NCBI RefSeq assembly: GCF_000816845.1
Contig: NZ_CP006877.1
Coordinates: forward strand, 687,501 to 751,500
DNA from: Rhizobium gallicum bv. gallicum R602sp
GTDB taxonomy: Bacteria > Pseudomonadota > Alphaproteobacteria > Rhizobiales > Rhizobiaceae
DNA length: 64,000 nucleotides
Direction of reading: 5' to 3'
Position numbers and translations under genes: made by a program. The first letter of the stretch is position 1; the number at the start of each line of letters is the position of its first letter. Shown here piece after piece: positions 1 to 64,000 of this stretch. Under the pieces are notes generated by a model. That model saw only the letters and a list, made by a program, of their open reading frames with translations, had not been told where the DNA came from and made no database searches.

Positions 1-2513
1 GGCTCGGCGCCAGCGGATGCCGCCACTGCCTTGGCGTGGCGGCGGCGCCAGTCGCCGAGGAAGAGCAGGATTGGCGCTGCGATGAAGACCGACGAGAGCG
101 CGGCGACGGCAATGCCGAACACCATCGGGATCGCAAAGCTCTCGACCGCGCTGCCACCCCAGATCGCCATCGGAAGCATGGCGAGGAAGGCGGTGGCGGA
201 GGTATAGAGGCTTCGGCCGAGCGTTTCGTTGATCGACTTGTCGATGAGTTCGCGTAGCGGCATCGACTTGTAGAGGCGCATGTTTTCACGCATGCGGTCG
301 TAGACCACGACCTTGTCGTTCACCGAATAACCGACCAGCGTCAGAAGGGCCGCGATGGCCGTCAGGTTGAAGTCAAGCCCGGTAAGGGCGAAGAAGCCGA
401 TGGTCTTCGTCACATCGAGGATGAGGGTCGCGATGGCGCCGACCGCAAATGGCCATTCGAAGCGCGCCCAGATATAGACGAGCATCGCCAGGCTTGCGAG
501 AACGACCGAGAGAATACCGGCGACCGCGAGCTCTCCGCTGACCTTCGGGCCAACGACTTCCGTCCGTTCGATCGTTGCCGACGGATCGACTTTGACAATC
601 TCTGCCTTCAGCTGATTGACGGCGGCCGTCTGCGCTTCTTCGCCTCCCGGCTGGCGCTCGGCCCGGACAAGCACGTGGTTGCTGTCGCCGAAGGACTGCA
701 GCGCCACTTCGCCAAGGCCCAGTGCATCGAGGCCTTCGCGGAAGGAGGCGAGATCGGCTGGCTGTGCCGTCTTCACTTCCAACTGGATGCCGCCGCGGAA
801 GTCGACGCCGTAGTTGAGGCCCGGCGTGACGAACAGCACGACGGAAATGATGGAAAGTGCGGCGGAAAGCGCAAGGCCGAAGAAGCGCGCTTTCATGAAG
901 TGGATTTGCGTACCGTCCGGAACGAGGCTGATCGGAAGCAGCGGCTTGATGTTGATGACCTTCATCTTCGTGCGGCGCACGATTGCCATCATCGCGACAC
1001 GGACGATGGAAACGGCGGTGAACATGGAGATCATGATGCCGAGGCCCATGGTGACGGCGAAGCCGCGAACCGGGCCGGAGCCGAACCAGAACAGCAACAC
1101 CGTCGCGATCAGCGCCGTCATGTTACTGTCGACGATGGTCGAGTAGGCGCGGCTGAAGCCGGCGTCGATCGCGGCGAACGCGCCGCGGCCCTTGCGGGTT
1201 TCTTCACGGATACGCTCGTTGATGAGAACGTTCGCATCCACCGCCAGACCGATGCCGAGGACGACACCGGCAATGCCGGGCAAGGTCAGCGTCGAGCCGA
1301 TCAGCGTCAGGCCGGCGAAGGTCAGGATCACGTTCAGGAACAGTGCGACGTTTGCGAGCAGACCCCAGCCGCCATAGAGGAAGAACATGAAGCCGACGAC
1401 CAGTGCGAAGCCGATGAGGCCGGAGGTCAGGCCCTTCTTGATGGCGTCACCGCCGAGATCGGCGCCGACGGTGCGTTCCTCGATGACGGTGAGCTTGGCG
1501 GGAAGGGCGCCGGCACGCAGCATTGCCGCAAGCGTGGTGGCGCTTTCAGCCGTGAAGCTGCCGGAGATCTGGCCGGAGCCGCCGGTGATCGGTTCGCGAA
1601 TGACGGGCGCGCTCAGCACCTTGCCGTCGAGGACGATGGCGAATGGATTGCCGACATTCTGGCGGGTAATATCCGCAAAGCGGGTTGCGCCGGCGCTATC
1701 GAAACGGAAGCTGACGATCGGTTCGCGGGTGTTCTGGTCGAAGCCGACGCGGGCGTCCGAAAGGCGGTCGCCGGAGATTTCGACGCGGTCTTCCACCGGA
1801 TAGGTGTTGCCCTCCTCGTCTTTCATCATGGTCACGCCCGGTGCCGGGGCGTTGTTCGGGGCAAGCATGTGGAACGTCATCTTGGCCGTGGAGCCGAGCA
1901 GCTGGCGCAGGCGGGTCGGATCCTGCGTGCCGGGAAGCTGAACGAGGATACGGTTTGCGCCAACGCGCTGGATCGTCGGTTCGGCAACGCCGACCTGGTC
2001 GACGCGCTGGCGGATGACCTCGAGGCTCTGCTCGACGGCCGAGTTCACGTTCTGTGTGATACCGGCTTTGGAAAAGGTCATCGTGACGTTGTTCGCGCCG
2101 CTGGCAGCGATATCGAGGTCGGACTGACCGGCGGTAAGGCCGACGCCCACGGGGTTCGCCAGCGTCTGCAGATCAGTGATGGCGGCATCGCGCTGCGTCG
2201 GGTCCGTCAGCGTCACGACGATCTGGTTCTGGTTGCGGGCGACCGAGCTGGTCGCAACACCCTTTTCGCGCAGCACGCGGCGGGTATCCTGCAGGAGCGA
2301 TTGCAGGCGTTCCTTCGTCAGTTCCGATTCATCGACTTCGAGAACCAGGTGGGAGCCGCCGCGGAGGTCGAGGCCAAGGGAGACCTGATCGTGAGGCAGC
2401 CAGGAAGGTACGCGGTCGAGGACGTTTTGCGGCAGGACGTTCGGCAACGCCGTGAAAATGCCGAAGAGGATGATCACCGTGTAGGTGAGCACCAGCCATG
2501 GTGAGGTGCGCAT
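1..2513 (-). CDS. secDF: SecDF fusion protein translocase subunit (3' end outside window)
   Basis: This gene encodes the inner-membrane SecD and SecF subunits fused in one chain; they use the proton gradient to help pull secreted proteins through SecYEG. Reading from ATG 2513, the SecD half has a first membrane helix and then the DLRGG motif at residues 49-53. The conserved periplasmic domain and a membrane block follow, and the SecF half begins with a second motif of the form DFRGG near residue 570. About 837 codons lie in the window and the stop codon is beyond position 1, so only a few C-terminal residues are probably missing. A fused SecDF is usual in Rhizobiaceae. It lies downstream of the small membrane gene and ybaL on the same strand. 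Confidence 0.95.
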   Translation of the reverse strand, partial: MRTSPWLVLTYTVIILFGIFTALPNVLPQNVLDRVPSWLPHDQVSLGLDLRGGSHLVLEVDESELTKERLQSLLQDTRRVLREKGVATSSVARNQNQIVVTLTDPTQRDAAITDLQTLANPVGVGLTAGQSDLDIAASGANNVTMTFSKAGITQNVNSAVEQSLEVIRQRVDQVGVAEPTIQRVGANRILVQLPGTQDPTRLRQLLGSTAKMTFHMLAPNNAPAPGVTMMKDEEGNTYPVEDRVEISGDRLSDARVGFDQNTREPIVSFRFDSAGATRFADITRQNVGNPFAIVLDGKVLSAPVIREPITGGSGQISGSFTAESATTLAAMLRAGALPAKLTVIEERTVGADLGGDAIKKGLTSGLIGFALVVGFMFFLYGGWGLLANVALFLNVILTFAGLTLIGSTLTLPGIAGVVLGIGLAVDANVLINERIREETRKGRGAFAAIDAGFSRAYSTIVDSNMTALIATVLLFWFGSGPVRGFAVTMGLGIMISMFTAVSIVRVAMMAIVRRTKMKVINIKPLLPISLVPDGTQIHFMKARFFGLALSAALSIISVVLFVTPGLNYGVDFRGGIQLEVKTAQPADLASFREGLDALGLGEVALQSFGDSNHVLVRAERQPGGEEAQTAAVNQLKAEIVKVDPSATIERTEVVGPKVSGELAVAGILSVVLASLAMLVYIWARFEWPFAVGAIATLILDVTKTIGFFALTGLDFNLTAIAALLTLVGYSVNDKVVVYDRMRENMRLYKSMPLRELIDKSINETLGRSLYTSATAFLAMLPMAIWGGSAVESFAIPMVFGIAVAALSSVFIAAPILLFLGDWRRRHAKAVAASAGAE

Positions 2514-2600
2514 GTCGTTGTATTCCTTGAATATGCGTATACCGGCGCGGTGCGCTGGCGGTGTGTCATGTGATTTTGCAAAGGCGCGATGGTCGCGATA

Positions 2601-3020
2601 TCAAGCGGCGGGCGGGGCTCGCGGCTGATTGCCCGGCAGAGCGGCCGGACGAAGAGCAGTATCGATCGGCGGCAGAGCCGCAGGCGGGCTCCACATTGCG
2701 AATTCGAGATGCGGCGGTACCGGCAGCGGGACCGGACCCAAATCGTGAAGCGTTTGTTTCGGCGCAACTTTACGATCGGTGGCGAGAATGCCGCGAACCG
2801 CCTCGCGCGCCGTCAGCTGGAGCGGCTGCGTTTCCTTGCCGGGCAAGATCAGCGCGTTATTGTCTGAGGCAGCGGGACCGAGAACGAGATTGCCGCCGAT
2901 GAGAAGGCCGATATAGGCGGCAATCGCAAGGACGAGCGAAACCGCGATGCGGGCGCTCAACCGGCGTGCATTGAATCCTTCCGCATCATTCTTTGCGATG
3001 TCGCTCTCAAATCGGCTCAA
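2601..3020 (-). CDS. small single-pass membrane protein, function unknown
   Basis: I do not recognise this 139-residue product. It has a polar N-terminus of about 25 residues, one hydrophobic helix (about residues 27-48, rich in Leu, Ile and Ala), and a proline-rich tail that would lie in the periplasm. The start is TTG at 3020, with only a weak ribosome site, 15 bases after the ybaL stop codon, so it may be translated from the same message as ybaL. SecDF starts 87 bases further on. The long non-coding-like tail and the TTG start leave some doubt that the gene is real. Confidence 0.5.
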   Translation of the reverse strand: MSRFESDIAKNDAEGFNARRLSARIAVSLVLAIAAYIGLLIGGNLVLGPAASDNNALILPGKETQPLQLTAREAVRGILATDRKVAPKQTLHDLGPVPLPVPPHLEFAMWSPPAALPPIDTALRPAALPGNQPRAPPAA

Positions 3021-3035
3021 AAGCGTAAAAACCCG

Positions 3036-4847
3036 TCATTCACTCTCGGACGGCGCTGCGGCCGCGCCCGGAATTGTATCAGTCTCATGCCCATCTTCAT
3101 AGGCCGGACTGTCATGATGCACTTGGGCGAGCCGGTCAACCATTCCCATGGCGATTTCTCGCTCGCCCATGATGACGGTATCGGCGCCGTACTGTTTCAA
3201 CTCGTCGACTTCAGCGTCCGAATGGGCGCGGGCGACGATCAGGATCGACGGGTTCACGCTGCGGCCGTATTCGGCAACGCGGCACGCTTCGAAGGCATTC
3301 GGGATGGCAATCACCAAGCTGCGCGCGCCGAAAAGATTGGCGAGATCGAGCACTTCGCGGGCGCTGGCATTGCCGAGAACCGTCTCAACGCCCTGCCCAG
3401 AAAGCTCGTCGATCCGCTTTTCGGAATCCTCGATGACCAAGAAAGGCGTGCCCGAAGACTTAAGGTTCTGACCGACGATGCTGCCGACGCGGCCGTAGCC
3501 GACGAGGATGGCGTGGCCGGAAAGCGAAGTCGGCTGGGTTTCGTCTTCGAGTTCGGTGGCCTCGATGGTTTCCTCGGCGGCAGCGGTTGTATCGACTAAA
3601 GCCTCCTTCCCCCTCGGACGGTGGAAAAGCGGGCGCATGCGGTCGCAGGCGAAGAAGAGCAGCGGGTTGAGGATGATCGAAATGAGTGCGCCTGCGAGGA
3701 TGAGATCGCGGCCTTCTTCCGGCAGCAAGCCGAGATCGACGCCGAGGGCGGCAAGGATGAAGGAGAATTCGCCGATCTGTCCCAGGCTCGCGGAGATCGT
3801 CAGTGCCGTACCGGCCGGCTTTCGAAAGACCAGCACGATGAGAAAGGCGGCGACGGACTTACCGATGACGATGATGAAGACGGTTGCCAGGATCGGCAGC
3901 GGTCTTTCGATCAGGATGTTCGGATCGAAGAGCATGCCGACGGAGACGAAGAAGAGCACAGCGAACGCGTCGCGAAGCGGCAGGCTTTCCTGGGCGGCGC
4001 GGTGGCTGAGTTCGCTTTCTGCAAGAACCATACCCGCAAAGAAGGCGCCAAGTGCAAGCGACACGCCGAAGAGCTTCGCGGCGCCGAAAGCGACGCCGAG
4101 CGCGATGGCGAGCACGCCGAGGCGGAAGAGTTCACGCGAGCCGGTATGGGCGATCCTGTGCATCGTCCAGGGAATGAGCTTGCGGCCGAAGACAAGCATG
4201 AGGGCGACGAAGAGCGCCACCTTCACCAGCGTCATGCCGATGATGCCGGAAATGCCGAGATCGAGCCCGAACAGGCGGTTGAAGCCGGCCGAAAGCGGCT
4301 CGACCGGCGCATGTTCACCACCGCCGATGCTGGCTGCTGCGGGTATCAGCACGAGCGCGAGGACCATGGCTAAGTCCTCCACGATCAGCCAGCCGACGGC
4401 GATCTTGCCGCGTTCCGTTTCCACGAGGCGGCGTTCCTGCAGCGCCTTTAGGAGAACGACGGTCGAGGCGACGGAGAGCGCAAGACCAAAGACGAGACTG
4501 CCGCCGGTCGACCAGCCCATCAGCGCGCCGAGACCCCAGCCGAGCAGGGTCGCGAAGGCGATCTGGGCGATGGCTCCCGGCACGGCTATGCCGCGAACCG
4601 AAAGCAGGTCCTTGAGCGAGAAGTGCAGGCCGACGCCGAACATCAATAGGATGACGCCGATTTCGGCGAGTTCGGGCGCGAGATCCTGGTCCGCCACATA
4701 GCCCGGGGTGTGCGGGCCAACGAGAATGCCGGCAACGAGATAGCCGACAAGCGGCGGCAATCTCAGGCGGTTGGCGATGGCGCCAAGGATAAATGCCAGC
4801 ACGAGTCCCCCGACGATCGTCGAAATCAAAGGCGTGTCGTGCGGCAT
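3036..4847 (-). CDS. ybaL: YbaL-type CPA2 cation:proton antiporter with RCK domain
   Basis: The 603-residue product matches the Kef/YbaL branch of the CPA2 monovalent cation:proton antiporters. Its N-terminus (starting HDTPLISTIVGGLVLAFILG) is close to E. coli YbaL. About twelve membrane helices fill residues 8-400. A cytoplasmic linker rich in Thr and Glu follows, then a nucleotide-binding RCK_N domain with the Rossmann motif GYGRVG near residue 440. The ion exchanged is not evident from sequence; K+ is usual for relatives. The gene is divergent from the small XRE regulator and shares a 79-base intergenic region with it. Confidence 0.9.
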   Translation of the reverse strand: MPHDTPLISTIVGGLVLAFILGAIANRLRLPPLVGYLVAGILVGPHTPGYVADQDLAPELAEIGVILLMFGVGLHFSLKDLLSVRGIAVPGAIAQIAFATLLGWGLGALMGWSTGGSLVFGLALSVASTVVLLKALQERRLVETERGKIAVGWLIVEDLAMVLALVLIPAAASIGGGEHAPVEPLSAGFNRLFGLDLGISGIIGMTLVKVALFVALMLVFGRKLIPWTMHRIAHTGSRELFRLGVLAIALGVAFGAAKLFGVSLALGAFFAGMVLAESELSHRAAQESLPLRDAFAVLFFVSVGMLFDPNILIERPLPILATVFIIVIGKSVAAFLIVLVFRKPAGTALTISASLGQIGEFSFILAALGVDLGLLPEEGRDLILAGALISIILNPLLFFACDRMRPLFHRPRGKEALVDTTAAAEETIEATELEDETQPTSLSGHAILVGYGRVGSIVGQNLKSSGTPFLVIEDSEKRIDELSGQGVETVLGNASAREVLDLANLFGARSLVIAIPNAFEACRVAEYGRSVNPSILIVARAHSDAEVDELKQYGADTVIMGEREIAMGMVDRLAQVHHDSPAYEDGHETDTIPGAAAAPSESE

Positions 4848-4885
4848 CGCTCTCTCCCGGTCTGGAGTTCCTGCTCAAAAAGTGA

Positions 4886-4912
4886 CATATATGGTTTATA
4901 TTGACCAATATG
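4886..4912. promoter_or_regulatory. imperfect dyad, candidate operator between ybaL and the XRE regulator
   Basis: An AT-rich dyad with arms ATATGGT (4889-4895) and ACCAATAT (4904-4911) sits just upstream of the XRE start codon at 4927, in the divergent promoter region with ybaL. Its position suits self-regulation by the neighbouring helix-turn-helix protein. That role is inference. Confidence 0.4.
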
Positions 4913-4926
4913 GGTGGATTGAGATC

Positions 4927-5190
4927 ATGGGTCAAGGCGCAAAGGAGACGATTCTCACGCCTGCGTTATGCCGGGCGGCACGCGGTTTGCTCGATTGGAC
5001 GCAGGCCGAACTCGCCGGCCGGGCATCGGTTTCGCGCAGTACAATACGCGACTACGAGGGGCAGAACCATGAAATCCACCGCGCCACCGAGGCGCAGCTG
5101 CGCCTGGCCTTCGAGGACGGCGGTGTGCGCTTCGTTGAAATCGAAGGAGCGGGGACAGGGCTTTGCCTGCCTGCCGCGACTAGTCTTTAG
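4927..5190 (+). CDS. small XRE-family helix-turn-helix regulator
   Basis: The 87-residue product is almost entirely one Cro/CI-type DNA-binding domain. The segment LCRAARGLLDWTQAELAGRA followed by SVSRSTIRDYE has the classic helix-turn-helix pattern at residues about 14-45. The C-terminus (about residues 55-87) is a short extension common in small alphaproteobacterial XRE proteins of the form GVRFVEIEGAGTG. I chose ATG 4927 because the preceding in-frame codons overlap the dyad and are unlike protein; ATG 4891 is the alternative. The gene ends 4 bases inside the end of the convergent glycosyltransferase gene. The target is unknown; self-control and ybaL control are plausible. Confidence 0.8.
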   Translation: MGQGAKETILTPALCRAARGLLDWTQAELAGRASVSRSTIRDYEGQNHEIHRATEAQLRLAFEDGGVRFVEIEGAGTGLCLPAATSL

Positions 5191-6614
5191 CTCGGCGGTC
5201 CAAGGCAGCTGGCAGGCGCTTTGTATGCATTGATCGTCCTACCACGGTAGTAGCCGTCGGCCGGCTGCCAGCTTTTGACCAGTTCCGGTGCCGAGGCTGC
5301 GCAGGTCAGTTCGTTGCGGGTGACGAAGAGAACCTGATCCTGCACATCCGCCGGCAATGCGAAGTTCTGCTCGTAGTAATTGTCCGGGAAGCCGGCGGGC
5401 GGACGCGAATAGATCCTGAGCGGTTCGTTCCTGAGCGTATGGAACATGTCGGCGACGAAATCGCGATTGTCGGTGACGACGATGCCAAGTCCGGCCCGCT
5501 TGGCTAGCACACCGGCTTCGCGGCTGATTTCGCTGCGGCCGAGATAGCGCTTCATCACTTCATTGCCGCCCGGCAGTATCAATTGATGCGCAAAGATCGT
5601 CGCAAGCGGAAAAAGGAAACTCGCAACGCCGCCGACGATAAGTGAAATGCGCAGGCCCTTCGGCCATAGCTGCGTGAGCACCCAGACGGCGAGGATCGTA
5701 CCTGCGACATAGGCTGACACGCCCCAATTCGCCTCGGCTTTGGCGACGAAGGCCTGCAGGGTGATCAGCAGGACGACGGGCATGGAGAGCCAGATGAGGA
5801 GCTTTTCTTTCTCGCCGCTCTTGCCTTTGAGCATGCGCCAAGTCCCCCAGAGCATCGCGAAGAAGACAATCGGCCCGACGACCCCGAACTGTGCGGCGAA
5901 GAATTCAAGCGCCCCGCCAAAGTTCAGCTGCATCTGGTCCCACTTCGCGATGTCTTCGGTGTGGCGCACTGTGGTCGCGTCATGGGTGACGTTCCACCAC
6001 AGGTTTGGTGAAGCGACGGCGAGGGCGGCGGCGACCGAAATGAAGAAGTCGCGCCAGGCAATCCGCCCAGCCGGAACCAGAAGCAGCGCGATCAGCCCGC
6101 CGGGAACGATAAAAAGGATCGCGTATTTCGACAGGAAGGCGCAACCGAAGGCGACACCCATGACGAGAGCAAGTGCGCCCGAGCGCTTCTCGGTCAGTCT
6201 GAAATAGGCCCACAGGCCGATCGTCATGAAGAACAGGAGAACGACATCGGTGGAGAAGAAGACGGAGGAGAGCGCGACGGCCGGCATCGTGATGTAGATG
6301 ACACCGGTCCAGCCTTCAATTTCGGGACCAGCAACGCGCTTTGCGAACTGCATCAGCAGCAATGCCGTGGCCATATGCACGAGAGGCCCGCAGAGCCGCA
6401 CCCAGAAGATGTCGGTTGAGCCGGCAATTTCCGTCATCGCCCGGATGAACCAGGCGATCATCGGTGGCTTCGAATAATAGCCGAAGTCGAGATTCTGCGA
6501 CCAGAACCAGTATTGCGCCTCGTCGACGAAGAAATCCGTCGTGTCGAAATGCAGCGTCACAATACGCCACATGGTGACGGCGAGAATGATGAAAAAGCCG
6601 GTTCTGGCAGTCAT
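5187..6614 (-). CDS. GT39/ArnT-like membrane glycosyltransferase
   Basis: This 475-residue integral membrane protein belongs to the dolichyl-phosphate-mannose-protein mannosyltransferase-like (PMT_2, ArnT) superfamily, which moves sugars from lipid carriers to acceptors on the periplasmic side. The N-terminal loop after helix 1 has the expected acidic pair in DTTDFFVDEAQYWFW, and the next segment reads YYSKPPMIAWFIR, the usual conserved tyrosine/lysine/proline region. About ten further helices follow. I chose ATG 6614 over TTG 6620. The substrate cannot be inferred. The gene is convergent with the XRE gene and overlaps it by 4 bases. Confidence 0.8.
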   Translation of the reverse strand: MTARTGFFIILAVTMWRIVTLHFDTTDFFVDEAQYWFWSQNLDFGYYSKPPMIAWFIRAMTEIAGSTDIFWVRLCGPLVHMATALLLMQFAKRVAGPEIEGWTGVIYITMPAVALSSVFFSTDVVLLFFMTIGLWAYFRLTEKRSGALALVMGVAFGCAFLSKYAILFIVPGGLIALLLVPAGRIAWRDFFISVAAALAVASPNLWWNVTHDATTVRHTEDIAKWDQMQLNFGGALEFFAAQFGVVGPIVFFAMLWGTWRMLKGKSGEKEKLLIWLSMPVVLLITLQAFVAKAEANWGVSAYVAGTILAVWVLTQLWPKGLRISLIVGGVASFLFPLATIFAHQLILPGGNEVMKRYLGRSEISREAGVLAKRAGLGIVVTDNRDFVADMFHTLRNEPLRIYSRPPAGFPDNYYEQNFALPADVQDQVLFVTRNELTCAASAPELVKSWQPADGYYRGRTINAYKAPASCLGPPS

Positions 6615-6719
6615 GAACAACGTCCGCTGAGCTTGAGGCGCCTGCGATACATCAGAGGAAGAGGGCTGCCAACGGGGTGGCGCAAGAAAGCCGCACTATG
6701 GCGCAGGCGGCAACTGCAT

Positions 6720-6833
6720 TCAGAGCACGCGGAGGGTGAGGCTGCCGCGATTGGCCTCGATCCGGTCGAGCAGGGCGATGGCGGCCAGCGTAGCGATCGC
6801 GATGAGGCAGGAGCCCAGTCCAAGAACAATCAT
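6720..6833 (-). CDS. possible 37-residue small membrane protein
   Basis: A short frame starts at ATG 6833 with a good ribosome site (AAGGAT, about 7 bases upstream). It encodes 37 residues: a hydrophobic helix at residues 1-23 (MIVLGLGSCLIAIATLAAIA and following), then a charged end of the form LLDRIEANRGSLTLRVL. This looks like a one-helix membrane peptide. It lies about 105 bases upstream of the GT39-like gene on the same strand and could be its leader gene. No family is recognised. Confidence 0.4.
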   Translation of the reverse strand: MIVLGLGSCLIAIATLAAIALLDRIEANRGSLTLRVL

Positions 6834-7267
6834 TGCTCTATCCTTAACGACATCATGTCATGTCTGAGGTGCCGGATATAGCATGGAGCTTGCGCGGGAC
6901 TTGTAGCGCGCCTGCAACTGCGCCGGACTATTTCGTTGAACGTGCTCGAAAGGCTTGGAAAGGGCGGTTTGTTAAAACGCCTATTAACCTTCAAGCAAGG
7001 AATTAACCATAAACATTGCGAGACACGTCGGAATGGGAAGAAGTTTGCTCGTTCCCACCAGGCATGAAGCCGTCCCGCCGTACCGGCTCGATCCGGTATC
7101 CATCTCTTTTCCGAAACAGATTTGCTGATCGGGATACTTCCGCCGTCCGGTTTGCGCCGGTGGCGACAAAGGTCGTTTCCCTGCATTGCGCTCGTCGGAT
7201 GGAGCACAACGGTTTTTCACCGGACCCGTGTCCGGAATGTGGTTGGGGACAGGCATTGGGGCAGGAC
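6834..7267. promoter_or_regulatory. intergenic region holding the che operon promoter
   Basis: This 434-base region separates the divergent small membrane frame from icpA and should carry the promoter of the che operon. It has an AT-rich stretch at about 6960-7015 with an imperfect hairpin (GGCG, TTT, loop, AAA, CGCC at about 6963-6981). Open frames cross it in several phases but their translations are not protein-like. I cannot place a promoter precisely. Confidence 0.4.
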
Positions 7268-8896
7268 ATGCCATCAGATCAGGCCAAGGGCGCGCAGGCA
7301 GGCAGCCTTCGCGATCGCCTGCGCTTTGCCGGTCTCGATGCCGCGCAATGCGAGGCGGTGCGCCGTCACCGGCCGATGCTCGAAGCCCGGCTGAAGAGCG
7401 GACTTCGCGACCTGTTCCAGCGCTTCCAATCTTTCCCGGACGCGGCCTGCAATTTCCAGAACGAGCGCCAGCTCGATCGCTTGCACGATCTTCAGTCCAC
7501 CCACTGGGACGTGTTGACCGATGCGCGCTTCGACAGCCTCTATGCAGAGCGCGTCAAGGTTCTTTCCGATAGCGAAAGTAAGATGGGGCTCGATCCGCGC
7601 TGGCACGTGGCCGGCCATGGCGTCATGCTGGAGCATATCATTTCCGGTCTTGCGGGCGAGCTGGCTCGCAAGCCGCTGCTGCCGGGGGCCAAGCGCCGCG
7701 CGAAAGAAATCTCCGAGATGATGACGGCCATCATCCGCCTCGTCATGGTTGATGTCGAAATCGCCGTTTCGCTGCGCTTCAATTCACTGCGTGCCTCCCA
7801 ACAGCGCGCGCTTGCCGAGCAGCGTGAAAACGACAAGGCGGAGATCGCCCGGATTTTCGGTGACGTGGTCGACGCCCTGGCAGCCCGCGACCTGACCGTG
7901 CGCGCAGCCACCGATGGCGATGCCTACGCCGATATCGCCGTTGCGCTCAATGCGGCACTCGACGGCGTTCAGGCTGAATTTGCGGCAATCAGCGAGCGCA
8001 CGGCAAAAGCCGAACTCTCCACGCGTTCGCTCGCGGCTGCCTCGCAGGGCTTTTCGGGCAATGCAGCCGGTCACTCGCAGCAACTCATGACATCGGCAGC
8101 AGCGCTTGAAGCAATCGCTGGAAGCGTCCGCAACGGCGCAGCGGAAAGCCGCGCTGCGGAAAAGGCCACGGCCTCCACCCGCGCGGCGGCAGAAGAGAGT
8201 GGCCAGGTCGTCGGCCACGCCATCAGTGCGATGGCGGATATCGAGCAGTCCGCCGAAAAGATCGGCCAGATCATCGGCGCAATCGACGAGATCGCCTTCC
8301 AGACGAACCTGCTGGCGCTGAACGCGGGTATCGAAGCCGCCCGTGCCGGCGAATCCGGCCGCGGCTTTGCGGTCGTGGCTCAGGAGGTGCGGGCGCTTGC
8401 CCAGCGTTCTGCCGAAGCCGCTCGCGAAATCAAGTCGCTTGTCACGACGACCAAGGCGCAGGTCGATGCCGGCGTTCAGATGGTCGGTCGCACGCAGGAT
8501 TCGATCGGCAACATCGTGCGGCAGGTAACCGGCATCAATGCGGCAATCGCGACGATTGCAAGCCAGACGGGCGAGCACGCGGCAAGCCTCGACACAGTGA
8601 CAGCTGACGTCAAGGCGCTTGGCGAGCAGGTTGCCGACAGTGCGGCCTGCGCCAATCGCGCAGCCGAAGGCGCCGATGATCTGCACACGGTGATCCTCGA
8701 ATTGGGGCAGACGATTCGCGCGTTCCGCATCGCCCGCGAAAACGCCCGTGTCGAGGCCGCGCCGCTCAGCGCTTCCCGCCAACGCAGTATCGAGATCGCG
8801 GCCCGTCCCGCCACGCTGGACGAGCAATACGACAACGAGGATTTCGGGTTTTCCCGTCCGGCTGTGAGTTTCGGAGGCGGCCGGAATGTTTACTAG
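7268..8896 (+). CDS. icpA: IcpA-type soluble methyl-accepting chemotaxis protein with globin-coupled sensor domain
   Basis: The 542-residue product is a chemoreceptor without membrane helices and heads the che operon, as icpA does in Sinorhizobium. Residues about 15-185 resemble the protoglobin domain of globin-coupled sensors ([18 protein letters not shown], then [18 protein letters not shown]). A HAMP-like linker and a signalling domain follow, with the hairpin tip [20 protein letters not shown]. Where globin-coupled sensors usually carry the proximal heme histidine just before the GL.P motif, this protein reads ESKMGLDP, so the ligand seems lost. The C-terminus has no NWETF-like CheR tether. 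I chose ATG 7268 because sequence upstream is not protein-like. Confidence 0.88.
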
Positions 8897-8959
8897 CCTG
8901 CGAGAATATGACCGCGCCTTATTTTTTCGGGCACGAGACAAGGGGACAAGGAAAAGCTG

Positions 8960-9256
8960 ATGGCAGCAAAGAAGAGTGGGAAGACGCTGAATTTGGCAGC
9001 GGTGCTTGACCTCAACGAGGCTTCGGCCTTGCGCGACAAGCTTATCTCAGTGCGTGGCAGCGATCTTTCGATCGATGCGTCCGCCGTTGAGCGTCTCGGT
9101 GGCCTGTGCGCTCAGGTCCTGATGGCTGGCGCGAAGACCTGGAGCGAGGACAAGCATTCGTTCACCTTCACGAAAGTGTCCGATGCATTTCACAAAACCA
9201 TGCAGCTGGTTGGCGTCGACATCGACCACCTGCTTGCCAAGGAGATCCGGCAATGA
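8960..9256 (+). CDS. cheS: CheS, STAS-domain chemotaxis protein
   Basis: This 98-residue product is a single STAS domain (residues about 9-95; strand-helix pattern with DLNEASALRDKL and IDASAVERLGGLCAQVL). In S. meliloti the gene between icpA and cheY1 encodes CheS, reported to bind CheA and speed removal of phosphate through the sink regulator CheY1. Position, length and fold all agree with that. Its stop codon overlaps the cheY1 start codon by 4 bases (ATGA), which indicates coupled translation. Confidence 0.85.
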   Translation: MAAKKSGKTLNLAAVLDLNEASALRDKLISVRGSDLSIDASAVERLGGLCAQVLMAGAKTWSEDKHSFTFTKVSDAFHKTMQLVGVDIDHLLAKEIRQ

Positions 9257-9618
9257 AGAAAAAAGTGCTTACCGTGGATGATTCACGGACCATCCGAAAC
9301 ATGCTTCTCGTGACGCTCAACAATGCGGGCTTCGAGACGATCCAGGCCGAAGACGGGGTTGAAGGCCTTGAAGTCCTGGAAGAATCCAACCCGGACGTCA
9401 TCGTGACCGATATCAACATGCCGCGCCTCGACGGTTTCGGCTTCATCGAAGGTGTTCGCCGCAACGAGAAGTATCGGGCGATTCCGATCCTGGTGCTGAC
9501 GACCGAAAGCGACGCTGAAAAGAAGAACCGCGCCCGCCAGGCCGGCGCCACCGGCTGGATCGTCAAGCCGTTCGACCCTGCCAAGCTGATCGATGCCATT
9601 GAGCGCGTAACCGCTTAA
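9253..9618 (+). CDS. cheY1: CheY1 response regulator (phosphate sink)
   Basis: A 121-residue stand-alone receiver domain. It has the acidic pair in VDDSRT, the phospho-acceptor aspartate in VTDINMPRLDG, the conserved Thr in VLTTES, and the Lys in VKPFDP. In Rhizobiaceae the first CheY of the operon takes phosphate back from the kinase and acts as a sink, while CheY2 acts on the motor. That role is by position and not by sequence alone. The gene overlaps cheS by 4 bases. Confidence 0.93.
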   Translation: MKKKVLTVDDSRTIRNMLLVTLNNAGFETIQAEDGVEGLEVLEESNPDVIVTDINMPRLDGFGFIEGVRRNEKYRAIPILVLTTESDAEKKNRARQAGATGWIVKPFDPAKLIDAIERVTA

Positions 9619-9635
9619 ACCCAGGATTCTCTCCT

Positions 9636-11915
9636 ATGGATATGAACGAAATCAAAGAGATCTTTTTCCAGGAATGCGAGGAACAGCTCGCCGAACTGGA
9701 ATCCGGTCTCATGAAAATGAATGATGGCGATCGCGATCCGGAAACCGTCAACGCGGTGTTCCGTGCCGTCCATTCGATCAAGGGCGGTGCCGGCGCCTTC
9801 GGTCTGGACGATCTCGTCGCCTTCGCCCATGTGTTCGAGACCACACTTGATTGCGTTCGTTCCAACAGGCTTGAGCCGACACAGGATGTCCTGAAGGTCA
9901 TGCTGAAATCGGCCGACGTGCTTGCGGACCTCACCAATGCCGCCCGCGACGGCGGCAGCGTCGACGAGAGCCGCAGCCGCGGTCTGGTGAAGGAACTGGA
10001 AGCGTTGGCGAATGGAGAGCTGCCGTCACCTTCCACGGCCGCTGAAGCACCGACACCGAAACCTGTGGCAAAGGCGGCGCTTGCGCCTACCCCAGTGGCG
10101 GAGGCCACTAAGGCGGCCGATGACAGCGGTTTCCAGCCGATACCCTTCTCCTTCGACGATTTCGGCGAGGAAGAGGCCGGCTCAGGCCTTCCGGTCTATG
10201 AAATCACCTTCAAGCCGCGCTCCGACCTCTATTCGAAGGGCAACGACGCCACGCTGCTGCTACGCGACCTCTCCCGCCTCGGCGAGATGAGTAGCTACTG
10301 CAACATCGAAGATCTGCCGGGCCTCGACGATCTCGATGCCGAAGCCGCCTATTTCAGCTGGAATATAACGCTGAAGACGGACAAGGGTGAGGATGCCATC
10401 CACGCCGTGTTCGAATTCGCCGAATGGGATTGCGACCTGGCCGTCAAGGCGGTCGAAGCCGCAACGTCTATATCGTCCAACGACGAACTGCCGATGATCC
10501 CCGTTCCCTTCGACCTTTCGATCCTGGATGAGGGTGCCGTCGAGGCACCGGCGGAGCCGAAGTCGGATGCTGCAGCTGCCGTGGCCGCCGCCGAGGCGGC
10601 CTCAAACGTCACCCAGATGGCGGCCGCCGCGGCTCGCGTCGAGAAGAAGGAATCGGCCGCTTCGGCTGCCGCAAGTGCTGCCGCCGCTGCCCAGAACAAT
10701 GCCGCGGCCGGTCAGACGATCCGTGTCGATCTCGATCGCGTCGACCGCCTGATCAACCTCGTCGGCGAGCTGGTCATCAACCAGGCGATGCTCTCCCAGA
10801 GCGTCATCGAGAACGACACGACCGGCACGTCGTCCATCAACATGGGTCTCGAAGAGCTGCAACAGCTCACCCGCGAGATCCAGGACTCGGTCATGGCGAT
10901 CCGCGCGCAGCCGGTTAAGCCGGTCTTCCAGCGCATGTCGCGCATCGTTCGCGAAATCGCAGACATGACGGGCAAGACCATCCGCCTGATCACCGAAGGT
11001 GAAAACACCGAAGTCGACAAGACGGTCATCGACAAGCTGGCCGAACCACTGACGCACATGATCCGCAATGCGGTCGACCACGGCATCGAAACGCCGGAGA
11101 AGCGTGCAGCAGCCGGCAAGAACACCGAAGGCACTGTTCGTCTGACGGCAAAGCACCGTTCCGGCCGCATCCTGATCGAGCTCGCCGACGACGGCGCCGG
11201 CATCAATCGCGAGAAGGTTCGCCAAAAGGCAATCGACAACGATCTGATCCCCGCCGACGCTAACCTTTCGGACGAGGAAATCGACAACCTGATCTTCCTG
11301 CCGGGCTTCTCGACGGCCGACAAGATCTCCGACATTTCGGGTCGCGGCGTCGGTATGGACGTCGTCAAACGCTCGATCCAGGCCCTTGGCGGCCGCATCA
11401 ACATCACCTCGCGTCCGGGCCATGGCTCCGTCTTCACGATGAGCCTGCCGCTGACCCTCGCCGTCCTCGACGGCATGGTGGTCACGGTCGCAGGCCAGAC
11501 GCTTGTGGTACCGCTGACCGCTATTGTCGAAACACTGCAGCCGGAAGCTGCCGCGATCCATTCATTCGGTGCGAACCACCGTTTGATCTCGATCCGCAAC
11601 AGCTTCTGCCCCCTGGTCGATGTCGGCCGCATCCTGAACTTCCGCGCAACGCAAGCAAACCCGGTCGAAGGCGTCGCACTGCTGGTGGAATCCGAAGGCG
11701 GCGGTCAGCGCGCGCTCATGGTCGATGCGATCCAGGGCCAGCGTCAGGTGGTCATCAAGAGCCTCGAGGCGAACTATACGCATGTGCCGGGCATTGCTGC
11801 GGCAACGATCCTCGGCGACGGACGCGTGGCGCTCATCCTCGATGTCGATGCCGTCGTCGGCGCTTCGCGCGGCCAGGCACTGAAACCTGAAATGTCGTTG
11901 GCAGCAGCTGGATAG
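9636..11915 (+). CDS. cheA: chemotaxis histidine kinase CheA
   Basis: The 759-residue product has the CheA domain order. P1 carries the phospho-histidine H46 in [14 protein letters not shown] linker, a P2-like region (about residues 185-270), an Ala-rich linker, and dimerisation helices follow. The P4 ATPase domain has [18 protein letters not shown] and [10 protein letters not shown], and a CheW-like P5 domain closes the protein. It phosphorylates CheY1, CheY2 and CheB. A short motif of the form IPxxFD appears twice, flanking P2 (residues 169-174 and 288-293); the first copy lies in the region reported to bind CheS in S. meliloti. Confidence 0.97.
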
Positions 11916-11919
11916 CGTC

Positions 11920-12387
11920 ATGTCGTATACCGTGAAAAATCTGAGCCAGGGGGATCGCGAGCTCATCGCGTTCCGCATCGGCGACCAGGAATTTTGCGTA
12001 AACATCATGTCGGTTCGCGAAATCCGCGGCTGGACGCCGGCAACGGCCATGCCGCATTCGCCGGCTCACATGAAGGGCGTTATCAACCTGCGCGGCGCGA
12101 TACTGCCGATCATCGATCTTTCGGCGCGGCTCGGCATGAAACCCGCCGAGCCGTCGGTACGCCACGTCATCATTGTCGCGCAGGTCCGGCGCAAGGTCGT
12201 CGGCCTGCTCGTCGACGCGGTCTCGGACATCCTCACCGTGACCGACGACAATATTCAACCGACGCCGGAAGTCTCTTCCGACATAGAGCGCCAGTTTGCC
12301 CGGGGCATTCTTGCGATCGAAAAGCGGATGATCTGCCTGGTCGAATTGGAAGCCCTGTTCCCCGATACCGAAAGCGAAGCTGCATGA
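11920..12387 (+). CDS. cheW: chemotaxis adaptor CheW
   Basis: The 155-residue product is a single CheW domain that couples receptors to CheA in the polar array. Typical segments are [35 protein letters not shown] and [13 protein letters not shown]. It starts 4 bases after cheA ends, and its stop codon overlaps the cheR start (ATGA). Confidence 0.95.
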
Positions 12388-13295
12388 ATGCGTTGAGTGC
12401 AAGAGATCTCAGGCAGGGGAACCCGGACGAGGTCCTGGCGAGCGGCGAATATCCGCTGACGCGCCGTGACCTCATGGAAATCGCCGCGATGATCTACTCG
12501 GATGCAGGGATTTTCCTGAACGAGACCAAGGCTTCGCTGGTCTATTCACGTCTTTCCAAGCATATCCGCAATCTCGGCCTGTCAGGTTTCCGCGAATACT
12601 GCTCGCTGGTTTCTTCGCCTGCGGGCGCCGCGCCGCGCCGCGAAATGCTTTCGCACCTGACCACCAACTTCACGCGATTCTTCCGCGAGAACCATCACTT
12701 CGAGCACCTGCGCGACCACGTGTTGCCGGAGCTTCTCAGTCGTGCCAAGACGGGCGGGCGTGTCCGTATCTGGTCGGCTGCATCGTCCGATGGGCAGGAG
12801 CCTTATTCGATTGCGCTGACCGTGCTTTCGATGATGTCCAACATCGCCGACTACGATTTCAAGATCCTTGCGACCGATATCGACCCAAAGATACTTAATC
12901 TCGCTCGCGCCGGATGCTACGACGACACGGCTCTCGAAACCGTATCGCCGGCCATGCGCAAGCAGTGGTTCACGGAAGTCAACGTGGATGGGCGCCGCAA
13001 ATTCCAGGTCGATGACCGTGTCAAGCGCCTGATCACATACAACGAGCTGAACCTGATGGCGCAGTGGCCCTTCAAGGGCAAGTTCGACGTCATCTTCTGC
13101 CGAAACGTCGTGATCTATTTCGACGAACCGACGCAAATGAAGATCTGGTCGCGCTTTGCCGAACTGCTGCCGGAAGGCGGACATCTTTACATCGGCCACT
13201 CCGAGCGCGTTTCCGGCGAAGCAAAGCATGTCTTCGACAATATCGGCGTTACCACCTATCGCCACACCACAAAAGGATTGGGGAGAAAGGGATGA
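12384..13295 (+). CDS. cheR: chemoreceptor methyltransferase CheR
   Basis: The 303-residue product methylates glutamates of chemoreceptors using S-adenosylmethionine. The N-terminal helical domain is followed by the methyltransferase domain with [17 protein letters not shown], the SAM motif [17 protein letters not shown] (the usual first Gly/Cys positions read A and S), ATDIDPKIL, and [13 protein letters not shown] 12384 overlaps the cheW stop codon by 4 bases, and the cheR stop overlaps the cheB start the same way. Confidence 0.95.
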
Positions 13296-14335
13296 GCGCA
13301 CCGGCAAGAGTTCTCGTCGTTGACGACTCCCCGACGATGCGCGGGCTGATCAGCGCCGTCTTGAGTTCCGATCCGGACGTCAACGTCATCGGCCAGGCGG
13401 GCGATGCGCTGGAAGCGCGCGAGGCGATCAAAAAGCTCAATCCCGATGTCGTCACGCTCGACATCGAGATGCCGAACATGAACGGCCTGGAATTTCTCGA
13501 GAAGATCATGAGGCTTCGCCCCATGCCGGTCATCATGGTCTCCACCATGACGCACCGCGGCGCGGAGGCGACGCTCGCCGCGCTCGAGATCGGAGCTTTC
13601 GATTGCGTCGGAAAGCCTGCCCCCGGCGAGCCGCGTCCCTTCGGCGATCTGGCCGAGAAGGTCAAGGCCGCCGCGCGCACGCAGCGCCAGTTCGTGCAGC
13701 CGCCGGCAGTTCCGGTTCCGCCGGTATCGGTCGCCGATTTCCGCGTCGGACGCAAGATCGTCGCGATCGGTTCGTCGACCGGCGGCGTCGAAGCGCTGAT
13801 CGCGGTGCTGCAGAAGTTTCCGGCGAACTGCCCGCCGACGGTCATCACCCAGCATATGCCGCCGACCTTCACGAAAAGCTTTGCCGACCGCCTCAATCGC
13901 CTCTGTGCTCCGGTCGTTGAAGAAGCAAGGGATGGCGCGCGTTTAGAAATTGGTAAGATTTATCTGGCACCAGGCGGGGAACGTCATTTGCAGGTCGCGA
14001 ATGCGTCCGCACCCAGTTGCCGTCTCGTCGAGCGCGATCCGGTAAACGGCCATCGCCCCTCGGTCGACGTTCTCTTCGATTCCGTTGCCGAACTTGCCGG
14101 ACGCAATGCGGTCGGCGTGATCCTGACAGGCATGGGCCGCGATGGCGCGGCTGGCCTCTTGAAGATGCGCCATGCCGGCGCGCGCACTCTCGGACAGAAC
14201 GAAAAGACCTGCGTGGTCTATGGAATGCCGCGAGTGGCTCATGAACTCGGTGCCGTTGAGCAGCAGCTGCCACTGAATGCCATCGGAGAAGAAATACTGA
14301 AAATGACAGCCGCCCGAAAGGAAGGGACAGAATAA
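13292..14335 (+). CDS. cheB: chemoreceptor methylesterase CheB
   Basis: The 347-residue product has an N-terminal receiver domain ([10 protein letters not shown], phospho-acceptor in [11 protein letters not shown]) and a C-terminal methylesterase domain. The catalytic serine lies in [12 protein letters not shown], the histidine in [10 protein letters not shown] and the aspartate in [11 protein letters not shown]. It removes methyl groups from receptors when phosphorylated by CheA. Coupled by overlap to cheR upstream and by a TAATG overlap to cheY2 downstream. Confidence 0.96.
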
Positions 14336-14724
14336 TGTCGATTGCGGAGAAAATCAAAGTTCTGATCGTCGACGATCAGGTCACGAGCCGGTTGTTGCTC
14401 AGCGATGCGCTGACCCAGCTCGGCTTCAAGCAGATCACGGCTGCCGGCGACGGCGAGCAGGGCATGAAGATCATGGCCCAACAGCCGCATCATCTGGTGA
14501 TCTCGGACTTCAACATGCCGAAGATGGATGGTCTCGGTCTGCTGCAGGCCGTACGCACCAATCCGGCAACCAAGAAGGCTGCCTTCATCATCCTGACTGC
14601 ACAGGGCGATCGTGCTCTCGTGCAGAAGGCCGCCCAGCTCGGCGCCAACAACGTGCTTGCCAAGCCCTTCACCATCGAAAAGATGAAGGCGGCGATCGAA
14701 GCCGTGTTTGGAGCGCTGAAATGA
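14335..14724 (+). CDS. cheY2: CheY2 response regulator acting on the motor
   Basis: A 129-residue receiver domain with VDDQVTSR at the N-terminus, the phospho-acceptor in [17 protein letters not shown] for the Thr motif and AKPFTIEKM for the Lys motif. In S. meliloti the phosphorylated second CheY slows flagellar rotation. The assignment to the motor role is by gene order. Its stop codon overlaps the cheD start. Confidence 0.93.
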
Positions 14725-15275
14725 ATGTCGAGGCAGCAGCCCGCCGCGTTCATATCATTCAGGGCGAATGGAAGGTCCTGAATGATCCGACCGCGGTTTT
14801 GACGACCATCCTTGGTTCGTGTGTGGCTGCCTGTCTGCGCGATCCCGTGGCCGGTGTCGGCGGTATGAACCACTTTCTGCTCCCAGGCACGGGTAACACG
14901 CCGATGAATGGCGGGGACGCGACGCGCTATGGCGTTCACCTGATGGAATTGCTGATCAACGGCCTTCTGAAGCAGGGCGCGCGCCGCGACCGCCTGGAAG
15001 CCAAGATTTTCGGCGGGGCGAAGACGATCTCGACTTTCTCCAATGTCGGCGAACAGAACGCCGCCTTCGCCATGCAGTTCCTGAGGGATGAAGGCATCCC
15101 GGTCGTCAGCTCCAGTACCGGCGGCGAACACGGCCGCAAGCTGGAATACTGGCCGGTTTCGGGGCGCGCGCGCCAGTACCCGCTCACCGGCGCTGAAACG
15201 CAGAAGACGGTGGCTCTCGAACAGCGCCCTGTCGCACCCCACAAACCGGTCGAAACAAGTATCGAATTTTTCTGA
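14721..15275 (+). CDS. cheD: chemoreceptor glutamine deamidase CheD
   Basis: The 184-residue product matches CheD, which deamidates receptor glutamines. The catalytic cysteine is in [13 protein letters not shown], and the partner histidine and threonine are in GGMNHFLLP and the later [14 protein letters not shown] segment ([11 protein letters not shown]). The last residues read TSIEFF, an acidic-aromatic tail like the one on CheT downstream. The next gene begins 16 bases on. Confidence 0.93.
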
Positions 15276-15291
15276 TGACAAGGATCTTTCT

Positions 15292-15681
15292 ATGACTTTC
15301 AGTGGAACGATAGAGCTTCCTTCGCCGGTCGAAGCGCTTCCGGACATCCTTATGCGTATCGTTTCCGAACTGCATGATGTCGCCTATCTCATCGAACGCA
15401 TCGAGCCGCAGCTTCTTGAAATCGGCGGGGCCGATGTCCTGCACTCGCCCGATAGCATGAAGATCATGCAAGGCATCGATCTTGCCGTTCAGAAAACCCG
15501 CGGTCTCGCTGAATTCATTGACACGATCACCGGCGAGATCCCGCAGAGCTGGGCTGTTGACGTTGCGACCGCGCTCAGCCTGGTCAAACTTGCCGAAATG
15601 CAAAAAGCGCTCGGCGGTGCCACGCGCCACGGCCATTCCCAGCCGCTCAGCAAGGCGGCGGGCGACTTCGATTTCTTCTGA
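15292..15681 (+). CDS. cheT: CheT-like chemotaxis protein with CheZ-type DXXXQ motif
   Basis: This 129-residue, mostly helical product occupies the place of S. meliloti cheT after cheD. It carries D63-L-A-V-Q67, matching the DXXXQ active-site motif of the CheY-P phosphatase CheZ, in a predicted helix. The tail reads GDFDFF, which recalls the C-terminal CheY-binding peptide of CheZ (acidic then aromatic). S. meliloti CheT has been reported to act in signal termination and adaptation. I chose ATG 15292, about 7 bases after an AAGGA site. Overall similarity to CheZ is weak, so activity is inference. Confidence 0.75.
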   Translation: MTFSGTIELPSPVEALPDILMRIVSELHDVAYLIERIEPQLLEIGGADVLHSPDSMKIMQGIDLAVQKTRGLAEFIDTITGEIPQSWAVDVATALSLVKLAEMQKALGGATRHGHSQPLSKAAGDFDFF

Positions 15682-15790
15682 TTTGAAAGCTCCCGGCCTG
15701 CCCTGACGAAACGCTCGCACAAGTTTCGCCGTCTATCAACAAATGAGGCAATAAGCCTGTTTTGTCTTTGACGGATCGTGCGAGAACAGA

Positions 15791-17482
15791 ATGAATCTGT
15801 TAAATCAATTAGTTCAGCTCATTAAGAACTTAGGTTCGCTGGGGCGAACACGCTTGTTGGCGCTCGCTGGCGTTGGCGTTTTTTCAATTGCAATTATCTT
15901 GGCTGCTGCCCTTATCGTCAACAAGCCGGCGCAGGAAACGCTCTATGTCGGCCTTGACACCCCTGACCTCAACCAGATCAGCATGGCTCTTGCGGAAGCC
16001 AATATCGGCTTCCAGGTCGGTTCCGACGGCTCCAGTATCACTGTGCCTGCCGGCATGACGGGCAAGGCCCGCCTGCTGCTTGCCGAGCGGGGCCTACCGA
16101 ACAGCGCCAATGCGGGCTATGAACTCTTCGACAATGTCGGCTCACTTGGCCTCACCTCCTTCATGCAGGAAGTCACACGCGTGCGTGCGCTCGAAGGCGA
16201 AATAGGCCGCACCATCCAGTCCATTTCAGGCATCACCGCTGCGCGCGTCCATATCGTTATGCCGGAAGTCGGAAACTTCCGTAAGGCGGAGCAGAAGCCG
16301 ACAGCCTCCGTCATGATCCGGGCGAGCGCTGCGGCAGGCCGCAGTGCCGCCACCTCGATTCGCCACCTCGTCGCCTCGGCCGTGCCGGGGCTTGATGTCG
16401 ATGACGTGACGATTCTTGATTCCGCCGGCCAGCTGCTCGCATCTGGCGACGAGGCAAGCAACAGCTCGCTGAACCGCTCTTTGAACATCGTCCAGAACGT
16501 CCAGCAGGAAGTCGAATCGAATATCGACAAGGCGCTGGCTCCGTTCCTCGGCATGGATAACTTCCGCTCCAGCGTGACCGCCGATCTCAACACGGATGCG
16601 CAGGAGATCCAAGAAACCGTCTACGATCCGGAATCAAAGGTGGAGCGCTCCGTGCGCACGACCAAGGAAGCCTCGCAGTCGCAGCAAAAGCAGTCCGATA
16701 ACGCAACGACCGTCGAGCAGAACGTTCCGCAGGCCGCCCCCGAGCAAGGTGGCAGCAATAGTCCGGAATCGCAGGACAAGTCGGACAAGAAGGAAGAGCA
16801 GACAAACTACGAGATCAACAGCAAGACGACGGCCACGACTCGCAACAGCTACGAGATCGAGAAGCTCTCGATCGCCGTTGTCGTCAACAAGGGCCGTATC
16901 GCCCAGATGGTCGGCGAACCTGCGGATCAGGCGAAGATCGATGCTTATCTCGCCGAGATGCAGAAGATCGTCTCGTCGGCAGCCGGTATCAGTGCTGGTC
17001 GCGGCGACGTCGTCACGGTGACGGCAATGGACTTCCTCGAGAACCAGCTTCTCGAAGATGCCGCCGGCGGCGTCCGCGTCCTCGATATGCTGAGCCGCAA
17101 CCTGGCGGGCATCATCAACTCGCTGGCCTTCCTCGGCGTCGCCTTCGTGGTGGTCTGGATGGGCGTGCGACCCCTGGTGCGCAGCATCAGCGGCGGCGGT
17201 GCGGGGGTCATCGGCGACACGTCTTCAGAAAGCGTTGGCTTGGAGCTTCCTGATTTCGCACCGGCCGGTGGAGCGGCTGCCGGCGGCGCGCTCATGGAGG
17301 GCTTCGGTTCGGACTTCGGCTTCGACAGCACGGAGGATCTGCTGAGCCTGGGCGACGACGACGGAAACTTCAACCGCCGCGTCAAGGAAGGCCCGGAGCG
17401 GAAGCTCGCGCGAATGGTCGAGATCAACGAGGAACGCGCTGCGAAAATCCTCAGGAAATGGGCGGTCGACAACGCCGCCTAA
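15791..17482 (+). CDS. fliF: flagellar MS-ring protein FliF
   Basis: The 563-residue product forms the MS ring in the inner membrane, the base on which the flagellum is built. It has a membrane helix at about residues 20-42, the ring-building YscJ-like domains (ERGLPNSANAGYELFD and QRAL-like EVTRVRALEGEIGRTI), a second helix near residues 440-460 (GIINSLAFLGVAFVVVWMGV), and a cytoplasmic C-terminal tail that binds FliG. It is 109 bases downstream of cheT and is followed by a terminator. Confidence 0.96.
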   Translation: MNLLNQLVQLIKNLGSLGRTRLLALAGVGVFSIAIILAAALIVNKPAQETLYVGLDTPDLNQISMALAEANIGFQVGSDGSSITVPAGMTGKARLLLAERGLPNSANAGYELFDNVGSLGLTSFMQEVTRVRALEGEIGRTIQSISGITAARVHIVMPEVGNFRKAEQKPTASVMIRASAAAGRSAATSIRHLVASAVPGLDVDDVTILDSAGQLLASGDEASNSSLNRSLNIVQNVQQEVESNIDKALAPFLGMDNFRSSVTADLNTDAQEIQETVYDPESKVERSVRTTKEASQSQQKQSDNATTVEQNVPQAAPEQGGSNSPESQDKSDKKEEQTNYEINSKTTATTRNSYEIEKLSIAVVVNKGRIAQMVGEPADQAKIDAYLAEMQKIVSSAAGISAGRGDVVTVTAMDFLENQLLEDAAGGVRVLDMLSRNLAGIINSLAFLGVAFVVVWMGVRPLVRSISGGGAGVIGDTSSESVGLELPDFAPAGGAAAGGALMEGFGSDFGFDSTEDLLSLGDDDGNFNRRVKEGPERKLARMVEINEERAAKILRKWAVDNAA

Positions 17483-17485
17483 ACG

Positions 17486-17509
17486 AAGGCCGGGAGACCG
17501 GCCTTTTTT
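17486..17509 (+). terminator. rho-independent terminator after fliF
   Basis: Perfect 8-bp stem AAGGCCGG (17486-17493) and CCGGCCTT (17498-17505), loop GAGA, followed by a run of T. It lies 4 bases after the fliF stop codon and ends the che-fliF transcription unit. Confidence 0.9.
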
Positions 17510-18050
17510 AATGTGCACCCGCCCGCTCTCCAGATCACGGATTTGTTATCGAAGCTGCCGTGCGGGACATATTTTACACAAGATTGAAAAGGGCACTCGA
17601 TTATTCCAGATCGAGGCGAGAGCGGAAGTCTCTCTTTGCACAAATAAAAAGAAATCGCTTGGTAGGAAGACAAAAATTTTTTCTGTAAATACATATTCAT
17701 ATGTCACGCGCCGCAGCGGCAGTTTTTCTCGATACTCGAGTTAATGTTAGCAATGTTTAAAGTATATATGAATTGTGGCGCAGATTTACTTATATGTTGA
17801 CTCGCCCAAAAGGAGTGGCGTGTTGCGATATAGAGAGAATCACCATAGATTCCAGATACCTAATCAAGCGATGTCTGGGCGCGAATCACGCGCACGGAAA
17901 GCGGCAAGAGTAAATCCCAAGAACTCGGATATGGTAGTTTCTATCGTCTGACTTACCCTTGGGTGATTCGTTAGTCATTGCCGCAGGCCGCGTCGGCCCT
18001 GCGCAGACAATGCCTTGCAGGAACGGGCACTCAGCCGCGGGACGTTGCCT
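17510..18050. promoter_or_regulatory. AT-rich regulatory region upstream of visN
   Basis: This 541-base gap is clearly more AT-rich than its surroundings, especially 17630-17800, and should contain the promoter of the master regulator operon visNR. It includes a small stem GCCG/CGGC followed by a T run near 17709-17726. It also includes a ribosome-site-like AAAAGGAG (17808-17815) in front of a 42-codon frame (17823-17951). No known binding site is recognised. Confidence 0.5.
17823..17951 (+). CDS. possible 42-residue leader frame before visN
   Basis: A TTG at 17823 lies 7 bases after AAAAGGAG and opens a 42-residue frame that is basic and has no recognisable domain (it contains [13 protein letters not shown]). 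It lies 99 bases before the visN start codon. It may be a leader peptide or chance; codon use is not convincing. Confidence 0.2.
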   Translation: MRYRENHHRFQIPNQAMSGRESRARKAARVNPKNSDMVVSIV

Positions 18051-18791
18051 ATGGATATGCACATACTGCTTAAGGGCGAAAATCAGGCCGCGAATTTCGT
18101 TGGTCTCCAGGCCGTCAATCTTTGCTCTCGCGAGGAGCTCATCGGGCAGCTCAGCGAAATTGCCGACAGTGGGAGGTTGCAGGTCGCGCTTCGCACCCTG
18201 ACGGACTACGTTGGAGCGTCGCATTACCTGCTGGCGCGATCCGACCTCATCCAGGAGGCCGGCCTCGATTTCATCGTGTCCTCGGACTGGCCGTTCGATC
18301 TCGTGAAGGACCTGGCGACGTCACTGACAAGCAGCTATGCACGCACGACCGAGCTGGAAAAGTGCATGCAGCTCTTCCAGCCAAATTTTGCTCTTCTGCC
18401 CGACAATGCCGACGTGCCGGATGGCGCCAGCCGCCAGTATTGTTTCTTGACGTTAAATGTCGGCCGTTCGCGGCTGTCGCTGATGTTCCTCTTCGATGAC
18501 GGCTTCATCCTATCACCGGAGCGGCTGCGGGACGTGGGGCTCCTTGCAAGTTATCTCGCAAGTTCGCTCCGGTGCGGGGCCGCCCGGGCGGAGCGCGATT
18601 TTGAGCTGACGGAGCGGGAGCTCGAATGTCTCTTCTGGATCGCCGAGGGCAAAACCAGCGATGAGATCGCGATGATCCTCGGCATCTCCCGCAATACGAT
18701 CAACAACTACATTACGAGCGTCATGCGAAAGACGGCGACCAAAACTCGCTCCGAGGCCATAGCGTTTGCGGTGAGAAATAATCTCGTCTAA
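18051..18791 (+). CDS. visN: VisN, LuxR-type master regulator of motility
   Basis: The 246-residue product has an N-terminal ligand-binding-like domain and a C-terminal LuxR/FixJ-type helix-turn-helix (about residues 182-245: LTERELECLFWIAEGKTSDE then IAMILGISRNTINNYI). In Sinorhizobium, VisN and VisR form a heterodimer at the top of the flagellar hierarchy and activate rem. It is followed 9 bases later by visR. I chose ATG 18051; an upstream TTG at 18015 is possible. Confidence 0.92.
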   Translation: MDMHILLKGENQAANFVGLQAVNLCSREELIGQLSEIADSGRLQVALRTLTDYVGASHYLLARSDLIQEAGLDFIVSSDWPFDLVKDLATSLTSSYARTTELEKCMQLFQPNFALLPDNADVPDGASRQYCFLTLNVGRSRLSLMFLFDDGFILSPERLRDVGLLASYLASSLRCGAARAERDFELTERELECLFWIAEGKTSDEIAMILGISRNTINNYITSVMRKTATKTRSEAIAFAVRNNLV

Positions 18792-18800
18792 GGGGAATTT

Positions 18801-19550
18801 ATGGGGCATTCGTCAAGCAGGGCGATGGGTAGTACGGAACACATACGCAGCGTGCGCTTCAACAGGATAAGCAGCCGCTCCGACCTTTTCCCGCGGCTGG
18901 TCGCGATGCAGAAGCTGGCGGATGCCCAGAATTTTGCGGTCTACCGGATGAGCGGCTCAGGTCTGCCGGCGAAGCAGCGTCTGGTCTGCGAACTGGAAAA
19001 CTGGGGACCTTCGGCAGCGGCGGCCTCAAGCAAGGCCCTTGTGGACGCTTATGGCGATGCGCTGCTGGACCATATCGAGAAATCACTTTTGCCTCTGTCT
19101 TGGGCCGGCGGCCATGATCGCGCCGCGCCCGGTTCGGCCGATTTCGCGCCGTTCATGGCGCGGCTGAAGGACGGCATTCTACCATTTTCAGGCCTCGCTT
19201 TTCCGGTGCGGCTCGGTGCTGCAGGAAATGGCTTCGTCGTCTTCACCGGCGATTATCTTGATCCCGCCGGTGACATGATCGTAGAGCTTCATGGCCGTGG
19301 CTGCCAAATCATGATGGATCTGCTCTCGCTGGACGAACGCCGCGCGGCGGCGTCAGAAGCGCTGAGCGAGCGCGAGATCGCTTGCCTGCAGCTTGCCGGC
19401 GACGGACGCATCAGCGAAGAGATAGCTGACAAGCTCGGGCTCTCGGTCCATACGGTGAATGCTTACCTCGGCTCGGCGACGATCAAGCTGGATTCGGTCA
19501 ATCGCATCCAGGCAATCGCCAAGGCGATTCGCCTCGGCTACATCAGCTGA
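18801..19550 (+). CDS. visR: VisR, LuxR-type master regulator of motility
   Basis: The 249-residue partner of VisN has the same build: a variable N-terminal domain and a C-terminal helix-turn-helix (LSEREIACLQLAGDGRISEE, then IADKLGLSVHTVNAYL). An AAGGGGA ribosome site precedes ATG 18801. It is the last gene of the visNR unit; a hairpin follows. Confidence 0.92.
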   Translation: MGHSSSRAMGSTEHIRSVRFNRISSRSDLFPRLVAMQKLADAQNFAVYRMSGSGLPAKQRLVCELENWGPSAAAASSKALVDAYGDALLDHIEKSLLPLSWAGGHDRAAPGSADFAPFMARLKDGILPFSGLAFPVRLGAAGNGFVVFTGDYLDPAGDMIVELHGRGCQIMMDLLSLDERRAAASEALSEREIACLQLAGDGRISEEIADKLGLSVHTVNAYLGSATIKLDSVNRIQAIAKAIRLGYIS

Positions 19551-19553
19551 CAG

Positions 19554-19585
19554 GCCCGGCGCGGCGGACCGGCCGGGCTCTTTTA
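19554..19585 (+). terminator. terminator after visR
   Basis: Stem GCCCGGC (19554-19560) and GCCGGGC (19572-19578) followed by TCTTTT, 4 bases after the visR stop codon and between convergent genes. Confidence 0.7.
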
Positions 19586-19606
19586 TGCCTGTGTTGGAAA
19601 TCTCTA

Positions 19607-20047
19607 TTAGCCGGCTAGCGTCTGCAGCGGCCGGGTATTGTACCGGCTTTCGCGCAGGCTGCGTTCGAAGAAGGCCGTGTTCACGTCCGGATCGGCGGAC
19701 GGTTCATGAAAGGCGATGTGATTGATCTCGATGCCGGCATGCTCCTCCGCCAGGGTCAGCTGCGCATAGACCGTCACGCCGTGCGGCTTGATCTCGAGAT
19801 CTAGGACGACCTCCGGCTTGCCACCCCATTCCAGCGTGTAATTGCCTCCAAGGCCGAAATTGACCGTACCGGGATGAAAGAAGAGCTCCGCAGCCGAGGC
19901 CACCAGATCGGCGATGCTGCCGTAATACTCGAAGCGCAGCAGCGAAATCAGATCCGAAGCGTCGAGAAGCCGAAGCTCGGTCGCAACCGGGCTGATGGCT
20001 TCGGCAAGAATTCTTTCACGCTGAGAAGAGTAGGGGCATTTCTTCAT
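19607..20047 (-). CDS. conserved unknown protein of the flagellar cluster
   Basis: The 146-residue product has no motif I recognise and appears soluble, with mixed helix and strand. A middle segment (NFGLGGNYTLEWGGKPEVVL then DLEIKPHGVTVYAQLTL) suggests a beta-sheet domain. It starts 5 bases after flhB ends, so it is the last gene of the motA-fliM-fliN-fliG-flhB direction and is probably co-transcribed with flhB. A gene at this place between visR and flhB is part of the Rhizobiaceae flagellar cluster layout. Function unknown. Confidence 0.75.
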   Translation of the reverse strand: MKKCPYSSQRERILAEAISPVATELRLLDASDLISLLRFEYYGSIADLVASAAELFFHPGTVNFGLGGNYTLEWGGKPEVVLDLEIKPHGVTVYAQLTLAEEHAGIEINHIAFHEPSADPDVNTAFFERSLRESRYNTRPLQTLAG

Positions 20048-20052
20048 TCGGC

Positions 20053-21132
20053 TTATCTTACCCGTTTGTTCCTGGCGTCGGCGGCATAAACCCGGTGAAT
20101 GAGCTCTGCCACTGCCTTGTAGAATACTGACGGGATGACACTATCGATCGAGACTTGCGCAAACATGGAGCGTGCAAGGGGCGGATCTTCGAAAACCGGA
20201 ATTCCGTTCTTTTCGGCTATCTCTCTGATTTTCAACGCGATGAGGTCCTGACCCTTGGCGAGTACCACTGGCGCATCGTTTTCTTCGCGCACGTAGCGCA
20301 GGGCCACGGCATAGTGTGTCGGGTTGGCGATGACGAGCGTGGCGCGTTCGACATTGGCAATCATGCGGCGGCGGGCACGGTCGCGCATCAGCGAGCGCTG
20401 GCGGCCCTTCACGAAGGGATCGCCCTGGGCCTGCTTGTTTTCTTCCTTCACCTCATGCCGCGTCATCTTGAGTTCGGTGAACCAGTGATGCCGCGACCAG
20501 AAGAAATCAGCGATCGCAACGACGGCTGTCGCGAAAAGCACGACCAGCACGATCTTGCGCATGATCGTCATCGTCCGCTCGAAGAAGGTTTGCGGGTCGG
20601 AGAACATCGCATCGATCGCGTTGAAATATTCGCTCTTCAGCACGAAGAACATGATCACGCCGACGATCAGGATCTTAAACAGCGATTTGCCGAATTCGAT
20701 CAGGCCGGGCAGGCTGAATATGCGCGCAAAGCCCTTGGCCGGCGAAAGGCGCGACAGCTGCGGACGGATGCGTTCGAGAACCGGAGTGGGCAAATTCTGG
20801 CTTATGGATGCTACGACGCCGAAGATCATGAACAGCAGCATGGCCGGCGTGAGAAGCACGGCGCTCACCCAGCCGAGATGAACGAAGAGTGACATTGCGT
20901 CCGGCCCGGTCTCGATCTTCCACTGGTCCGGCTGCTCGAAGATGTCGCGAAGTGATTCGCTGACGCGGCTGATGCCGTCGGGCAGATAGAAGGTCAGATA
21001 GATGAAGGTCGCAAGAACGGTGGCAAAGATGGGCACTTCGCGTGAGAAGGGCGTATTGCCTTTCTCGGCCGCATCGGCCTGCTTTTTCGCTGTCGGGGCT
21101 TCTGTTTTGCTGTCCTTGTCTTCATCAGCCAA
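20053..21132 (-). CDS. flhB: flagellar export switch protein FlhB
   Basis: The 359-residue product is the substrate-specificity switch of the flagellar type III export gate. Four membrane helices fill residues about 30-210. The cytoplasmic domain carries the autocleavage site NPTH in [14 protein letters not shown]. The start is TTG at 21132, supported by a GGAGGG ribosome site about 9 bases upstream and by the family-typical start [16 protein letters not shown]-rich hairpin lies between fliG and this gene. Confidence 0.95.
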
Positions 21133-21157
21133 GTTCGCGGCCCTCCATCAATGGAAA

Positions 21158-21179
21158 GGGCCGCGGCAAGGCGCGGCCC
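21158..21179 (-). terminator. GC-rich hairpin between fliG and flhB
   Basis: Perfect 8-bp inverted repeat GGGCCGCG (21158-21165) and CGCGGCCC (21172-21179). On the minus strand it is followed only by a short TTT, so it may attenuate transcription or stabilise the 3' end of the fliG message rather than stop it fully. Confidence 0.4.
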
Positions 21180-21261
21180 GTTCCGAAAAGCGTAGTCTCG
21201 TGGTGCATCGCGATCAACGCCGTGCGCGGCCTCTCGTCGGGTTGTCAACAGAAGCAGAAGC

Positions 21262-22302
21262 TTAGGCGGCCGCCGGTGCTTCGCCCTCTGTCTCCTTGAG
21301 CTGGATCTGGCCGGAATTTGCCAGACGAATCGCTTCCTGGGCGACAGCACGCCGCGCAATGGCGATCTCGCGCGGATTGATGCCGACAGTGCCGCTCTGC
21401 AGGTCCGATTCGATCATTCGTCGCTGGCGCGGACTGATCGAGGAGAGAACGGCTTCGCGGATTTCGGCCGACGCGCCACGCAAAGCCATGGTAAGAATGT
21501 CGGCGGAGATATCGTTGAGCAGCATGACACGGCTGCGCTGCGGCATGAAGAGAATGTCGTCGAAGAGGAAGATCTTCGGGCGAACCTTGTTGACGGATTC
21601 GCGGCTGATCGACTCCAGCGAGGTGAGCAAGGTATCGACCTGCGGCTTGTCCATCTCGTTCATCAGTTCGGCAACTTTGTTCGAACCGATCGAATTCTTC
21701 TCGGCCTCGACCTCGGCCAGCAGCGTCATCACCTGCTTTTCGATAATTTGCGCGACCTTGGGGCTGACGGATTTCAGGTTCACGGTACGGTTCATGATGT
21801 CCGCGCGGCGGCTGTCGGGAAGCTGCATCAGCACCTTGGCGCCGAAGGAAGACGGCATCATCGAAAGGATATAGGCGACGGTCTGCGGATGTTCGCGCAG
21901 CAAGAATTTGCCGATGAAGGCCGGATCGCCCTCGCCGAGACGGTCCCAGATTGAGGTTTCGTATGCCTGGAACGCGGTGCGGCGGCCGAGAAGGCTGTCC
22001 ACCTCGTCCGGTGTCAGGCCCTCCTCGAGAATGCTCTCGATGGCCTTAGCATTGTCCATAAGGCCGGCGCCTTCGGTGAAGAGATCTTCGAATTCGGCTA
22101 CCAGGCCAAGAAGTTCATCCGGCGGAATGGCCCGCAGAGCCTGTGCGGAGGAAATAATCGTCTGCAACTCGGCCTGGGTGAAATACTTCAATAGCCGGCC
22201 TGCGACTCCCTTCCCCATAGCGAGGAGTACAGCCGCTGCCTTTTCAGCCTGGGTCAACGGTTTCCCGGCAAGTGCGCCGCCGAAATCGTCAAAGTCCATC
22301 AT
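21262..22302 (-). CDS. fliG: flagellar motor switch protein FliG
   Basis: The 346-residue product is the C-ring rotor part that contacts the stator. It has the N-terminal FliF-binding domain, the middle domain with the EHPQT motif (LLREHPQTVAYILS), and a C-terminal domain with the charged stator-contact helix (NDISADILTMALRGASAEIR). ATG 22302 is followed directly by a second Met. It lies 28 bases after fliN. Confidence 0.96.
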   Translation of the reverse strand: MMDFDDFGGALAGKPLTQAEKAAAVLLAMGKGVAGRLLKYFTQAELQTIISSAQALRAIPPDELLGLVAEFEDLFTEGAGLMDNAKAIESILEEGLTPDEVDSLLGRRTAFQAYETSIWDRLGEGDPAFIGKFLLREHPQTVAYILSMMPSSFGAKVLMQLPDSRRADIMNRTVNLKSVSPKVAQIIEKQVMTLLAEVEAEKNSIGSNKVAELMNEMDKPQVDTLLTSLESISRESVNKVRPKIFLFDDILFMPQRSRVMLLNDISADILTMALRGASAEIREAVLSSISPRQRRMIESDLQSGTVGINPREIAIARRAVAQEAIRLANSGQIQLKETEGEAPAAA

Positions 22303-22330
22303 GGTCTAACCTCTCCGCCCCTAACCGGGG

Positions 22331-22918
22331 TCAGGCTTTTCTTGTGCTCAAAACTTCTATCAGTTTAACCCCGAAGCGGGTGTCGTCATTCTCCAGGACG
22401 GTGATTTCGCCGCGTGCGATCTTGCGGCCGTTCACCATGATTTCAACCGGCTCGCCGATCTTCTTGTCGAGGGCGATGGTCGCGCCTTCGTTGAGATTCA
22501 TCAGGCCGGAAACCTGCATGCGGCTGCTGCCGAGCATGATCTGGACGTCGATCGGAATGTCCATGATCAGTTCGAAGTTTGAAGACAGCGCGCTGCCGAG
22601 CGGTGCCGGTTCGGCGCTCGCCGCGGACAAAGCCGTATCACCGAAATCCGAAGTGCCGCCAAAGTCGCCGCCACCGAAATCGCTGCTGTCGAACGATGTC
22701 TCGGCTGCGCCATCGCTGCCGAAATCGCCGAAGGCCGACAAATCGGTGCCGGTTCCGGCGCCGAATGCATCGGCTTCTTCGCCCAACTCCGCAAGCCCGC
22801 CGTCCGAATCCTGCTTCAGAACCCCGCGGAGATCATCGATCGCCTGGTCGAGGTCAGCTTCGTTGCCCGCAAGCTCCAGTGACAGATCGTCGTTCTGTTG
22901 TGTTTTCTTCGTAGCCAT
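22331..22918 (-). CDS. fliN: flagellar motor switch protein FliN with long acidic N-terminus
   Basis: The C-terminal 85 residues are the SpoA/FliN domain ([40 protein letters not shown]) that builds the lower C-ring. The first 110 residues are an acidic, Gly/Ser-rich extension, making the 195-residue protein much longer than the about 137 residues of E. coli FliN. Near its start the segment [17 protein letters not shown] resembles the amphipathic CheY-binding helix of other FliM proteins. It follows fliM by 64 bases. Confidence 0.93.
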
Positions 22919-22982
22919 GAAATCACTATTCCAGTTGAAACTTGCCTCAAACTGCCGTCGCAGCCGAGGGGAGGGGAACCGA

Positions 22983-23924
22983 TTAATTCATTAAATGACG
23001 GATGAGCTCGTCGTCGGAGCTGATCGTATCTTTGACCCGGACAGTATAATTTTCGCCGGAACGCCCGAATTCGCACACATACAATTCCTTGCTGTTCGCA
23101 CTGACCTCGACACGGACGTCGCCAGTGTCGCGGAACGGAATGACATCGCCCGGCGCGAGCTTGGAGATGGTGCGCAGCGTCAGATCCTGAAGGCGGATTT
23201 TCGCGTCGAGCGTCACATGCGAACGGTGGACCTGTTCGGTGAGCTGTTCGGTCCATTGTGTGGACTTGGTGGACTGGTTCGTTGCCTTCGGTGCGGAAAT
23301 CTGCGTCTTGAGCAGCGGCGCCTGGGGAACGATCACCGAGAACGCGGACGTGATACCCGAAAGCGTGATTGACATGTTGATGGCCGAGGCGAATTCGTCC
23401 GGCATATCGCTGGACGGATGGGGGCGGAATTCGTGCGGATGCGGCGGCGCGAGGTTCGGTTCGAAACCGCCCGGTGCATTGACGGCGGAACGGAAAACAT
23501 CGGCGATCTTCTCGAAAACCATGACCGCAAGTTCAAGCTCGATGACCGAAAGCGACCGATCGGCCGGCTGCTCGATCGTATCGGACGCAGCCCCAAGCAG
23601 GTTTTCCATCAGTGTGATGACGAAGCTGTTGCCGCAGGCAAAGGTGATGTTCTGCGACCAGTTGCGCAATGTCGCCTCGACGAGGGTCACGTTGGCGTCG
23701 AGGTCGGCAATCAGATCGTTCTTGTGGCCGGAACTGCAGCCGAGATAGGCGACGGCGATGTCCAGCCCGGTTTCGCTCTTAAAGATATCCGGCAGGAATT
23801 CGCCATAGACCTCCGACAATGAAGTGCAGAGCTTTTCTATGGTCGCCCGGTCGCCGAGGCGTCCCGTCAGCTTCGCAAGAAGGACCGGATCCATTGCCGG
23901 CCTTTGAGGGGAAAGGTTGCTCAT
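22983..23924 (-). CDS. fliM: flagellar motor switch protein FliM
   Basis: The 313-residue product has the FliM middle domain (CheC-like fold) and a C-terminal SpoA domain ([24 protein letters not shown], [20 protein letters not shown]). The expected N-terminal CheY-binding peptide of the form LSQxEIDALL is not visible: the protein starts [20 protein letters not shown]. It follows motA by 6 bases. Confidence 0.9.
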
Positions 23925-23930
23925 GGTCGT

Positions 23931-24803
23931 TTAGGCCGCCTTGTTCTCGCCACCCGGGTTCATCATTTCCTGTTCGACCGCGTCGATTGATGGACGCTCG
24001 TAAGCAGAAATCGTCTTGCGGCCGTATTCGAGAGCCACCTGCGGTACGGAGCCGTTCATATAGGCAAGCAAGGTCTGCTTCACGATGACGTAGAGGCGAT
24101 GCTGCTTCGTGCGCACCACCTTGATCTGGGAGACGAGCGGCGAGCAGAGGCAATAAGATAGCAAAATGCCGAGGAAGGTGCCGACGAGCGCCGAACCGAT
24201 CAGGTGGCCGAGGACTTCCGGCGAATCGTTGATGTGCGCCATGGCCTTGATGACGCCGAGAACGGCGGCAACGATACCGATCGCGGGGAAAGCGTCGCCC
24301 ATGATTTGGATGGCGTGATAGGGCTTCATCTTGTCGTGCAGGATCGTATTGATCTCTTCGTCCATCAGAGCCTCGATCTCATGCGAGCGGGCATTGCCGA
24401 TAATGATCAAGCGGACGTAGTCGCAAATGAATGCCGTCAATTCCTTGTTCTTCAGGATCGTCGGAGCTGACAGGAAGATCGAGGATTCGGCCGGATTGTC
24501 GATATGAGCCTCGATCTCGTTGCGTGATTTCGTGCGCAGGTCGCGCATCAGCGAATAGAGGACCCCTAGCGTATCGAGGTAATTCCGTTCCTTGGGCACC
24601 GTATGCTTGAAGGCTTCACCGAGTGCCTTTCCGGAATCCTTCACCACCTTCATCGGGTTAGCCATGATGAAGCTGCCCAGGCCGGCGCCGCCGATGATGA
24701 CGAGCTCGAAAGGCTGCCAGAGTGCGCCAACATGGCCACCCATCGCCATGAAGCTGCCAACGATGCAGCCGCAGGTAATCACAAATCCGATAATGATATT
24801 CAT
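23931..24803 (-). CDS. motA: flagellar stator protein MotA
   Basis: The 290-residue product is the proton-channel stator subunit. It has four membrane helices (1-2 at residues about 1-50, 3-4 at about 170-225) and a large cytoplasmic loop with the charged rotor-contact region. The conserved prolines are in the helix 3-4 segment ([17 protein letters not shown]). I chose ATG 24803 ([13 protein letters not shown]); upstream codons are not protein-like. Its partner motB lies 17 kb away, after the flagellins. Confidence 0.95.
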
Positions 24804-25051
24804 CGTCAGTCCAAACCTGAACGTTGTTTTCAACCTCAGGGATAGGGTTGCAGGCTTGCGTGAGGCTGATGGTTGGCGCTTTGAGCCCGCATTCTGCATG
24901 CCAGCTTCGCACAAGGATTTGCCGTCAGGTTCAATCCGACGAATGGACCGATTCGTCCGTTTCTGAGATGCCGCCTCAGCGAAAACCGTGGTCGAACAAG
25001 CGACAGGAACCCGGTCTTCGTTCCGTTCATCGCCAATGCCAGGAGCCTATC
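24804..25051. promoter_or_regulatory. divergent promoter region between motA and flgF
   Basis: This 248-base region must hold the promoters of two large opposing operons. It contains a perfect 7-bp dyad, GACGAAT (24938-24944) and ATTCGTC (24951-24957) with a 6-base spacer, which could bind a dimeric regulator. No canonical promoter is obvious. Confidence 0.5.
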
Positions 25052-25786
25052 ATGCAATCCGGTCTTTATGTTTCCTTGTCATCCCAGATGGCGCTCGAAA
25101 AGCGCCTGACGACAATCGCGGACAATATGGCGAACGTGAACACGACCGGATTTCGCGGGACGGAGGTGAAGTTCAATCAATTACTGAGCGACTCCGACAA
25201 CAAGCTGAACGCAAAGGTTGCCTTCGTCTCGCAGGGCAATGACTATCTATCCGGCGACAGCGGCGAGCTGCAGCACACCGGCAACATGCTGGACTTTGCG
25301 ATCAAGGGCGACGCCTGGTTCGCACTGGATACGCCGGCGGGTCAGGTTCTGACCAAGGACGGCCGGTTTACCATGAAGGACACGGGCGAGCTTGTGTCGA
25401 TCCGCGGATACCCGGTTCTCGACGCGGGCGGCGCGCCGATTCAGCTGAACACGGCCGGCGGTGAGCCGAAGGTCGGCAATGACGGCATGATCTACCAGGG
25501 CGGCCGGCAGGTTGGCTCGCTCGGTCTCTTCGAAGCCGATATCAGCAAGGGTTACCTCCGCTATGAGAACAGCGGCGTCATGACCACGGAGACGCCGCGG
25601 GCCGTGACCGACCGGTTCAATATCGGCATCGAGCAAGGCTATCTCGAAAACTCCAACGTCAACGCGATGCACGAAATCACCCAGCTGATCGAAGTCAACC
25701 GCGCCTTCGAGAGCATCGCCTCGCTGACGGCCGACAGCGAAAGCTCCTTCAACGAGGCCATCAAGACGCTGGGTGGCAGCCGTTGA
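25052..25786 (+). CDS. flgF: flagellar proximal rod protein FlgF
   Basis: The 244-residue product is a rod protein. The N-terminal rod motif MALEKRLTTIADNMANVNTT and the C-terminal coiled-coil end (NSNVNAMHEITQLIEVNRAF) are typical of the FlgF/FlgG family. ATG 25052 is preceded by AGGAG. It heads the plus-strand operon that continues with fliI. Confidence 0.93.
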   Translation: MQSGLYVSLSSQMALEKRLTTIADNMANVNTTGFRGTEVKFNQLLSDSDNKLNAKVAFVSQGNDYLSGDSGELQHTGNMLDFAIKGDAWFALDTPAGQVLTKDGRFTMKDTGELVSIRGYPVLDAGGAPIQLNTAGGEPKVGNDGMIYQGGRQVGSLGLFEADISKGYLRYENSGVMTTETPRAVTDRFNIGIEQGYLENSNVNAMHEITQLIEVNRAFESIASLTADSESSFNEAIKTLGGSR

Positions 25787-25802
25787 GCGACAGGTTTGAC
25801 GG

Positions 25803-27209
25803 ATGACCAACATGCCGCTGACTGAAGACGCGCTTTCGCCGAAGCTGGATCATCTGGCCGGCCTCGTCAGCCGCTATACCAAGCCGGAACATGCGGTAGC
25901 GCATGGCGGCCATGTCCAGACGATCGCCGCCGGCCACTATACGGTAAGCGGTCTTTCCCGCCACGTCCGTCTCGGTGAATTTGTCGCCCACAAGTCGGCG
26001 ACCGGCATCCATCTCGGCGAGGTCGTTCGCGTCGAGCCGGAACTGGCTTATGTCTGCCCGATCGAACCGGGTGAGCCGATCGGCATTCATGACACGGTCA
26101 TCCGCAAGGGAGCGTTTCGAATATCGCCGGCCGAAAGCTGGTGCGGCCGGACGATCAATTCGCTTTGCGAACCGATCGATGGCCTTGGCCCGATCGTTGA
26201 GGGCCTCGGTCGCCGCTCGATTTCCAATGCCGCGCCGCCTTCGATGACCCGCAAGCGTGTCGACAAGGGTTTCCGGACGGGTGTCCGCGCCATCGATATC
26301 TTTTCGCCGCTATGCCACGGCCAGCGCCTCGGCATCTTCGCAGGCTCCGGCGTCGGTAAATCGACGCTGCTCTCGATGCTCGCCAAGGCCGATGCCTTTG
26401 ACAGGGTGGTGATTGCGCTCGTCGGCGAACGCGGCCGCGAAGTGCGCGAGTTCATCGAGGATACGCTCGGCGAGAACATGAAGAAATCGATCGCCGTTGT
26501 CGCGACCAGCGACGAGAGCCCGATGCTGCGCAAGATGGCGCCGTTGACGGCGGTGACGATCGCCGAACATTTCCGCGATCAGGGCGACAACGTTCTGCTG
26601 ATTGTCGACAGCGTCACGCGTTTTGCCCATGCAATCCGTGAAGTGGCGACGGCATCCGGCGAGCCGCCGATCGCCCGCGGCTATCCCGCATCCGTTTTTA
26701 CCGAGTTGCCGCGACTGCTCGAGCGTGCGGGCCCCGGGCCGGAAGGCACAGGAACAATCACCGCAATCATCTCGATCCTCGTCGATGGCGACAATCACAA
26801 CGACCCGATCGCCGACTCCACACGCGGCATTCTCGACGGCCATATCGTCCTGCAGCGCAGCCTTGCAGAGGAGGGCCGCTATCCGCCGATCGACCCGCTG
26901 GCTTCCATTTCGCGCCTTGCCCGCAAGGCCTGGACGCCGGATCAGGAAAAGCTGGTCTCGCGTCTCAAGGCGCTGATCCATCGCTTCGAGGAAACGCGCG
27001 ACCTGCGCCTGATTGGCGGCTACCGACCGGGGGCCGACCCCGATTTGGACATGGCGGTCAAGCAGGTACCAATTATTTACGATGTTTTGAAACAGTCGCC
27101 GGGAGACCGCGAGTCGGCCGATGCCTTTTCTGACCTGGCGGCAGCGCTCAAGACGGCTGCCGGGATTTCGAACCAGCCGTCGACGATCCCGACGAGACCC
27201 AGAGGCTAG
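25803..27209 (+). CDS. fliI: flagellar export ATPase FliI
   Basis: The 468-residue product is the hexameric ATPase of the export apparatus. The Walker A motif is in GIFAGSGVGKSTLL and the Walker B region in NVLLIVDSVTRFAHAIRE. FliI usually works with FliH and FliJ; neither is adjacent, but candidates lie at 41136 and 55765. The gene begins 16 bases after flgF. Confidence 0.97.
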   Translation: MTNMPLTEDALSPKLDHLAGLVSRYTKPEHAVAHGGHVQTIAAGHYTVSGLSRHVRLGEFVAHKSATGIHLGEVVRVEPELAYVCPIEPGEPIGIHDTVIRKGAFRISPAESWCGRTINSLCEPIDGLGPIVEGLGRRSISNAAPPSMTRKRVDKGFRTGVRAIDIFSPLCHGQRLGIFAGSGVGKSTLLSMLAKADAFDRVVIALVGERGREVREFIEDTLGENMKKSIAVVATSDESPMLRKMAPLTAVTIAEHFRDQGDNVLLIVDSVTRFAHAIREVATASGEPPIARGYPASVFTELPRLLERAGPGPEGTGTITAIISILVDGDNHNDPIADSTRGILDGHIVLQRSLAEEGRYPPIDPLASISRLARKAWTPDQEKLVSRLKALIHRFEETRDLRLIGGYRPGADPDLDMAVKQVPIIYDVLKQSPGDRESADAFSDLAAALKTAAGISNQPSTIPTRPRG

Positions 27210-27211
27210 CT

Positions 27212-27769
27212 TTGACCACCTTCGACGATGATGACGAGCGCATCGCTCCCTTGAAGCCACTGGAAAAGCGGCAGGCGCTGATGCTCGACCGTGTGCTGAC
27301 GGTGACCGGGCTTGCGCTCGCGGGTGCGGCGGCGTTTTTCCCATGGTATGTCTTCTTCAACGAGGACAAGTTCAGCATCAGAGTCGAACAAGGTGACCGG
27401 AGCCGTGACCTGCCGGACTGGCCGGAACGCAACGTTTTCAGCGTCTCTCCGCTTGCGATGGTCAACAAGAACGAAATGGAGAAGAAGCCCGCCCTTCCCT
27501 TCGACCCGCTGACGACCGCGACGGTTTCGAATGTCGGCAGGGAGAGCAACAGGGGTATCATTCCCGACGACCAGCCGTTTCCAGCCGTTTCCGGTTTCAA
27601 GTTGCTGCATGTCGCCAACGGCCGCGCGCTGATCGAGGATTCCTCGGGCATGTATGTCGTGCGCGTCGGATCGATCCTCCCGGACGAAAGCCGTCTGGCC
27701 ACGCTGGAAGAGCGCGACGGCAAATGGGTGATCGTCACGTCCAATGGTGAAGTGTACCAGAACAATTGA
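27212..27769 (+). CDS. single-pass membrane protein with GspC/PilP-like periplasmic domain
   Basis: The 185-residue product starts at TTG 27212, two bases after fliI. It has a short cytoplasmic head, one membrane helix (about residues 30-50, ending FFPWYVFF) and a periplasmic part. The C-terminal segment LLHVANGRALIEDSSGMYVV, then VGSILPDESRLATLEERDGK, resembles the homology region of the secretion protein GspC and of PilP. A gene at this place is kept in rhizobial flagellar clusters, but I know no defined role. A periplasmic assembly or scaffold function is inference. Confidence 0.8.
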   Translation: MTTFDDDDERIAPLKPLEKRQALMLDRVLTVTGLALAGAAAFFPWYVFFNEDKFSIRVEQGDRSRDLPDWPERNVFSVSPLAMVNKNEMEKKPALPFDPLTTATVSNVGRESNRGIIPDDQPFPAVSGFKLLHVANGRALIEDSSGMYVVRVGSILPDESRLATLEERDGKWVIVTSNGEVYQNN

Positions 27770-27929
27770 TCGCGATTGCTGTGATCGGTGAAGGCTCCGC
27801 GCGTGCGACGGGGTCGCTTTCCTTTTGGCGCTTCCATAAAGATAGCTTCGGCGAGAAGCCGAAATTCCCCGTAAGTCTGACGCAAGATTGCCGCCCTAGG
27901 GTCCTCTCAGTAAAAAACGGAGAGTTCCC

Positions 27930-28322
27930 ATGCAACCGATTCAACTTTTCGACTTGGCCTCTCGGCAGGCGGAATGGCTGACGATCCGTCAGGAGGTTGT
28001 GGCCGGCAATATCGCGAATGCAAACACGCCGAAATTTCGTGCCAAGGACGTGACGCCTTTCGAGGCCGTGCTCGACAAGGCCGATATCACCATGGCCCGC
28101 ACCAATCCGGCGCATCTCAGCGGTAACGATTTCAGCACCAGCGGCGGCATCGACGTCAAGGAAGCTGCACTCGACCAGGAAATCGGCGTGCAGGAATCGG
28201 GCAATACCGTCGGCCTCGCGGAGGAACTGTCCAAGTCCGGCGAGATCAAGCGTCAGTACGAGTTGAACACCTCTTTGGTGGGCTCCTTCCATCGAATGAT
28301 GTTGATGAGCGTAAGGAAGTAA
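27930..28322 (+). CDS. flgB: flagellar rod protein FlgB
   Basis: The 130-residue product is a proximal rod protein ([20 protein letters not shown] near the N-terminus, C-terminal [18 protein letters not shown]). ATG 27930 is preceded by GGAGAG. A 160-base gap before it may carry a promoter; flgC follows after 4 bases. Confidence 0.93.
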
Positions 28323-28326
28323 TCTC

Positions 28327-28743
28327 GTGGATCCCTTGTCAGCAGCACTGAAGATTGCAGGTTCCGGGCTCGAAGCGCAGTCGACGCGCTTACGCATCGT
28401 CTCGGAAAACATCGCAAACGCCCGTTCGACCGGCGATACGCCCGGCGCCGATCCCTATCGCCGCAAGACGATCACGTTTGGCGAGGAGGTCGACCGCGCC
28501 GGCGGTGTGACGACAGTGGGCGTCAAGAAGCTTGGCGTCGACGAATCCGATTTCACGACGGAATACGATCCGAGCAATCCGGGCGCCGATGAGCGCGGCG
28601 TCGTCAAGCTGCCGAACGTCAACATGCTGGTCGAAATGGCGGACATGCGCGAAGCCAACCGTTCCTATGACGCCAACCTGCAGACCATCAAGCAGACCCG
28701 CGACCTGATCTCCTCCACGATCGATCTCCTGAAGAGCCAATAA
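28327..28743 (+). CDS. flgC: flagellar rod protein FlgC
   Basis: The 138-residue rod protein starts at GTG 28327 with [20 protein letters not shown] and has the motif [14 protein letters not shown] and the C-terminal [15 protein letters not shown]. The stop overlaps the fliE start codon (TAATG). Confidence 0.94.
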
Positions 28744-29072
28744 TGATCAACACCATACAGAATGTTAGCTCTCTTTCCGTAACGCGCGGCCTTGGCAGCG
28801 TTGCGACCGAGAATTCCTCCACGGCCCCTTCTGCCGCCGAAAGCGCCAAGAACGACCAGAGCTTTGCGGCCGTTCTCGGAAACATGGCAACGCAGGCCGT
28901 AGATACCATGAAGGGCGCCGAAAGCATGTCCTTCGCCGGCATCAAGGGCACGGCGACGACCCGCGAAGTGGTCGATTCCATGCTGCAGGCCGAGCAGACC
29001 CTGCAAACCGCAATCGCAATCCGTGACAAGGTCGTATCGGCCTTTCTCGAAGTCACCAAGATGCAGATGTAA
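28743..29072 (+). CDS. fliE: flagellar hook-basal body protein FliE
   Basis: The 109-residue product links the MS ring to the rod. The C-terminal half, with [20 protein letters not shown] then [20 protein letters not shown], is the FliE signature. It overlaps flgC by one base and flgG follows after 20 bases. Confidence 0.93.
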
Positions 29073-29092
29073 CTGGATTTAAGGACGAACCG

Positions 29093-29881
29093 ATGAGAGC
29101 GCTCGCCATTGCGGCTACCGGCATGGATGCCCAGCAGACTAACCTCGAAGTGATCGCGAACAACATCGCGAACATCAATACGACAGGCTTCAAGCGTGCA
29201 CGCGCCGAGTTCACCGATCTTCTCTACCAGACCGAACGCGCCAAGGGCGTCGCAAACCGCGCCAATCAGGCGATCGTTCCGGAAGGCGCCAATATCGGCC
29301 TCGGCGTGCAGACTTCTGCGATCCGCAACCTGCACATTCAGGGCGAGCTCAGCCAGACCGGCAACGATCTCGACGTGGCGCTGATCGGCAAGGGTTTCTT
29401 CCAGATCGAGGCCCCGGACGGCACAACGCTCTACACACGCGCCGGCGCTTTTAACAAGAACGACCAGGGCCAGCTCGTCACCGTCGATGGTTATGAAGTC
29501 GTCCCGGGCATCACGATCCCGACCGGTTCGACGGAACTGACGATCAGCCGGTCCGGTGAAGTCACCGCAAAGCTCCCGGGCCAGACGGATCCGACGACGC
29601 TCGGCCAGCTGACGCTTGCAAGTTTCGTCAACGAAGCCGGCCTTCAGCCGCTTGGCGACAATCTTTTCCAGCAGACGCCGGCCTCCGGCGACCCGGTCGT
29701 AGGTACGCCGGATGAAGAGGGCTTTGCGTACATGAAGCAGGGCTACCTGGAATCTTCGAACGTCGATCCGGTGAAGGAAATCACCGAGCTGATATCGGCC
29801 CAGCGCGCCTATGAAATGAACTCCAAGGTCATCACCACGGCCGACGAAATGGCCTCCATCGTCAGCAAGAACCTGAAATAA
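29093..29881 (+). CDS. flgG: flagellar distal rod protein FlgG
   Basis: The 262-residue product is the distal rod protein. Its N-terminus [20 protein letters not shown], the motif [20 protein letters not shown], and the C-terminal [20 protein letters not shown] are near-invariant in FlgG. Full length for the family. Confidence 0.97.
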
Positions 29882-29898
29882 AGAGGAAAGGGCCGAAC

Positions 29899-30381
29899 AT
29901 GATGTTTCGCCGGGCGAGAAATATCGTCGCTTTGACGGCATTAGCCTCGGTTGCGATCGCAGGCATCTTCATGCCCGGCGCTGCGAGCGCCGGCATGGGC
30001 TATGCGGTCGTGCCGACGGCCATTATCTATCCCGGAGAAACGATCAGCGGCGGCCAGCTTCAGGAGGTCGAAGTCACCAATCCGAATCTTGCAAGCGGCT
30101 ATGCGAAATCCATCGACGAAGTTTCCGGCATGATCTCGAAGCGTACGCTGCTTCCGGGGCGGACGATCCCTGTTTCGGCGCTGCGCGAGCCTTACACCGT
30201 CACCCGCGGATCGCAGATTCGCCTTATCTTTCGTATCGGCGCGATGACGATCTCGGCGGCAGGCTCGCCGCTCGAGGACGGCTCTACCGGCCAGGTCGTT
30301 CGTGCCCGCAACATGGATTCAGGCGTCATCGTCAGCGGCACCGTGCTTGCCGACGGCACCATACACGTGGCGGCAAAATGA
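29899..30381 (+). CDS. flgA: P-ring assembly chaperone FlgA (short form)
   Basis: The 160-residue periplasmic product has a signal peptide ending near residue 31 (PGAASAG) and a SAF domain. It matches the C-terminal part of enteric FlgA (about 220 residues), the short form usual in rhizobia. It helps FlgI polymerise into the P ring, and flgI follows with a 4-base overlap. Either ATG 29899 or 29902 may start it. Confidence 0.88.
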   Translation: MMFRRARNIVALTALASVAIAGIFMPGAASAGMGYAVVPTAIIYPGETISGGQLQEVEVTNPNLASGYAKSIDEVSGMISKRTLLPGRTIPVSALREPYTVTRGSQIRLIFRIGAMTISAAGSPLEDGSTGQVVRARNMDSGVIVSGTVLADGTIHVAAK

Positions 30382-31499
30382 AGATTGTCTCTCGCATTTT
30401 TTTCGCACTCGCGGCTCTTTCCATGTGCATGGCGCATGTGACGCCGGCATTTGCGCTGACCTCGCGCATCAAGGACATCGCCTCGCTGCAGGCCGGGCGC
30501 GATAATCAGCTCATCGGCTACGGTCTTGTCGTCGGTCTTCAGGGCACGGGCGACGGTTTCCGCGCTTCACCGTTCACCGAACAGTCGATGCGCGCCATGC
30601 TGCAGAACCTCGGCATTTCGACGCAGGGCGGCGAATCGAATGCGAAGAATACGGCGGCTGTCATGGTCACGGCGAACCTTCCGCCTTTTGCAAGCCCCGG
30701 CAGCCGCATCGACGTCAGCGTCAGTTCGCTGGGCGACGCGACGTCGCTGCGTGGCGGCACGCTCGTCATGACGTCGCTGTCGGGCGCCGACGGTCAGATT
30801 TATGCCGTCGCGCAAGGCTCCGTCGTTGTCTCCGGCTTCCAAGCGCAAGGCCAGGCTGCAACGCTGACCGAGGGCGTCACGACGGCCGGCCGCGTTCCGG
30901 GCGGCGCAATTATCGAGCGCGAGCTTCCCTCGCACTTCAAGGATTCCGTCAATCTGGTGCTGCAGCTTCGCAATCCGGATTTCTCGACGGCCGTGCGCAT
31001 TGCCGATGTGGTGAACGGCTATGCCGCTGCCCGCTTCGGCGGTCCGGTCGCGGAGGCGAGGGACGCGCAGGAAGTTGTCGTCCAGAAGCCGCGTGTGGCG
31101 GACCTGACGCGATTGATGGCCGATATCGAAAATCTCGTCGTCGAGACCGATACGCCGGCGAAGGTCGTGGTCAACGAGCGCACCGGCACGATCGTCATCG
31201 GGGCGGACGTTCGCGTCTCGCCGGTCGCCGTCAGCTACGGAACTCTGACCGTACAGGTTACCGAGCTGCCGCAGATTATCCAGCCCGAGCCCTTCTCGCG
31301 CGGCGTCACAGCCGTTCAGCCGCAGACCGATATCGCCGCGCAGCAAAACGGCGGACGTGTCGCGATCCTCGACGGTCCGGACCTCCGGACCCTGGTGGCA
31401 GGTCTCAACAACATCGGCGTCAAGCCGGATGGTATCATCGCAATCCTGCAGGGCATCAAGTCCGCGGGCGCCCTGCAGGCGGAGCTCGTACTGCAATGA
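30378..31499 (+). CDS. flgI: flagellar P-ring protein FlgI
   Basis: The 373-residue product has a signal peptide (residues about 1-24) followed by the FlgI signature RIKDIASLQAGRDNQLIGYG and full family length. It forms the P ring around the rod in the peptidoglycan layer. It overlaps flgA and motE by 4 bases at each end. Confidence 0.96.
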   Translation: MKIVSRIFFALAALSMCMAHVTPAFALTSRIKDIASLQAGRDNQLIGYGLVVGLQGTGDGFRASPFTEQSMRAMLQNLGISTQGGESNAKNTAAVMVTANLPPFASPGSRIDVSVSSLGDATSLRGGTLVMTSLSGADGQIYAVAQGSVVVSGFQAQGQAATLTEGVTTAGRVPGGAIIERELPSHFKDSVNLVLQLRNPDFSTAVRIADVVNGYAAARFGGPVAEARDAQEVVVQKPRVADLTRLMADIENLVVETDTPAKVVVNERTGTIVIGADVRVSPVAVSYGTLTVQVTELPQIIQPEPFSRGVTAVQPQTDIAAQQNGGRVAILDGPDLRTLVAGLNNIGVKPDGIIAILQGIKSAGALQAELVLQ

Positions 31500-32038
31500 T
31501 CGGCTTGAAGTTCGACACCAGAATTTCCAAACTGCTACGGCAGCTCTCGTTACCGGCTGCCGTGGCCGTCCTTCTTTCCATCCCCGGCGCCTTCGCCCAG
31601 GAAGCCGCAAGACCTGCCGGCGACCTGAGCTCGGAAGAGGAAATCAAGCAGTTCTGCACCAACATTGCCGATCCGGCGCGCGACCAGCGCTATCTGCTGC
31701 AGAAGCAGGAACTGGAAAAGCTGCGCGCCGATATCGACGCCCGCATGGCGGAGATGGACAAGCGCAAGGCCGAGTATCAGGACTGGCTGAAGCGTCGCGA
31801 CGACTTCCTTAAGCAGGCCCAGGCGGGCCTTACCGACATCTTCAAGAATATGAAGCCGGATGCTGCGGCGCTGCAGCTTCAGGAAGTCAAGATCGAGGTT
31901 GCGGCGGCGGTGATCATGCGGCTCGGCTCGCGTCAGTCGAGCCTGATCCTGAACGAGATGGACCCGCTGAAGGCGGCCGTCATCGCCAATATCATCGCAA
32001 GTGCGTCCGATCCCAATACGTCGAAGGATCCCTCATGA
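31496..32038 (+). CDS. motE: MotE, periplasmic chaperone for MotC
   Basis: The 180-residue product has a signal peptide (cleavage after residues about 34, AFAQ), a helical coiled-coil middle and a C-terminal MgtE_N/FliG-like domain (LQEVKIEVAAAVIMRLGSRQ). In S. meliloti MotE is a periplasmic dimer that stabilises MotC, with a disulfide near residue 53; this protein has one cysteine in the mature part, C54. It overlaps flgI and flgH. Confidence 0.88.
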   Translation: MIGLKFDTRISKLLRQLSLPAAVAVLLSIPGAFAQEAARPAGDLSSEEEIKQFCTNIADPARDQRYLLQKQELEKLRADIDARMAEMDKRKAEYQDWLKRRDDFLKQAQAGLTDIFKNMKPDAAALQLQEVKIEVAAAVIMRLGSRQSSLILNEMDPLKAAVIANIIASASDPNTSKDPS

Positions 32039-32751
32039 ACAAGCGTTTCCCGGCTGTCATGGCCGCTGTTGCCCTACTAGCCGGCTGCCAGTCGCCGCAG
32101 GCTGTGAGGGAGATCGGCAGGGCGCCTGCCATGAGCCCGATCGGCAGTGGCCTTGCTTATGGCCAAACACCGCAGATGGCGCTTTATCCGAAGCAGCCGC
32201 GCCAGGTAGCGCAGGGTTATTCGCTGTGGAGCGATTCCCAGGCGGCCCTCTTCAAGGATGCGCGCGCACTCAACGTCGGCGACATTCTGACGGTCAATAT
32301 CCAGATCAACGACAAGGCGACGTTCGACAACGAAACCAATCGCAGTCGCCAGAATTCGAGCGGGCTCAATTGGGATGTGCAGGCGAACATCTTCGGCTGG
32401 AACCCGACCTCCCAGACGGACATAACCTACGGTTCCGACACGAGCACTGACGGCAAGGGCAAGATCGAGCGTTCCGAAAAGCTGACGCTCCTCGTGGCGG
32501 CTGTCGTCACCGGTATCCTCGAAAACGGCAACCTCGTCATCAGTGGATCGCAGGAAGTCCGCGTAAACCAGGAAATCCGCATCCTCAATGTTGCCGGTAT
32601 CGTGCGCCCGCAGGACGTCGATGCCGAAAACCAGATCTCCTACGAGAAGATCGCCGAAGCCCGCATCTCCTACGGCGGCCGCGGCCGCCTGATGGAAGTG
32701 CAGCAGCCGCCGCGCGGCCAGCAGGCCATCGATCTCTTTTCGCCGCTCTAA
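32035..32751 (+). CDS. flgH: flagellar L-ring lipoprotein FlgH
   Basis: The 238-residue product is the outer-membrane L-ring subunit. It has a lipoprotein signal with lipobox LLAGC (Cys at residue 18), and the FlgH segments ALNVGDILTVNIQINDKATF and VNQEIRILNVAGIVRPQDV. It overlaps motE by 4 bases. Confidence 0.95.
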   Translation: MNKRFPAVMAAVALLAGCQSPQAVREIGRAPAMSPIGSGLAYGQTPQMALYPKQPRQVAQGYSLWSDSQAALFKDARALNVGDILTVNIQINDKATFDNETNRSRQNSSGLNWDVQANIFGWNPTSQTDITYGSDTSTDGKGKIERSEKLTLLVAAVVTGILENGNLVISGSQEVRVNQEIRILNVAGIVRPQDVDAENQISYEKIAEARISYGGRGRLMEVQQPPRGQQAIDLFSPL

Positions 32752-32757
32752 GGCCGG

Positions 32758-33285
32758 ATGACCATGGCAGACGCAGAAGAAACCGACGGCAAGCCGAAAG
32801 CGAAATCCGCCATGCTGGTCATGGCGGCGGGGCTGCTTACGCTCACCTTTCTCGGCGCCGGCGGCGGCTGGCTCGTCGGCACGATGATTGCGCCGAACGT
32901 CAGAAGCGCCGAGCAGGCGGAGGAGGCGGCACAAACGGCTTCGGCCAGCGCCGAAGATAAAAAGGAAGGCGAGGGCGGACTGCCCCATATTTCCACCGAG
33001 GCGAACAACGTCGTCCAGCTTGAGCCGATCACGTCGAACCTCGCCTATCCCTCGGAAAACTGGGTCCGCCTCGAAGTGGCGTTGCTCTTCAACGGTCCGC
33101 CTGATGTGAAAGTGGCCGAGGATATCCACCAGGATGTCCTGGCTTACATCCGCACCGTTTCCCTTCAGCAGATCGAAGGGCCGCGCGGCTTTCAATATCT
33201 CCGGGATGACATACAGGAACGTGTTGACCTGCGTTCGCAAGGACGAGTATCGAAGGTCATGTTCAGGACCTTTGTCATCGAATGA
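32758..33285 (+). CDS. fliL: flagellar basal body protein FliL
   Basis: The 175-residue product has one membrane helix (about residues 20-42) and a periplasmic FliL domain, which forms rings around the stators. The segment VVQLEPITSNLAYPSENWVR and the C-terminal VMFRTFVIE fit the family. The start may be ATG 32758 or 32764. It overlaps fliP by 4 bases. Confidence 0.92.
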   Translation: MTMADAEETDGKPKAKSAMLVMAAGLLTLTFLGAGGGWLVGTMIAPNVRSAEQAEEAAQTASASAEDKKEGEGGLPHISTEANNVVQLEPITSNLAYPSENWVRLEVALLFNGPPDVKVAEDIHQDVLAYIRTVSLQQIEGPRGFQYLRDDIQERVDLRSQGRVSKVMFRTFVIE

Positions 33286-34019
33286 TTCGATTCATAGTTT
33301 TCTTCGCTGCCATGATGGCGGCGCCGGAATTGGCGGTTGCCCAGCAGCTGCCGGCAGATCTTTTGAACATACCCGTCGATGGTTCCGTCGCCGCCTGGAT
33401 CATCCGCACCTTCGGCCTTTTGACCGTCCTTTCGGTTGCGCCCGGCATCCTGATCATGGTGACGAGCTTTCCGCGCTTCGTCATCGCCTTTTCGATCCTG
33501 CGCACGGGCATGGGGCTTTCTTCCACCCCATCCAACATGATCCTGCTTTCGTTGGCGCTCTTCATGACCTTCTATGTCATGTCGCCAACCTTCGATCAGG
33601 CCTGGCAGAGCGGCGTGCAGCCGCTGCTTTCCAACCAGATCAACGAGCAGGAGGCCGTACAACGCATTGCGGAGCCCTTCCGCACCTTCATGGCCGCCAA
33701 CACACGCGACAAGGATCTGGCGCTCTTCGTCGACCTTGCGCGTGAGCGCGGCCAGACCGTCCAGACCGGTGCCCAGATCGACTACCGCGTTCTTATTCCG
33801 GCTTTCATGATTTCGGAGATCAGGCGCGGGTTTGAGATCGGTTTCCTGATCGTCCTGCCGTTCCTCGTCATCGACCTGATCGTTGCAACGATTACTATGG
33901 CGATGGGCATGATGATGCTGCCGCCGACCTCGATCTCGCTGCCTTTCAAGATCCTGTTCTTCGTGTTGATCGACGGCTGGAACCTGCTGGTCGGCAGCCT
34001 GGTGCGATCCTTCAGCTAA
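33282..34019 (+). CDS. fliP: flagellar export gate protein FliP
   Basis: The 245-residue product is an export gate subunit. It has a cleavable signal peptide (residues about 1-20) and four helices, with the signature RFVIAFSILRTGMGLSSTPS and the C-terminal MMLPPTSISLPFKILFFVLI. It is the last gene of the plus-strand operon; a strong hairpin follows. Confidence 0.97.
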   Translation: MIRFIVFFAAMMAAPELAVAQQLPADLLNIPVDGSVAAWIIRTFGLLTVLSVAPGILIMVTSFPRFVIAFSILRTGMGLSSTPSNMILLSLALFMTFYVMSPTFDQAWQSGVQPLLSNQINEQEAVQRIAEPFRTFMAANTRDKDLALFVDLARERGQTVQTGAQIDYRVLIPAFMISEIRRGFEIGFLIVLPFLVIDLIVATITMAMGMMMLPPTSISLPFKILFFVLIDGWNLLVGSLVRSFS

Positions 34020-34061
34020 TCTCCATGGCGAATTGCGATCGGCCGGCATGGCCGCAATGAA

Positions 34062-34090
34062 AAACCGCCGGGCATTGCACCCGGCGGTTT
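34062..34090. terminator. bidirectional terminator between fliP and the GT41 gene
   Basis: Perfect 11-bp stem AAACCGCCGGG (34062-34072) and CCCGGCGGTTT (34080-34090) with a 7-base loop, between the convergent ends of fliP and the glycosyltransferase gene. T runs flank it on both strands, so it can serve both. Confidence 0.85.
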
Positions 34091-34109
34091 CCTTCATCTT
34101 ATAGAGCAG

Positions 34110-36029
34110 CTATTCCGCCGAGTAGAACGGCTCTGTACGCCGCGGCAAAGCCGGCACGTCGATGTGATCGGGATCAAGGCCGTTCCTGGCGCGCTCAGCC
34201 ATCATTTCATAGGCTTTTTCCAGGTGATGGCAGAAGCGCTCCGCATCGAAAAGCGGCATGATCGGGCCGTTGGCTTTCAGGCGCGCCTTGTACTCGGCGA
34301 TCTTTTCGGGATTTTGCGCCAGCTCGACGGCCAGCTCTTCATAAGCCTTCAGGTCCGGAGCAACGAGTTCGGGCAGGCCGATGGCGTGCTGCAGGCTCTC
34401 GCTGACGCGCGACGCGAAGTTCGTGCCCTTGACTGTGAGGACCGGCAGACCGCCCCATAGCTGCTCCGACGTGGTCGTGTGACCATTGACCGGGAATGTG
34501 TCGATGCCGATGTCGGCTGCCTGCTGGCGGGTGATATGTTCTTCGTAGGTGACACGCGGGCAAAAGATGATGCGCTTTTGCGGGATGCCGGCCTGCTGGA
34601 ACCTCTTCGAGAGATTTTCCTGGTTCCGCGTCCCGTTGGACATGATCCAAAGGACGCTGTTGGGCGCGCGCTTCAGGATATTGCACCAGATGTCGATCGT
34701 CTCGGCGATGATTTTGCGGTTGCCGTTGAACGAAGCGAAGATGAAGGCATCTTCAGGCAGGCCGAGGTCGGCGCGCGTGATCGGCTTCGGTTTCGGACGG
34801 TTCGTCGGGTCATTCGGTTGGTAGCTTTCCGGCATCCGGCAGAATTTCTCATGGTAATGAGGTTTTGCCGCATCCGGAAGGACGAAACGGTCGCCGATGA
34901 CGTAGTCGAGATCGATGTTGAGCGTGCTGCCCGGAAAACCGAGCCAGGCGACATGAACAGGTGCCAGCGGCAGATTGAAAGACGATGCCCGGCTGCCGGC
35001 GGTGTGGCCCTTCAGGTCGACCATGATGTCGATGTTATGCTCGCGAACGACGGCAGCGATTGCTTCATTGGAAAGGCCGTACACATCGACGACGTTTCCC
35101 CAACGGCTGCGGTCGGTCGTGTTCTTCGCCAGATGCTCCGGCTCGGTGTGGCAAAACAGCGTAATTTCGAAGCGGCTCGTGTCGTGCAGTTCGAGGATGC
35201 GCTGCAGGAGCTTCATCGTCGCGTGGTGATCCCAGAAGTCCGAGGACATGTAGCCGACGCGGATCTTGTCGGACCAGGTGTGCGGCATCTTCCGCCGCAT
35301 GGCGACGCGTTCTGGATTGAGGGGGGTCGTACCGATCGTGGCAAACCGGTTGAGGCTCTCGTCGCCGTTCCAGTGGAGATGATAGAACGGGTTGTCCTTG
35401 CGAAGCACGTCAAGATCGCCTTTGGCGATGCGCTCGATGATCGGGGCGCTGTGTTTGTCGGTTTCGTCGAAATCGTTGAACTCGCGCAAGAAGACCAGAT
35501 AGAGAAAGCGGAAAGCGATATTGCCGGGATACCGCTTGAACAGATTGCGCGCGAGCATCTGGTTGGTCTGATCATGCAGGTCGTCGGTCAGGAGCAGGGC
35601 GGCGAGCCTGGAGTGGTCCGGATTGGAACTTTCCGACAGCACTTTCTTGAACGGCTTTACGATGTCGCGCTGCTGGCGGTTCAGGTAGATCGAGGTCAGG
35701 ATATAGGCGAGCTCCGCGTCATCCTGCGCCTTCGAAAGATTGCGCATGCCGATCAGCAATGCGTCGTCTTCGTTCCCGCACTCAAAATGCAGACGTGCGG
35801 CCTGCTTGTGGTATTCGTAGGCGTTCGGGCTGTCGTATTGAGCAGCGAGCGCATAGGATCTCGCCGCGTCTGCCTTGAAGCCCAGCTGCAGAAGGTTCTT
35901 TGCAAGCAGCGCGTAGGTCTTGGCGTCCTGTTGGCTGTCGATGAGCTGGTTCAGTGTTGCAAGCGATTGGGTATAGCGGCCCATCTGGTAGTCTTTGGAG
36001 GCTGCCGAAAACGAAACTTTGCTGTTCAA
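34110..36029 (-). CDS. TPR-containing GT41 (O-GlcNAc-transferase-like) glycosyltransferase, probable flagellin modifier
   Basis: The 639-residue product has TPR-like helices at about residues 15-220 and then a GT41 catalytic region like eukaryotic OGT/SPINDLY: VGYMSSDFWDHHA, VDLKGHTAGSRASSF, PVHVAWLGFPGSTLNID, HEKFCRMPESYQPND, FASFNGNRKI and GHTTTSEQLWGGLPVLT. GT41 enzymes transfer a sugar to Ser/Thr of proteins in the cytoplasm, and TPR-GT41 proteins of the FlmG type glycosylate flagellin. It lies head-to-head with flaA, 389 bases away, which suggests flagellin as substrate; that is inference. I chose TTG 36029 (GGAG six bases upstream); ATG 35984 is the alternative. I see no sugar-nucleotide synthesis genes nearby. 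Confidence 0.85.
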   Translation of the reverse strand: MNSKVSFSAASKDYQMGRYTQSLATLNQLIDSQQDAKTYALLAKNLLQLGFKADAARSYALAAQYDSPNAYEYHKQAARLHFECGNEDDALLIGMRNLSKAQDDAELAYILTSIYLNRQQRDIVKPFKKVLSESSNPDHSRLAALLLTDDLHDQTNQMLARNLFKRYPGNIAFRFLYLVFLREFNDFDETDKHSAPIIERIAKGDLDVLRKDNPFYHLHWNGDESLNRFATIGTTPLNPERVAMRRKMPHTWSDKIRVGYMSSDFWDHHATMKLLQRILELHDTSRFEITLFCHTEPEHLAKNTTDRSRWGNVVDVYGLSNEAIAAVVREHNIDIMVDLKGHTAGSRASSFNLPLAPVHVAWLGFPGSTLNIDLDYVIGDRFVLPDAAKPHYHEKFCRMPESYQPNDPTNRPKPKPITRADLGLPEDAFIFASFNGNRKIIAETIDIWCNILKRAPNSVLWIMSNGTRNQENLSKRFQQAGIPQKRIIFCPRVTYEEHITRQQAADIGIDTFPVNGHTTTSEQLWGGLPVLTVKGTNFASRVSESLQHAIGLPELVAPDLKAYEELAVELAQNPEKIAEYKARLKANGPIMPLFDAERFCHHLEKAYEMMAERARNGLDPDHIDVPALPRRTEPFYSAE

Positions 36030-36418
36030 AACCAACTCCGTGCGGAAATATCCGTTTGAATGTCGCCGTTCAGGGTCGCGCCCACGGCGCCGCAAAGGCG
36101 CAATTATCCCAACCCTGGTTCATCGCATATTGCCGGGCGAAGCTTGCTTGAAACAGGTGACCAGTGAATGCGCTCTACGAATTATTTTTAGCTTGAGATT
36201 ACAGATGTTTACCGCGCATTAACTACGCCTTCTGTCCGCGTTCGGGCACTGCTTCGTTTTTAAGAAGTTGGCAAGCATTGGCTGCGAGATTGCTCCCCGA
36301 CATGACGGGTTTGGGCCAAGAAAACAGGGCACCGAGGGGCATGAAGCTGCTCCGTCATCGCCGGTAAGCAGTCCGGTAATGTCCTCCTTTTGTATCCAGT
36401 TTTCTAGGGGACAGACTT
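36030..36418. promoter_or_regulatory. divergent promoter region of the GT41 gene and flaA
   Basis: This 389-base region has no gene. It contains the flaA leader elements GGCATGAAGCTG (36338-36349) and GTCCGGTAATGTCC (36371-36384), which recur before the other flagellins. It lacks the GTTAACC box seen before flaB, flaC and flaD. The ribosome site AGGGGA lies just before ATG 36419. Confidence 0.6.
36338..36384 (+). promoter_or_regulatory. flagellin leader element, flaA copy
   Basis: Two boxes, GGCATGAAGCTG and GTCCGGTAATGTCC, start 33 bases apart and end 34 bases before the start codon. The same pair precedes all four flagellin genes. Confidence 0.6.
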
Positions 36419-37327
36419 ATGACAAGTATTAATACGAACAACTCTTCCATGGCAGCTCTCCAGACGCTGCGTAACGTCAACAAGGGCCTGAACCAGACGC
36501 AGAACCACGTTTCGACGGGTCTGCGCGTAGGCTCGGCTTCCGACAACGCCGCTTACTGGTCGATCGCAACGACCATGCGTTCCGACAACAAGGCCCTTTC
36601 GGCCGTTTCCGACGCTCTCGGCATGGGTGCCGCCAAGGTTGACACCGCCTACACCGCGATGGACAGCGCCATCGACGTCGTTTCCGAAATCAAGGCCAAG
36701 CTGGTCGCCGCGACTGAAAACGGCGTCGACAAGGCGAAGGTCCAGGAAGAAATCAGCCAGCTGCAAGCGCAGTTGATGAGCATCGCTCAGTCGGCTTCCT
36801 TCAATGGCGAAAACTGGGTTGCCGGCGCAAACAACACCACGAAGAGCGTTGTTTCGTCCTTCGTTCGCGACGGTTCGAACGGCGTCTCGGTCAAGACCAC
36901 CGACTACAAGCTCGACAACACCTCGGCCGGCAACGTGCTGTTCGGCATGAGCGGTGGCTCGATCGAAACCTCCACCGGCATCCTCGGCACCTCGACGGGC
37001 GCAACCGGTTCCGTCTACTCGATGGACATCACCAACTTCACGCTGGGCCAGATCTCGACGGCTCTGTCCAACGTCGAATCCGCACTGAAGGCAATGACTT
37101 CGGCTGGTGCCGAGCTCGGCTCGCTCTCCACCCGCATCGAACTGCAGGACGATTTCGTCTCGGCTCTGAGCGACTCGATCGACTCCGGTATCGGCCGTCT
37201 CGTCGATGCCGACATGGAAGAAGAGTCCTCCAAGCTCAGCGCCCTGCAGACGCAGCAGCAGCTGGCGATCCAGTCTCTCTCAATCGCCAACTCCTCTTCG
37301 CAGAACATCCTGTCGCTCTTCCGCTAA
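36419..37327 (+). CDS. flaA: flagellin FlaA
   Basis: The 302-residue product is a flagellin with conserved D0/D1 ends (MTSINTNNSSMAALQTLRNV and SLSIANSSSQNILSLFR) and a short variable centre. Length is typical of rhizobial complex flagella. The second half is nearly identical in DNA to flaB. The region corresponding to the plant-recognised flg22 epitope reads LRVGSASDNAAYWSIA, unlike the eliciting form. Letters A to D are assigned here by order. It is followed by its own strong terminator. Confidence 0.95.
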   Translation: MTSINTNNSSMAALQTLRNVNKGLNQTQNHVSTGLRVGSASDNAAYWSIATTMRSDNKALSAVSDALGMGAAKVDTAYTAMDSAIDVVSEIKAKLVAATENGVDKAKVQEEISQLQAQLMSIAQSASFNGENWVAGANNTTKSVVSSFVRDGSNGVSVKTTDYKLDNTSAGNVLFGMSGGSIETSTGILGTSTGATGSVYSMDITNFTLGQISTALSNVESALKAMTSAGAELGSLSTRIELQDDFVSALSDSIDSGIGRLVDADMEEESSKLSALQTQQQLAIQSLSIANSSSQNILSLFR

Positions 37328-37355
37328 GAGCGGTCGAAATCGACAAGCACGAGTC

Positions 37356-37383
37356 TTCGCGGCCGGGTCATCCCGGCCGCGAA
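37356..37383 (+). terminator. terminator after flaA
   Basis: Perfect 12-bp stem TTCGCGGCCGGG (37356-37367) and CCCGGCCGCGAA (37372-37383), loop TCAT, followed by ATGTTTT. Confidence 0.85.
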
Positions 37384-37499
37384 ATGTTTTAAGAACAGGT
37401 TAATCAAACGACATTTAACATTCAGAATTCATTAACTAAATTTCTTTTTTGGTTTCAGTATTCCTTAACCATCTTGCTGTTTCCTAAGCCCATCGAAAT

Positions 37500-37580
37500 G
37501 GCGAGTTAACCTTAATGGATAGGGTTAGCAGGCATGAGGCTGATCGCTGTGGGCCGGCTAAAAATTCCGGAATGTCCCTT
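37500..37580 (+). promoter_or_regulatory. flagellin promoter/leader elements, flaB copy
   Basis: GGCGAGTTAACC (37500-37511), GGCATGAGGCTG (37531-37542) and TTCCGGAATGTCCCTT (37565-37580) lie in order before flaB. The first box is shared with flaC and flaD, the other two with all four flagellins. Confidence 0.6.
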
Positions 37581-37612
37581 CCTTGTTTTTCCTGCCAAAG
37601 GGGCAAATAGAC

Positions 37613-38524
37613 ATGACGAGTATCGTTACCAATAACGCTGCAATGGCAGCTCTCCAGACTCTCCGCGGCATCAACCAGGGCCTCGGCGAAACCCAGGATC
37701 ATGTTTCGTCCGGCCTGCGCGTCGGCAAGGCGGCTGACAATGCCGCTTACTGGTCGATCGCAACGACCATGCGTTCCGACAACAAGGCGCTTTCGGCCGT
37801 TTCCGACGCTCTGGGCCTCGGTGCCGCCAAGGTCGACACTGCCTATGCTGCGATGGACAGCGCCATCGACGTCGTTTCCGAAATCAAGGCCAAGCTGGTC
37901 GCCGCAACTGAAAACGGCGTCGACAAGGCGAAGGTCCAGGAAGAAATCGACCAGCTTCAGGAACAATTGCTGAGCATTGCTCAGTCGGCTGCCTTCTCCG
38001 GCGAAAACTGGGTTGCCGGCGCAAACAACACCACGAAGAGCGTTGTTTCGACCTTCGTTCGCGACGGTTCGAACGGCGTCTCGGTCAAGATGACCGACTA
38101 CAAGCTCGACAACACCTCGGCCGGCAACGTGCTGTTTGGCATGAGCGGTGGCTCGATCGAAACCTCCACCGGCATCCTCGGCACCTCGACGGGCGCAACC
38201 GGTTCCGTCTACTCGATGGACATCACCAACTTCACGCTGGGCCAGCTCTCGACGGCTCTGTCCAACGTCGAATCCGCACTGAAGGCAATGACTTCGGCTG
38301 GTGCCGAGCTCGGCTCGATCTCCACCCGCATCGAAATGCAGGACGATTTCGTCTCGGCTCTGAGCGACTCGATCGACTCCGGTATCGGCCGTCTCGTCGA
38401 TGCCGACATGGAAGAAGAGTCCTCCAAGCTCAGCGCCCTGCAGACGCAGCAGCAGCTGGCGATCCAGTCTCTCTCGATCGCCAACTCCTCTTCGCAGAAC
38501 ATCCTGTCGCTCTTCCGCGGCTAA
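37613..38524 (+). CDS. flaB: flagellin FlaB
   Basis: The 303-residue flagellin is closely related to FlaA; from about codon 140 to the end the two genes differ at only a handful of bases, while the first halves differ more (GINQGLGETQDHVSSGLRVG against NVNKGLNQTQNHVSTGLRVG). ATG 37613 follows the ribosome site AAGGGG. It has its own promoter region and terminator. Confidence 0.95.
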   Translation: MTSIVTNNAAMAALQTLRGINQGLGETQDHVSSGLRVGKAADNAAYWSIATTMRSDNKALSAVSDALGLGAAKVDTAYAAMDSAIDVVSEIKAKLVAATENGVDKAKVQEEIDQLQEQLLSIAQSAAFSGENWVAGANNTTKSVVSTFVRDGSNGVSVKMTDYKLDNTSAGNVLFGMSGGSIETSTGILGTSTGATGSVYSMDITNFTLGQLSTALSNVESALKAMTSAGAELGSISTRIEMQDDFVSALSDSIDSGIGRLVDADMEEESSKLSALQTQQQLAIQSLSIANSSSQNILSLFRG

Positions 38525-38573
38525 CGGGTCGAAGAACATACACCTGCCGGCTCGTCCGGCAGGCCACGATAAG

Positions 38574-38603
38574 AAGCCGCGCTTTGTTGGAGCGCGGCTT
38601 TTT
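38574..38603 (+). terminator. terminator after flaB
   Basis: Stem AAGCCGCGCT (38574-38583) and AGCGCGGCTT (38591-38600) followed by a T run. A second small hairpin (CCTGCCGG / CCGGCAGG, about 38543-38562) precedes it. Confidence 0.85.
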
Positions 38604-38658
38604 CTGTTGGCGTTAACGATTCGTTAACCATTTTGGCGTCTTCTGCGCTCAACGAAAC

Positions 38659-38736
38659 GGCGGGTTAACCAATATTGATTTTCGGTTAACAGGCATGAAA
38701 GCTGACCGCCGCTCCCGGTAGTCCGGAATGTCCCTT
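38659..38736 (+). promoter_or_regulatory. flagellin promoter/leader elements, flaC copy
   Basis: GGCGGGTTAACC (38659-38670), GGCATGAAAGCTG (38692-38704) and GTCCGGAATGTCCCTT (38721-38736) lie in the same order and nearly the same spacing as before flaB. Confidence 0.6.
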
Positions 38737-38768
38737 TCCAATATATGCCAACAAGGGGCAATCATTTT

Positions 38769-39674
38769 ATGACCAGTATTTTGACCAATGTCGCTGCAAT
38801 GGCCGCTCTCCAGACGCTGCGCGCCATCAATGACAGTCTGGAGGAAACTCAAAATCATGTTTCATCCGGTTATCGCGTAGAAAAAGCAGCCGACAATGCC
38901 GCCTATTGGTCGATCGCAACGACCATGCGCTCCGACAATAAGGCGCTTTCGGCGGTCTCCGATGCTCTGGGCCTCGGTGCCGCCAAGGTCGACACTGCCT
39001 ATTCTGCGATGGACAGCGCCGTCGACGTGGTAACAGAAATCAAGGCCAAGCTGGTTGCAGCGACCGAGAAGGGTGTCGACAGAACGAAAATCCAGGAAGA
39101 GATCAAGCAGCTGCAGGCGCAGCTCCTCAGCATTGCGCAATCCGCATCCTTCTCCGGCGAAAACTGGGTCGCAGGCAACGAAACGAAAAGCGTCGTCTCC
39201 TCCTTCGTCCGCGACGGCAACGGAAACACTTCCGTTACGACCACCGACTATAAGCTCGACTCCTCGTCGACCGGCAACGTTCTGTTTGGCGTGAGCGGTG
39301 GCGCAATCGAAACCTCGTCGGGCATTATCGGCTCTTCCAACGGGACCATCGGTTCAATCTACTCGATGGACATCACATCCTTCGGAACGGACGGGATTTC
39401 GCTCGCTCTGACGGCCGTCGAACTAGGCCTCGAGGCGATGACGAGGGCAGCCTCGCAGCTCGGCTCGATCTCGACACGCATCCAGCTACAGGAGGATTTC
39501 GTCTCAGCGCTGAGCGACTCGATCGACTCGGGTGTCGGCCGTCTCGTCGATGCAAACATGGAAGAGGAATCCAGCAAGCTGACGGCATTGCAGACGCAGC
39601 AACAGCTAGCGATCCAGTCGCTGTCGATTGCGAATTCCAGCGCGCAGAACATTCTTTCGCTCTTCCGCAGTTAA
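38769..39674 (+). CDS. flaC: flagellin FlaC
   Basis: The 301-residue flagellin keeps the same ends as FlaA and FlaB (MTSILTNVAAMAALQTLRAI, NILSLFRS) but has diverged more throughout, with a shorter centre (VAGNETKSVVSSFVRDG). ATG 38769 follows AAGGGG. The letter follows gene order; in Sinorhizobium the third gene is called flaD. Confidence 0.93.
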   Translation: MTSILTNVAAMAALQTLRAINDSLEETQNHVSSGYRVEKAADNAAYWSIATTMRSDNKALSAVSDALGLGAAKVDTAYSAMDSAVDVVTEIKAKLVAATEKGVDRTKIQEEIKQLQAQLLSIAQSASFSGENWVAGNETKSVVSSFVRDGNGNTSVTTTDYKLDSSSTGNVLFGVSGGAIETSSGIIGSSNGTIGSIYSMDITSFGTDGISLALTAVELGLEAMTRAASQLGSISTRIQLQEDFVSALSDSIDSGVGRLVDANMEEESSKLTALQTQQQLAIQSLSIANSSAQNILSLFRS

Positions 39675-39745
39675 GCTTCAGGTTGAAGCTAAGCCAGGCC
39701 CAGATCCTGGACAAGCGGCGGCTTTCGGCCGCACCAGCAGACAGC

Positions 39746-39770
39746 AAATCGCGCCGTGATGGCGCGATTT
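39746..39770 (+). terminator. terminator after flaC
   Basis: Perfect 10-bp stem AAATCGCGCC (39746-39755) and GGCGCGATTT (39761-39770), followed by CGATTTT. A weaker hairpin (AGCTTCA/TGAAGCT) overlaps the stop codon region at about 39673-39690. Confidence 0.75.
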
Positions 39771-39851
39771 CGATTTTGGAAATCAAGAGCTTGCGTCAAG
39801 CTTGCCGGTGCGTTCGGCGGATGCGTTCAAGCTCTTGCCGTCAAGGTAAAT

Positions 39852-39960
39852 GTCGGGTTAACCTCATTGTAGAGTTGATTTGTTTGCGACGTACCGGCCT
39901 GGAGGGACCAGCCGGCGGCATGAAGCCAGTTAAGTCGCTGCCGGCAATCCGGCCTGTCCC
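39852..39960 (+). promoter_or_regulatory. flagellin promoter/leader elements, flaD copy
   Basis: GTCGGGTTAACC (39852-39863), GGCATGAAGCCAG (39917-39929) and ATCCGGCCTGTCCC (39947-39960). The spacing from the first to the second box is longer than before flaB and flaC (53 bases against about 20). Confidence 0.5.
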
Positions 39961-39986
39961 ATTCATATTATTTCAGGGATTAATCG

Positions 39987-40940
39987 ATGGCCTACACGAT
40001 CACAGACGTAGGCGCGTTGAACGTGCTCACTGTTCTTCGCGGCGTTAGCAAGGAAGCCGACACCGTTCAGCGGCAGGTATCGTCGGAGCTGCGCGTCGAG
40101 ACTGCGGCGGATAATGCCTCCTCATGGGCTTCGGCAACGACCCTGCGGTCGGACGAAAACGCGTTGAAGACGGTCGGCGATGCACTAGGTCTCGGTGCTG
40201 CGAAGGTCGATACCGCCTACACGGCGATAACCTCGCTTATCGACGTGGTCTCGGAGATACGCAAAACCGTCGTGTCGGCGACCGACCCCGCCAATGATCG
40301 CGACAAGCTCAGCGTCACGATGGAGCAGTATAAGTCACAGTTGGAAAGCGCCGTGAATTCCGTCAATTTTTCCGGTGAGAACTGGCTGTTGAACCGAGAT
40401 GCGACGGCACCTGTGCAACGGTCGGTCATCGGCGGCTTCGTGCGCGGTCCGAACGGTGAATACTACCCGCAGAATATTACTTACCCGGCAGCCAATACGA
40501 TCATGATCGACACGAACAACGCCAGCCGCGGTCTTTTGACGAAATCGATCAGCGCCGATCCGGACGCAGTGCCGGCCCGCGATTACTATCTGCTCGATGT
40601 AGGTTCGACGACGTCTGCGGCTGGTACCGAAATATCGATCTCCACAACCTCGACGTCGCAGGACCTGCAGGACATGCTGACGGTATTGGACAATATCCTT
40701 TCCAGCCTCAATGCCACCGCCGCGGGCCTTGGCACGATGAATTCGCGCATCGAAGACCGGCAGGATTTCGTCGCCACGCTTTCGACGTCGCTGAAGACAA
40801 GCATAGGCGCCCTTGTCGATACTGACATGGACGAAGCCTCGGTCCGCCTGTCCGCAGCTCAAACAGCACGTGATATGGCAACCGAAGCACTTTCTGTCAT
40901 GAACACGTCCGCGAGCAAGGTCTTAATCCTGCTCGAGTAG
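39987..40940 (+). CDS. flaD: divergent flagellin FlaD
   Basis: The 317-residue product is a flagellin with strongly diverged ends: MAYTITDVGALNVLTVLRGV at the start and SVMNTSASKVLILLE at the end, lacking the usual LSLFR terminus. The conserved inner part (NALKTVGDALGLGAAKVDTA) is kept. The centre is different and longer. It may be a minor or position-specific filament subunit. A stem-loop follows. Confidence 0.88.
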   Translation: MAYTITDVGALNVLTVLRGVSKEADTVQRQVSSELRVETAADNASSWASATTLRSDENALKTVGDALGLGAAKVDTAYTAITSLIDVVSEIRKTVVSATDPANDRDKLSVTMEQYKSQLESAVNSVNFSGENWLLNRDATAPVQRSVIGGFVRGPNGEYYPQNITYPAANTIMIDTNNASRGLLTKSISADPDAVPARDYYLLDVGSTTSAAGTEISISTTSTSQDLQDMLTVLDNILSSLNATAAGLGTMNSRIEDRQDFVATLSTSLKTSIGALVDTDMDEASVRLSAAQTARDMATEALSVMNTSASKVLILLE

Positions 40941-40949
40941 AGTCGGCCT

Positions 40950-40976
40950 GAATGGCAGGTGTGGAGCCTGCCATTC
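40950..40976 (+). terminator. stem-loop after flaD
   Basis: Perfect 10-bp stem GAATGGCAGG (40950-40959) and CCTGCCATTC (40967-40976), 7-base loop, 9 bases after the flaD stop codon. There is no T run, so it may be an mRNA-stabilising structure or a weak terminator. Confidence 0.5.
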
Positions 40977-41135
40977 ATCCTCGCACAAGTTTGGATTTCT
41001 AGTCTGAAGAAGAAACGCTGTTTGAGCCGTGCGAAGGCTGAAGAATGCCTTCGCGTCCGTTGCCGGCGTAAGTGTTTGGTTCGTGCAAGGCGGGACGCGC
41101 ATGTTGAAATTGATTGCAGATGCCGGGTGGTTTCA

Positions 41136-41774
41136 ATGAGCGCTATGCTTGCTCGGTATTTGAAGGACTTCGGTGAGACGAAACCTGCCGCACCGGTCGT
41201 CGATACCGACAACTTCGCCGAGGACGTCTTCGGCGGTTTTCCGGACGTCGCGCAAGAGCCTGCGGTCGATGTCAAAGCCGAGCGCCGTCACGCCTATGGC
41301 GAGGGCTATGCCGCAGCGGCGGCCGAGCTGACGGAGCGATACGAGTTGGAGGCGCAGACGGTCGCGCTTGTGCACCAGCGCGAGATTGAAGAACTGACGG
41401 CAAGGTATGAAGAAGAGACGGCAGCAGTAATTGCCCGCCGTCTCGATGAGATCGCGGCGGAGGTCGCAAATCTCGTAAGTGCGGCAACCGCGAAAGCGAT
41501 TGCGCCGATGCTGACGCAAGCGCTTGCCGTCCAGGCGGTCTCAAGTCTTGCAGCCTTGCTACGCGAAGCGATCCTGGAAGGAGCAGCAGGTTCGATGACG
41601 GTTAAAGGCCCGGTGCGGCTTTTCGAATTGCTGAAGGCCGAAATGGGTGAAAGGCCGGATCTGCTGCGCCATCAGGAATCCGATGACGCCGATCTCTCTG
41701 TTGAAGTCGGCGATTCGGTATTGGTGACGCGCATTTCCGCCTGGTCTGCCAGCCTGAAGAAGGTTCTTGAATGA
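41136..41774 (+). CDS. divergent FliH-like protein (export ATPase regulator candidate)
   Basis: The 212-residue product has an acidic N-terminal part (residues 1-50), a long helical segment with a Gly/Ala-rich start ([20 protein letters not shown]) and strong coiled-coil character ([20 protein letters not shown]), and a C-terminal domain ending [20 protein letters not shown]. That order matches FliH/SctL proteins, which hold FliI and FliJ as a dimer. The last segment recalls the FliH end where a beta hairpin is followed by a final helix. No other FliH is visible in the window. It ends 4 bases inside motB. I chose ATG 41136. The match is by pattern only. Confidence 0.6.
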
Positions 41775-43057
41775 GTGAAAGCGAAAACCATCACCACGGC
41801 AGGAATGAAGTCATCATCGTCAAGCGACATGGCGGCGGCGATCATGACGGCGCGCATGGCGGAGCCTGGAAAATCGCCTATGCCGACTTCATGACCGCGA
41901 TGATGGCGTTCTTCCTCGTCATGTGGCTGGTCAATGCAGCAAACGAGGAAACCAAGGCCTCCGTCGCCACCTATTTCAATCCGATCAAACTTGCCGATGA
42001 GAAGCCCACCGAGAAGGGCTTGAAGAAGCCCGTCGACCAGGCCGATGGCGATCAGAAGCAGGACAAGTCGAAAGAAGAGGAAGAAGAACCCACCAAAGGC
42101 GCATCGGCCGCGAATGGTGACGATCAGACGTCGACTTCAGGCGACCAGAGGAATTACTCCGAAGCGGATTTCTTTGAGAACCCCTATTCGGTTCTTGCCG
42201 AAATCGCCCAGGAAGTCGGCCAGCAGGCAAATGTCAGCGCGAAAGGCGAGGGTGGAGCAAGCGATTCGGGTCCCGCAACCGGGGCTGATGGCGGAAAGGC
42301 GTATCGCGATCCGTTCGATCCGGATTTCTGGACGAAGCAGGTCGAGGTCACGCATGCCGACAAGGCCGAACAGGCCGCAGCCGACGAGGCCGACCCCGAA
42401 CAAAAGCCCGATGCGACGGAACTGGCGAAGGCAGAGGCTCTCAAGCCCGCAGCCGCAGATCAGGCGTCCGCCTCAGCAGCCGAAGCGCAGGACAAAAGCA
42501 CCCTCTTGCCGGAAAAATCAGGTGAAGCTGCAGCCGAGGCACAAAATCCCGGCCAACAGCAGGCTGCCGATGCACCAAAGCTCGCCGACGTGCACAAACA
42601 GGCCGAGGAACTGCAGCAGGAGATCGCCAGGCAGATCAGCGGTATTGCCGGCAAGCTTGCGGAGGGTTTGACCGTCACTGCAGCAGAGGGCGGCCTCCTC
42701 GTCAGCCTGGCTGACCAGAACGACAGTTCCATGTTCAATATCGGCTCGGCCGTTCCGCGTAAGGAAATGGTGCTGGCGATGGAGAAGATCGGCGAAATCC
42801 TGAAGAGCCGTCAGGGCGCTGTCGTAATCCGCGGCCATACGGACGGCCGTCAATACAAGGGCACCGACAATGAAAACTGGCGTCTTTCCATGGATCGTGC
42901 GCAGGCAGCCTATTACATGATCGTTCGGGGCGGGGTGGACGAGAAGCGCGTCTCCCAGGTTTCGGGCTTTGCTGACCGGAGGCTGAAGTTGCCCGACGAT
43001 CCATTCAATGCCGGCAACCGCCGCATCGAAATCCTGGTTCAGGCGGATCAAGGATAG
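41771..43057 (+). CDS. motB: flagellar stator protein MotB
   Basis: The 428-residue product is the peptidoglycan-anchored stator subunit. A His/Gly-rich head (residues 6-31) precedes the membrane helix with the proton-binding aspartate D39 in [21 protein letters not shown] long acidic, Ala-rich periplasmic linker (about 200 residues, much longer than in E. coli) leads to the OmpA-like domain with [10 protein letters not shown]. In rhizobia the long linker is thought to interact with MotC. Confidence 0.95.
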
Positions 43058-43061
43058 TTTC

Positions 43062-44366
43062 ATGGCGCGCCCGCAGCACCGGCATCTTCTCCTGGCTCTC
43101 GGACTGGCGATCGCTTCGCCGGCCGTCGCTGCGGGTGAGGATCAGGCGAACCTTTCGCCGTACAAGATGTTGCGTTCGCTGCAGTTCGTACAGGACTCGG
43201 TCGCCCTCGGCGATCATTCGGCGGCGGAGATGCAGCGCTTCATGCTCGGCACGATCGATCAGCGCCTGCGCAGTGCAGATGCCTCAGTCTTCGATGATGA
43301 CCGCAATGTCGATGCCGCACTCGTCTATGCCATGAGCGGCGGCAATCCGGCCACGCTTGAATATCTGATTGCCCGGGACGTGAACGGCTATTTCGACACT
43401 CGTGTAACCGATGTCCTGCGCAAGTACCTGAGCGGCAAGGGCCTGCTCGTTGCAAAGACACTGGTCGAAACCGCAAATGAGTACCGCGACAAGAAGATCG
43501 GTCCCTATCTCGCGCTTGTCGGCGGCAACGTCATGGTGGCGCGAAGCCCGGATGAAGCGCTCAAGCTTTATGATCAGGCGCGGCTCTCGGCGCCGGGAAC
43601 GATCGTAGAAGAGGCGGCCCTGCGCCGCTCGGTGGCGATTTGCGTCGAAGCGGGTCTCCTTGACAAGGGGCTTGCCTATTCGCAGCGCTATGTGCGGCGG
43701 TTCCTCCATTCGCCCTATGCGAGCCAGTTCGCCGATCTTTTCGTCAAGCTTATCGTCGACCACGACCATGTGAAGACGGAAGATATCGTCGGCATCCTCT
43801 CCTTCATGGACGAGTCGCGGCGGCGCGAGGTCTATCTGCGCATTGCGCGCGCCGCCGGTATTGCCGGCAAGGCGGAAGTTGCGAGGACGGCAGCCGCATA
43901 CGCGCAATCGCTTGCCGGCGAACCGAACAATGCGCTCGGCGCGCTCGCGGATTTCTACGGCAACATGGCCTTGGTCTCCACGCCCGACGTGGGTACGGCC
44001 GCAAAGAGCATCAGCAGCGTTGCAGACAGCGAGCTCTCCCCGCGCGACCGCGCGCTACGCGCTGCGGCCAAATCAATCGCCGAACAGGTGCTGCAGCCGC
44101 CGGATCCGGCAAGCCTGACACAAGCGTCCGATTCTAAACCTGCTAATGAAGAAATTACTTCTGAACAGGCAGCCGTATCCACGGCCGACGGAAACCAGCC
44201 CGTAGAGGTCGCGGCGCCCTCCAAGCCTGCTGACGGTGGGGCGGCGCCGGCGCTGATGCCGGACGGTGCAGGGCAAGACGCTGAAGCGTCATTCAAATCC
44301 TTTGTGACGACGAGCCGTTCGAAACTCGATGAAATCGACGGTCTCTTGAGCCAAGAGAGCAATTGA
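43062..44366 (+). CDS. motC: periplasmic motility protein MotC
   Basis: The 434-residue product has a signal peptide (residues about 1-23, ending AVAAGED) and a helical, TPR-like periplasmic body, with a low-complexity C-terminal third. In S. meliloti MotC is an essential periplasmic motor protein that binds MotB and needs MotE. It starts 4 bases after motB. No other function is suggested by the sequence. Confidence 0.9.
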   Translation: MARPQHRHLLLALGLAIASPAVAAGEDQANLSPYKMLRSLQFVQDSVALGDHSAAEMQRFMLGTIDQRLRSADASVFDDDRNVDAALVYAMSGGNPATLEYLIARDVNGYFDTRVTDVLRKYLSGKGLLVAKTLVETANEYRDKKIGPYLALVGGNVMVARSPDEALKLYDQARLSAPGTIVEEAALRRSVAICVEAGLLDKGLAYSQRYVRRFLHSPYASQFADLFVKLIVDHDHVKTEDIVGILSFMDESRRREVYLRIARAAGIAGKAEVARTAAAYAQSLAGEPNNALGALADFYGNMALVSTPDVGTAAKSISSVADSELSPRDRALRAAAKSIAEQVLQPPDPASLTQASDSKPANEEITSEQAAVSTADGNQPVEVAAPSKPADGGAAPALMPDGAGQDAEASFKSFVTTSRSKLDEIDGLLSQESN

Positions 44367-44367
44367 A

Positions 44368-45789
44368 ATGATTGATATGAGCGTTACAGGGGGAGCGGCC
44401 GCAACCGAGGCGTCGTCAGCCGCCAGAGGCAATGGTCCGGCAGCCAAGGGCGGCGACGCTGGCAATGGCGGCTTTTCGGACGTGCTCTCGAAGGCAGGAA
44501 ACAGTCCGCAAAACAGTACCGGCGGCGAGCCTGCTGGGGCCCCTGCGGCTGATGATGCCCAACCAGAAATCGATGAAGGCGCCGCCGGCAGTATTGCCCT
44601 CAGTCTGCGCGATCGCGCTCGCAGCAAGCCGATGATCGCCCTCAGCGATGCATCGTTGAAACAACAGGCCGCGACGCAGCCTCAGACAGTTGCAACCGTC
44701 ACAGGCACATCCGGCAAGGATCAAATGAAAAGCCGCGTCGATACGGCTTCGGTAAAATTCAAAATCAAAGGAGACGCCGGCGAGGTCGCGGAAGATGCAC
44801 ATGTCGCAAAAGACGAAAAATCGGCAAAGCCCTTGGAGACCAAGGCCGGAGTCGATGAAGGCCCTTCGTCGGATGCGACGTCTGTTTCTGATGCGCTCGG
44901 TCTTTTGAACAAGGATGCCACGGATACGGTGATCCCGGTGGCCTTCCTGGCTGCAGCCAACGTGAATGCGAAGGACGATAAGGCCGGCAAGGAAAAGGGT
45001 GCCGGCGGTGGCACTGGTATTGCGCCTGCGGCCGATGCGCTGGCGGCGATCAGCGCCGGCGACGCGCAGATGCCGGCCGTGGACGACGCAGCCAATCTTG
45101 ATGGAAAGACGTTTCGTTTGAGCCGCGCGGACGGGCGCGGCGAGTCCATGGACATCCGTATCGGTGCTGACCAGGAAGGGTCGGCCGCCAAGGCAAGGAG
45201 CGATATCGAAAACGTCACGGTTCTCGATTCACGCCGCTATATCGGCCTCGCGCAGAATTCCGCGTCCGTAACCGCTGCAATCCTTGGCGACAGGGAGTGG
45301 ACGGGTGCGATGCAGCCGAGTTCCGCACTGTCGAACGCTGCCGAATGGACGAGCACCGGGAAGGTTGTCAACACCCTCAAGATCCAGATGACGCCGATCG
45401 ACCTCGGCCTCGTGACGGCAACGATGCGCCTTTCCGGCGATGCCCTGAACGTCGATCTGAAGGTCGAAACCGGTGCGGCCTATCGGCAGCTCAAGGAAGA
45501 TCACGGCAAGATCATCGAGGCGCTTCGCAGCCAGGGTTATGCCATCGACAACGTCACGATCAGCATGGCGCCGGTAGAAAAGCCCGACGCGGGGAACCAG
45601 GCAAATGCGCAAGAGCAGTCTTCCCAGCAACAATCCCTGCAGCAGGGGCAGGGCGGTGAAGCGCGCGAGCGCCACACCCAGACAGCACAGCGGGGCAATG
45701 GAGGCCTTAATGGGGCAGGGGAGACAAATGTTGAAGATGTTGCTTCTGGCGCCGCTGGCGGCGGCGCTCCTGGCAGCGTTTACCTGTGA
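44368..45789 (+). CDS. fliK: flagellar hook-length control protein FliK (formerly MotD)
   Basis: The 473-residue product has a long low-complexity N-terminal part and the C-terminal Flg_hook domain (about residues 325-410: TLKIQMTPIDLGLVTATMRL, LKEDHGKIIEALRSQGYAID). It measures hook length and triggers the FlhB switch. The gene was first called motD in S. meliloti and later reassigned as fliK. It begins 1 base after the motC stop codon and its end overlaps the next gene by 62 bases. Confidence 0.92.
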   Translation: MIDMSVTGGAAATEASSAARGNGPAAKGGDAGNGGFSDVLSKAGNSPQNSTGGEPAGAPAADDAQPEIDEGAAGSIALSLRDRARSKPMIALSDASLKQQAATQPQTVATVTGTSGKDQMKSRVDTASVKFKIKGDAGEVAEDAHVAKDEKSAKPLETKAGVDEGPSSDATSVSDALGLLNKDATDTVIPVAFLAAANVNAKDDKAGKEKGAGGGTGIAPAADALAAISAGDAQMPAVDDAANLDGKTFRLSRADGRGESMDIRIGADQEGSAAKARSDIENVTVLDSRRYIGLAQNSASVTAAILGDREWTGAMQPSSALSNAAEWTSTGKVVNTLKIQMTPIDLGLVTATMRLSGDALNVDLKVETGAAYRQLKEDHGKIIEALRSQGYAIDNVTISMAPVEKPDAGNQANAQEQSSQQQSLQQGQGGEARERHTQTAQRGNGGLNGAGETNVEDVASGAAGGGAPGSVYL

Positions 45790-46294
45790 GACGCGTGCCT
45801 CCAACGGTGCCTGCGAAAGGGAAATCCAGTCTGCTGCCGCCAAATACGGCATACCGGAAGGCATTCTCTATTCCGTGGGCCTGACGGAGACCGGACGCAA
45901 AGGTTCGCTCTATCCTTTTGCGCTGAACATAGAAGGTAAGGCAGTCTTCCCGCCTTCCGAGCTGGACGCCATGAGGCAGTTCTATTCGGCGCGAAAAAGC
46001 GGGGCAAAGCTCATCGACGTCGGCTGCATGCAGATCAACCATTACTTTCATGGCGAGAATTTCAGCTCGGCGGAAGCCATGTTCGACCCCCACCGCAACG
46101 TCGAATATGCGGCAAAGTTCCTTCGCAATCTTCACGACCGGCATGAAACCTGGACGATGGCGGTAGCCAGATACCACGCCGGACCAAATAACGACCCTGC
46201 GCAGAAGCGGTATGTCTGCCGCGTGATCGCCAATCTCGTCGCTACCGGTTATGGCAAGTGGACTCCCAATGCGAGTAACTTCTGCCATAACTGA
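45728..46294 (+). CDS. flagellum-associated lytic transglycosylase
   Basis: The 188-residue product has a signal peptide (residues about 1-23) and an SLT domain. The catalytic glutamate lies in YSVGLTETGRKG, with DVGCMQINHYFH and AVARYHAGP following. It should open peptidoglycan for rod passage, since FlgJ here lacks the muramidase half. ATG 45728 (GGGGAG upstream) lies inside the end of fliK, so translation is probably coupled. Confidence 0.9.
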   Translation: MLKMLLLAPLAAALLAAFTCETRASNGACEREIQSAAAKYGIPEGILYSVGLTETGRKGSLYPFALNIEGKAVFPPSELDAMRQFYSARKSGAKLIDVGCMQINHYFHGENFSSAEAMFDPHRNVEYAAKFLRNLHDRHETWTMAVARYHAGPNNDPAQKRYVCRVIANLVATGYGKWTPNASNFCHN

Positions 46295-46575
46295 TGCAAG
46301 CAAAAATAGAAAAATGTGAACAAAACGGAATCGTGCCATAATGTGGCAGGAATTGGCCGAAAATTGGGTCTCCAAGATCTAATTTACCCGCCGTTAACTT
46401 TTCCACGAAATTTTTGTGTGCATAACCGAGGCGGCATACTAGATATAGAGCAAATCGGGACCCAGTTCTTAATCAACTGTTAATTCCTGCCATTAAGTTC
46501 CAGCAGCTTGTCCCAGATTCGTGCGATTCGTACCCATAGATCATCGAGGTGCCACACTGATTCGGAGGCGGACGA
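46295..46575. promoter_or_regulatory. promoter region of rem
   Basis: This 281-base region precedes rem and is AT-rich (46380-46500), with GTTAA repeats (46393 and 46480 areas). VisN/VisR activate rem in Sinorhizobium, so their site should lie here; I cannot identify it. Confidence 0.45.
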
Positions 46576-47247
46576 ATGATCGTAGTGGTTGATGAGCGTG
46601 AGCTCGTAAAAGATGGTTACACATCACTGTTTGGCCGCGAGGGCATTCCCTCGACCGGCTTTGATCCAAGCGAATTCGGCGAGTGGGTGCAAACGGCGGC
46701 GGATTCCGATATCGCGGCTGTCGAAGCTTTCCTGATCGGCCAGGGCAGGCGGACCTTAGAGCTGCCACGGGCGATCCGGGATCGCTCCCAGGCCCCGGTG
46801 ATTGCGGTCAGCGACCAGCATTCGCTCGAAAACACCCTTGCACTTTTTGATTGCGGCGTCGACGATGTCGTCCGCAAGCCAGTGCACCCCCGTGAAATCC
46901 TGGCGCGCGCCGCTGCAATCCGCCGCCGCCTGAAAGCGATTTCGACCCACACCGATATCGGCGCAATCCGCGTCTTTTCGGACGGCCGCGATCCGGAAAT
47001 CAACGGTGAAGTCTTTGCGCTTCCGCGCCGCGAACGCCGCATTTTGGAATACTTGATCGCCAACCGCGGCCGCCGCGTCACCAAGACCCAGATCTTCAAC
47101 GCCATCTACGGCATCTTCGACGAGGAAGTCGAAGAGAATGTCGTTGAGAGCCATATCTCCAAGCTGCGCAAGAAGTTGCGCAAGAAGCTCGGCTTCGACC
47201 CTGTCGATTCGAAGCGCTTTCTCGGCTACTGCATCGACTGGAACTGA
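46576..47247 (+). CDS. rem: Rem, OmpR-type activator of exponential-growth motility
   Basis: The 223-residue product has an N-terminal receiver-like domain and a C-terminal winged helix ([40 protein letters not shown]). In S. meliloti Rem is the middle-level activator of flagellar genes, itself under VisN/VisR. The acidic pair (D6, E7), S79 and K101-P102 are present, but the phospho-acceptor site reads VEAF, with glutamate at residue 50 instead of aspartate. No kinase is adjacent. It may act without phosphorylation. Confidence 0.93.
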
Positions 47248-47375
47248 TTTTCAGCGGCGGGCCCGGCCCGCGGAAACGTGCCTTTCAATATTTCGATCAG
47301 GCAGCTCCGCTACAGACAGCTTCACGCAAGGCCCGCCAAATACTCTCCAGCTATCAAGGAAAACGAGGTTTTCAG

Positions 47376-48686
47376 ATGAGCATTTTTGGCAGCATGAAGA
47401 CGGCAGTGTCGGGGATGAACGCACAGGCAAACCGCCTGAGCACCGTTGCCGACAACATCGCGAATGCAAATACCACCGGCTACAAGGCTGTCTCGACCGC
47501 CTTCTCCTCTCTCGTCCTGCCGTCCACGGCAGGCAACTACAATTCCGGTGGTGTGCAGACGTCCATCCGTCAGGCTGTTTCCGACCAAGGCGACATCTCC
47601 TACACGACTTCGGGCTACGACCTCGCCATTTCCGGCGACGGCTTTTTCATCGTGCAGGGCGCCGACGGCACGCCGGTCTTGACGCGCGCCGGTGACTTCA
47701 CGAAGGACGACGAAGGCAACCTCGTCAACTCGGCGGGCTTCACGCTGATGGGCTATCCTTATGGTTCGTCCGCTCCGGCCGTCGTCGTCAACGGCTTCGA
47801 CGGCCTCGTTCCGATCAATGTCCTCGGCGACCAGAAACTGGAAGCCGTGCCGACGGCGAATGGTACGTGGACGGGCAACCTCAAGCCATCTTCGCCCATC
47901 GAAACCACTGCGGCAGACCTCCCGAGCGCAAACAACGCAACGGCCACATCCGACACGCAGAAATATTCGATCGTCACCTATGACAAGCTCGGCAGCAAGG
48001 TGATGTACGACATCTACTTCACAAAGGTCCCGGTAACGGCCGTGGCGCCGCTGCCGCCGACTGGCACCGCCTACGAATGGGAAATGGCCGTATTCCGCAA
48101 CGCCGACAAGGCCGCGACTGGCACGAGCTCCTTCCCGTACTCTTCCGCCGCCGTTGACGTGAAGCGGGTATATTTCGACAGTGCAGGGCAGATGCTGACG
48201 GATGCAACGCATACCAGCACCACGGACATCATCGATCCGGTGACGGGTCTCACCATCAATATGAGCCTCGATCTCTCGCAGGTCGGCGACAGTTGGTCCG
48301 GCACCGGTAATGTCGATGGACAGGGCGCAAACTCGCCGGTCGATATCACCATCGACGCCGATGGTGTGGTGTATTCGAAGTACGACGACGGCAGCACCAA
48401 GCCCGTCTTCCAGATCCCGCTCGCAAACGTGCCAAGCCCCGATCTGCTGACGCTGATGTCCGGCAACGTCTACTCAGCGAACGGCAGGTCCGGCGTCACC
48501 GTCACCGGCTTCCCGCAGACGAGTGGCTTCGGCAAGATCCAATCTGGCGCGCTTGAAGGTTCGAACGTCGATATGGCGGGCGAACTCACGGAAATGATCG
48601 AGTCGCAGCGCAGCTATACGGCAAACTCGAAAGTATTCCAGACGGGTTCGGACTTGATGGACGTCCTCGTCAATCTCAAAAGATAA
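47376..48686 (+). CDS. flgE: flagellar hook protein FlgE
   Basis: The 436-residue product is the hook subunit. The N-terminal motif MKTAVSGMNAQANRLSTVAD, NIANANTTGYKAVS and the C-terminal MIESQRSYTANSKVFQTGSD are diagnostic. ATG 47376 follows AAGGAAAACGAGG. It starts the hook-filament junction operon. Confidence 0.96.
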   Translation: MSIFGSMKTAVSGMNAQANRLSTVADNIANANTTGYKAVSTAFSSLVLPSTAGNYNSGGVQTSIRQAVSDQGDISYTTSGYDLAISGDGFFIVQGADGTPVLTRAGDFTKDDEGNLVNSAGFTLMGYPYGSSAPAVVVNGFDGLVPINVLGDQKLEAVPTANGTWTGNLKPSSPIETTAADLPSANNATATSDTQKYSIVTYDKLGSKVMYDIYFTKVPVTAVAPLPPTGTAYEWEMAVFRNADKAATGTSSFPYSSAAVDVKRVYFDSAGQMLTDATHTSTTDIIDPVTGLTINMSLDLSQVGDSWSGTGNVDGQGANSPVDITIDADGVVYSKYDDGSTKPVFQIPLANVPSPDLLTLMSGNVYSANGRSGVTVTGFPQTSGFGKIQSGALEGSNVDMAGELTEMIESQRSYTANSKVFQTGSDLMDVLVNLKR

Positions 48687-48705
48687 GTAAGGTAACGGCT
48701 AAGCC

Positions 48706-50202
48706 ATGTCGCTCACTTCCGCACTTAATACGGCACAGGGCATATTCAACAATACAGGCGCGCAAAGCAGCGTCGTATCGAACAATATCGCCAATGCCGG
48801 CAATAAGGATTATGTGCGTCGGCAGGCGATGCTCACCACCTCCTTGAATGGCGCGCAGGTGGTCAAGATCAACCGTGCGCAGGAGGATGCTCTCCTGCGC
48901 CAATACCTGAAGAGCAATTCTCAAGACAGTGCCCAGCAGACCCTTTTGAACGGCTTGGAAGACATCAAGTCCGTCATCGGCGGCAACGATTACGAGACGG
49001 CGCCCTCCACCTACCTTGCGGTCTTTCGTGACAAGCTTAGCGCGTTCAGAGCCGCACCGAACAGCACGATCGCCGGCCAGGGCGCGATCACGGCGGCGCA
49101 GGACGTCGTGAACTCGCTCAACAATGCGACCAACGCTGTCCAGCAGGTGCGGATGAATGCGGACAAATCGATTGCAAATTCCGTAGAAGAGCTGAATGAG
49201 CTGCTGGCGCAATTCGAAACCGCAAACAACGCCGTCAAGTCTGCCACGTCCGCCGGTGCCGATCCCTCGCAAGCGCTCGACCAGCGCGATGCCTTGCTCA
49301 AGCAGATTTCGGGGATCGTGGGAGTCACGACCGTCACCCGCGATAACAACGACATGGTACTTTATACCTCCGACGGGGTGACGCTCTTCGAGACCATTCC
49401 GCGCGCGGTGACGTTCAAGCCGACCCAGAGCTACGGCGCCTCCACCGACGGCAACGGCGTTTACATCGATGGCGTGGCGCTCGGCAAGGGCTCGGGCGGC
49501 ACGACGTCGGCAAAGGGCAGTCTCCAGGCGCTTCTCCAGCTTCGTGACGAAGTCGCGCCGACGTTCCAATCCCAGCTCGACGAAATCGCCAAGGGTCTCG
49601 TTGCGTTATTTTCGGAAACGAACACGGCCGGAACCAGCACGCTACCGGGTCTCTTTACCTGGACGTTGCCGAGCGGGCTTCCGGGCGGAACGCCGACGAC
49701 GGCCACGATCATCGACGGCATTGCTGGTTCCATCACGGTCAATCCGGCAGTGGTGACCTCGCTGGGCGGCGATCCGATGAAGCTGCGCAACGGTTCGATC
49801 AACGGCGCCGCCTTCGATCAGAATACCGCTGCCAATGGCGGCTACACCGCCCAGCTCGACAAGTTCTACACGGCCATGGGCGCCAAGATGGATTTCGATC
49901 CGGGCGCTGGCGTAATCGGCTTCAACTCGGCGACGGGTATCGACTCGAACGTCAGCATCATGGATTTTTCGTCTAGCTCGATCGGCTGGTTCGAACAGTA
50001 CCGCAGCGACGCGAGCGGTGCCACGGAGAACACGGCGGCAGCGCTTTCGCGATCCGACGAAGCCTATTCCAACGAGACCGGCGTCAACCTGGACGAAGAG
50101 CTGACGCTGCTTCTCGACATCGAACAATCCTACAAGGCGGCGACGAAGATTTTGAACGCCATCGATGAAATGTTGAAGTCATTGCTGGATATAGCGAGTT
50201 AA
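48706..50202 (+). CDS. flgK: hook-filament junction protein FlgK
   Basis: The 498-residue product is the first hook-filament junction protein. It begins MSLTSALNTAQGIFNNTGAQ with VVSNNIANAGNKDYVRR and ends with the EELTLLLDIEQSYKAATKIL helix. It follows flgE by 19 bases. Confidence 0.95.
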   Translation: MSLTSALNTAQGIFNNTGAQSSVVSNNIANAGNKDYVRRQAMLTTSLNGAQVVKINRAQEDALLRQYLKSNSQDSAQQTLLNGLEDIKSVIGGNDYETAPSTYLAVFRDKLSAFRAAPNSTIAGQGAITAAQDVVNSLNNATNAVQQVRMNADKSIANSVEELNELLAQFETANNAVKSATSAGADPSQALDQRDALLKQISGIVGVTTVTRDNNDMVLYTSDGVTLFETIPRAVTFKPTQSYGASTDGNGVYIDGVALGKGSGGTTSAKGSLQALLQLRDEVAPTFQSQLDEIAKGLVALFSETNTAGTSTLPGLFTWTLPSGLPGGTPTTATIIDGIAGSITVNPAVVTSLGGDPMKLRNGSINGAAFDQNTAANGGYTAQLDKFYTAMGAKMDFDPGAGVIGFNSATGIDSNVSIMDFSSSSIGWFEQYRSDASGATENTAAALSRSDEAYSNETGVNLDEELTLLLDIEQSYKAATKILNAIDEMLKSLLDIAS

Positions 50203-50205
50203 GCC

Positions 50206-51252
50206 ATGAAGAGCTCTTTTATTTCTAGTTCAGCCATTCAGAACGCGATGCGATTGACGATCCGCCAGTCGCAGAACCAGATGGTCAAGGCTTCGATTGA
50301 AGCCACCACGAAAACCTACGCCGATATCGGCGTATCGCTCGGCATCGACGCGGCCAAGAGCGTGAACTATGCGCGCGAGCTTGATCGGATCTCCTCGTTC
50401 AAGGACAGCAACTCCACGGTCAATCTTCGTCTCGAAATGTCCCAGAGCGGGTTGGCCGACGTGCAGAAGGCGAGTGATGCGCTGGTCAAGAATCTGACGG
50501 CGCTCAAGGGAAGTCAGGCATCGACCGCCATCACCGTTACTCTCCAGTCCTCGGCGGCGGCACTTTCACAGCTCTTGGACACCGGCAACATGATCACCGG
50601 CGGCGAATACCTGTTTTCCGGTGTCAATACGGACGTTCCGCCACTGACGGATCGCAGCGCGACCGTTGAGGCCGATATCGTCACTGCCCTGAACACATAC
50701 GCGACCGGGCTTTCCAAGCCGGTCAGCGCCTTGACCGCGGCTGAAATCGATACCTTCATGACCAGCACCGTGGAGCCGATGTTCAGCGCTGCGGCATGGA
50801 CGAACCCCGCCACCGGCTGGTCCAAGGCCTCCAATCAGAACATGACGAGCCGGATCAGCAACTCGGAAGTCATCACATCGTCCACCAACGCCAATTCCGA
50901 CGGCATGCGCTACCTCGCAATGGCCACGGTGATGACGAATGCGCTGATCGATCAGGGCCTTGGCACTGATGCCATGGACGCGGTTTCCTCGCGCGCCATC
51001 GGCTATGCGGCGCAGGCGACATCCGGCCTCGTGACGCAACAGAGCCAGCTCGGCCTGTCGCAGGAGCGCGTCGAGAAGGCGAACGACGCTCTCGATGCCC
51101 AGGCTGCCATCATCAACAACAAGGTCGTGGACCTCCAAGGTGTTGACCCTGCAGAAGCTTCGACCCTCGTCAAGACCTTGGAAACGCAGCTGGAGACGGC
51201 TTACACGATCGTATCGAAAATACAGCAGCTGAGCCTCGTGAATTACCTTTGA
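50206..51252 (+). CDS. flgL: hook-filament junction protein FlgL
   Basis: The 348-residue product is the second junction protein. It has flagellin-like ends (IRQSQNQMVKASIEATTKTY at the start; ETQLETAYTIVSKIQQLSLV at the end) and follows flgK after 3 bases. Confidence 0.92.
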   Translation: MKSSFISSSAIQNAMRLTIRQSQNQMVKASIEATTKTYADIGVSLGIDAAKSVNYARELDRISSFKDSNSTVNLRLEMSQSGLADVQKASDALVKNLTALKGSQASTAITVTLQSSAAALSQLLDTGNMITGGEYLFSGVNTDVPPLTDRSATVEADIVTALNTYATGLSKPVSALTAAEIDTFMTSTVEPMFSAAAWTNPATGWSKASNQNMTSRISNSEVITSSTNANSDGMRYLAMATVMTNALIDQGLGTDAMDAVSSRAIGYAAQATSGLVTQQSQLGLSQERVEKANDALDAQAAIINNKVVDLQGVDPAEASTLVKTLETQLETAYTIVSKIQQLSLVNYL

Positions 51253-51288
51253 TGATCAAAGGCGCGCAATACAAAGAAGGATGCATGA

Positions 51289-51636
51289 ATGTATCAATTC
51301 TCTTATGCCGAGGTCATGCAAGACTCGGTGACCGACGCAAAAGAGCGGGAGCGGCAAGTTCTCGACCGGTCTATCGAATTGCTCTCGCTGGCGCGCGACA
51401 AGGAAAAGTACAGCCGGGAATCCGTTGAGGCATTGTTTTACACCCGGCGTGTTTGGGTGAGTTTTATCGAGGATCTCAAGCATCCCGACAATCAGCTCCA
51501 GATCGAGCTGCGGGCCAACCTGATTTCGATCGCAATCTGGATTTTGAAGGAATGCGACAAGATCAGGCGACGCCAATCGAGTAACTATCAAGGCATTATC
51601 GACGTTACCACCATCATCAGGGATGGACTTAAATGA
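51289..51636 (+). CDS. flaF: flagellar biosynthesis regulator FlaF
   Basis: The 115-residue product matches FlaF, which in alphaproteobacteria is needed for flagellin translation or secretion. Typical segments are YEVMQ-like [32 protein letters not shown], and [15 protein letters not shown]. It overlaps flbT by 4 bases. Confidence 0.94.
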
Positions 51637-52082
51637 AAAGTACACTTCGCATTTCGCTAAAAGCCGGAGAGAGAATCTTCATCAACGGCGCGGTTTTGCG
51701 CGTTGACCGCAAGGTCGCGCTGGAATTCCTGAATGATGTGACGTTTCTTCTTGAAAACCATGTTCTTCAGCCGGAAGACGCCACGACGCCACTGCGCCAG
51801 CTCTACTTCATCGCGCAGATGATCCTGATTAATCCGGAAGGCAAGGAGCAGTCGACGGCAATGTTCCGCAAGTCGATCACCATGCTTTTGACCTGCTTCA
51901 AGAACGAAGAGGTTCTCGCCGAGCTGAAGCGCATCGATGGCCTCGTCTCGACGGGGCGCGCATTCGATGCGCTGAAGGCGATCCGCGCGCTCTACCCGAC
52001 CGAGGACGGCATCTTGAACAACCAGGAAATGCACCCGGCGATGGTCGAGCAAATCCGCAAGGAGATCGCACCATGGCGGTAG
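51633..52082 (+). CDS. flbT: flagellin expression regulator FlbT
   Basis: The 149-residue product matches FlbT, which in Caulobacter binds the flagellin mRNA leader and lowers its stability. It begins with [20 protein letters not shown] and has [20 protein letters not shown]. The conserved flagellin leaders at 36338-39960 are possible targets. It overlaps flgD by 10 bases. Confidence 0.95.
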
Positions 52083-52498
52083 ACGGCGTTTCCAGCGTCG
52101 GCACGACGTCGACCACGCAGACTGCGCAGCAGAAGGCAACGCTCAACTACGACAACTTCCTGCAGTTGCTCATCGCGCAGATGAAGAACCAGGATCCGAC
52201 GGATCCGATGGACGCCAGCGAGCAGATGTCGCAGCTCGCAAGCTTTTCGCAGGTGGAGCAGACGATCCAGACCAACACGAAATTGGACACGCTGCTCGCA
52301 AGCTCCAGCCTCACCCAGGCAGGCAGCTATATCGGCAAGTACATGACCAGCGCCGACGGCACCGTTAAAGGCACCGTCGCCTCGGTCAAGGTGTATTCCG
52401 ACGGAATTATCGCGACGACGACGGACGGGAAGAGTATTCTCGTGCAGGCGGGAATCACTCTCGCGGATGAAGCGCCCGCGTCAGACACGTCGTCGTGA
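52073..52498 (+). CDS. flgD: hook cap protein FlgD (short form)
   Basis: The 141-residue product keeps the N-terminal FlgD domain ([20 protein letters not shown] and [20 protein letters not shown]) but lacks most of the C-terminal Tudor/FnIII part of enteric FlgD (231 residues). This short form is usual in rhizobia. It overlaps flbT by 10 bases. Confidence 0.93.
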
Positions 52499-52569
52499 CC
52501 TGACTTTCAACGCAATAATGGTCCGGCCACTGAGGGGCGGACCGAAAGGCGATATGAGGTTGCCTGACG

Positions 52570-52836
52570 ATGAATGAAGCCGATGCACTCGACCTTTTTC
52601 AGGCGGCCATCTGGACCGTTTTGATCGCAGCCGGCCCTGCGGTCGCTGCTGCCATGATTGTTGGCCTCGTCATCGCACTGATCCAGGCGCTGACGCAGAT
52701 TCAGGAAGCGACGCTCACCTTCGTTCCAAAGATTGTCGCCGTTCTCATTACCGTCGGCATTTCCGCACCGTTCGTCGGTTCCCAGATCTCCATTTTCACC
52801 GACATGGTCTTCTCGCGCATCCAGTCTGGCTTCTGA
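52570..52836 (+). CDS. fliQ: flagellar export gate protein FliQ
   Basis: The 88-residue product has two membrane helices and the FliQ signature GLVIALIQALTQIQEATLTF. A ribosome site GAGG lies upstream of ATG 52570. It is 71 bases after flgD and 88 before flhA. Confidence 0.95.
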   Translation: MNEADALDLFQAAIWTVLIAAGPAVAAAMIVGLVIALIQALTQIQEATLTFVPKIVAVLITVGISAPFVGSQISIFTDMVFSRIQSGF

Positions 52837-52924
52837 GCTACCTTCGCGCAAGCTTCGCCGGTTAATTCTCGATCCGAATTGGGCAGGGCATACCTGCCTC
52901 CTCTCATGAAGAGACGGAATCGAA

Positions 52925-55012
52925 ATGGCGCAACCACCTGCACTCCCCCTTCCGAAATCTGCTCCGAGTCTTCGTGATGTCGGTTTTGCCCTCGGCATCA
53001 TGGTCATCATCTGTGTGCTCTTCCTGCCGATTCCGCCGTTTCTGATCGACTTGGGGCTGGCGTTTTCGATCGCGTTTTCCGTTCTGATCCTGATGGTTGC
53101 CCTCTGGATTCAGAAGCCTCTCGAATTTTCGTCCTTCCCGACCATCCTGCTGATCGCGACCATGACGCGACTGTCGCTGAACATTGCAACGACGCGCGTG
53201 ATCCTTTCGCATGGCAATGAGGGTCATGACGCCGCCGGCGGCGTAATCGCCGGTTTTGCAAGCCTGGTGATGTCCGGCGATTTCGTGATCGGTCTGATCG
53301 TGTTCCTGATCCTGATCACCATCAATTTCATTGTCATCACCAAGGGTGCGACGCGTATCGCTGAAGTCGGCGCGCGTTTCACCCTGGATGCGATCCCCGG
53401 TAAGCAGATGTCGATCGACGCCGATCTTTCCGCGGGCATCATCGACGAGAAGGAAGCGCAGCGCCGCCGTAAGGAGTTGGAGGAGGAAAGCTCGTTCTTC
53501 GGTGCCATGGATGGTGCCTCCAAGTTCGTCCGCGGCGACGCGGTTGCCGGCCTCCTTATTACCTGCATCAATATTTTTGGCGGCATCATCATCGGCTATT
53601 TCCGCCATGACATGCCGATTTCCGAAGCGGCCGACGTTTTCGTCAAGCTCTCGGTCGGCGACGGCCTGGTCGCCCAGATGCCGGCGCTTATCGTTTCCTT
53701 GGCGGCCGGCCTTCTCGTTTCGCGCGGCGGCACCATCGGCTCGACCGACCAGGCCGTCGTCAATCAGCTGAGCGGTTATCCGCGCGCGCTTTCCGTTTCC
53801 GCCGTGCTGATGGCGGTCCTGGGCCTGATGCCCGGCTTGCCGACAGTCCCCTTCCTGTTCCTCGGCGGCCTCATGGCGTTCGGTGCGTGGTTCATTCCGA
53901 GGCAGATAGAAGCAGAGAACAAGGTCCGCCGCGAGCAGGAGGAAAAGAAGGTCGTTCAGACCAAGGAGCTCGAAAAGGACTCGGTCAAATCGGTGCTGCG
54001 CACCTCCGAAATCGAACTCGCGCTCGGCAAGATGGTGTCGACACGCCTCCTCGGCGCACACCAGGAACTCGCCTTCCGGGTCGGCAAGATGCGCAAGAAA
54101 TTTGCAACGCAGTATGGCTTCGTCGTTCCGGAGATCAAGGTCACCGACGATATCAGCATTCCCGAGAAGTCCTACCAGATCCGCATCCACGGCACGACGG
54201 TGGCATCGAACGCGTTGCGTGTCGGCGAAGTGCTGGTCGTCACCGGCTCCGGCCGCAAGCCGCGCATTCCAGGAGACGAAATCCGCGAACCGGCTTTCGG
54301 CATGCCGGCGGTTTCCATTCTTGAGGCTTTCGCCGAGGACTTGAAACGCGAAGGTTTCCAGCCGATCGACAACGTCTCGGTGGTCCTCACCCACATGAGC
54401 GAGGTCATCCGCAACAACTTGCCGCAGCTTCTCTCCTACAAGGACGTGAAGGTTCTCATCGACCGTCTCGATCCCGAATACAAGAAGCTTGCAGACGAGA
54501 TCTGCACCTCGCATATGTCGTATTCGGGCCTGCAGGCCGTCCTCAAGCTGCTGCTTGCCGAGCGCGTCTCGATCCGTAACCTGCATCTGATCCTGGAAGC
54601 CGTGGCCGAGCTCGCGCCGCATGTCCGCAAGACCGAGCAGATCGTCGAGCATGTGCGGATCCGCATGGCACAGCAGCTCTGCGGCGACCTTGCGGACAAT
54701 GGCGTGCTGCGCGTCCTGCGGCTCGGCAGCAAGTGGGACATGGCCTTCCACCAGGCGCTCAAGCGCGACAACAAGGGCGAGGTCGTCGAATTCGACATCG
54801 ACCCGCGCAGCCTTGAGGAGTTCAGCGAGCAGGCAACGAAGGTTATCCGTGAATTCATGGACCGCGGCCTGCCATTCGCCCTTGTCACATCGCCGGAAAC
54901 ACGCTCCTATGTGCGCATGATCATCGAACGGCTGTTCGCCACGCTTCCGGTTCTTTCGCACGTCGAACTGGCCAAGGGCATCGAGATAAAGATTTTGGGC
55001 TCTATTTCATGA
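52925..55012 (+). CDS. flhA: flagellar export gate protein FlhA
   Basis: The 695-residue product is the nonameric export gate. Eight membrane helices fill residues about 20-325, with the FHIPEP-type segment reading [20 protein letters not shown] and the cytoplasmic ring-forming part following ([20 protein letters not shown]). It overlaps fliR by 4 bases. Confidence 0.97.
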
Positions 55013-55761
55013 TTTCCGACCCGCAAGGGACTGTTCTGGCGCTCTTCCTGGTTTTCTGCCGGATCGGCGGCTGTGTCCTTGCAATGCCAGGCTTTTCCTC
55101 CGCGCGCGTGCCGGAACTGCTGAGGGTCTTTGTGGCCGGCGGCCTTTCGATCGCCATGCTGCCGGTTCTTTGGGATACGGTTTATCCGGCCGTCAGCAAT
55201 ACGGGCGCGACCTATATCGGGCTCATCGTCAGCGAATCACTAATCGGCGTCATGTACGGCTTGCTGGCGCGGCTCTACACGCTGGGCTTCCAATTCGCCG
55301 CCAGCATCATCGCCATGATGGTCGGATACACCTCGCCGGGTGCGGCAGATGTCATCGAGGATTCGGTGGAAACAAGTCTCTCCGGTTTCATCACCTTTGC
55401 CGGAATGATGATCCTCTTCATGATGGACTTCCATCATGTCGTGTTCCGGGCGCTGATCGATTCCTACACGACGATGCCCTTCGGCGGCATTGCCGATATG
55501 CGCGCCAATCTGATTTCGCTCACCGATACGCTACAATCGACGACCTACATCATGCTCCGGCTCGCAAGCCCGTTCCTCATCTACAGCATGATGTTCAACG
55601 TCTCGATCGGCTTCATCAACAAGCTGGCGCCGCAGATTCCCGTGTACTTCATCTCGACGCCCTACATGCTGCTTGGCGGCTTGTTCCTGTTCTATTTCTC
55701 GGTTGCTGCCTTGATCAGCCAGTATGCACAATCTTTCCCAAGCGTGTTTATCGGAAGATAG
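55009..55761 (+). CDS. fliR: flagellar export gate protein FliR
   Basis: The 250-residue product has about six helices and the FliR pattern [20 protein letters not shown] at the N-terminus. It completes the FliPQR-FlhAB gate. It overlaps flhA by 4 bases and the FliJ-like gene follows after 3 bases. Confidence 0.96.
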
Positions 55762-55764
55762 CGA

Positions 55765-56178
55765 ATGGCCGAGAAGACCCGTTCGGAAAAACTGAAGCGG
55801 CTCGTCGCAGTCCAGCGGCATCTGGAGCAGATGGCGGAATACGACCTTGCCGAAACGAGCCGCCAGCGCGCCGAGGTCAACCAGTCGATCGACAATGTCG
55901 TCATGGCGCTCGGCTCCATGGATCCGGTCCATCGTGCGTTTTCGCAAAGCTATGCCGACCGGTTCGAGCGGCTGAGCACCAAGGACAAGCAGCTGACCGG
56001 CATGCAGCAGCTGCACGAGATGCGTCTGCAGCGCGAGCGGGCCAAGGGCGACCGGCTGGAAGAGGGCATGAAGGAAGCCCTTGAAGCCGAACGGCGCGAG
56101 GCCGATGACAACGCGGTCTACGATGTCATCGATCAGAAATTTGCAACACCAGCCTCCAGCAAGCTTCAAAAACCATAA
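55765..56178 (+). CDS. FliJ-like coiled-coil protein
   Basis: The 137-residue product is a near-continuous charged helix hairpin, the size and character of FliJ (about 147 residues), which activates the FliI ATPase and contacts FlhA. It begins MAEKTRSEKLKRLVAVQRHL and has RLSTKDKQLTGMQQLHEMRL. FliJ proteins have low sequence conservation, so the call rests on length, coiled-coil pattern and position after fliR. It is translationally close to fliR (3 bases). Confidence 0.6.
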   Translation: MAEKTRSEKLKRLVAVQRHLEQMAEYDLAETSRQRAEVNQSIDNVVMALGSMDPVHRAFSQSYADRFERLSTKDKQLTGMQQLHEMRLQRERAKGDRLEEGMKEALEAERREADDNAVYDVIDQKFATPASSKLQKP

Positions 56179-56209
56179 TCCCTACAACTTAACTTAGAGG
56201 ATTGTGACA

Positions 56210-56764
56210 TTGGCTATTTCACCCCCGAGTGATCTGGTCCTGGATGTTGTCAAAGCCGCCGACCCGATGGAGGTTCAGGTGGCCCAGGAGAAATTGAAAG
56301 CGAGCCGCGCGGCGTTTCGGGCAACGGGGCTTGCCGAGAACGGCGATGGCTTTTCTGCCAAGGTCGACGTGCTTGATGGCGCCACCGGCCTCGACAACGT
56401 CAAGAATCGCGCCAAGTCTGAAGAGATTCCGGAAACCTACCGGAAGTTCGAGGCAATGGTGCTTCAGAATTTCATCAAGAACATGCTGCCGAGCGACAGT
56501 GAACAGGTCTACGGCAAGGGCGCAACGGGCGACATCTGGAAGGGCATGATGGCCGAGCAACTCGGCAACGTCATCTCCGAAGGTGACGGCGTCGGCATAG
56601 CCAAGCAGATGTATAACGAGGCGCTTCGCAAGAAGGAAGGCGCCATCGTGAACGCGTCGGCGGACCAGGATGACCGGAAGGTCGCCTTTAGCATGATCGA
56701 CGAATTCCAGCGCAAGACATTCGGCACGCCAACGGCGGATGCCAAGATCAATAATGAAGCATAA
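56210..56764 (+). CDS. flgJ: rod-binding protein FlgJ (N-terminal domain only)
   Basis: The 184-residue product has the rod-binding domain of FlgJ (YRKFEAMVLQNFIKNMLPSD, GDIWKGMMAEQLGNVISEGD) as its core but no C-terminal glucosaminidase domain. It acts as rod cap and scaffold; peptidoglycan opening falls to the separate transglycosylase at 45728. I chose TTG 56210 (GAGG 9 bases upstream) over GTG 56204. Confidence 0.9.
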   Translation: MAISPPSDLVLDVVKAADPMEVQVAQEKLKASRAAFRATGLAENGDGFSAKVDVLDGATGLDNVKNRAKSEEIPETYRKFEAMVLQNFIKNMLPSDSEQVYGKGATGDIWKGMMAEQLGNVISEGDGVGIAKQMYNEALRKKEGAIVNASADQDDRKVAFSMIDEFQRKTFGTPTADAKINNEA

Positions 56765-56775
56765 CCGAGGATAAA

Positions 56776-57147
56776 ATGGAAATCATCTCGAATGAATATC
56801 GTATCAAGTCGGTCCTCGGCCGCCTGGAAATGATCATTGACAACGAGAACACGCGGATTGGCAGCGACCCGCAGTTCGATCTCAAGGTCTCGAACGCACA
56901 TAAGAGCCGCTGCCTCTATGAGCTGTCGATGCTCTTCCGCGATACGGACCCGGCCGAGCTTGCTGCGTCGCATCTGGAGCAGCTTCACGGGCTGAAGCAG
57001 AAGCTGACGCTGAACGCCCGGCGCGTTGAGGCACATCTCGAAGCCGTTCGTGCGGTTGCCGACCTGTTGAAGAATGCCGTTCAGGATGCGGATGCCGACG
57101 GCACCTATTCCCAGGAACAGTTCGTCGCGCGTGATGCCGGATGGTGA
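56776..57147 (+). CDS. FlgN-like export chaperone candidate
   Basis: The 123-residue, all-helical product fits the length and pattern of FlgN, the chaperone of FlgK and FlgL. It has RLEMIIDNENTRIG at the start, a KS..L.EL segment, and an end reading NARRVEAHLEAVRAVADLL then DADGTYSQ. It follows flgJ by 11 bases and overlaps the next gene by 7. FlgN proteins are poorly conserved, so the call is by pattern and context. Confidence 0.5.
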   Translation: MEIISNEYRIKSVLGRLEMIIDNENTRIGSDPQFDLKVSNAHKSRCLYELSMLFRDTDPAELAASHLEQLHGLKQKLTLNARRVEAHLEAVRAVADLLKNAVQDADADGTYSQEQFVARDAGW

Positions 57148-57674
57148 AGCTCGTCCTGACAGGCATCTGGGTTTGCGCCATCACGCTTGCTTCGGTCTAT
57201 TTCTCCGTGAAGCTGGCGACAGCGCCGGCCCCGCCGGCTGATGATTCGAAGCAGAGCCAGCTTGAGCTTGTGAAGGGCGAGACAATCACCGTACCGATTA
57301 TCGGCGACGGCGCGGTGACTGGTTACTTCCTCGGCCGCGTGTCCTTCATGATGAACAAGGACACCGTGAAGGGTATGACCCTGCCGCTTAGCGAAATGAC
57401 CACCGACGAGCTTTTCACTCTGCTCGTCGGCAATAAGATGGTCGATATCAGCAAGCTGAAATCCTTCGACCCGCAGGCCTTCCGCGACGCGATCAAGAAA
57501 GGCATGAACGAGAAACTCGGCGGCGAATACGTTTCAGAGGTCATGCTGGAGCAGCTCGACTACCTTTCCAAGGAAGACGTGAAGGCCAATGCCTCAGGCC
57601 AACAAAAGAAAACGGCCGATCCGGTCAAGATCATCGAGCCGCCGCCACCTGAAGCGGCGAGCGCTGCCCACTAG
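57141..57674 (+). CDS. FliL-like membrane protein at the end of the flagellar operon
   Basis: The 177-residue product has one N-terminal membrane helix (residues about 5-27), a periplasmic domain with ETITVPIIGDGAVTGYFLGR, and a helical region (FRDAIKKGMNEKLGGEYVSE, then VMLEQLDYLSKED) that recalls FliL. A Pro-rich tail ends it. FliL proper is at 32758, so this would be a second, divergent member; the role is unknown. Its 3' end overlaps the convergent oxidoreductase gene by 44 bases. Confidence 0.7.
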   Translation: MVKLVLTGIWVCAITLASVYFSVKLATAPAPPADDSKQSQLELVKGETITVPIIGDGAVTGYFLGRVSFMMNKDTVKGMTLPLSEMTTDELFTLLVGNKMVDISKLKSFDPQAFRDAIKKGMNEKLGGEYVSEVMLEQLDYLSKEDVKANASGQQKKTADPVKIIEPPPPEAASAAH

Positions 57675-58473
57675 TTTCGCTGCCTTCGTCTGCGCCGTTC
57701 AGGTGAAGCGCAAAGCCGGTCGCGCCCGGTTCGCCCAGCTCAGGGCGTAGCTCCATGCTGGGGATCAGATAGTCTCCGCCATTCTGCTGACGATAGGGGA
57801 TAGGTGGGGTGGACTCGAGCGTGCGCATCCTCTCACGCAGGCGCTCGGCTGCGCGTTCGAAGCCGGCCTCATCCAGACCATCGACCCTGTAAGCCACGAA
57901 AGGCGGAAGAACGGCATAGCCCGGGTAATAGAGGATTCCATGATTGATCGGGAATAGGAGGTCGTCGATCGGTCCGTTGACCCCGCGGGTCGAGTAATGT
58001 TCCTCCCAGCCGCCGGTCGTCACAATCAACATGGCCCGCTTGCCCGCCAGAGTCCCTTCGCCATAGCGGTCGCCCCATCGCTTGTCGCTGTGCTCGCCGA
58101 CGCCGTAGGCGAACCCATAGGCATAGACCCGCTCGACCCAGCCCTTGAGGATTGCCGGCATGCTGAACCACCAAAGCGGAAACTGGAGGATTAGCATATC
58201 GGCCCACAGGAGCTTATCGATCTCGGTTTTGACATCCTCGGTCAGCGCCCCAGTTTCGAAAGCTCTCTTGGATGCAGCGACAGGCATGAACCGCGTATCC
58301 GTTTCCAGCGATGGAAAGTCGGCACGGTCAATCTCGGATTTCCAGCCCCCGGCATACAGGTCGGACACGCGCACCTCATGGCCCTGGGCCTCGAGCGCCT
58401 TCATGGCAACGTCTCGTAGTGCCCCATTGAGCGAGCGCGGTTCGGGATGAGCGAAGACAAGCAGAACTTTCAT
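57631..58473 (-). CDS. NAD(P)H oxidoreductase, flavodoxin-2 family
   Basis: The 280-residue product matches the Flavodoxin_2 family (NQO/KefF/MdaB type), FMN- or FAD-binding quinone reductases. It has the flavin motif VFAHPEPRSLNGAL, the segment ILQFPLWWFSMPAILKGWVE, and VTTGG for ligand binding. The C-terminal 40 residues are an extra low-complexity tail. It is divergent from a LysR regulator, which probably controls it. Confidence 0.88.
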   Translation of the reverse strand: MKVLLVFAHPEPRSLNGALRDVAMKALEAQGHEVRVSDLYAGGWKSEIDRADFPSLETDTRFMPVAASKRAFETGALTEDVKTEIDKLLWADMLILQFPLWWFSMPAILKGWVERVYAYGFAYGVGEHSDKRWGDRYGEGTLAGKRAMLIVTTGGWEEHYSTRGVNGPIDDLLFPINHGILYYPGYAVLPPFVAYRVDGLDEAGFERAAERLRERMRTLESTPPIPYRQQNGGDYLIPSMELRPELGEPGATGFALHLNGADEGSETSGQRSPLQVAAAR

Positions 58474-58547
58474 AGCCAGTGATCCTTGATGGTGAGAACT
58501 GACCCATAGGTAGACAGGGTTTAAATCATCCACTAGATGTGCGTAAT

Positions 58548-58561
58548 GCATAAGATTATGC
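58548..58561. promoter_or_regulatory. palindrome in the oxidoreductase-lysR intergenic region
   Basis: Perfect inverted repeat GCATAA-GA-TTATGC, 7 bases before the lysR start codon at 58568. It is a candidate LysR operator or part of one. The role is inference. Confidence 0.4.
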
Positions 58562-58567
58562 CGAATA

Positions 58568-59509
58568 ATGGATAGTTCAGACGTTACGCTGGAACGTATG
58601 CGAACCTTCATCCGTGTTGCCGAACGCGGCAGCCTGTCGGCGGTCGCGCGCGAGTTCGGGGTCGGTCAGTCGACGGTCACGCGGCATTTGCGGGAGCTTG
58701 AGGAGGCCGTCGGCGTGCCTCTGCTGAGCAGGACCACCCGGCGTGTCGCGCTGACCGATGAAGGCAGCCGATATTATGCCAACAGCGTCCAGATCCTGCG
58801 CCTTGTCGAACAGGCCGGCGATGAGGCGCGGGGCACGCGCGGTGCGACGGCCGGCACGATCCGGATCTCCTGCACTGCGGCTTTTGGGGTTCTGCACGTC
58901 AGCCGGCTGATCTTCGCGTTTCAGGACCGCTATCCCGATATCGGAGTCGACCTCAGCCTTACCGATGAGCGTGTCGACCTTGTGCGGGAAGGCGTCGATA
59001 TCGCGCTTCGCTTAGGCCCGCTCACCGACAGTTCGATGAAGCTGCGGGCGCTCGGCCAGTCCCGGCGTCTGCTCGTCGCGTCACCGGACTATCTTGCAGC
59101 GCGGGGCAAGCCGGTTGTCCCGCAGGATTTGCTCGGTCATGAAGGCATCCGTATGTCGAATGTGGCAGGGAGCGACATGCTCGCTTTGCGGGGGCCTGGA
59201 GGCGAAGACCATGCCGTTCCCTTTGAAGGGCGCTTTCGGGTCGACCATGGGCTTGCTGCACGCCAGGCCATGGTCGCCGGGCGCGGCATCGCACCGACCC
59301 ATCAATGGCTTGTCGACGATCTCGTGACGGCTGCCAAGCTTGAGGTGATCTTGCCGGACTATTCGCTGCGGCCTGTCCCGCTCAGCATGCTGATTGTCCC
59401 CGAACGCGCCGGCGTTGCCCGGGTCCGGCTGCTCGTCGACTTCCTCGTCGAGCAGATTGGCGGCATTGCGGGGATCGAAAAGCCGCAGCGCTTTGGCGCA
59501 CAAGCTTAA
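58568..59509 (+). CDS. LysR-family transcriptional regulator
   Basis: The 313-residue product has the LysR helix-turn-helix at residues about 18-60 (SLSAVAREFGVGQSTVTRHL) and a periplasmic-binding-protein-like effector domain at 95-300. It belongs to the subgroup near DsdC/PtxE-type small-molecule regulators by overall form, effector unknown. The divergent oxidoreductase gene is its likely target. Confidence 0.92.
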   Translation: MDSSDVTLERMRTFIRVAERGSLSAVAREFGVGQSTVTRHLRELEEAVGVPLLSRTTRRVALTDEGSRYYANSVQILRLVEQAGDEARGTRGATAGTIRISCTAAFGVLHVSRLIFAFQDRYPDIGVDLSLTDERVDLVREGVDIALRLGPLTDSSMKLRALGQSRRLLVASPDYLAARGKPVVPQDLLGHEGIRMSNVAGSDMLALRGPGGEDHAVPFEGRFRVDHGLAARQAMVAGRGIAPTHQWLVDDLVTAAKLEVILPDYSLRPVPLSMLIVPERAGVARVRLLVDFLVEQIGGIAGIEKPQRFGAQA

Positions 59510-59722
59510 CAAAGCCTTGAAAGCGGCGGCGGAATTCGAACGACTTTTCTAAGAGTTGTTTGAAACCCACCTGCTATAGCTCCCTTCATATTCCCGATGC
59601 AGCATTCGGGACTTGCTGCAGGCGGGGCGGGTGCTGCCGGTTCGTAAAAACCTGCTGGTGCGGAATATATCTTGTGTTTTCCGGGATGTTGGGCGCGTGA
59701 AGCACCCTAGCTGGAGGTTGGA
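59510..59722. promoter_or_regulatory. promoter region of the GT26 gene
   Basis: This 213-base gap holds the end of the lysR unit and the promoter of the GT26 gene. I see no gene in it. The ribosome site TGGAGG lies before ATG 59723. Confidence 0.4.
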
Positions 59723-60565
59723 ATGAACCTGATCGCGAATTTCGCGGTTCTCGCATCGCGCCGCACGATCTTCGACGTGCCGGTGTGCGACCTCGGATGG
59801 GACGACGCGCTCGTCTTCATCAACGAGCTCGCCTCGTTTCCTGTCGGCCAGACCGTCATTTCCTTCGTCAACGCTCACAACATGCTGACGACGCTGCGCG
59901 ATGGCGAATACCGGGATATCCTCCTGCAGAATCTTGTCCTGCCGGACGGCATCGGCCTGAACATCGCTTCCAAGATAGCGCATGGGGCGCCGTTTCCTGC
60001 CAATCTCAATGGCACGGACTTCGTTCCCGCCTTTCTGACCTATATGGAAAATCCGCGCCGTGTCGGCCTGATCGGCGGCAGGCGCGAAGTCGTCGAAAAA
60101 GCCGCAGCGAATTTCCGCAAGCATGCGCCCTGGCACGAATTCATCGTCATTTCGGACGGTTATTTCGACAAGGAGAACCCAACGGAGCTCATCGACGAGG
60201 TTGAGCGCCAGGACCTCGACATCCTGATCATTGGCATGGGAACGCCGCTGCAGGAGAAGTGGGCGCATCATCACATTCGCGCCGACCATGCCCGGCTTGT
60301 TCTGACTGTCGGGGCGCTCTTCGATTTCATCTCCGGAGTTGTTCCCCGCGCTCCGGAAACCGTTCGCATGATGCGGCTGGAGTGGGCCTACCGGATGCTG
60401 CAGGAACCGGCCCGTCTCTGGCGGCGTTATGTGCTCGGCATCCCGGTCTTTCTGTTTTACGTGATGCAATACCGCTTCAATCGCCGCGAGCGCATCCTTA
60501 GCCAGGCGGGCAACAACAGCGTCCCCTTGCCGTTACCGCAGGAACAGAGCGAGGGGGCTCACTGA
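59723..60565 (+). CDS. WecG/TagA/CpsF-family glycosyltransferase (GT26)
   Basis: The 280-residue product matches GT26 enzymes, which add an amino-sugar or similar residue to a polyprenyl-diphosphate-linked sugar in exopolysaccharide or teichoic acid synthesis. It has FVNAHNMLTTLRD, LPDGIGLNIAS, VGLIGGRREVVEKAA and the conserved GMGTPLQEKWAHHH. The C-terminus EPARLWRRYVLGIPVFLFYV would associate with the membrane. A polysaccharide role is supported by the Wzz-like gene 113 bases downstream. Confidence 0.88.
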   Translation: MNLIANFAVLASRRTIFDVPVCDLGWDDALVFINELASFPVGQTVISFVNAHNMLTTLRDGEYRDILLQNLVLPDGIGLNIASKIAHGAPFPANLNGTDFVPAFLTYMENPRRVGLIGGRREVVEKAAANFRKHAPWHEFIVISDGYFDKENPTELIDEVERQDLDILIIGMGTPLQEKWAHHHIRADHARLVLTVGALFDFISGVVPRAPETVRMMRLEWAYRMLQEPARLWRRYVLGIPVFLFYVMQYRFNRRERILSQAGNNSVPLPLPQEQSEGAH

Positions 60566-60678
60566 GACCCTGCTTCTTGCCTCGCTGTGTTAACCATTTC
60601 TTTGCCATGAAAATTTAGAGTGTCTTAATCATCCGCTTCCTACGGGCGGCTCGGCTCGTGCGCTTGAGATAGGGCGTC

Positions 60679-62355
60679 ATGTATGACAGCAGGTTAAGAG
60701 GCAGCATTGATAGGCGTCGAGCGGCAACGGCGGGGCCTATCGATGCACGAGACCGAAATCTCGAAACCCTTCCCGTTCGCCCCTCGGAGGCCGAACTGCT
60801 GAGGGTGATCGGAAAAGCACTCGAAGAGCAGCGCCTGCAGCGGAGCGCACCGCCCCAACCGTCGCATCTGGTCGAACGCATCGAGACAATCCTCGAAACA
60901 CGTCTTCGTGCCGCAAACGATGTCCGTCCGCCGCAGCCGCCGCAGTATAAACCGGAGGCGTCTGCCGAGGCCCGGCAGGTAGACGCAGCAAATCTCAGCG
61001 CTCGACCCGTCCGCCGCCGCAGTTTGGCGAAGCCGATCGGCACAATCGCAGTTGCTGCCTTGATCGGCGCAGGCATCCCCTTGCTGATGCCTGCCGACCC
61101 CCCCCATTATGCGGCGGAGGCGGCATTTCAAGTGCAGGCGGGCAAAGCCGAGCGCGGCGCCGTGACCGCGGCAGCCGTGAAACGCCTGCTTTCCGGCCGC
61201 ACCATGTCTGCCGCCGTAGGGGCGCTGAAGCTCGATCGCGATCCAGAGTTCACCGGCGACCAATCCGCGATCGGCGTAGCACTTGATCTCCTATCGGGCA
61301 CTGGTGTTGCGGCCGACGCGGCCTCGCGTGCGGAAGCGGCGCTTGCGGGAATGGTCGAGGCCAATGCGGATGGAACGCAGGGCGCAGTCCGTCTGACAGT
61401 CACGACGGCCGATGGCGCCAAGTCTTTGCGTATCGCTTCCTGGCTTTCCGATATGCTGACGTCCAGCGGGCCTCCTGCATCGGCGGAGGCAGGCGCAGGG
61501 TTGCGCAAGGCCTATGAGGACGTGAAGGCGCAGCTGGTCGCCTTCACCGCAAGCAGCGGCGAAGGCAACGTCAAAGTCGCAAGTGATCTTCAGCAGCGCA
61601 TCAACCAGCTTGACGCCGATCTCAAGGTCGCCGAGCAGCGGATCACGCTTGCCAAACAAGAGACCGATCGTCTCAAGGTGGCCAAGCCCGGCGATGTGCT
61701 CAACGGTTCCTTGCCACTCGAAGTGATTTCGCCTGCGCTGCAGGACGCGCGCGACAAATACGTCACCGAGAAGGCGACGCTGTCGCTGCTTTCGAACGAG
61801 CTCGGTCCGCGCCATCCGCGCCGTCTCGGACAGCAGGCTGTCGTTGACGGCCTGAAGGAGAAGGTTGCGAAGGAGCTGGCTCGCCAGGCCCAAGACGCAA
61901 ATGCCGCTCTCAAGGCAGCCGCAGAAGCACGAAAGACGCTGAACGATCAGCGCAACACGCTGATCGCAATGAGCCGGGACACCGGTGTCGATCTCGCCAG
62001 ACTGACCGAACTGCGCGACAAGACAGAGGCGGCGAGATCGCGGATGGCAGATGCCGTTAGAGCGACGGCTTCCATCGTCGCTCCGATCACTGCCGCCAAG
62101 CCGATAAAGACCACTGCCGTTGCCGCCGGCCCCGGACTTCCGGTTCGCTCTGCTGTCGGGGCTGCACTTGCAATGGCAATCGGCCTTGCTGGCATGCTTG
62201 GTTTGCGCCTCTTGCGAGAGCGTCCCCCACGTGCCGCGCACACGCTAACGGTCCCGGAACAACCGGAGGTGGCAGCCGGCGAACTCGAACTGCTGCGCGA
62301 TCGGCTCGCCTTCCTGCGCGACAGGCTGCAATCCCACGGCGCCGGCCATCGTTGA
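60679..62355 (+). CDS. Wzz/GumC-like polysaccharide chain-length or transport protein
   Basis: The 558-residue product has an N-terminal cytoplasmic part of about 110 residues, a membrane helix (IGTIAVAALIGAGIPLLM), a large periplasmic helical region with coiled coils (about residues 270-440), and a second helix near residue 490 (VGAALAMAIGLAGMLGLRLL). That is the layout of Wzz-type proteins without a kinase domain. It contains SNELGPRHPR, a common segment in the family. It probably works with the GT26 gene in surface polysaccharide export. Confidence 0.8.
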   Translation: MYDSRLRGSIDRRRAATAGPIDARDRNLETLPVRPSEAELLRVIGKALEEQRLQRSAPPQPSHLVERIETILETRLRAANDVRPPQPPQYKPEASAEARQVDAANLSARPVRRRSLAKPIGTIAVAALIGAGIPLLMPADPPHYAAEAAFQVQAGKAERGAVTAAAVKRLLSGRTMSAAVGALKLDRDPEFTGDQSAIGVALDLLSGTGVAADAASRAEAALAGMVEANADGTQGAVRLTVTTADGAKSLRIASWLSDMLTSSGPPASAEAGAGLRKAYEDVKAQLVAFTASSGEGNVKVASDLQQRINQLDADLKVAEQRITLAKQETDRLKVAKPGDVLNGSLPLEVISPALQDARDKYVTEKATLSLLSNELGPRHPRRLGQQAVVDGLKEKVAKELARQAQDANAALKAAAEARKTLNDQRNTLIAMSRDTGVDLARLTELRDKTEAARSRMADAVRATASIVAPITAAKPIKTTAVAAGPGLPVRSAVGAALAMAIGLAGMLGLRLLRERPPRAAHTLTVPEQPEVAAGELELLRDRLAFLRDRLQSHGAGHR

Positions 62356-62397
62356 TCTCGGCCGCGGCATCATCGAAATCGCGCGCGGAACCTCGTG

Positions 62398-62469
62398 ATG
62401 CGCAAGCTTCATATCCTCGCCAACGCGCTCTTGCGCAACGGTCGGGTATGGTCCGTCAACGCCGCTTGA
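62398..62469 (+). pseudogene. fragment resembling the C-terminus of an IS110-family transposase
   Basis: A 23-residue open end, MRKLHILANALLRNGRVWSV, then NAA and stop, resembles the end of IS110/IS116 transposases, where the form MRKL-ILNALLR-G-W closes the protein. Nothing upstream continues the similarity, so it is at most a short remnant. It lies in the gap between the Wzz-like gene and folD. Confidence 0.45.
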
Positions 62470-62606
62470 CCAACCCAGATACTTTAGCGCCGGGAAGATG
62501 TTAAAGCTCTTGCATTTGCCGCTTTTAAACAGGATACGGCGTTCTGAGGCAAACAGCGCGGCTGGCGAGAGCCTAGTTTGCGCGCGAGGCAGTGCAGGAG
62601 AATCGC

Positions 62607-63506
62607 GTGACGACAGTGATCGATGGCAAGCAGGTGGCCGCTTCGATAATCGAAACAGTAAAGATGGCAGCGGCTTCGCTCGAAAAGCAGAGCGGCGTGA
62701 AGGCCGGGCTTGCCGTTGTGATCGTCGGCGACGATCCGGCAAGCCATGCTTATGTCAATGCAAAGAGCAAGATGGCCAAGCAATGCGGCTTCAAGTCGGT
62801 ACAGCACACCCTGTCGGCCGAGACGACGCAACAAGAGCTTGCCGCGCTCGTTTCGTCACTCAACGCCGATCCCTCGATCCATGGCATCCTCGTACAGCTA
62901 CCGCTGCCGAAGCATCTGAACAGCGATCCGATCATCCAGTCGATCCTGCCGGAAAAGGATGTCGACGGGCTGCACGTCGTCAATGCCGGCAAGCTTGCGA
63001 CTGGCGACCTTGAAACTGGCCTCGTCTCCTGCACGCCGGCCGGTGCCATGGTGTTCGTCCGCCGAATGCATGGCGAGGACCTGTCTGGGCTGAGCGCCGT
63101 CGTCATCGGCCGATCGAACCTGTTTGGAAAGCCGATGGCGCAGTTGCTGCTCAATGCCAATGCGACGGTGACGATTGCTCATTCGCGCACCAAGGATCTG
63201 CCCGCCGTCTGCCGCAATGCCGATATCCTGGTTGCGGCCGTCGGCCGGCCGCAGATGGTCAAGGCCGATTGGGTCAAGCCCGGCGCCACTGTCATCGATG
63301 TCGGCATCAACCGCATCGCCGCACCGGAAAGGGGCGAGGGCAAAACACGGCTGGTCGGCGACGTCGCCTTCGAGGAAGCATCGAATGTTGCCGCGGTGAT
63401 CACCCCGGTTCCCGGTGGCGTCGGCCCGATGACGATCGCCATGCTGATGGCCAATACCGTCATTGCCGGGCATCGCGCGGCCGGCCAGACGCCGCCGAAA
63501 TTTTGA
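62607..63506 (+). CDS. folD: bifunctional methylenetetrahydrofolate dehydrogenase/cyclohydrolase FolD
   Basis: The 299-residue product catalyses two steps of one-carbon metabolism, oxidising methylene-THF with NADP and hydrolysing methenyl-THF. It has the catalytic lysine motif [14 protein letters not shown], the motif [13 protein letters not shown], the Rossmann motif [16 protein letters not shown], and [19 protein letters not shown]. The start is GTG 62607, six bases after AGGAG, which gives the family length. Confidence 0.97.
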
Positions 63507-63509
63507 GGC

Positions 63510-64000
63510 CTATCGCGGTGCAGGGCCGGTCGAGGCCCTAACGATCAGCTCCGCTTTCCACAGCTCGTGCTCCGGATAGGAGCCGGTCTCTTTGACGGTG
63601 CCGATCAGGCGCTGCGCAATCCGGGCGCCGGCGGCACGAAGAGACGAGCGCGTCGTCGTCAGCGGGACCGAAAAATTCTCCGGCTTCAGAAGCGGCAGCT
63701 CGTCGTCATGGGCGATGAGCGAGATATCCTCACCGAGCTTCAGGCCGGCCTGGTTCAGGGCGCGGATCGCGCCGAGTGCGAGCGCGGTGCTGGAACAGAG
63801 GACGGCAGTCGGACGCTCCGCCATCTGCAGAAACTGCTCCATCGCGATCAGGCCTTGCTCGTCGGTCATCAGCGAGTGACTGACGCAGGTTTTGGAAAGG
63901 GCCAGTCCCCGTTCCGACAAGGCCGCGACGACGCCGTTCTTCCGGCGGATCGCAAAGTCGAGATGCGCCGGCCCGTTCATCAGCGCGAATCGCGTATGGC
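63510..64000 (-). CDS. LacI-family transcriptional regulator (5' end outside window)
   Basis: The visible 163 codons encode the second half of a LacI/PurR effector domain: LMNGPAHLDFAIRRKNGVVA, then a middle region with FLQMAERPTAVLCSSTALAL, ISLIAHDDELPLL, and the hinge-facing TTTRSSLRAAGARIAQRLIG. The helix-turn-helix and start lie beyond 64000. It is convergent with folD, 3 bases apart. Confidence 0.9.
   Translation of the reverse strand, partial: HTRFALMNGPAHLDFAIRRKNGVVAALSERGLALSKTCVSHSLMTDEQGLIAMEQFLQMAERPTAVLCSSTALALGAIRALNQAGLKLGEDISLIAHDDELPLLKPENFSVPLTTTRSSLRAAGARIAQRLIGTVKETGSYPEHELWKAELIVRASTGPAPR

Follow-up and report, generated by a model that had tools for sequence, protein, structure and literature searches.

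A TPR-containing GT41 glycosyltransferase divergent from the flagellin genes of Rhizobium gallicum as a candidate flagellin O-glycosyltransferase

Gene arrangement and intergenic region

The window analysed here is a stretch of 64,000 nucleotides from Rhizobium gallicum bv. gallicum R602sp, corresponding to positions 687501-751500 of contig C1 in a genome of 7.3 Mb. On its minus strand, it carries a gene encoding a TPR-GT41 glycosyltransferase of 639 aa (34110..36029), proposed here to be a flagellin O-glycosyltransferase. The open reading frame spans 34110-36095, but the TTG codon at 36029 is considered the realistic start, since it is preceded by a Shine-Dalgarno-like GGAG, the start region is kept among relatives, and the R. 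mongolense protein on record, 99% identical to that of the window, also comprises 639 residues. The first-pass annotation had extended the gene to 36418, a boundary that is corrected here to 36029, with 36030-36418 being intergenic. The nearest named relatives of the protein occur in R. mongolense, at 98-99% identity, and in R. sullae, at 94%. A protein of R. leguminosarum is 77% identical and is named 'glycosyl transferase' in one source and 'O-linked N-acetylglucosamine transferase' in another.

The gene lies between fliP (33282..34019, plus strand; PF00813, 254.5 bits), which is convergent with it, and the first flagellin gene, flaA (36419..37327, plus strand; 302 aa, PF00669 and PF00700), which is divergent, and the flanks proposed in the first-pass annotation were thus confirmed. 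Downstream of flaA, the plus strand encodes a second flagellin (37613..38524, 303 aa) and a third (38769..39674, 301 aa), both regarded, like the product of flaA, as proposed acceptors, and a more divergent fourth flagellin (39987..40940, 317 aa). A minus-strand ORF at 37484-38539, for which Pfam gave no match, is interpreted as a shadow of the second flagellin gene. The other ORFs scanned in the window, whose flagellar gene names derive from Pfam families, include fliF, a LuxR-type pair, a FlgF/G-type rod protein, fliI, fliL, motB, and fliK, together with a lytic transglycosylase, an OmpR-type regulator, flgE, a flgL-like protein, flbT, and flgD. Between the fourth flagellin gene and motB, an ORF of 271 aa (40959-41774) without Pfam match has counterparts at 35-72% identity in five of the examined relatives. 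A GC-rich inverted repeat with runs of A and T on either side is located at 34065-34087, in the gap where fliP and the GT41 gene converge, and was read by eye as a possible two-way terminator.

The intergenic region shared by the divergent GT41 and flaA genes (36030..36418) was compared through an alignment of 11 loci. On the GT41 side, the block CGAAGCTTGCTTGAAAC (36138..36154) is identical in all the aligned loci and occurs once in the window, even with up to 3 mismatches allowed, making it a candidate promoter or regulator site of the GT41 gene. Upstream of flaA, the alignment revealed a conserved flagellin leader box (36338..36366, plus strand), the 12-base core of which is exactly repeated at 37531, upstream of the second flagellin gene. 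A promoter shared by GT41 and flaA was rejected and co-regulation of the two genes is unsupported, because the conserved blocks are separate, each near its own gene, and the GT41-side block is single in the window.

Family, fold and catalytic residues

The GT41 ORF matches the Glyco_transf_41 family (PF13844) with 239 bits (cut-off 25), in two stretches which cover both catalytic halves, and the HMM check thereby established the family membership that had been proposed from the sequence. A genome search returned two stretches of a single open frame, identifying this gene as the sole PF13844 gene of its genome. The GT-B catalytic part is encoded at 34182..35267 on the minus strand (residues about 255-616). 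Lys439, Asp264, and Arg501 are present in 63/63 aligned rows, and each residue of the HTT motif (His517, Thr518, and Thr519) in 62/63; following the OGT literature, we take the conserved lysine and the HTT motif to be the nucleotide-diphosphate site of GT41 enzymes. His498 of OGT presumably corresponds to position 220, where Trp is found in 56/63 rows and the alignment is uncertain, and it appears not to be kept in the enzyme of the window.

The N-terminal helical-hairpin region (35424..36011, minus strand; residues about 7-202), proposed to be the acceptor-binding part, had been described as TPR in the first-pass annotation. No TPR family of Pfam reaches an E-value of 0.001 on the single GT41 sequence of the window, whereas a profile built from 63 relatives aligns with a consensus TPR protein at positions 6-131 (E-value for the whole sequence 1.1e-26, with no single stretch passing alone), several related proteins carry Pfam TPR families in precomputed annotations, and N-terminal helix pairs are visible in the AlphaFold model (pLDDT 94). 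The model, the fold comparison, and the profile of relatives concur in a TPR superhelix joined to a GT-B core.

The model shares its fold with XcOGT, OGT, and SPINDLY, with the N-linking HMW1C enzymes clearly further away, which favours the O-linking type of enzyme assumed initially and suggests linkage to Ser/Thr. Fold alignments gave 27-30% identity with XcOGT of Xanthomonas campestris (PDB 2JLB/2XGO) and human OGT, although the middle insert of OGT is absent from the enzyme of the window; to our knowledge, neither of these two is a flagellin enzyme. An HMW1C-type enzyme, N-glucosylating flagellin at N-X-S/T sites, would be compatible with CAZy, where HMW1C and ApNGT are also classified in GT41, and with the eight N-X-S/T motifs of the first flagellin of the window. 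Such sites were also pointed to by the authors who studied R. leguminosarum flagellins, in the part of that report considered here (PMC2936354). Nevertheless, the match to these N-glucosyltransferases is much weaker in both sequence and fold, and the NGT equivalog model, representing the HMW1C type, scored 19.7 bits on the enzyme of the window where 1000 are required, so that N-linked transfer is considered very improbable.

Linkage and co-divergence with flagellin

PF13844 was detected in 120/120 genomes sampled from the genus, including that of the window; 118 have a copy that scores strongly (best E at or below about 4e-44), and 2 have only a weaker type. Among the other 117 strong copies, 40 loci were fetched, 36 from the top of the score list and 4 from the bottom. 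A flagellin gene is adjacent to and divergent from the GT41 gene in all 40. On the opposite flank, 38 have a convergent fliP, and one of the two exceptions is truncated by a contig end. The same divergent pairing occurs in 5/15 loci of named relatives (L003-L006 and the Xaviernesmea locus L013). At the family level, any PF13844 match was found in 63/247 sampled genomes, four of them from the same genus; the 60 regions fetched from this sample, which do not comprise every match of those genomes, revealed the divergent GT41-flagellin pairing in 11 loci of 6 other genera, at an enzyme identity of 41-56%. Owing to its recurrence both in every fetched genus locus and in these other genera, the linkage is far beyond chance, and the survey of synteny with flaA bears out the association first noticed in a single genome. 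The attribute 'group-specific', also given initially, suits the genus, while the distribution of PF13844 in the family is patchy.

A tree of 98 GT41 catalytic regions, inferred with a quick method and SH-aLRT support values instead of bootstrapping, placed the flagellin-linked rows in one clade of 31 rows (SH-aLRT 100), 29 of which are linked. The linkage label changes 3 times on the tree, against a shuffled mean of 25; the test applied found no linkage in any of the remaining 67 rows, which represent other GT41 clades of the family. Judged from this tree, the flagellin-linked enzymes share one origin. The two other clade members differ from each other: in Shinella (L007) the GT41 gene comes after homologues of the window's flgE, of two hook-filament genes, and of flbT, and the stretch fetched contains no flagellin gene, whereas no flagellar gene was found within the 14 kb examined around the clade member L118. 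The first-pass annotation had named homologues lying apart from flagellar genes as an argument against its proposal; this situation was encountered in L118 and in the more distant GT41 clades of the family, and not in the rest of the clade. Directly behind the Shinella GT41 gene, the flagellar cluster also encodes a second glycosyltransferase (Glyco_trans_1_2; L007:10005-11507).

The partner to which the gene is bound can be recognised in four loci from two genera (L082, L098, L102, and L110), where GT41 is still divergent from flagellin and no fliP is present on its far side in the ~2.9 kb fetched. The far-side neighbours are homologues of a rod protein and fliI in L082, homologues of fliF and the LuxR pair in L098, in whose genome fliP lies on the same contig at a distance of about 32 kb, and genes without counterpart in the window in L102 and L110. 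Since these loci keep flagellin while the other flank has changed, the GT41 gene follows flagellin, not fliP. The flagellin genes of one array in L110 (L110:5098-9560) have differing orientations, as opposed to the usual tandem order. When loci were collected from fliP instead, the 30 fetched, which were the best-scoring of 67 genomes with fliP and not a random draw, had a same-strand flagellin gene immediately after fliP, with no GT41 between, in 20 cases; GT41 adjoined fliP in 5, the window's own locus included, and neither was within reach in the remaining 5.

Two genomes of the genus, G035 and G066, carry only a second GT41 type, and fliP is directly followed by the flagellin genes; having flagellins without the linked enzyme, they demonstrate that this enzyme is not indispensable for a strain with flagellins. 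Their main flagellins (loci L168 and L169) measure 397-410 aa, whereas the median of the linked genus loci is 302. An association of the enzyme with short flagellins nonetheless fails, as L013, L122, and L133 are linked and have flagellins of 391-428 aa. The flagellin array of G035 also holds a minus-strand cassette composed of a PLP-dependent decarboxylase gene and two ORFs without Pfam match (L168:7444-11848).

Flagellin composition was likewise discarded as a sign of modification. The central Ser/Thr fraction was 0.289 in 99 flagellins from 37 linked genus loci and 0.264 in 46 flagellins from 16 other linked loci, which include the window and four near relatives, compared with 0.25 in 31 flagellins from 22 loci without the linked enzyme, with no useful difference; in this last set, two genomes are counted twice via overlapping loci (G193: L147 and L172; G130: L142 and L170), the other GT41 type is present in G193 and G347, and an unlinked clade member occurs in G130.

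Co-divergence was assessed by comparing distance matrices across 44 loci, after dropping L043 because of a short flagellin call and with L002, L013, and L133 left out beforehand. In this test, which applies no correction for phylogeny, the partial correlation between the TPR region and flagellin was 0.74 given FliP and 0.69 given FliP and FliL, while that between the catalytic part and flagellin given FliP and FliL was 0.56. FliL itself yielded, given FliP, 0.47 with the TPR region and 0.39 with flagellin, and part of the signal is therefore attributable to shared history. The TPR part nevertheless appears to have co-diverged with flagellin, which supports flagellin as the acceptor.

These results also bear on whether the enzyme might glycosylate another flagellar protein, or act as a bifunctional regulator, with flagellin not being the main acceptor. 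A regulatory role would fit the head-to-head arrangement with flaA, there is a precedent in Listeria GmaR, reportedly an O-GlcNAc transferase which is also an anti-repressor, and the Shinella gene is found next to hook-related genes in a stretch devoid of flagellin. On the other hand, the enzyme stays with flagellin in the four loci whose other neighbours have changed, and its TPR region co-varies more closely with flagellin than with FliL. Another acceptor or a regulatory role is accordingly deemed unlikely.

Proposed function, sugar donor and related GT41 systems

The product of the GT41 gene is proposed to be a cytoplasmic flagellin O-glycosyltransferase, with a probability of roughly 0.7. 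It would be a soluble OGT-type enzyme having the flagellins of the adjacent cluster as acceptors: newly synthesised flagellin would be bound by the TPR region, while the GT-B catalytic part would transfer a single hexose, GlcNAc from UDP-GlcNAc being the most likely, to Ser/Thr residues in the surface-exposed middle of the protein before export. Nucleotide sugars are cytoplasmic, and inspection of the GT41 sequence and model, carried out by eye, noticed no membrane or export signal; action in the cytoplasm, prior to export, is inferred from both. An effect of the modification on plant recognition, raised in the first-pass annotation, would be speculative.

The choice of flagellin as acceptor draws on genomic linkage, on the co-divergence of the TPR part, and on staining in a relative, and would make the gene a strong candidate for the enzyme decorating rhizobial flagella. 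In 2010, Tambalo and co-workers reported that the flagellins of two R. leguminosarum strains stained as glycoproteins and migrated as bands near 35 kDa, compared with a predicted 31, while MS/MS, in the part of the report considered, found no glycopeptide (PMC2936354). Unpublished glycosylated flagella are mentioned in a study of Agrobacterium phages, a passage of which describes the part they play in Agrobacterium as unexplored (PMC8310070). No paper assigning a gene to rhizobial flagellin glycosylation was found in the open-licence PMC literature, as far as its texts were covered, and a single gene beside its presumed substrates makes this modification testable through one gene. Flagellin-linked GT41 enzymes are already known from enterobacterial flagellin glycosylation islands, and what is new is the rhizobial member. 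In the portion of that study considered, the island enzymes likewise belong to the GT41/SPINDLY family, are linked to flagellin, and are predicted from genomes to add GlcNAc derivatives, but these enzymes are located in islands containing additional modification genes and almost all of them bear methyltransferase domains, whereas the window has a single gene between fliP and flagellin (PMC4875605).

Because the annotated flanking genes of the window include no sugar-biosynthesis gene, the simplest assumption is that the donor is a household nucleotide sugar. The first choice is UDP-GlcNAc, with GlcNAc transfer being most likely on family grounds, and GDP-fucose is the main alternative: a variant within the proposed function, and compatible with it, would have a SPINDLY-like enzyme using GDP-fucose or other nucleotide sugars, leaving flagellin with fucose or another hexose. 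This variant is rather doubtful, given that XcOGT and OGT outscore SPINDLY by sequence.

The first-pass annotation had also invoked enzymes of the FlmG type. NeuB is needed for the nonulosonic acid routes known to us, and a search for its family (PF03102) gave no match in the own genome, with positive results in 9/14 controls including Caulobacter. NeuB was found in 17/60 genomes of the genus and was absent from 43, among which are 11 of the 17 genomes whose GT41-flagellin link was confirmed by a fetched locus. FlmG of Caulobacter crescentus is also alphaproteobacterial and combines an N-terminal TPR domain with a C-terminal GT-B domain; according to the sections of the report considered here, its acceptor is flagellin, which for the enzyme of the window would be so by inference, and it needs pseudaminic acid (PMC7591256). 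Hence the likeness in architecture stands, while a FlmG-like pathway is disfavoured by the donor, as the genome has no NeuB match. The comparison was made by description; the Caulobacter genome was positive in the PF13844 control, without the matching gene being named. The Maf domain (PF01973) gave no match in the own genome either, but its controls matched only in four archaea and say little on bacterial Maf. Transfer of pseudaminic or another nonulosonic acid by a FlmG-type or Maf-type enzyme, which the shared architecture, the flagellin link, and the occasional NeuB of the genus might suggest, is considered extremely improbable in view of the genomes lacking NeuB. If the proposed function is correct, the gene would represent a single-enzyme flagellin glycosylation system working without nonulosonic acids.

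The second GT41 type, 33-37% identical to the flagellin-linked type and with Pfam TPR in the one protein scanned, was encountered at L058-L077, L125, L129-L132, L134, L136, and L172:8336-14080. Large ORFs (514-1522 aa, several of them truncated) containing 5 or more ALTTAQ-like Thr motifs lie near it in 21/27 fetched loci, and contig ends interrupt some of the other 6; in the flagellin-linked genus loci, no ORF has more than 1 such motif. PF20080 was confirmed in one ALTTAQ-repeat ORF, in 46 stretches, and the word ALTTAQ appeared in no paper of the open-licence PMC literature searched. The second GT41 type and the ALTTAQ-repeat protein are likely to form an enzyme-substrate pair.

A broader and tentative reading, to which we give somewhat less than even chances, is that Rhizobiaceae GT41 enzymes are dedicated partners of neighbouring substrate genes, the flagellin clade being inherited together with its acceptors and moving within the flagellar cluster as an enzyme-plus-acceptor block with a co-diverged TPR part, and the second type being associated with large Thr-rich ALTTAQ-repeat proteins. 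GT41-TPR specificity would then be set pair by pair in these bacteria, unlike eukaryotic OGT, whose specificity is broad. Cassettes of the second type were also observed inside the flagellin array of G193 (L172:3534-15689) and directly beside that of G347 (L173:2-10321).
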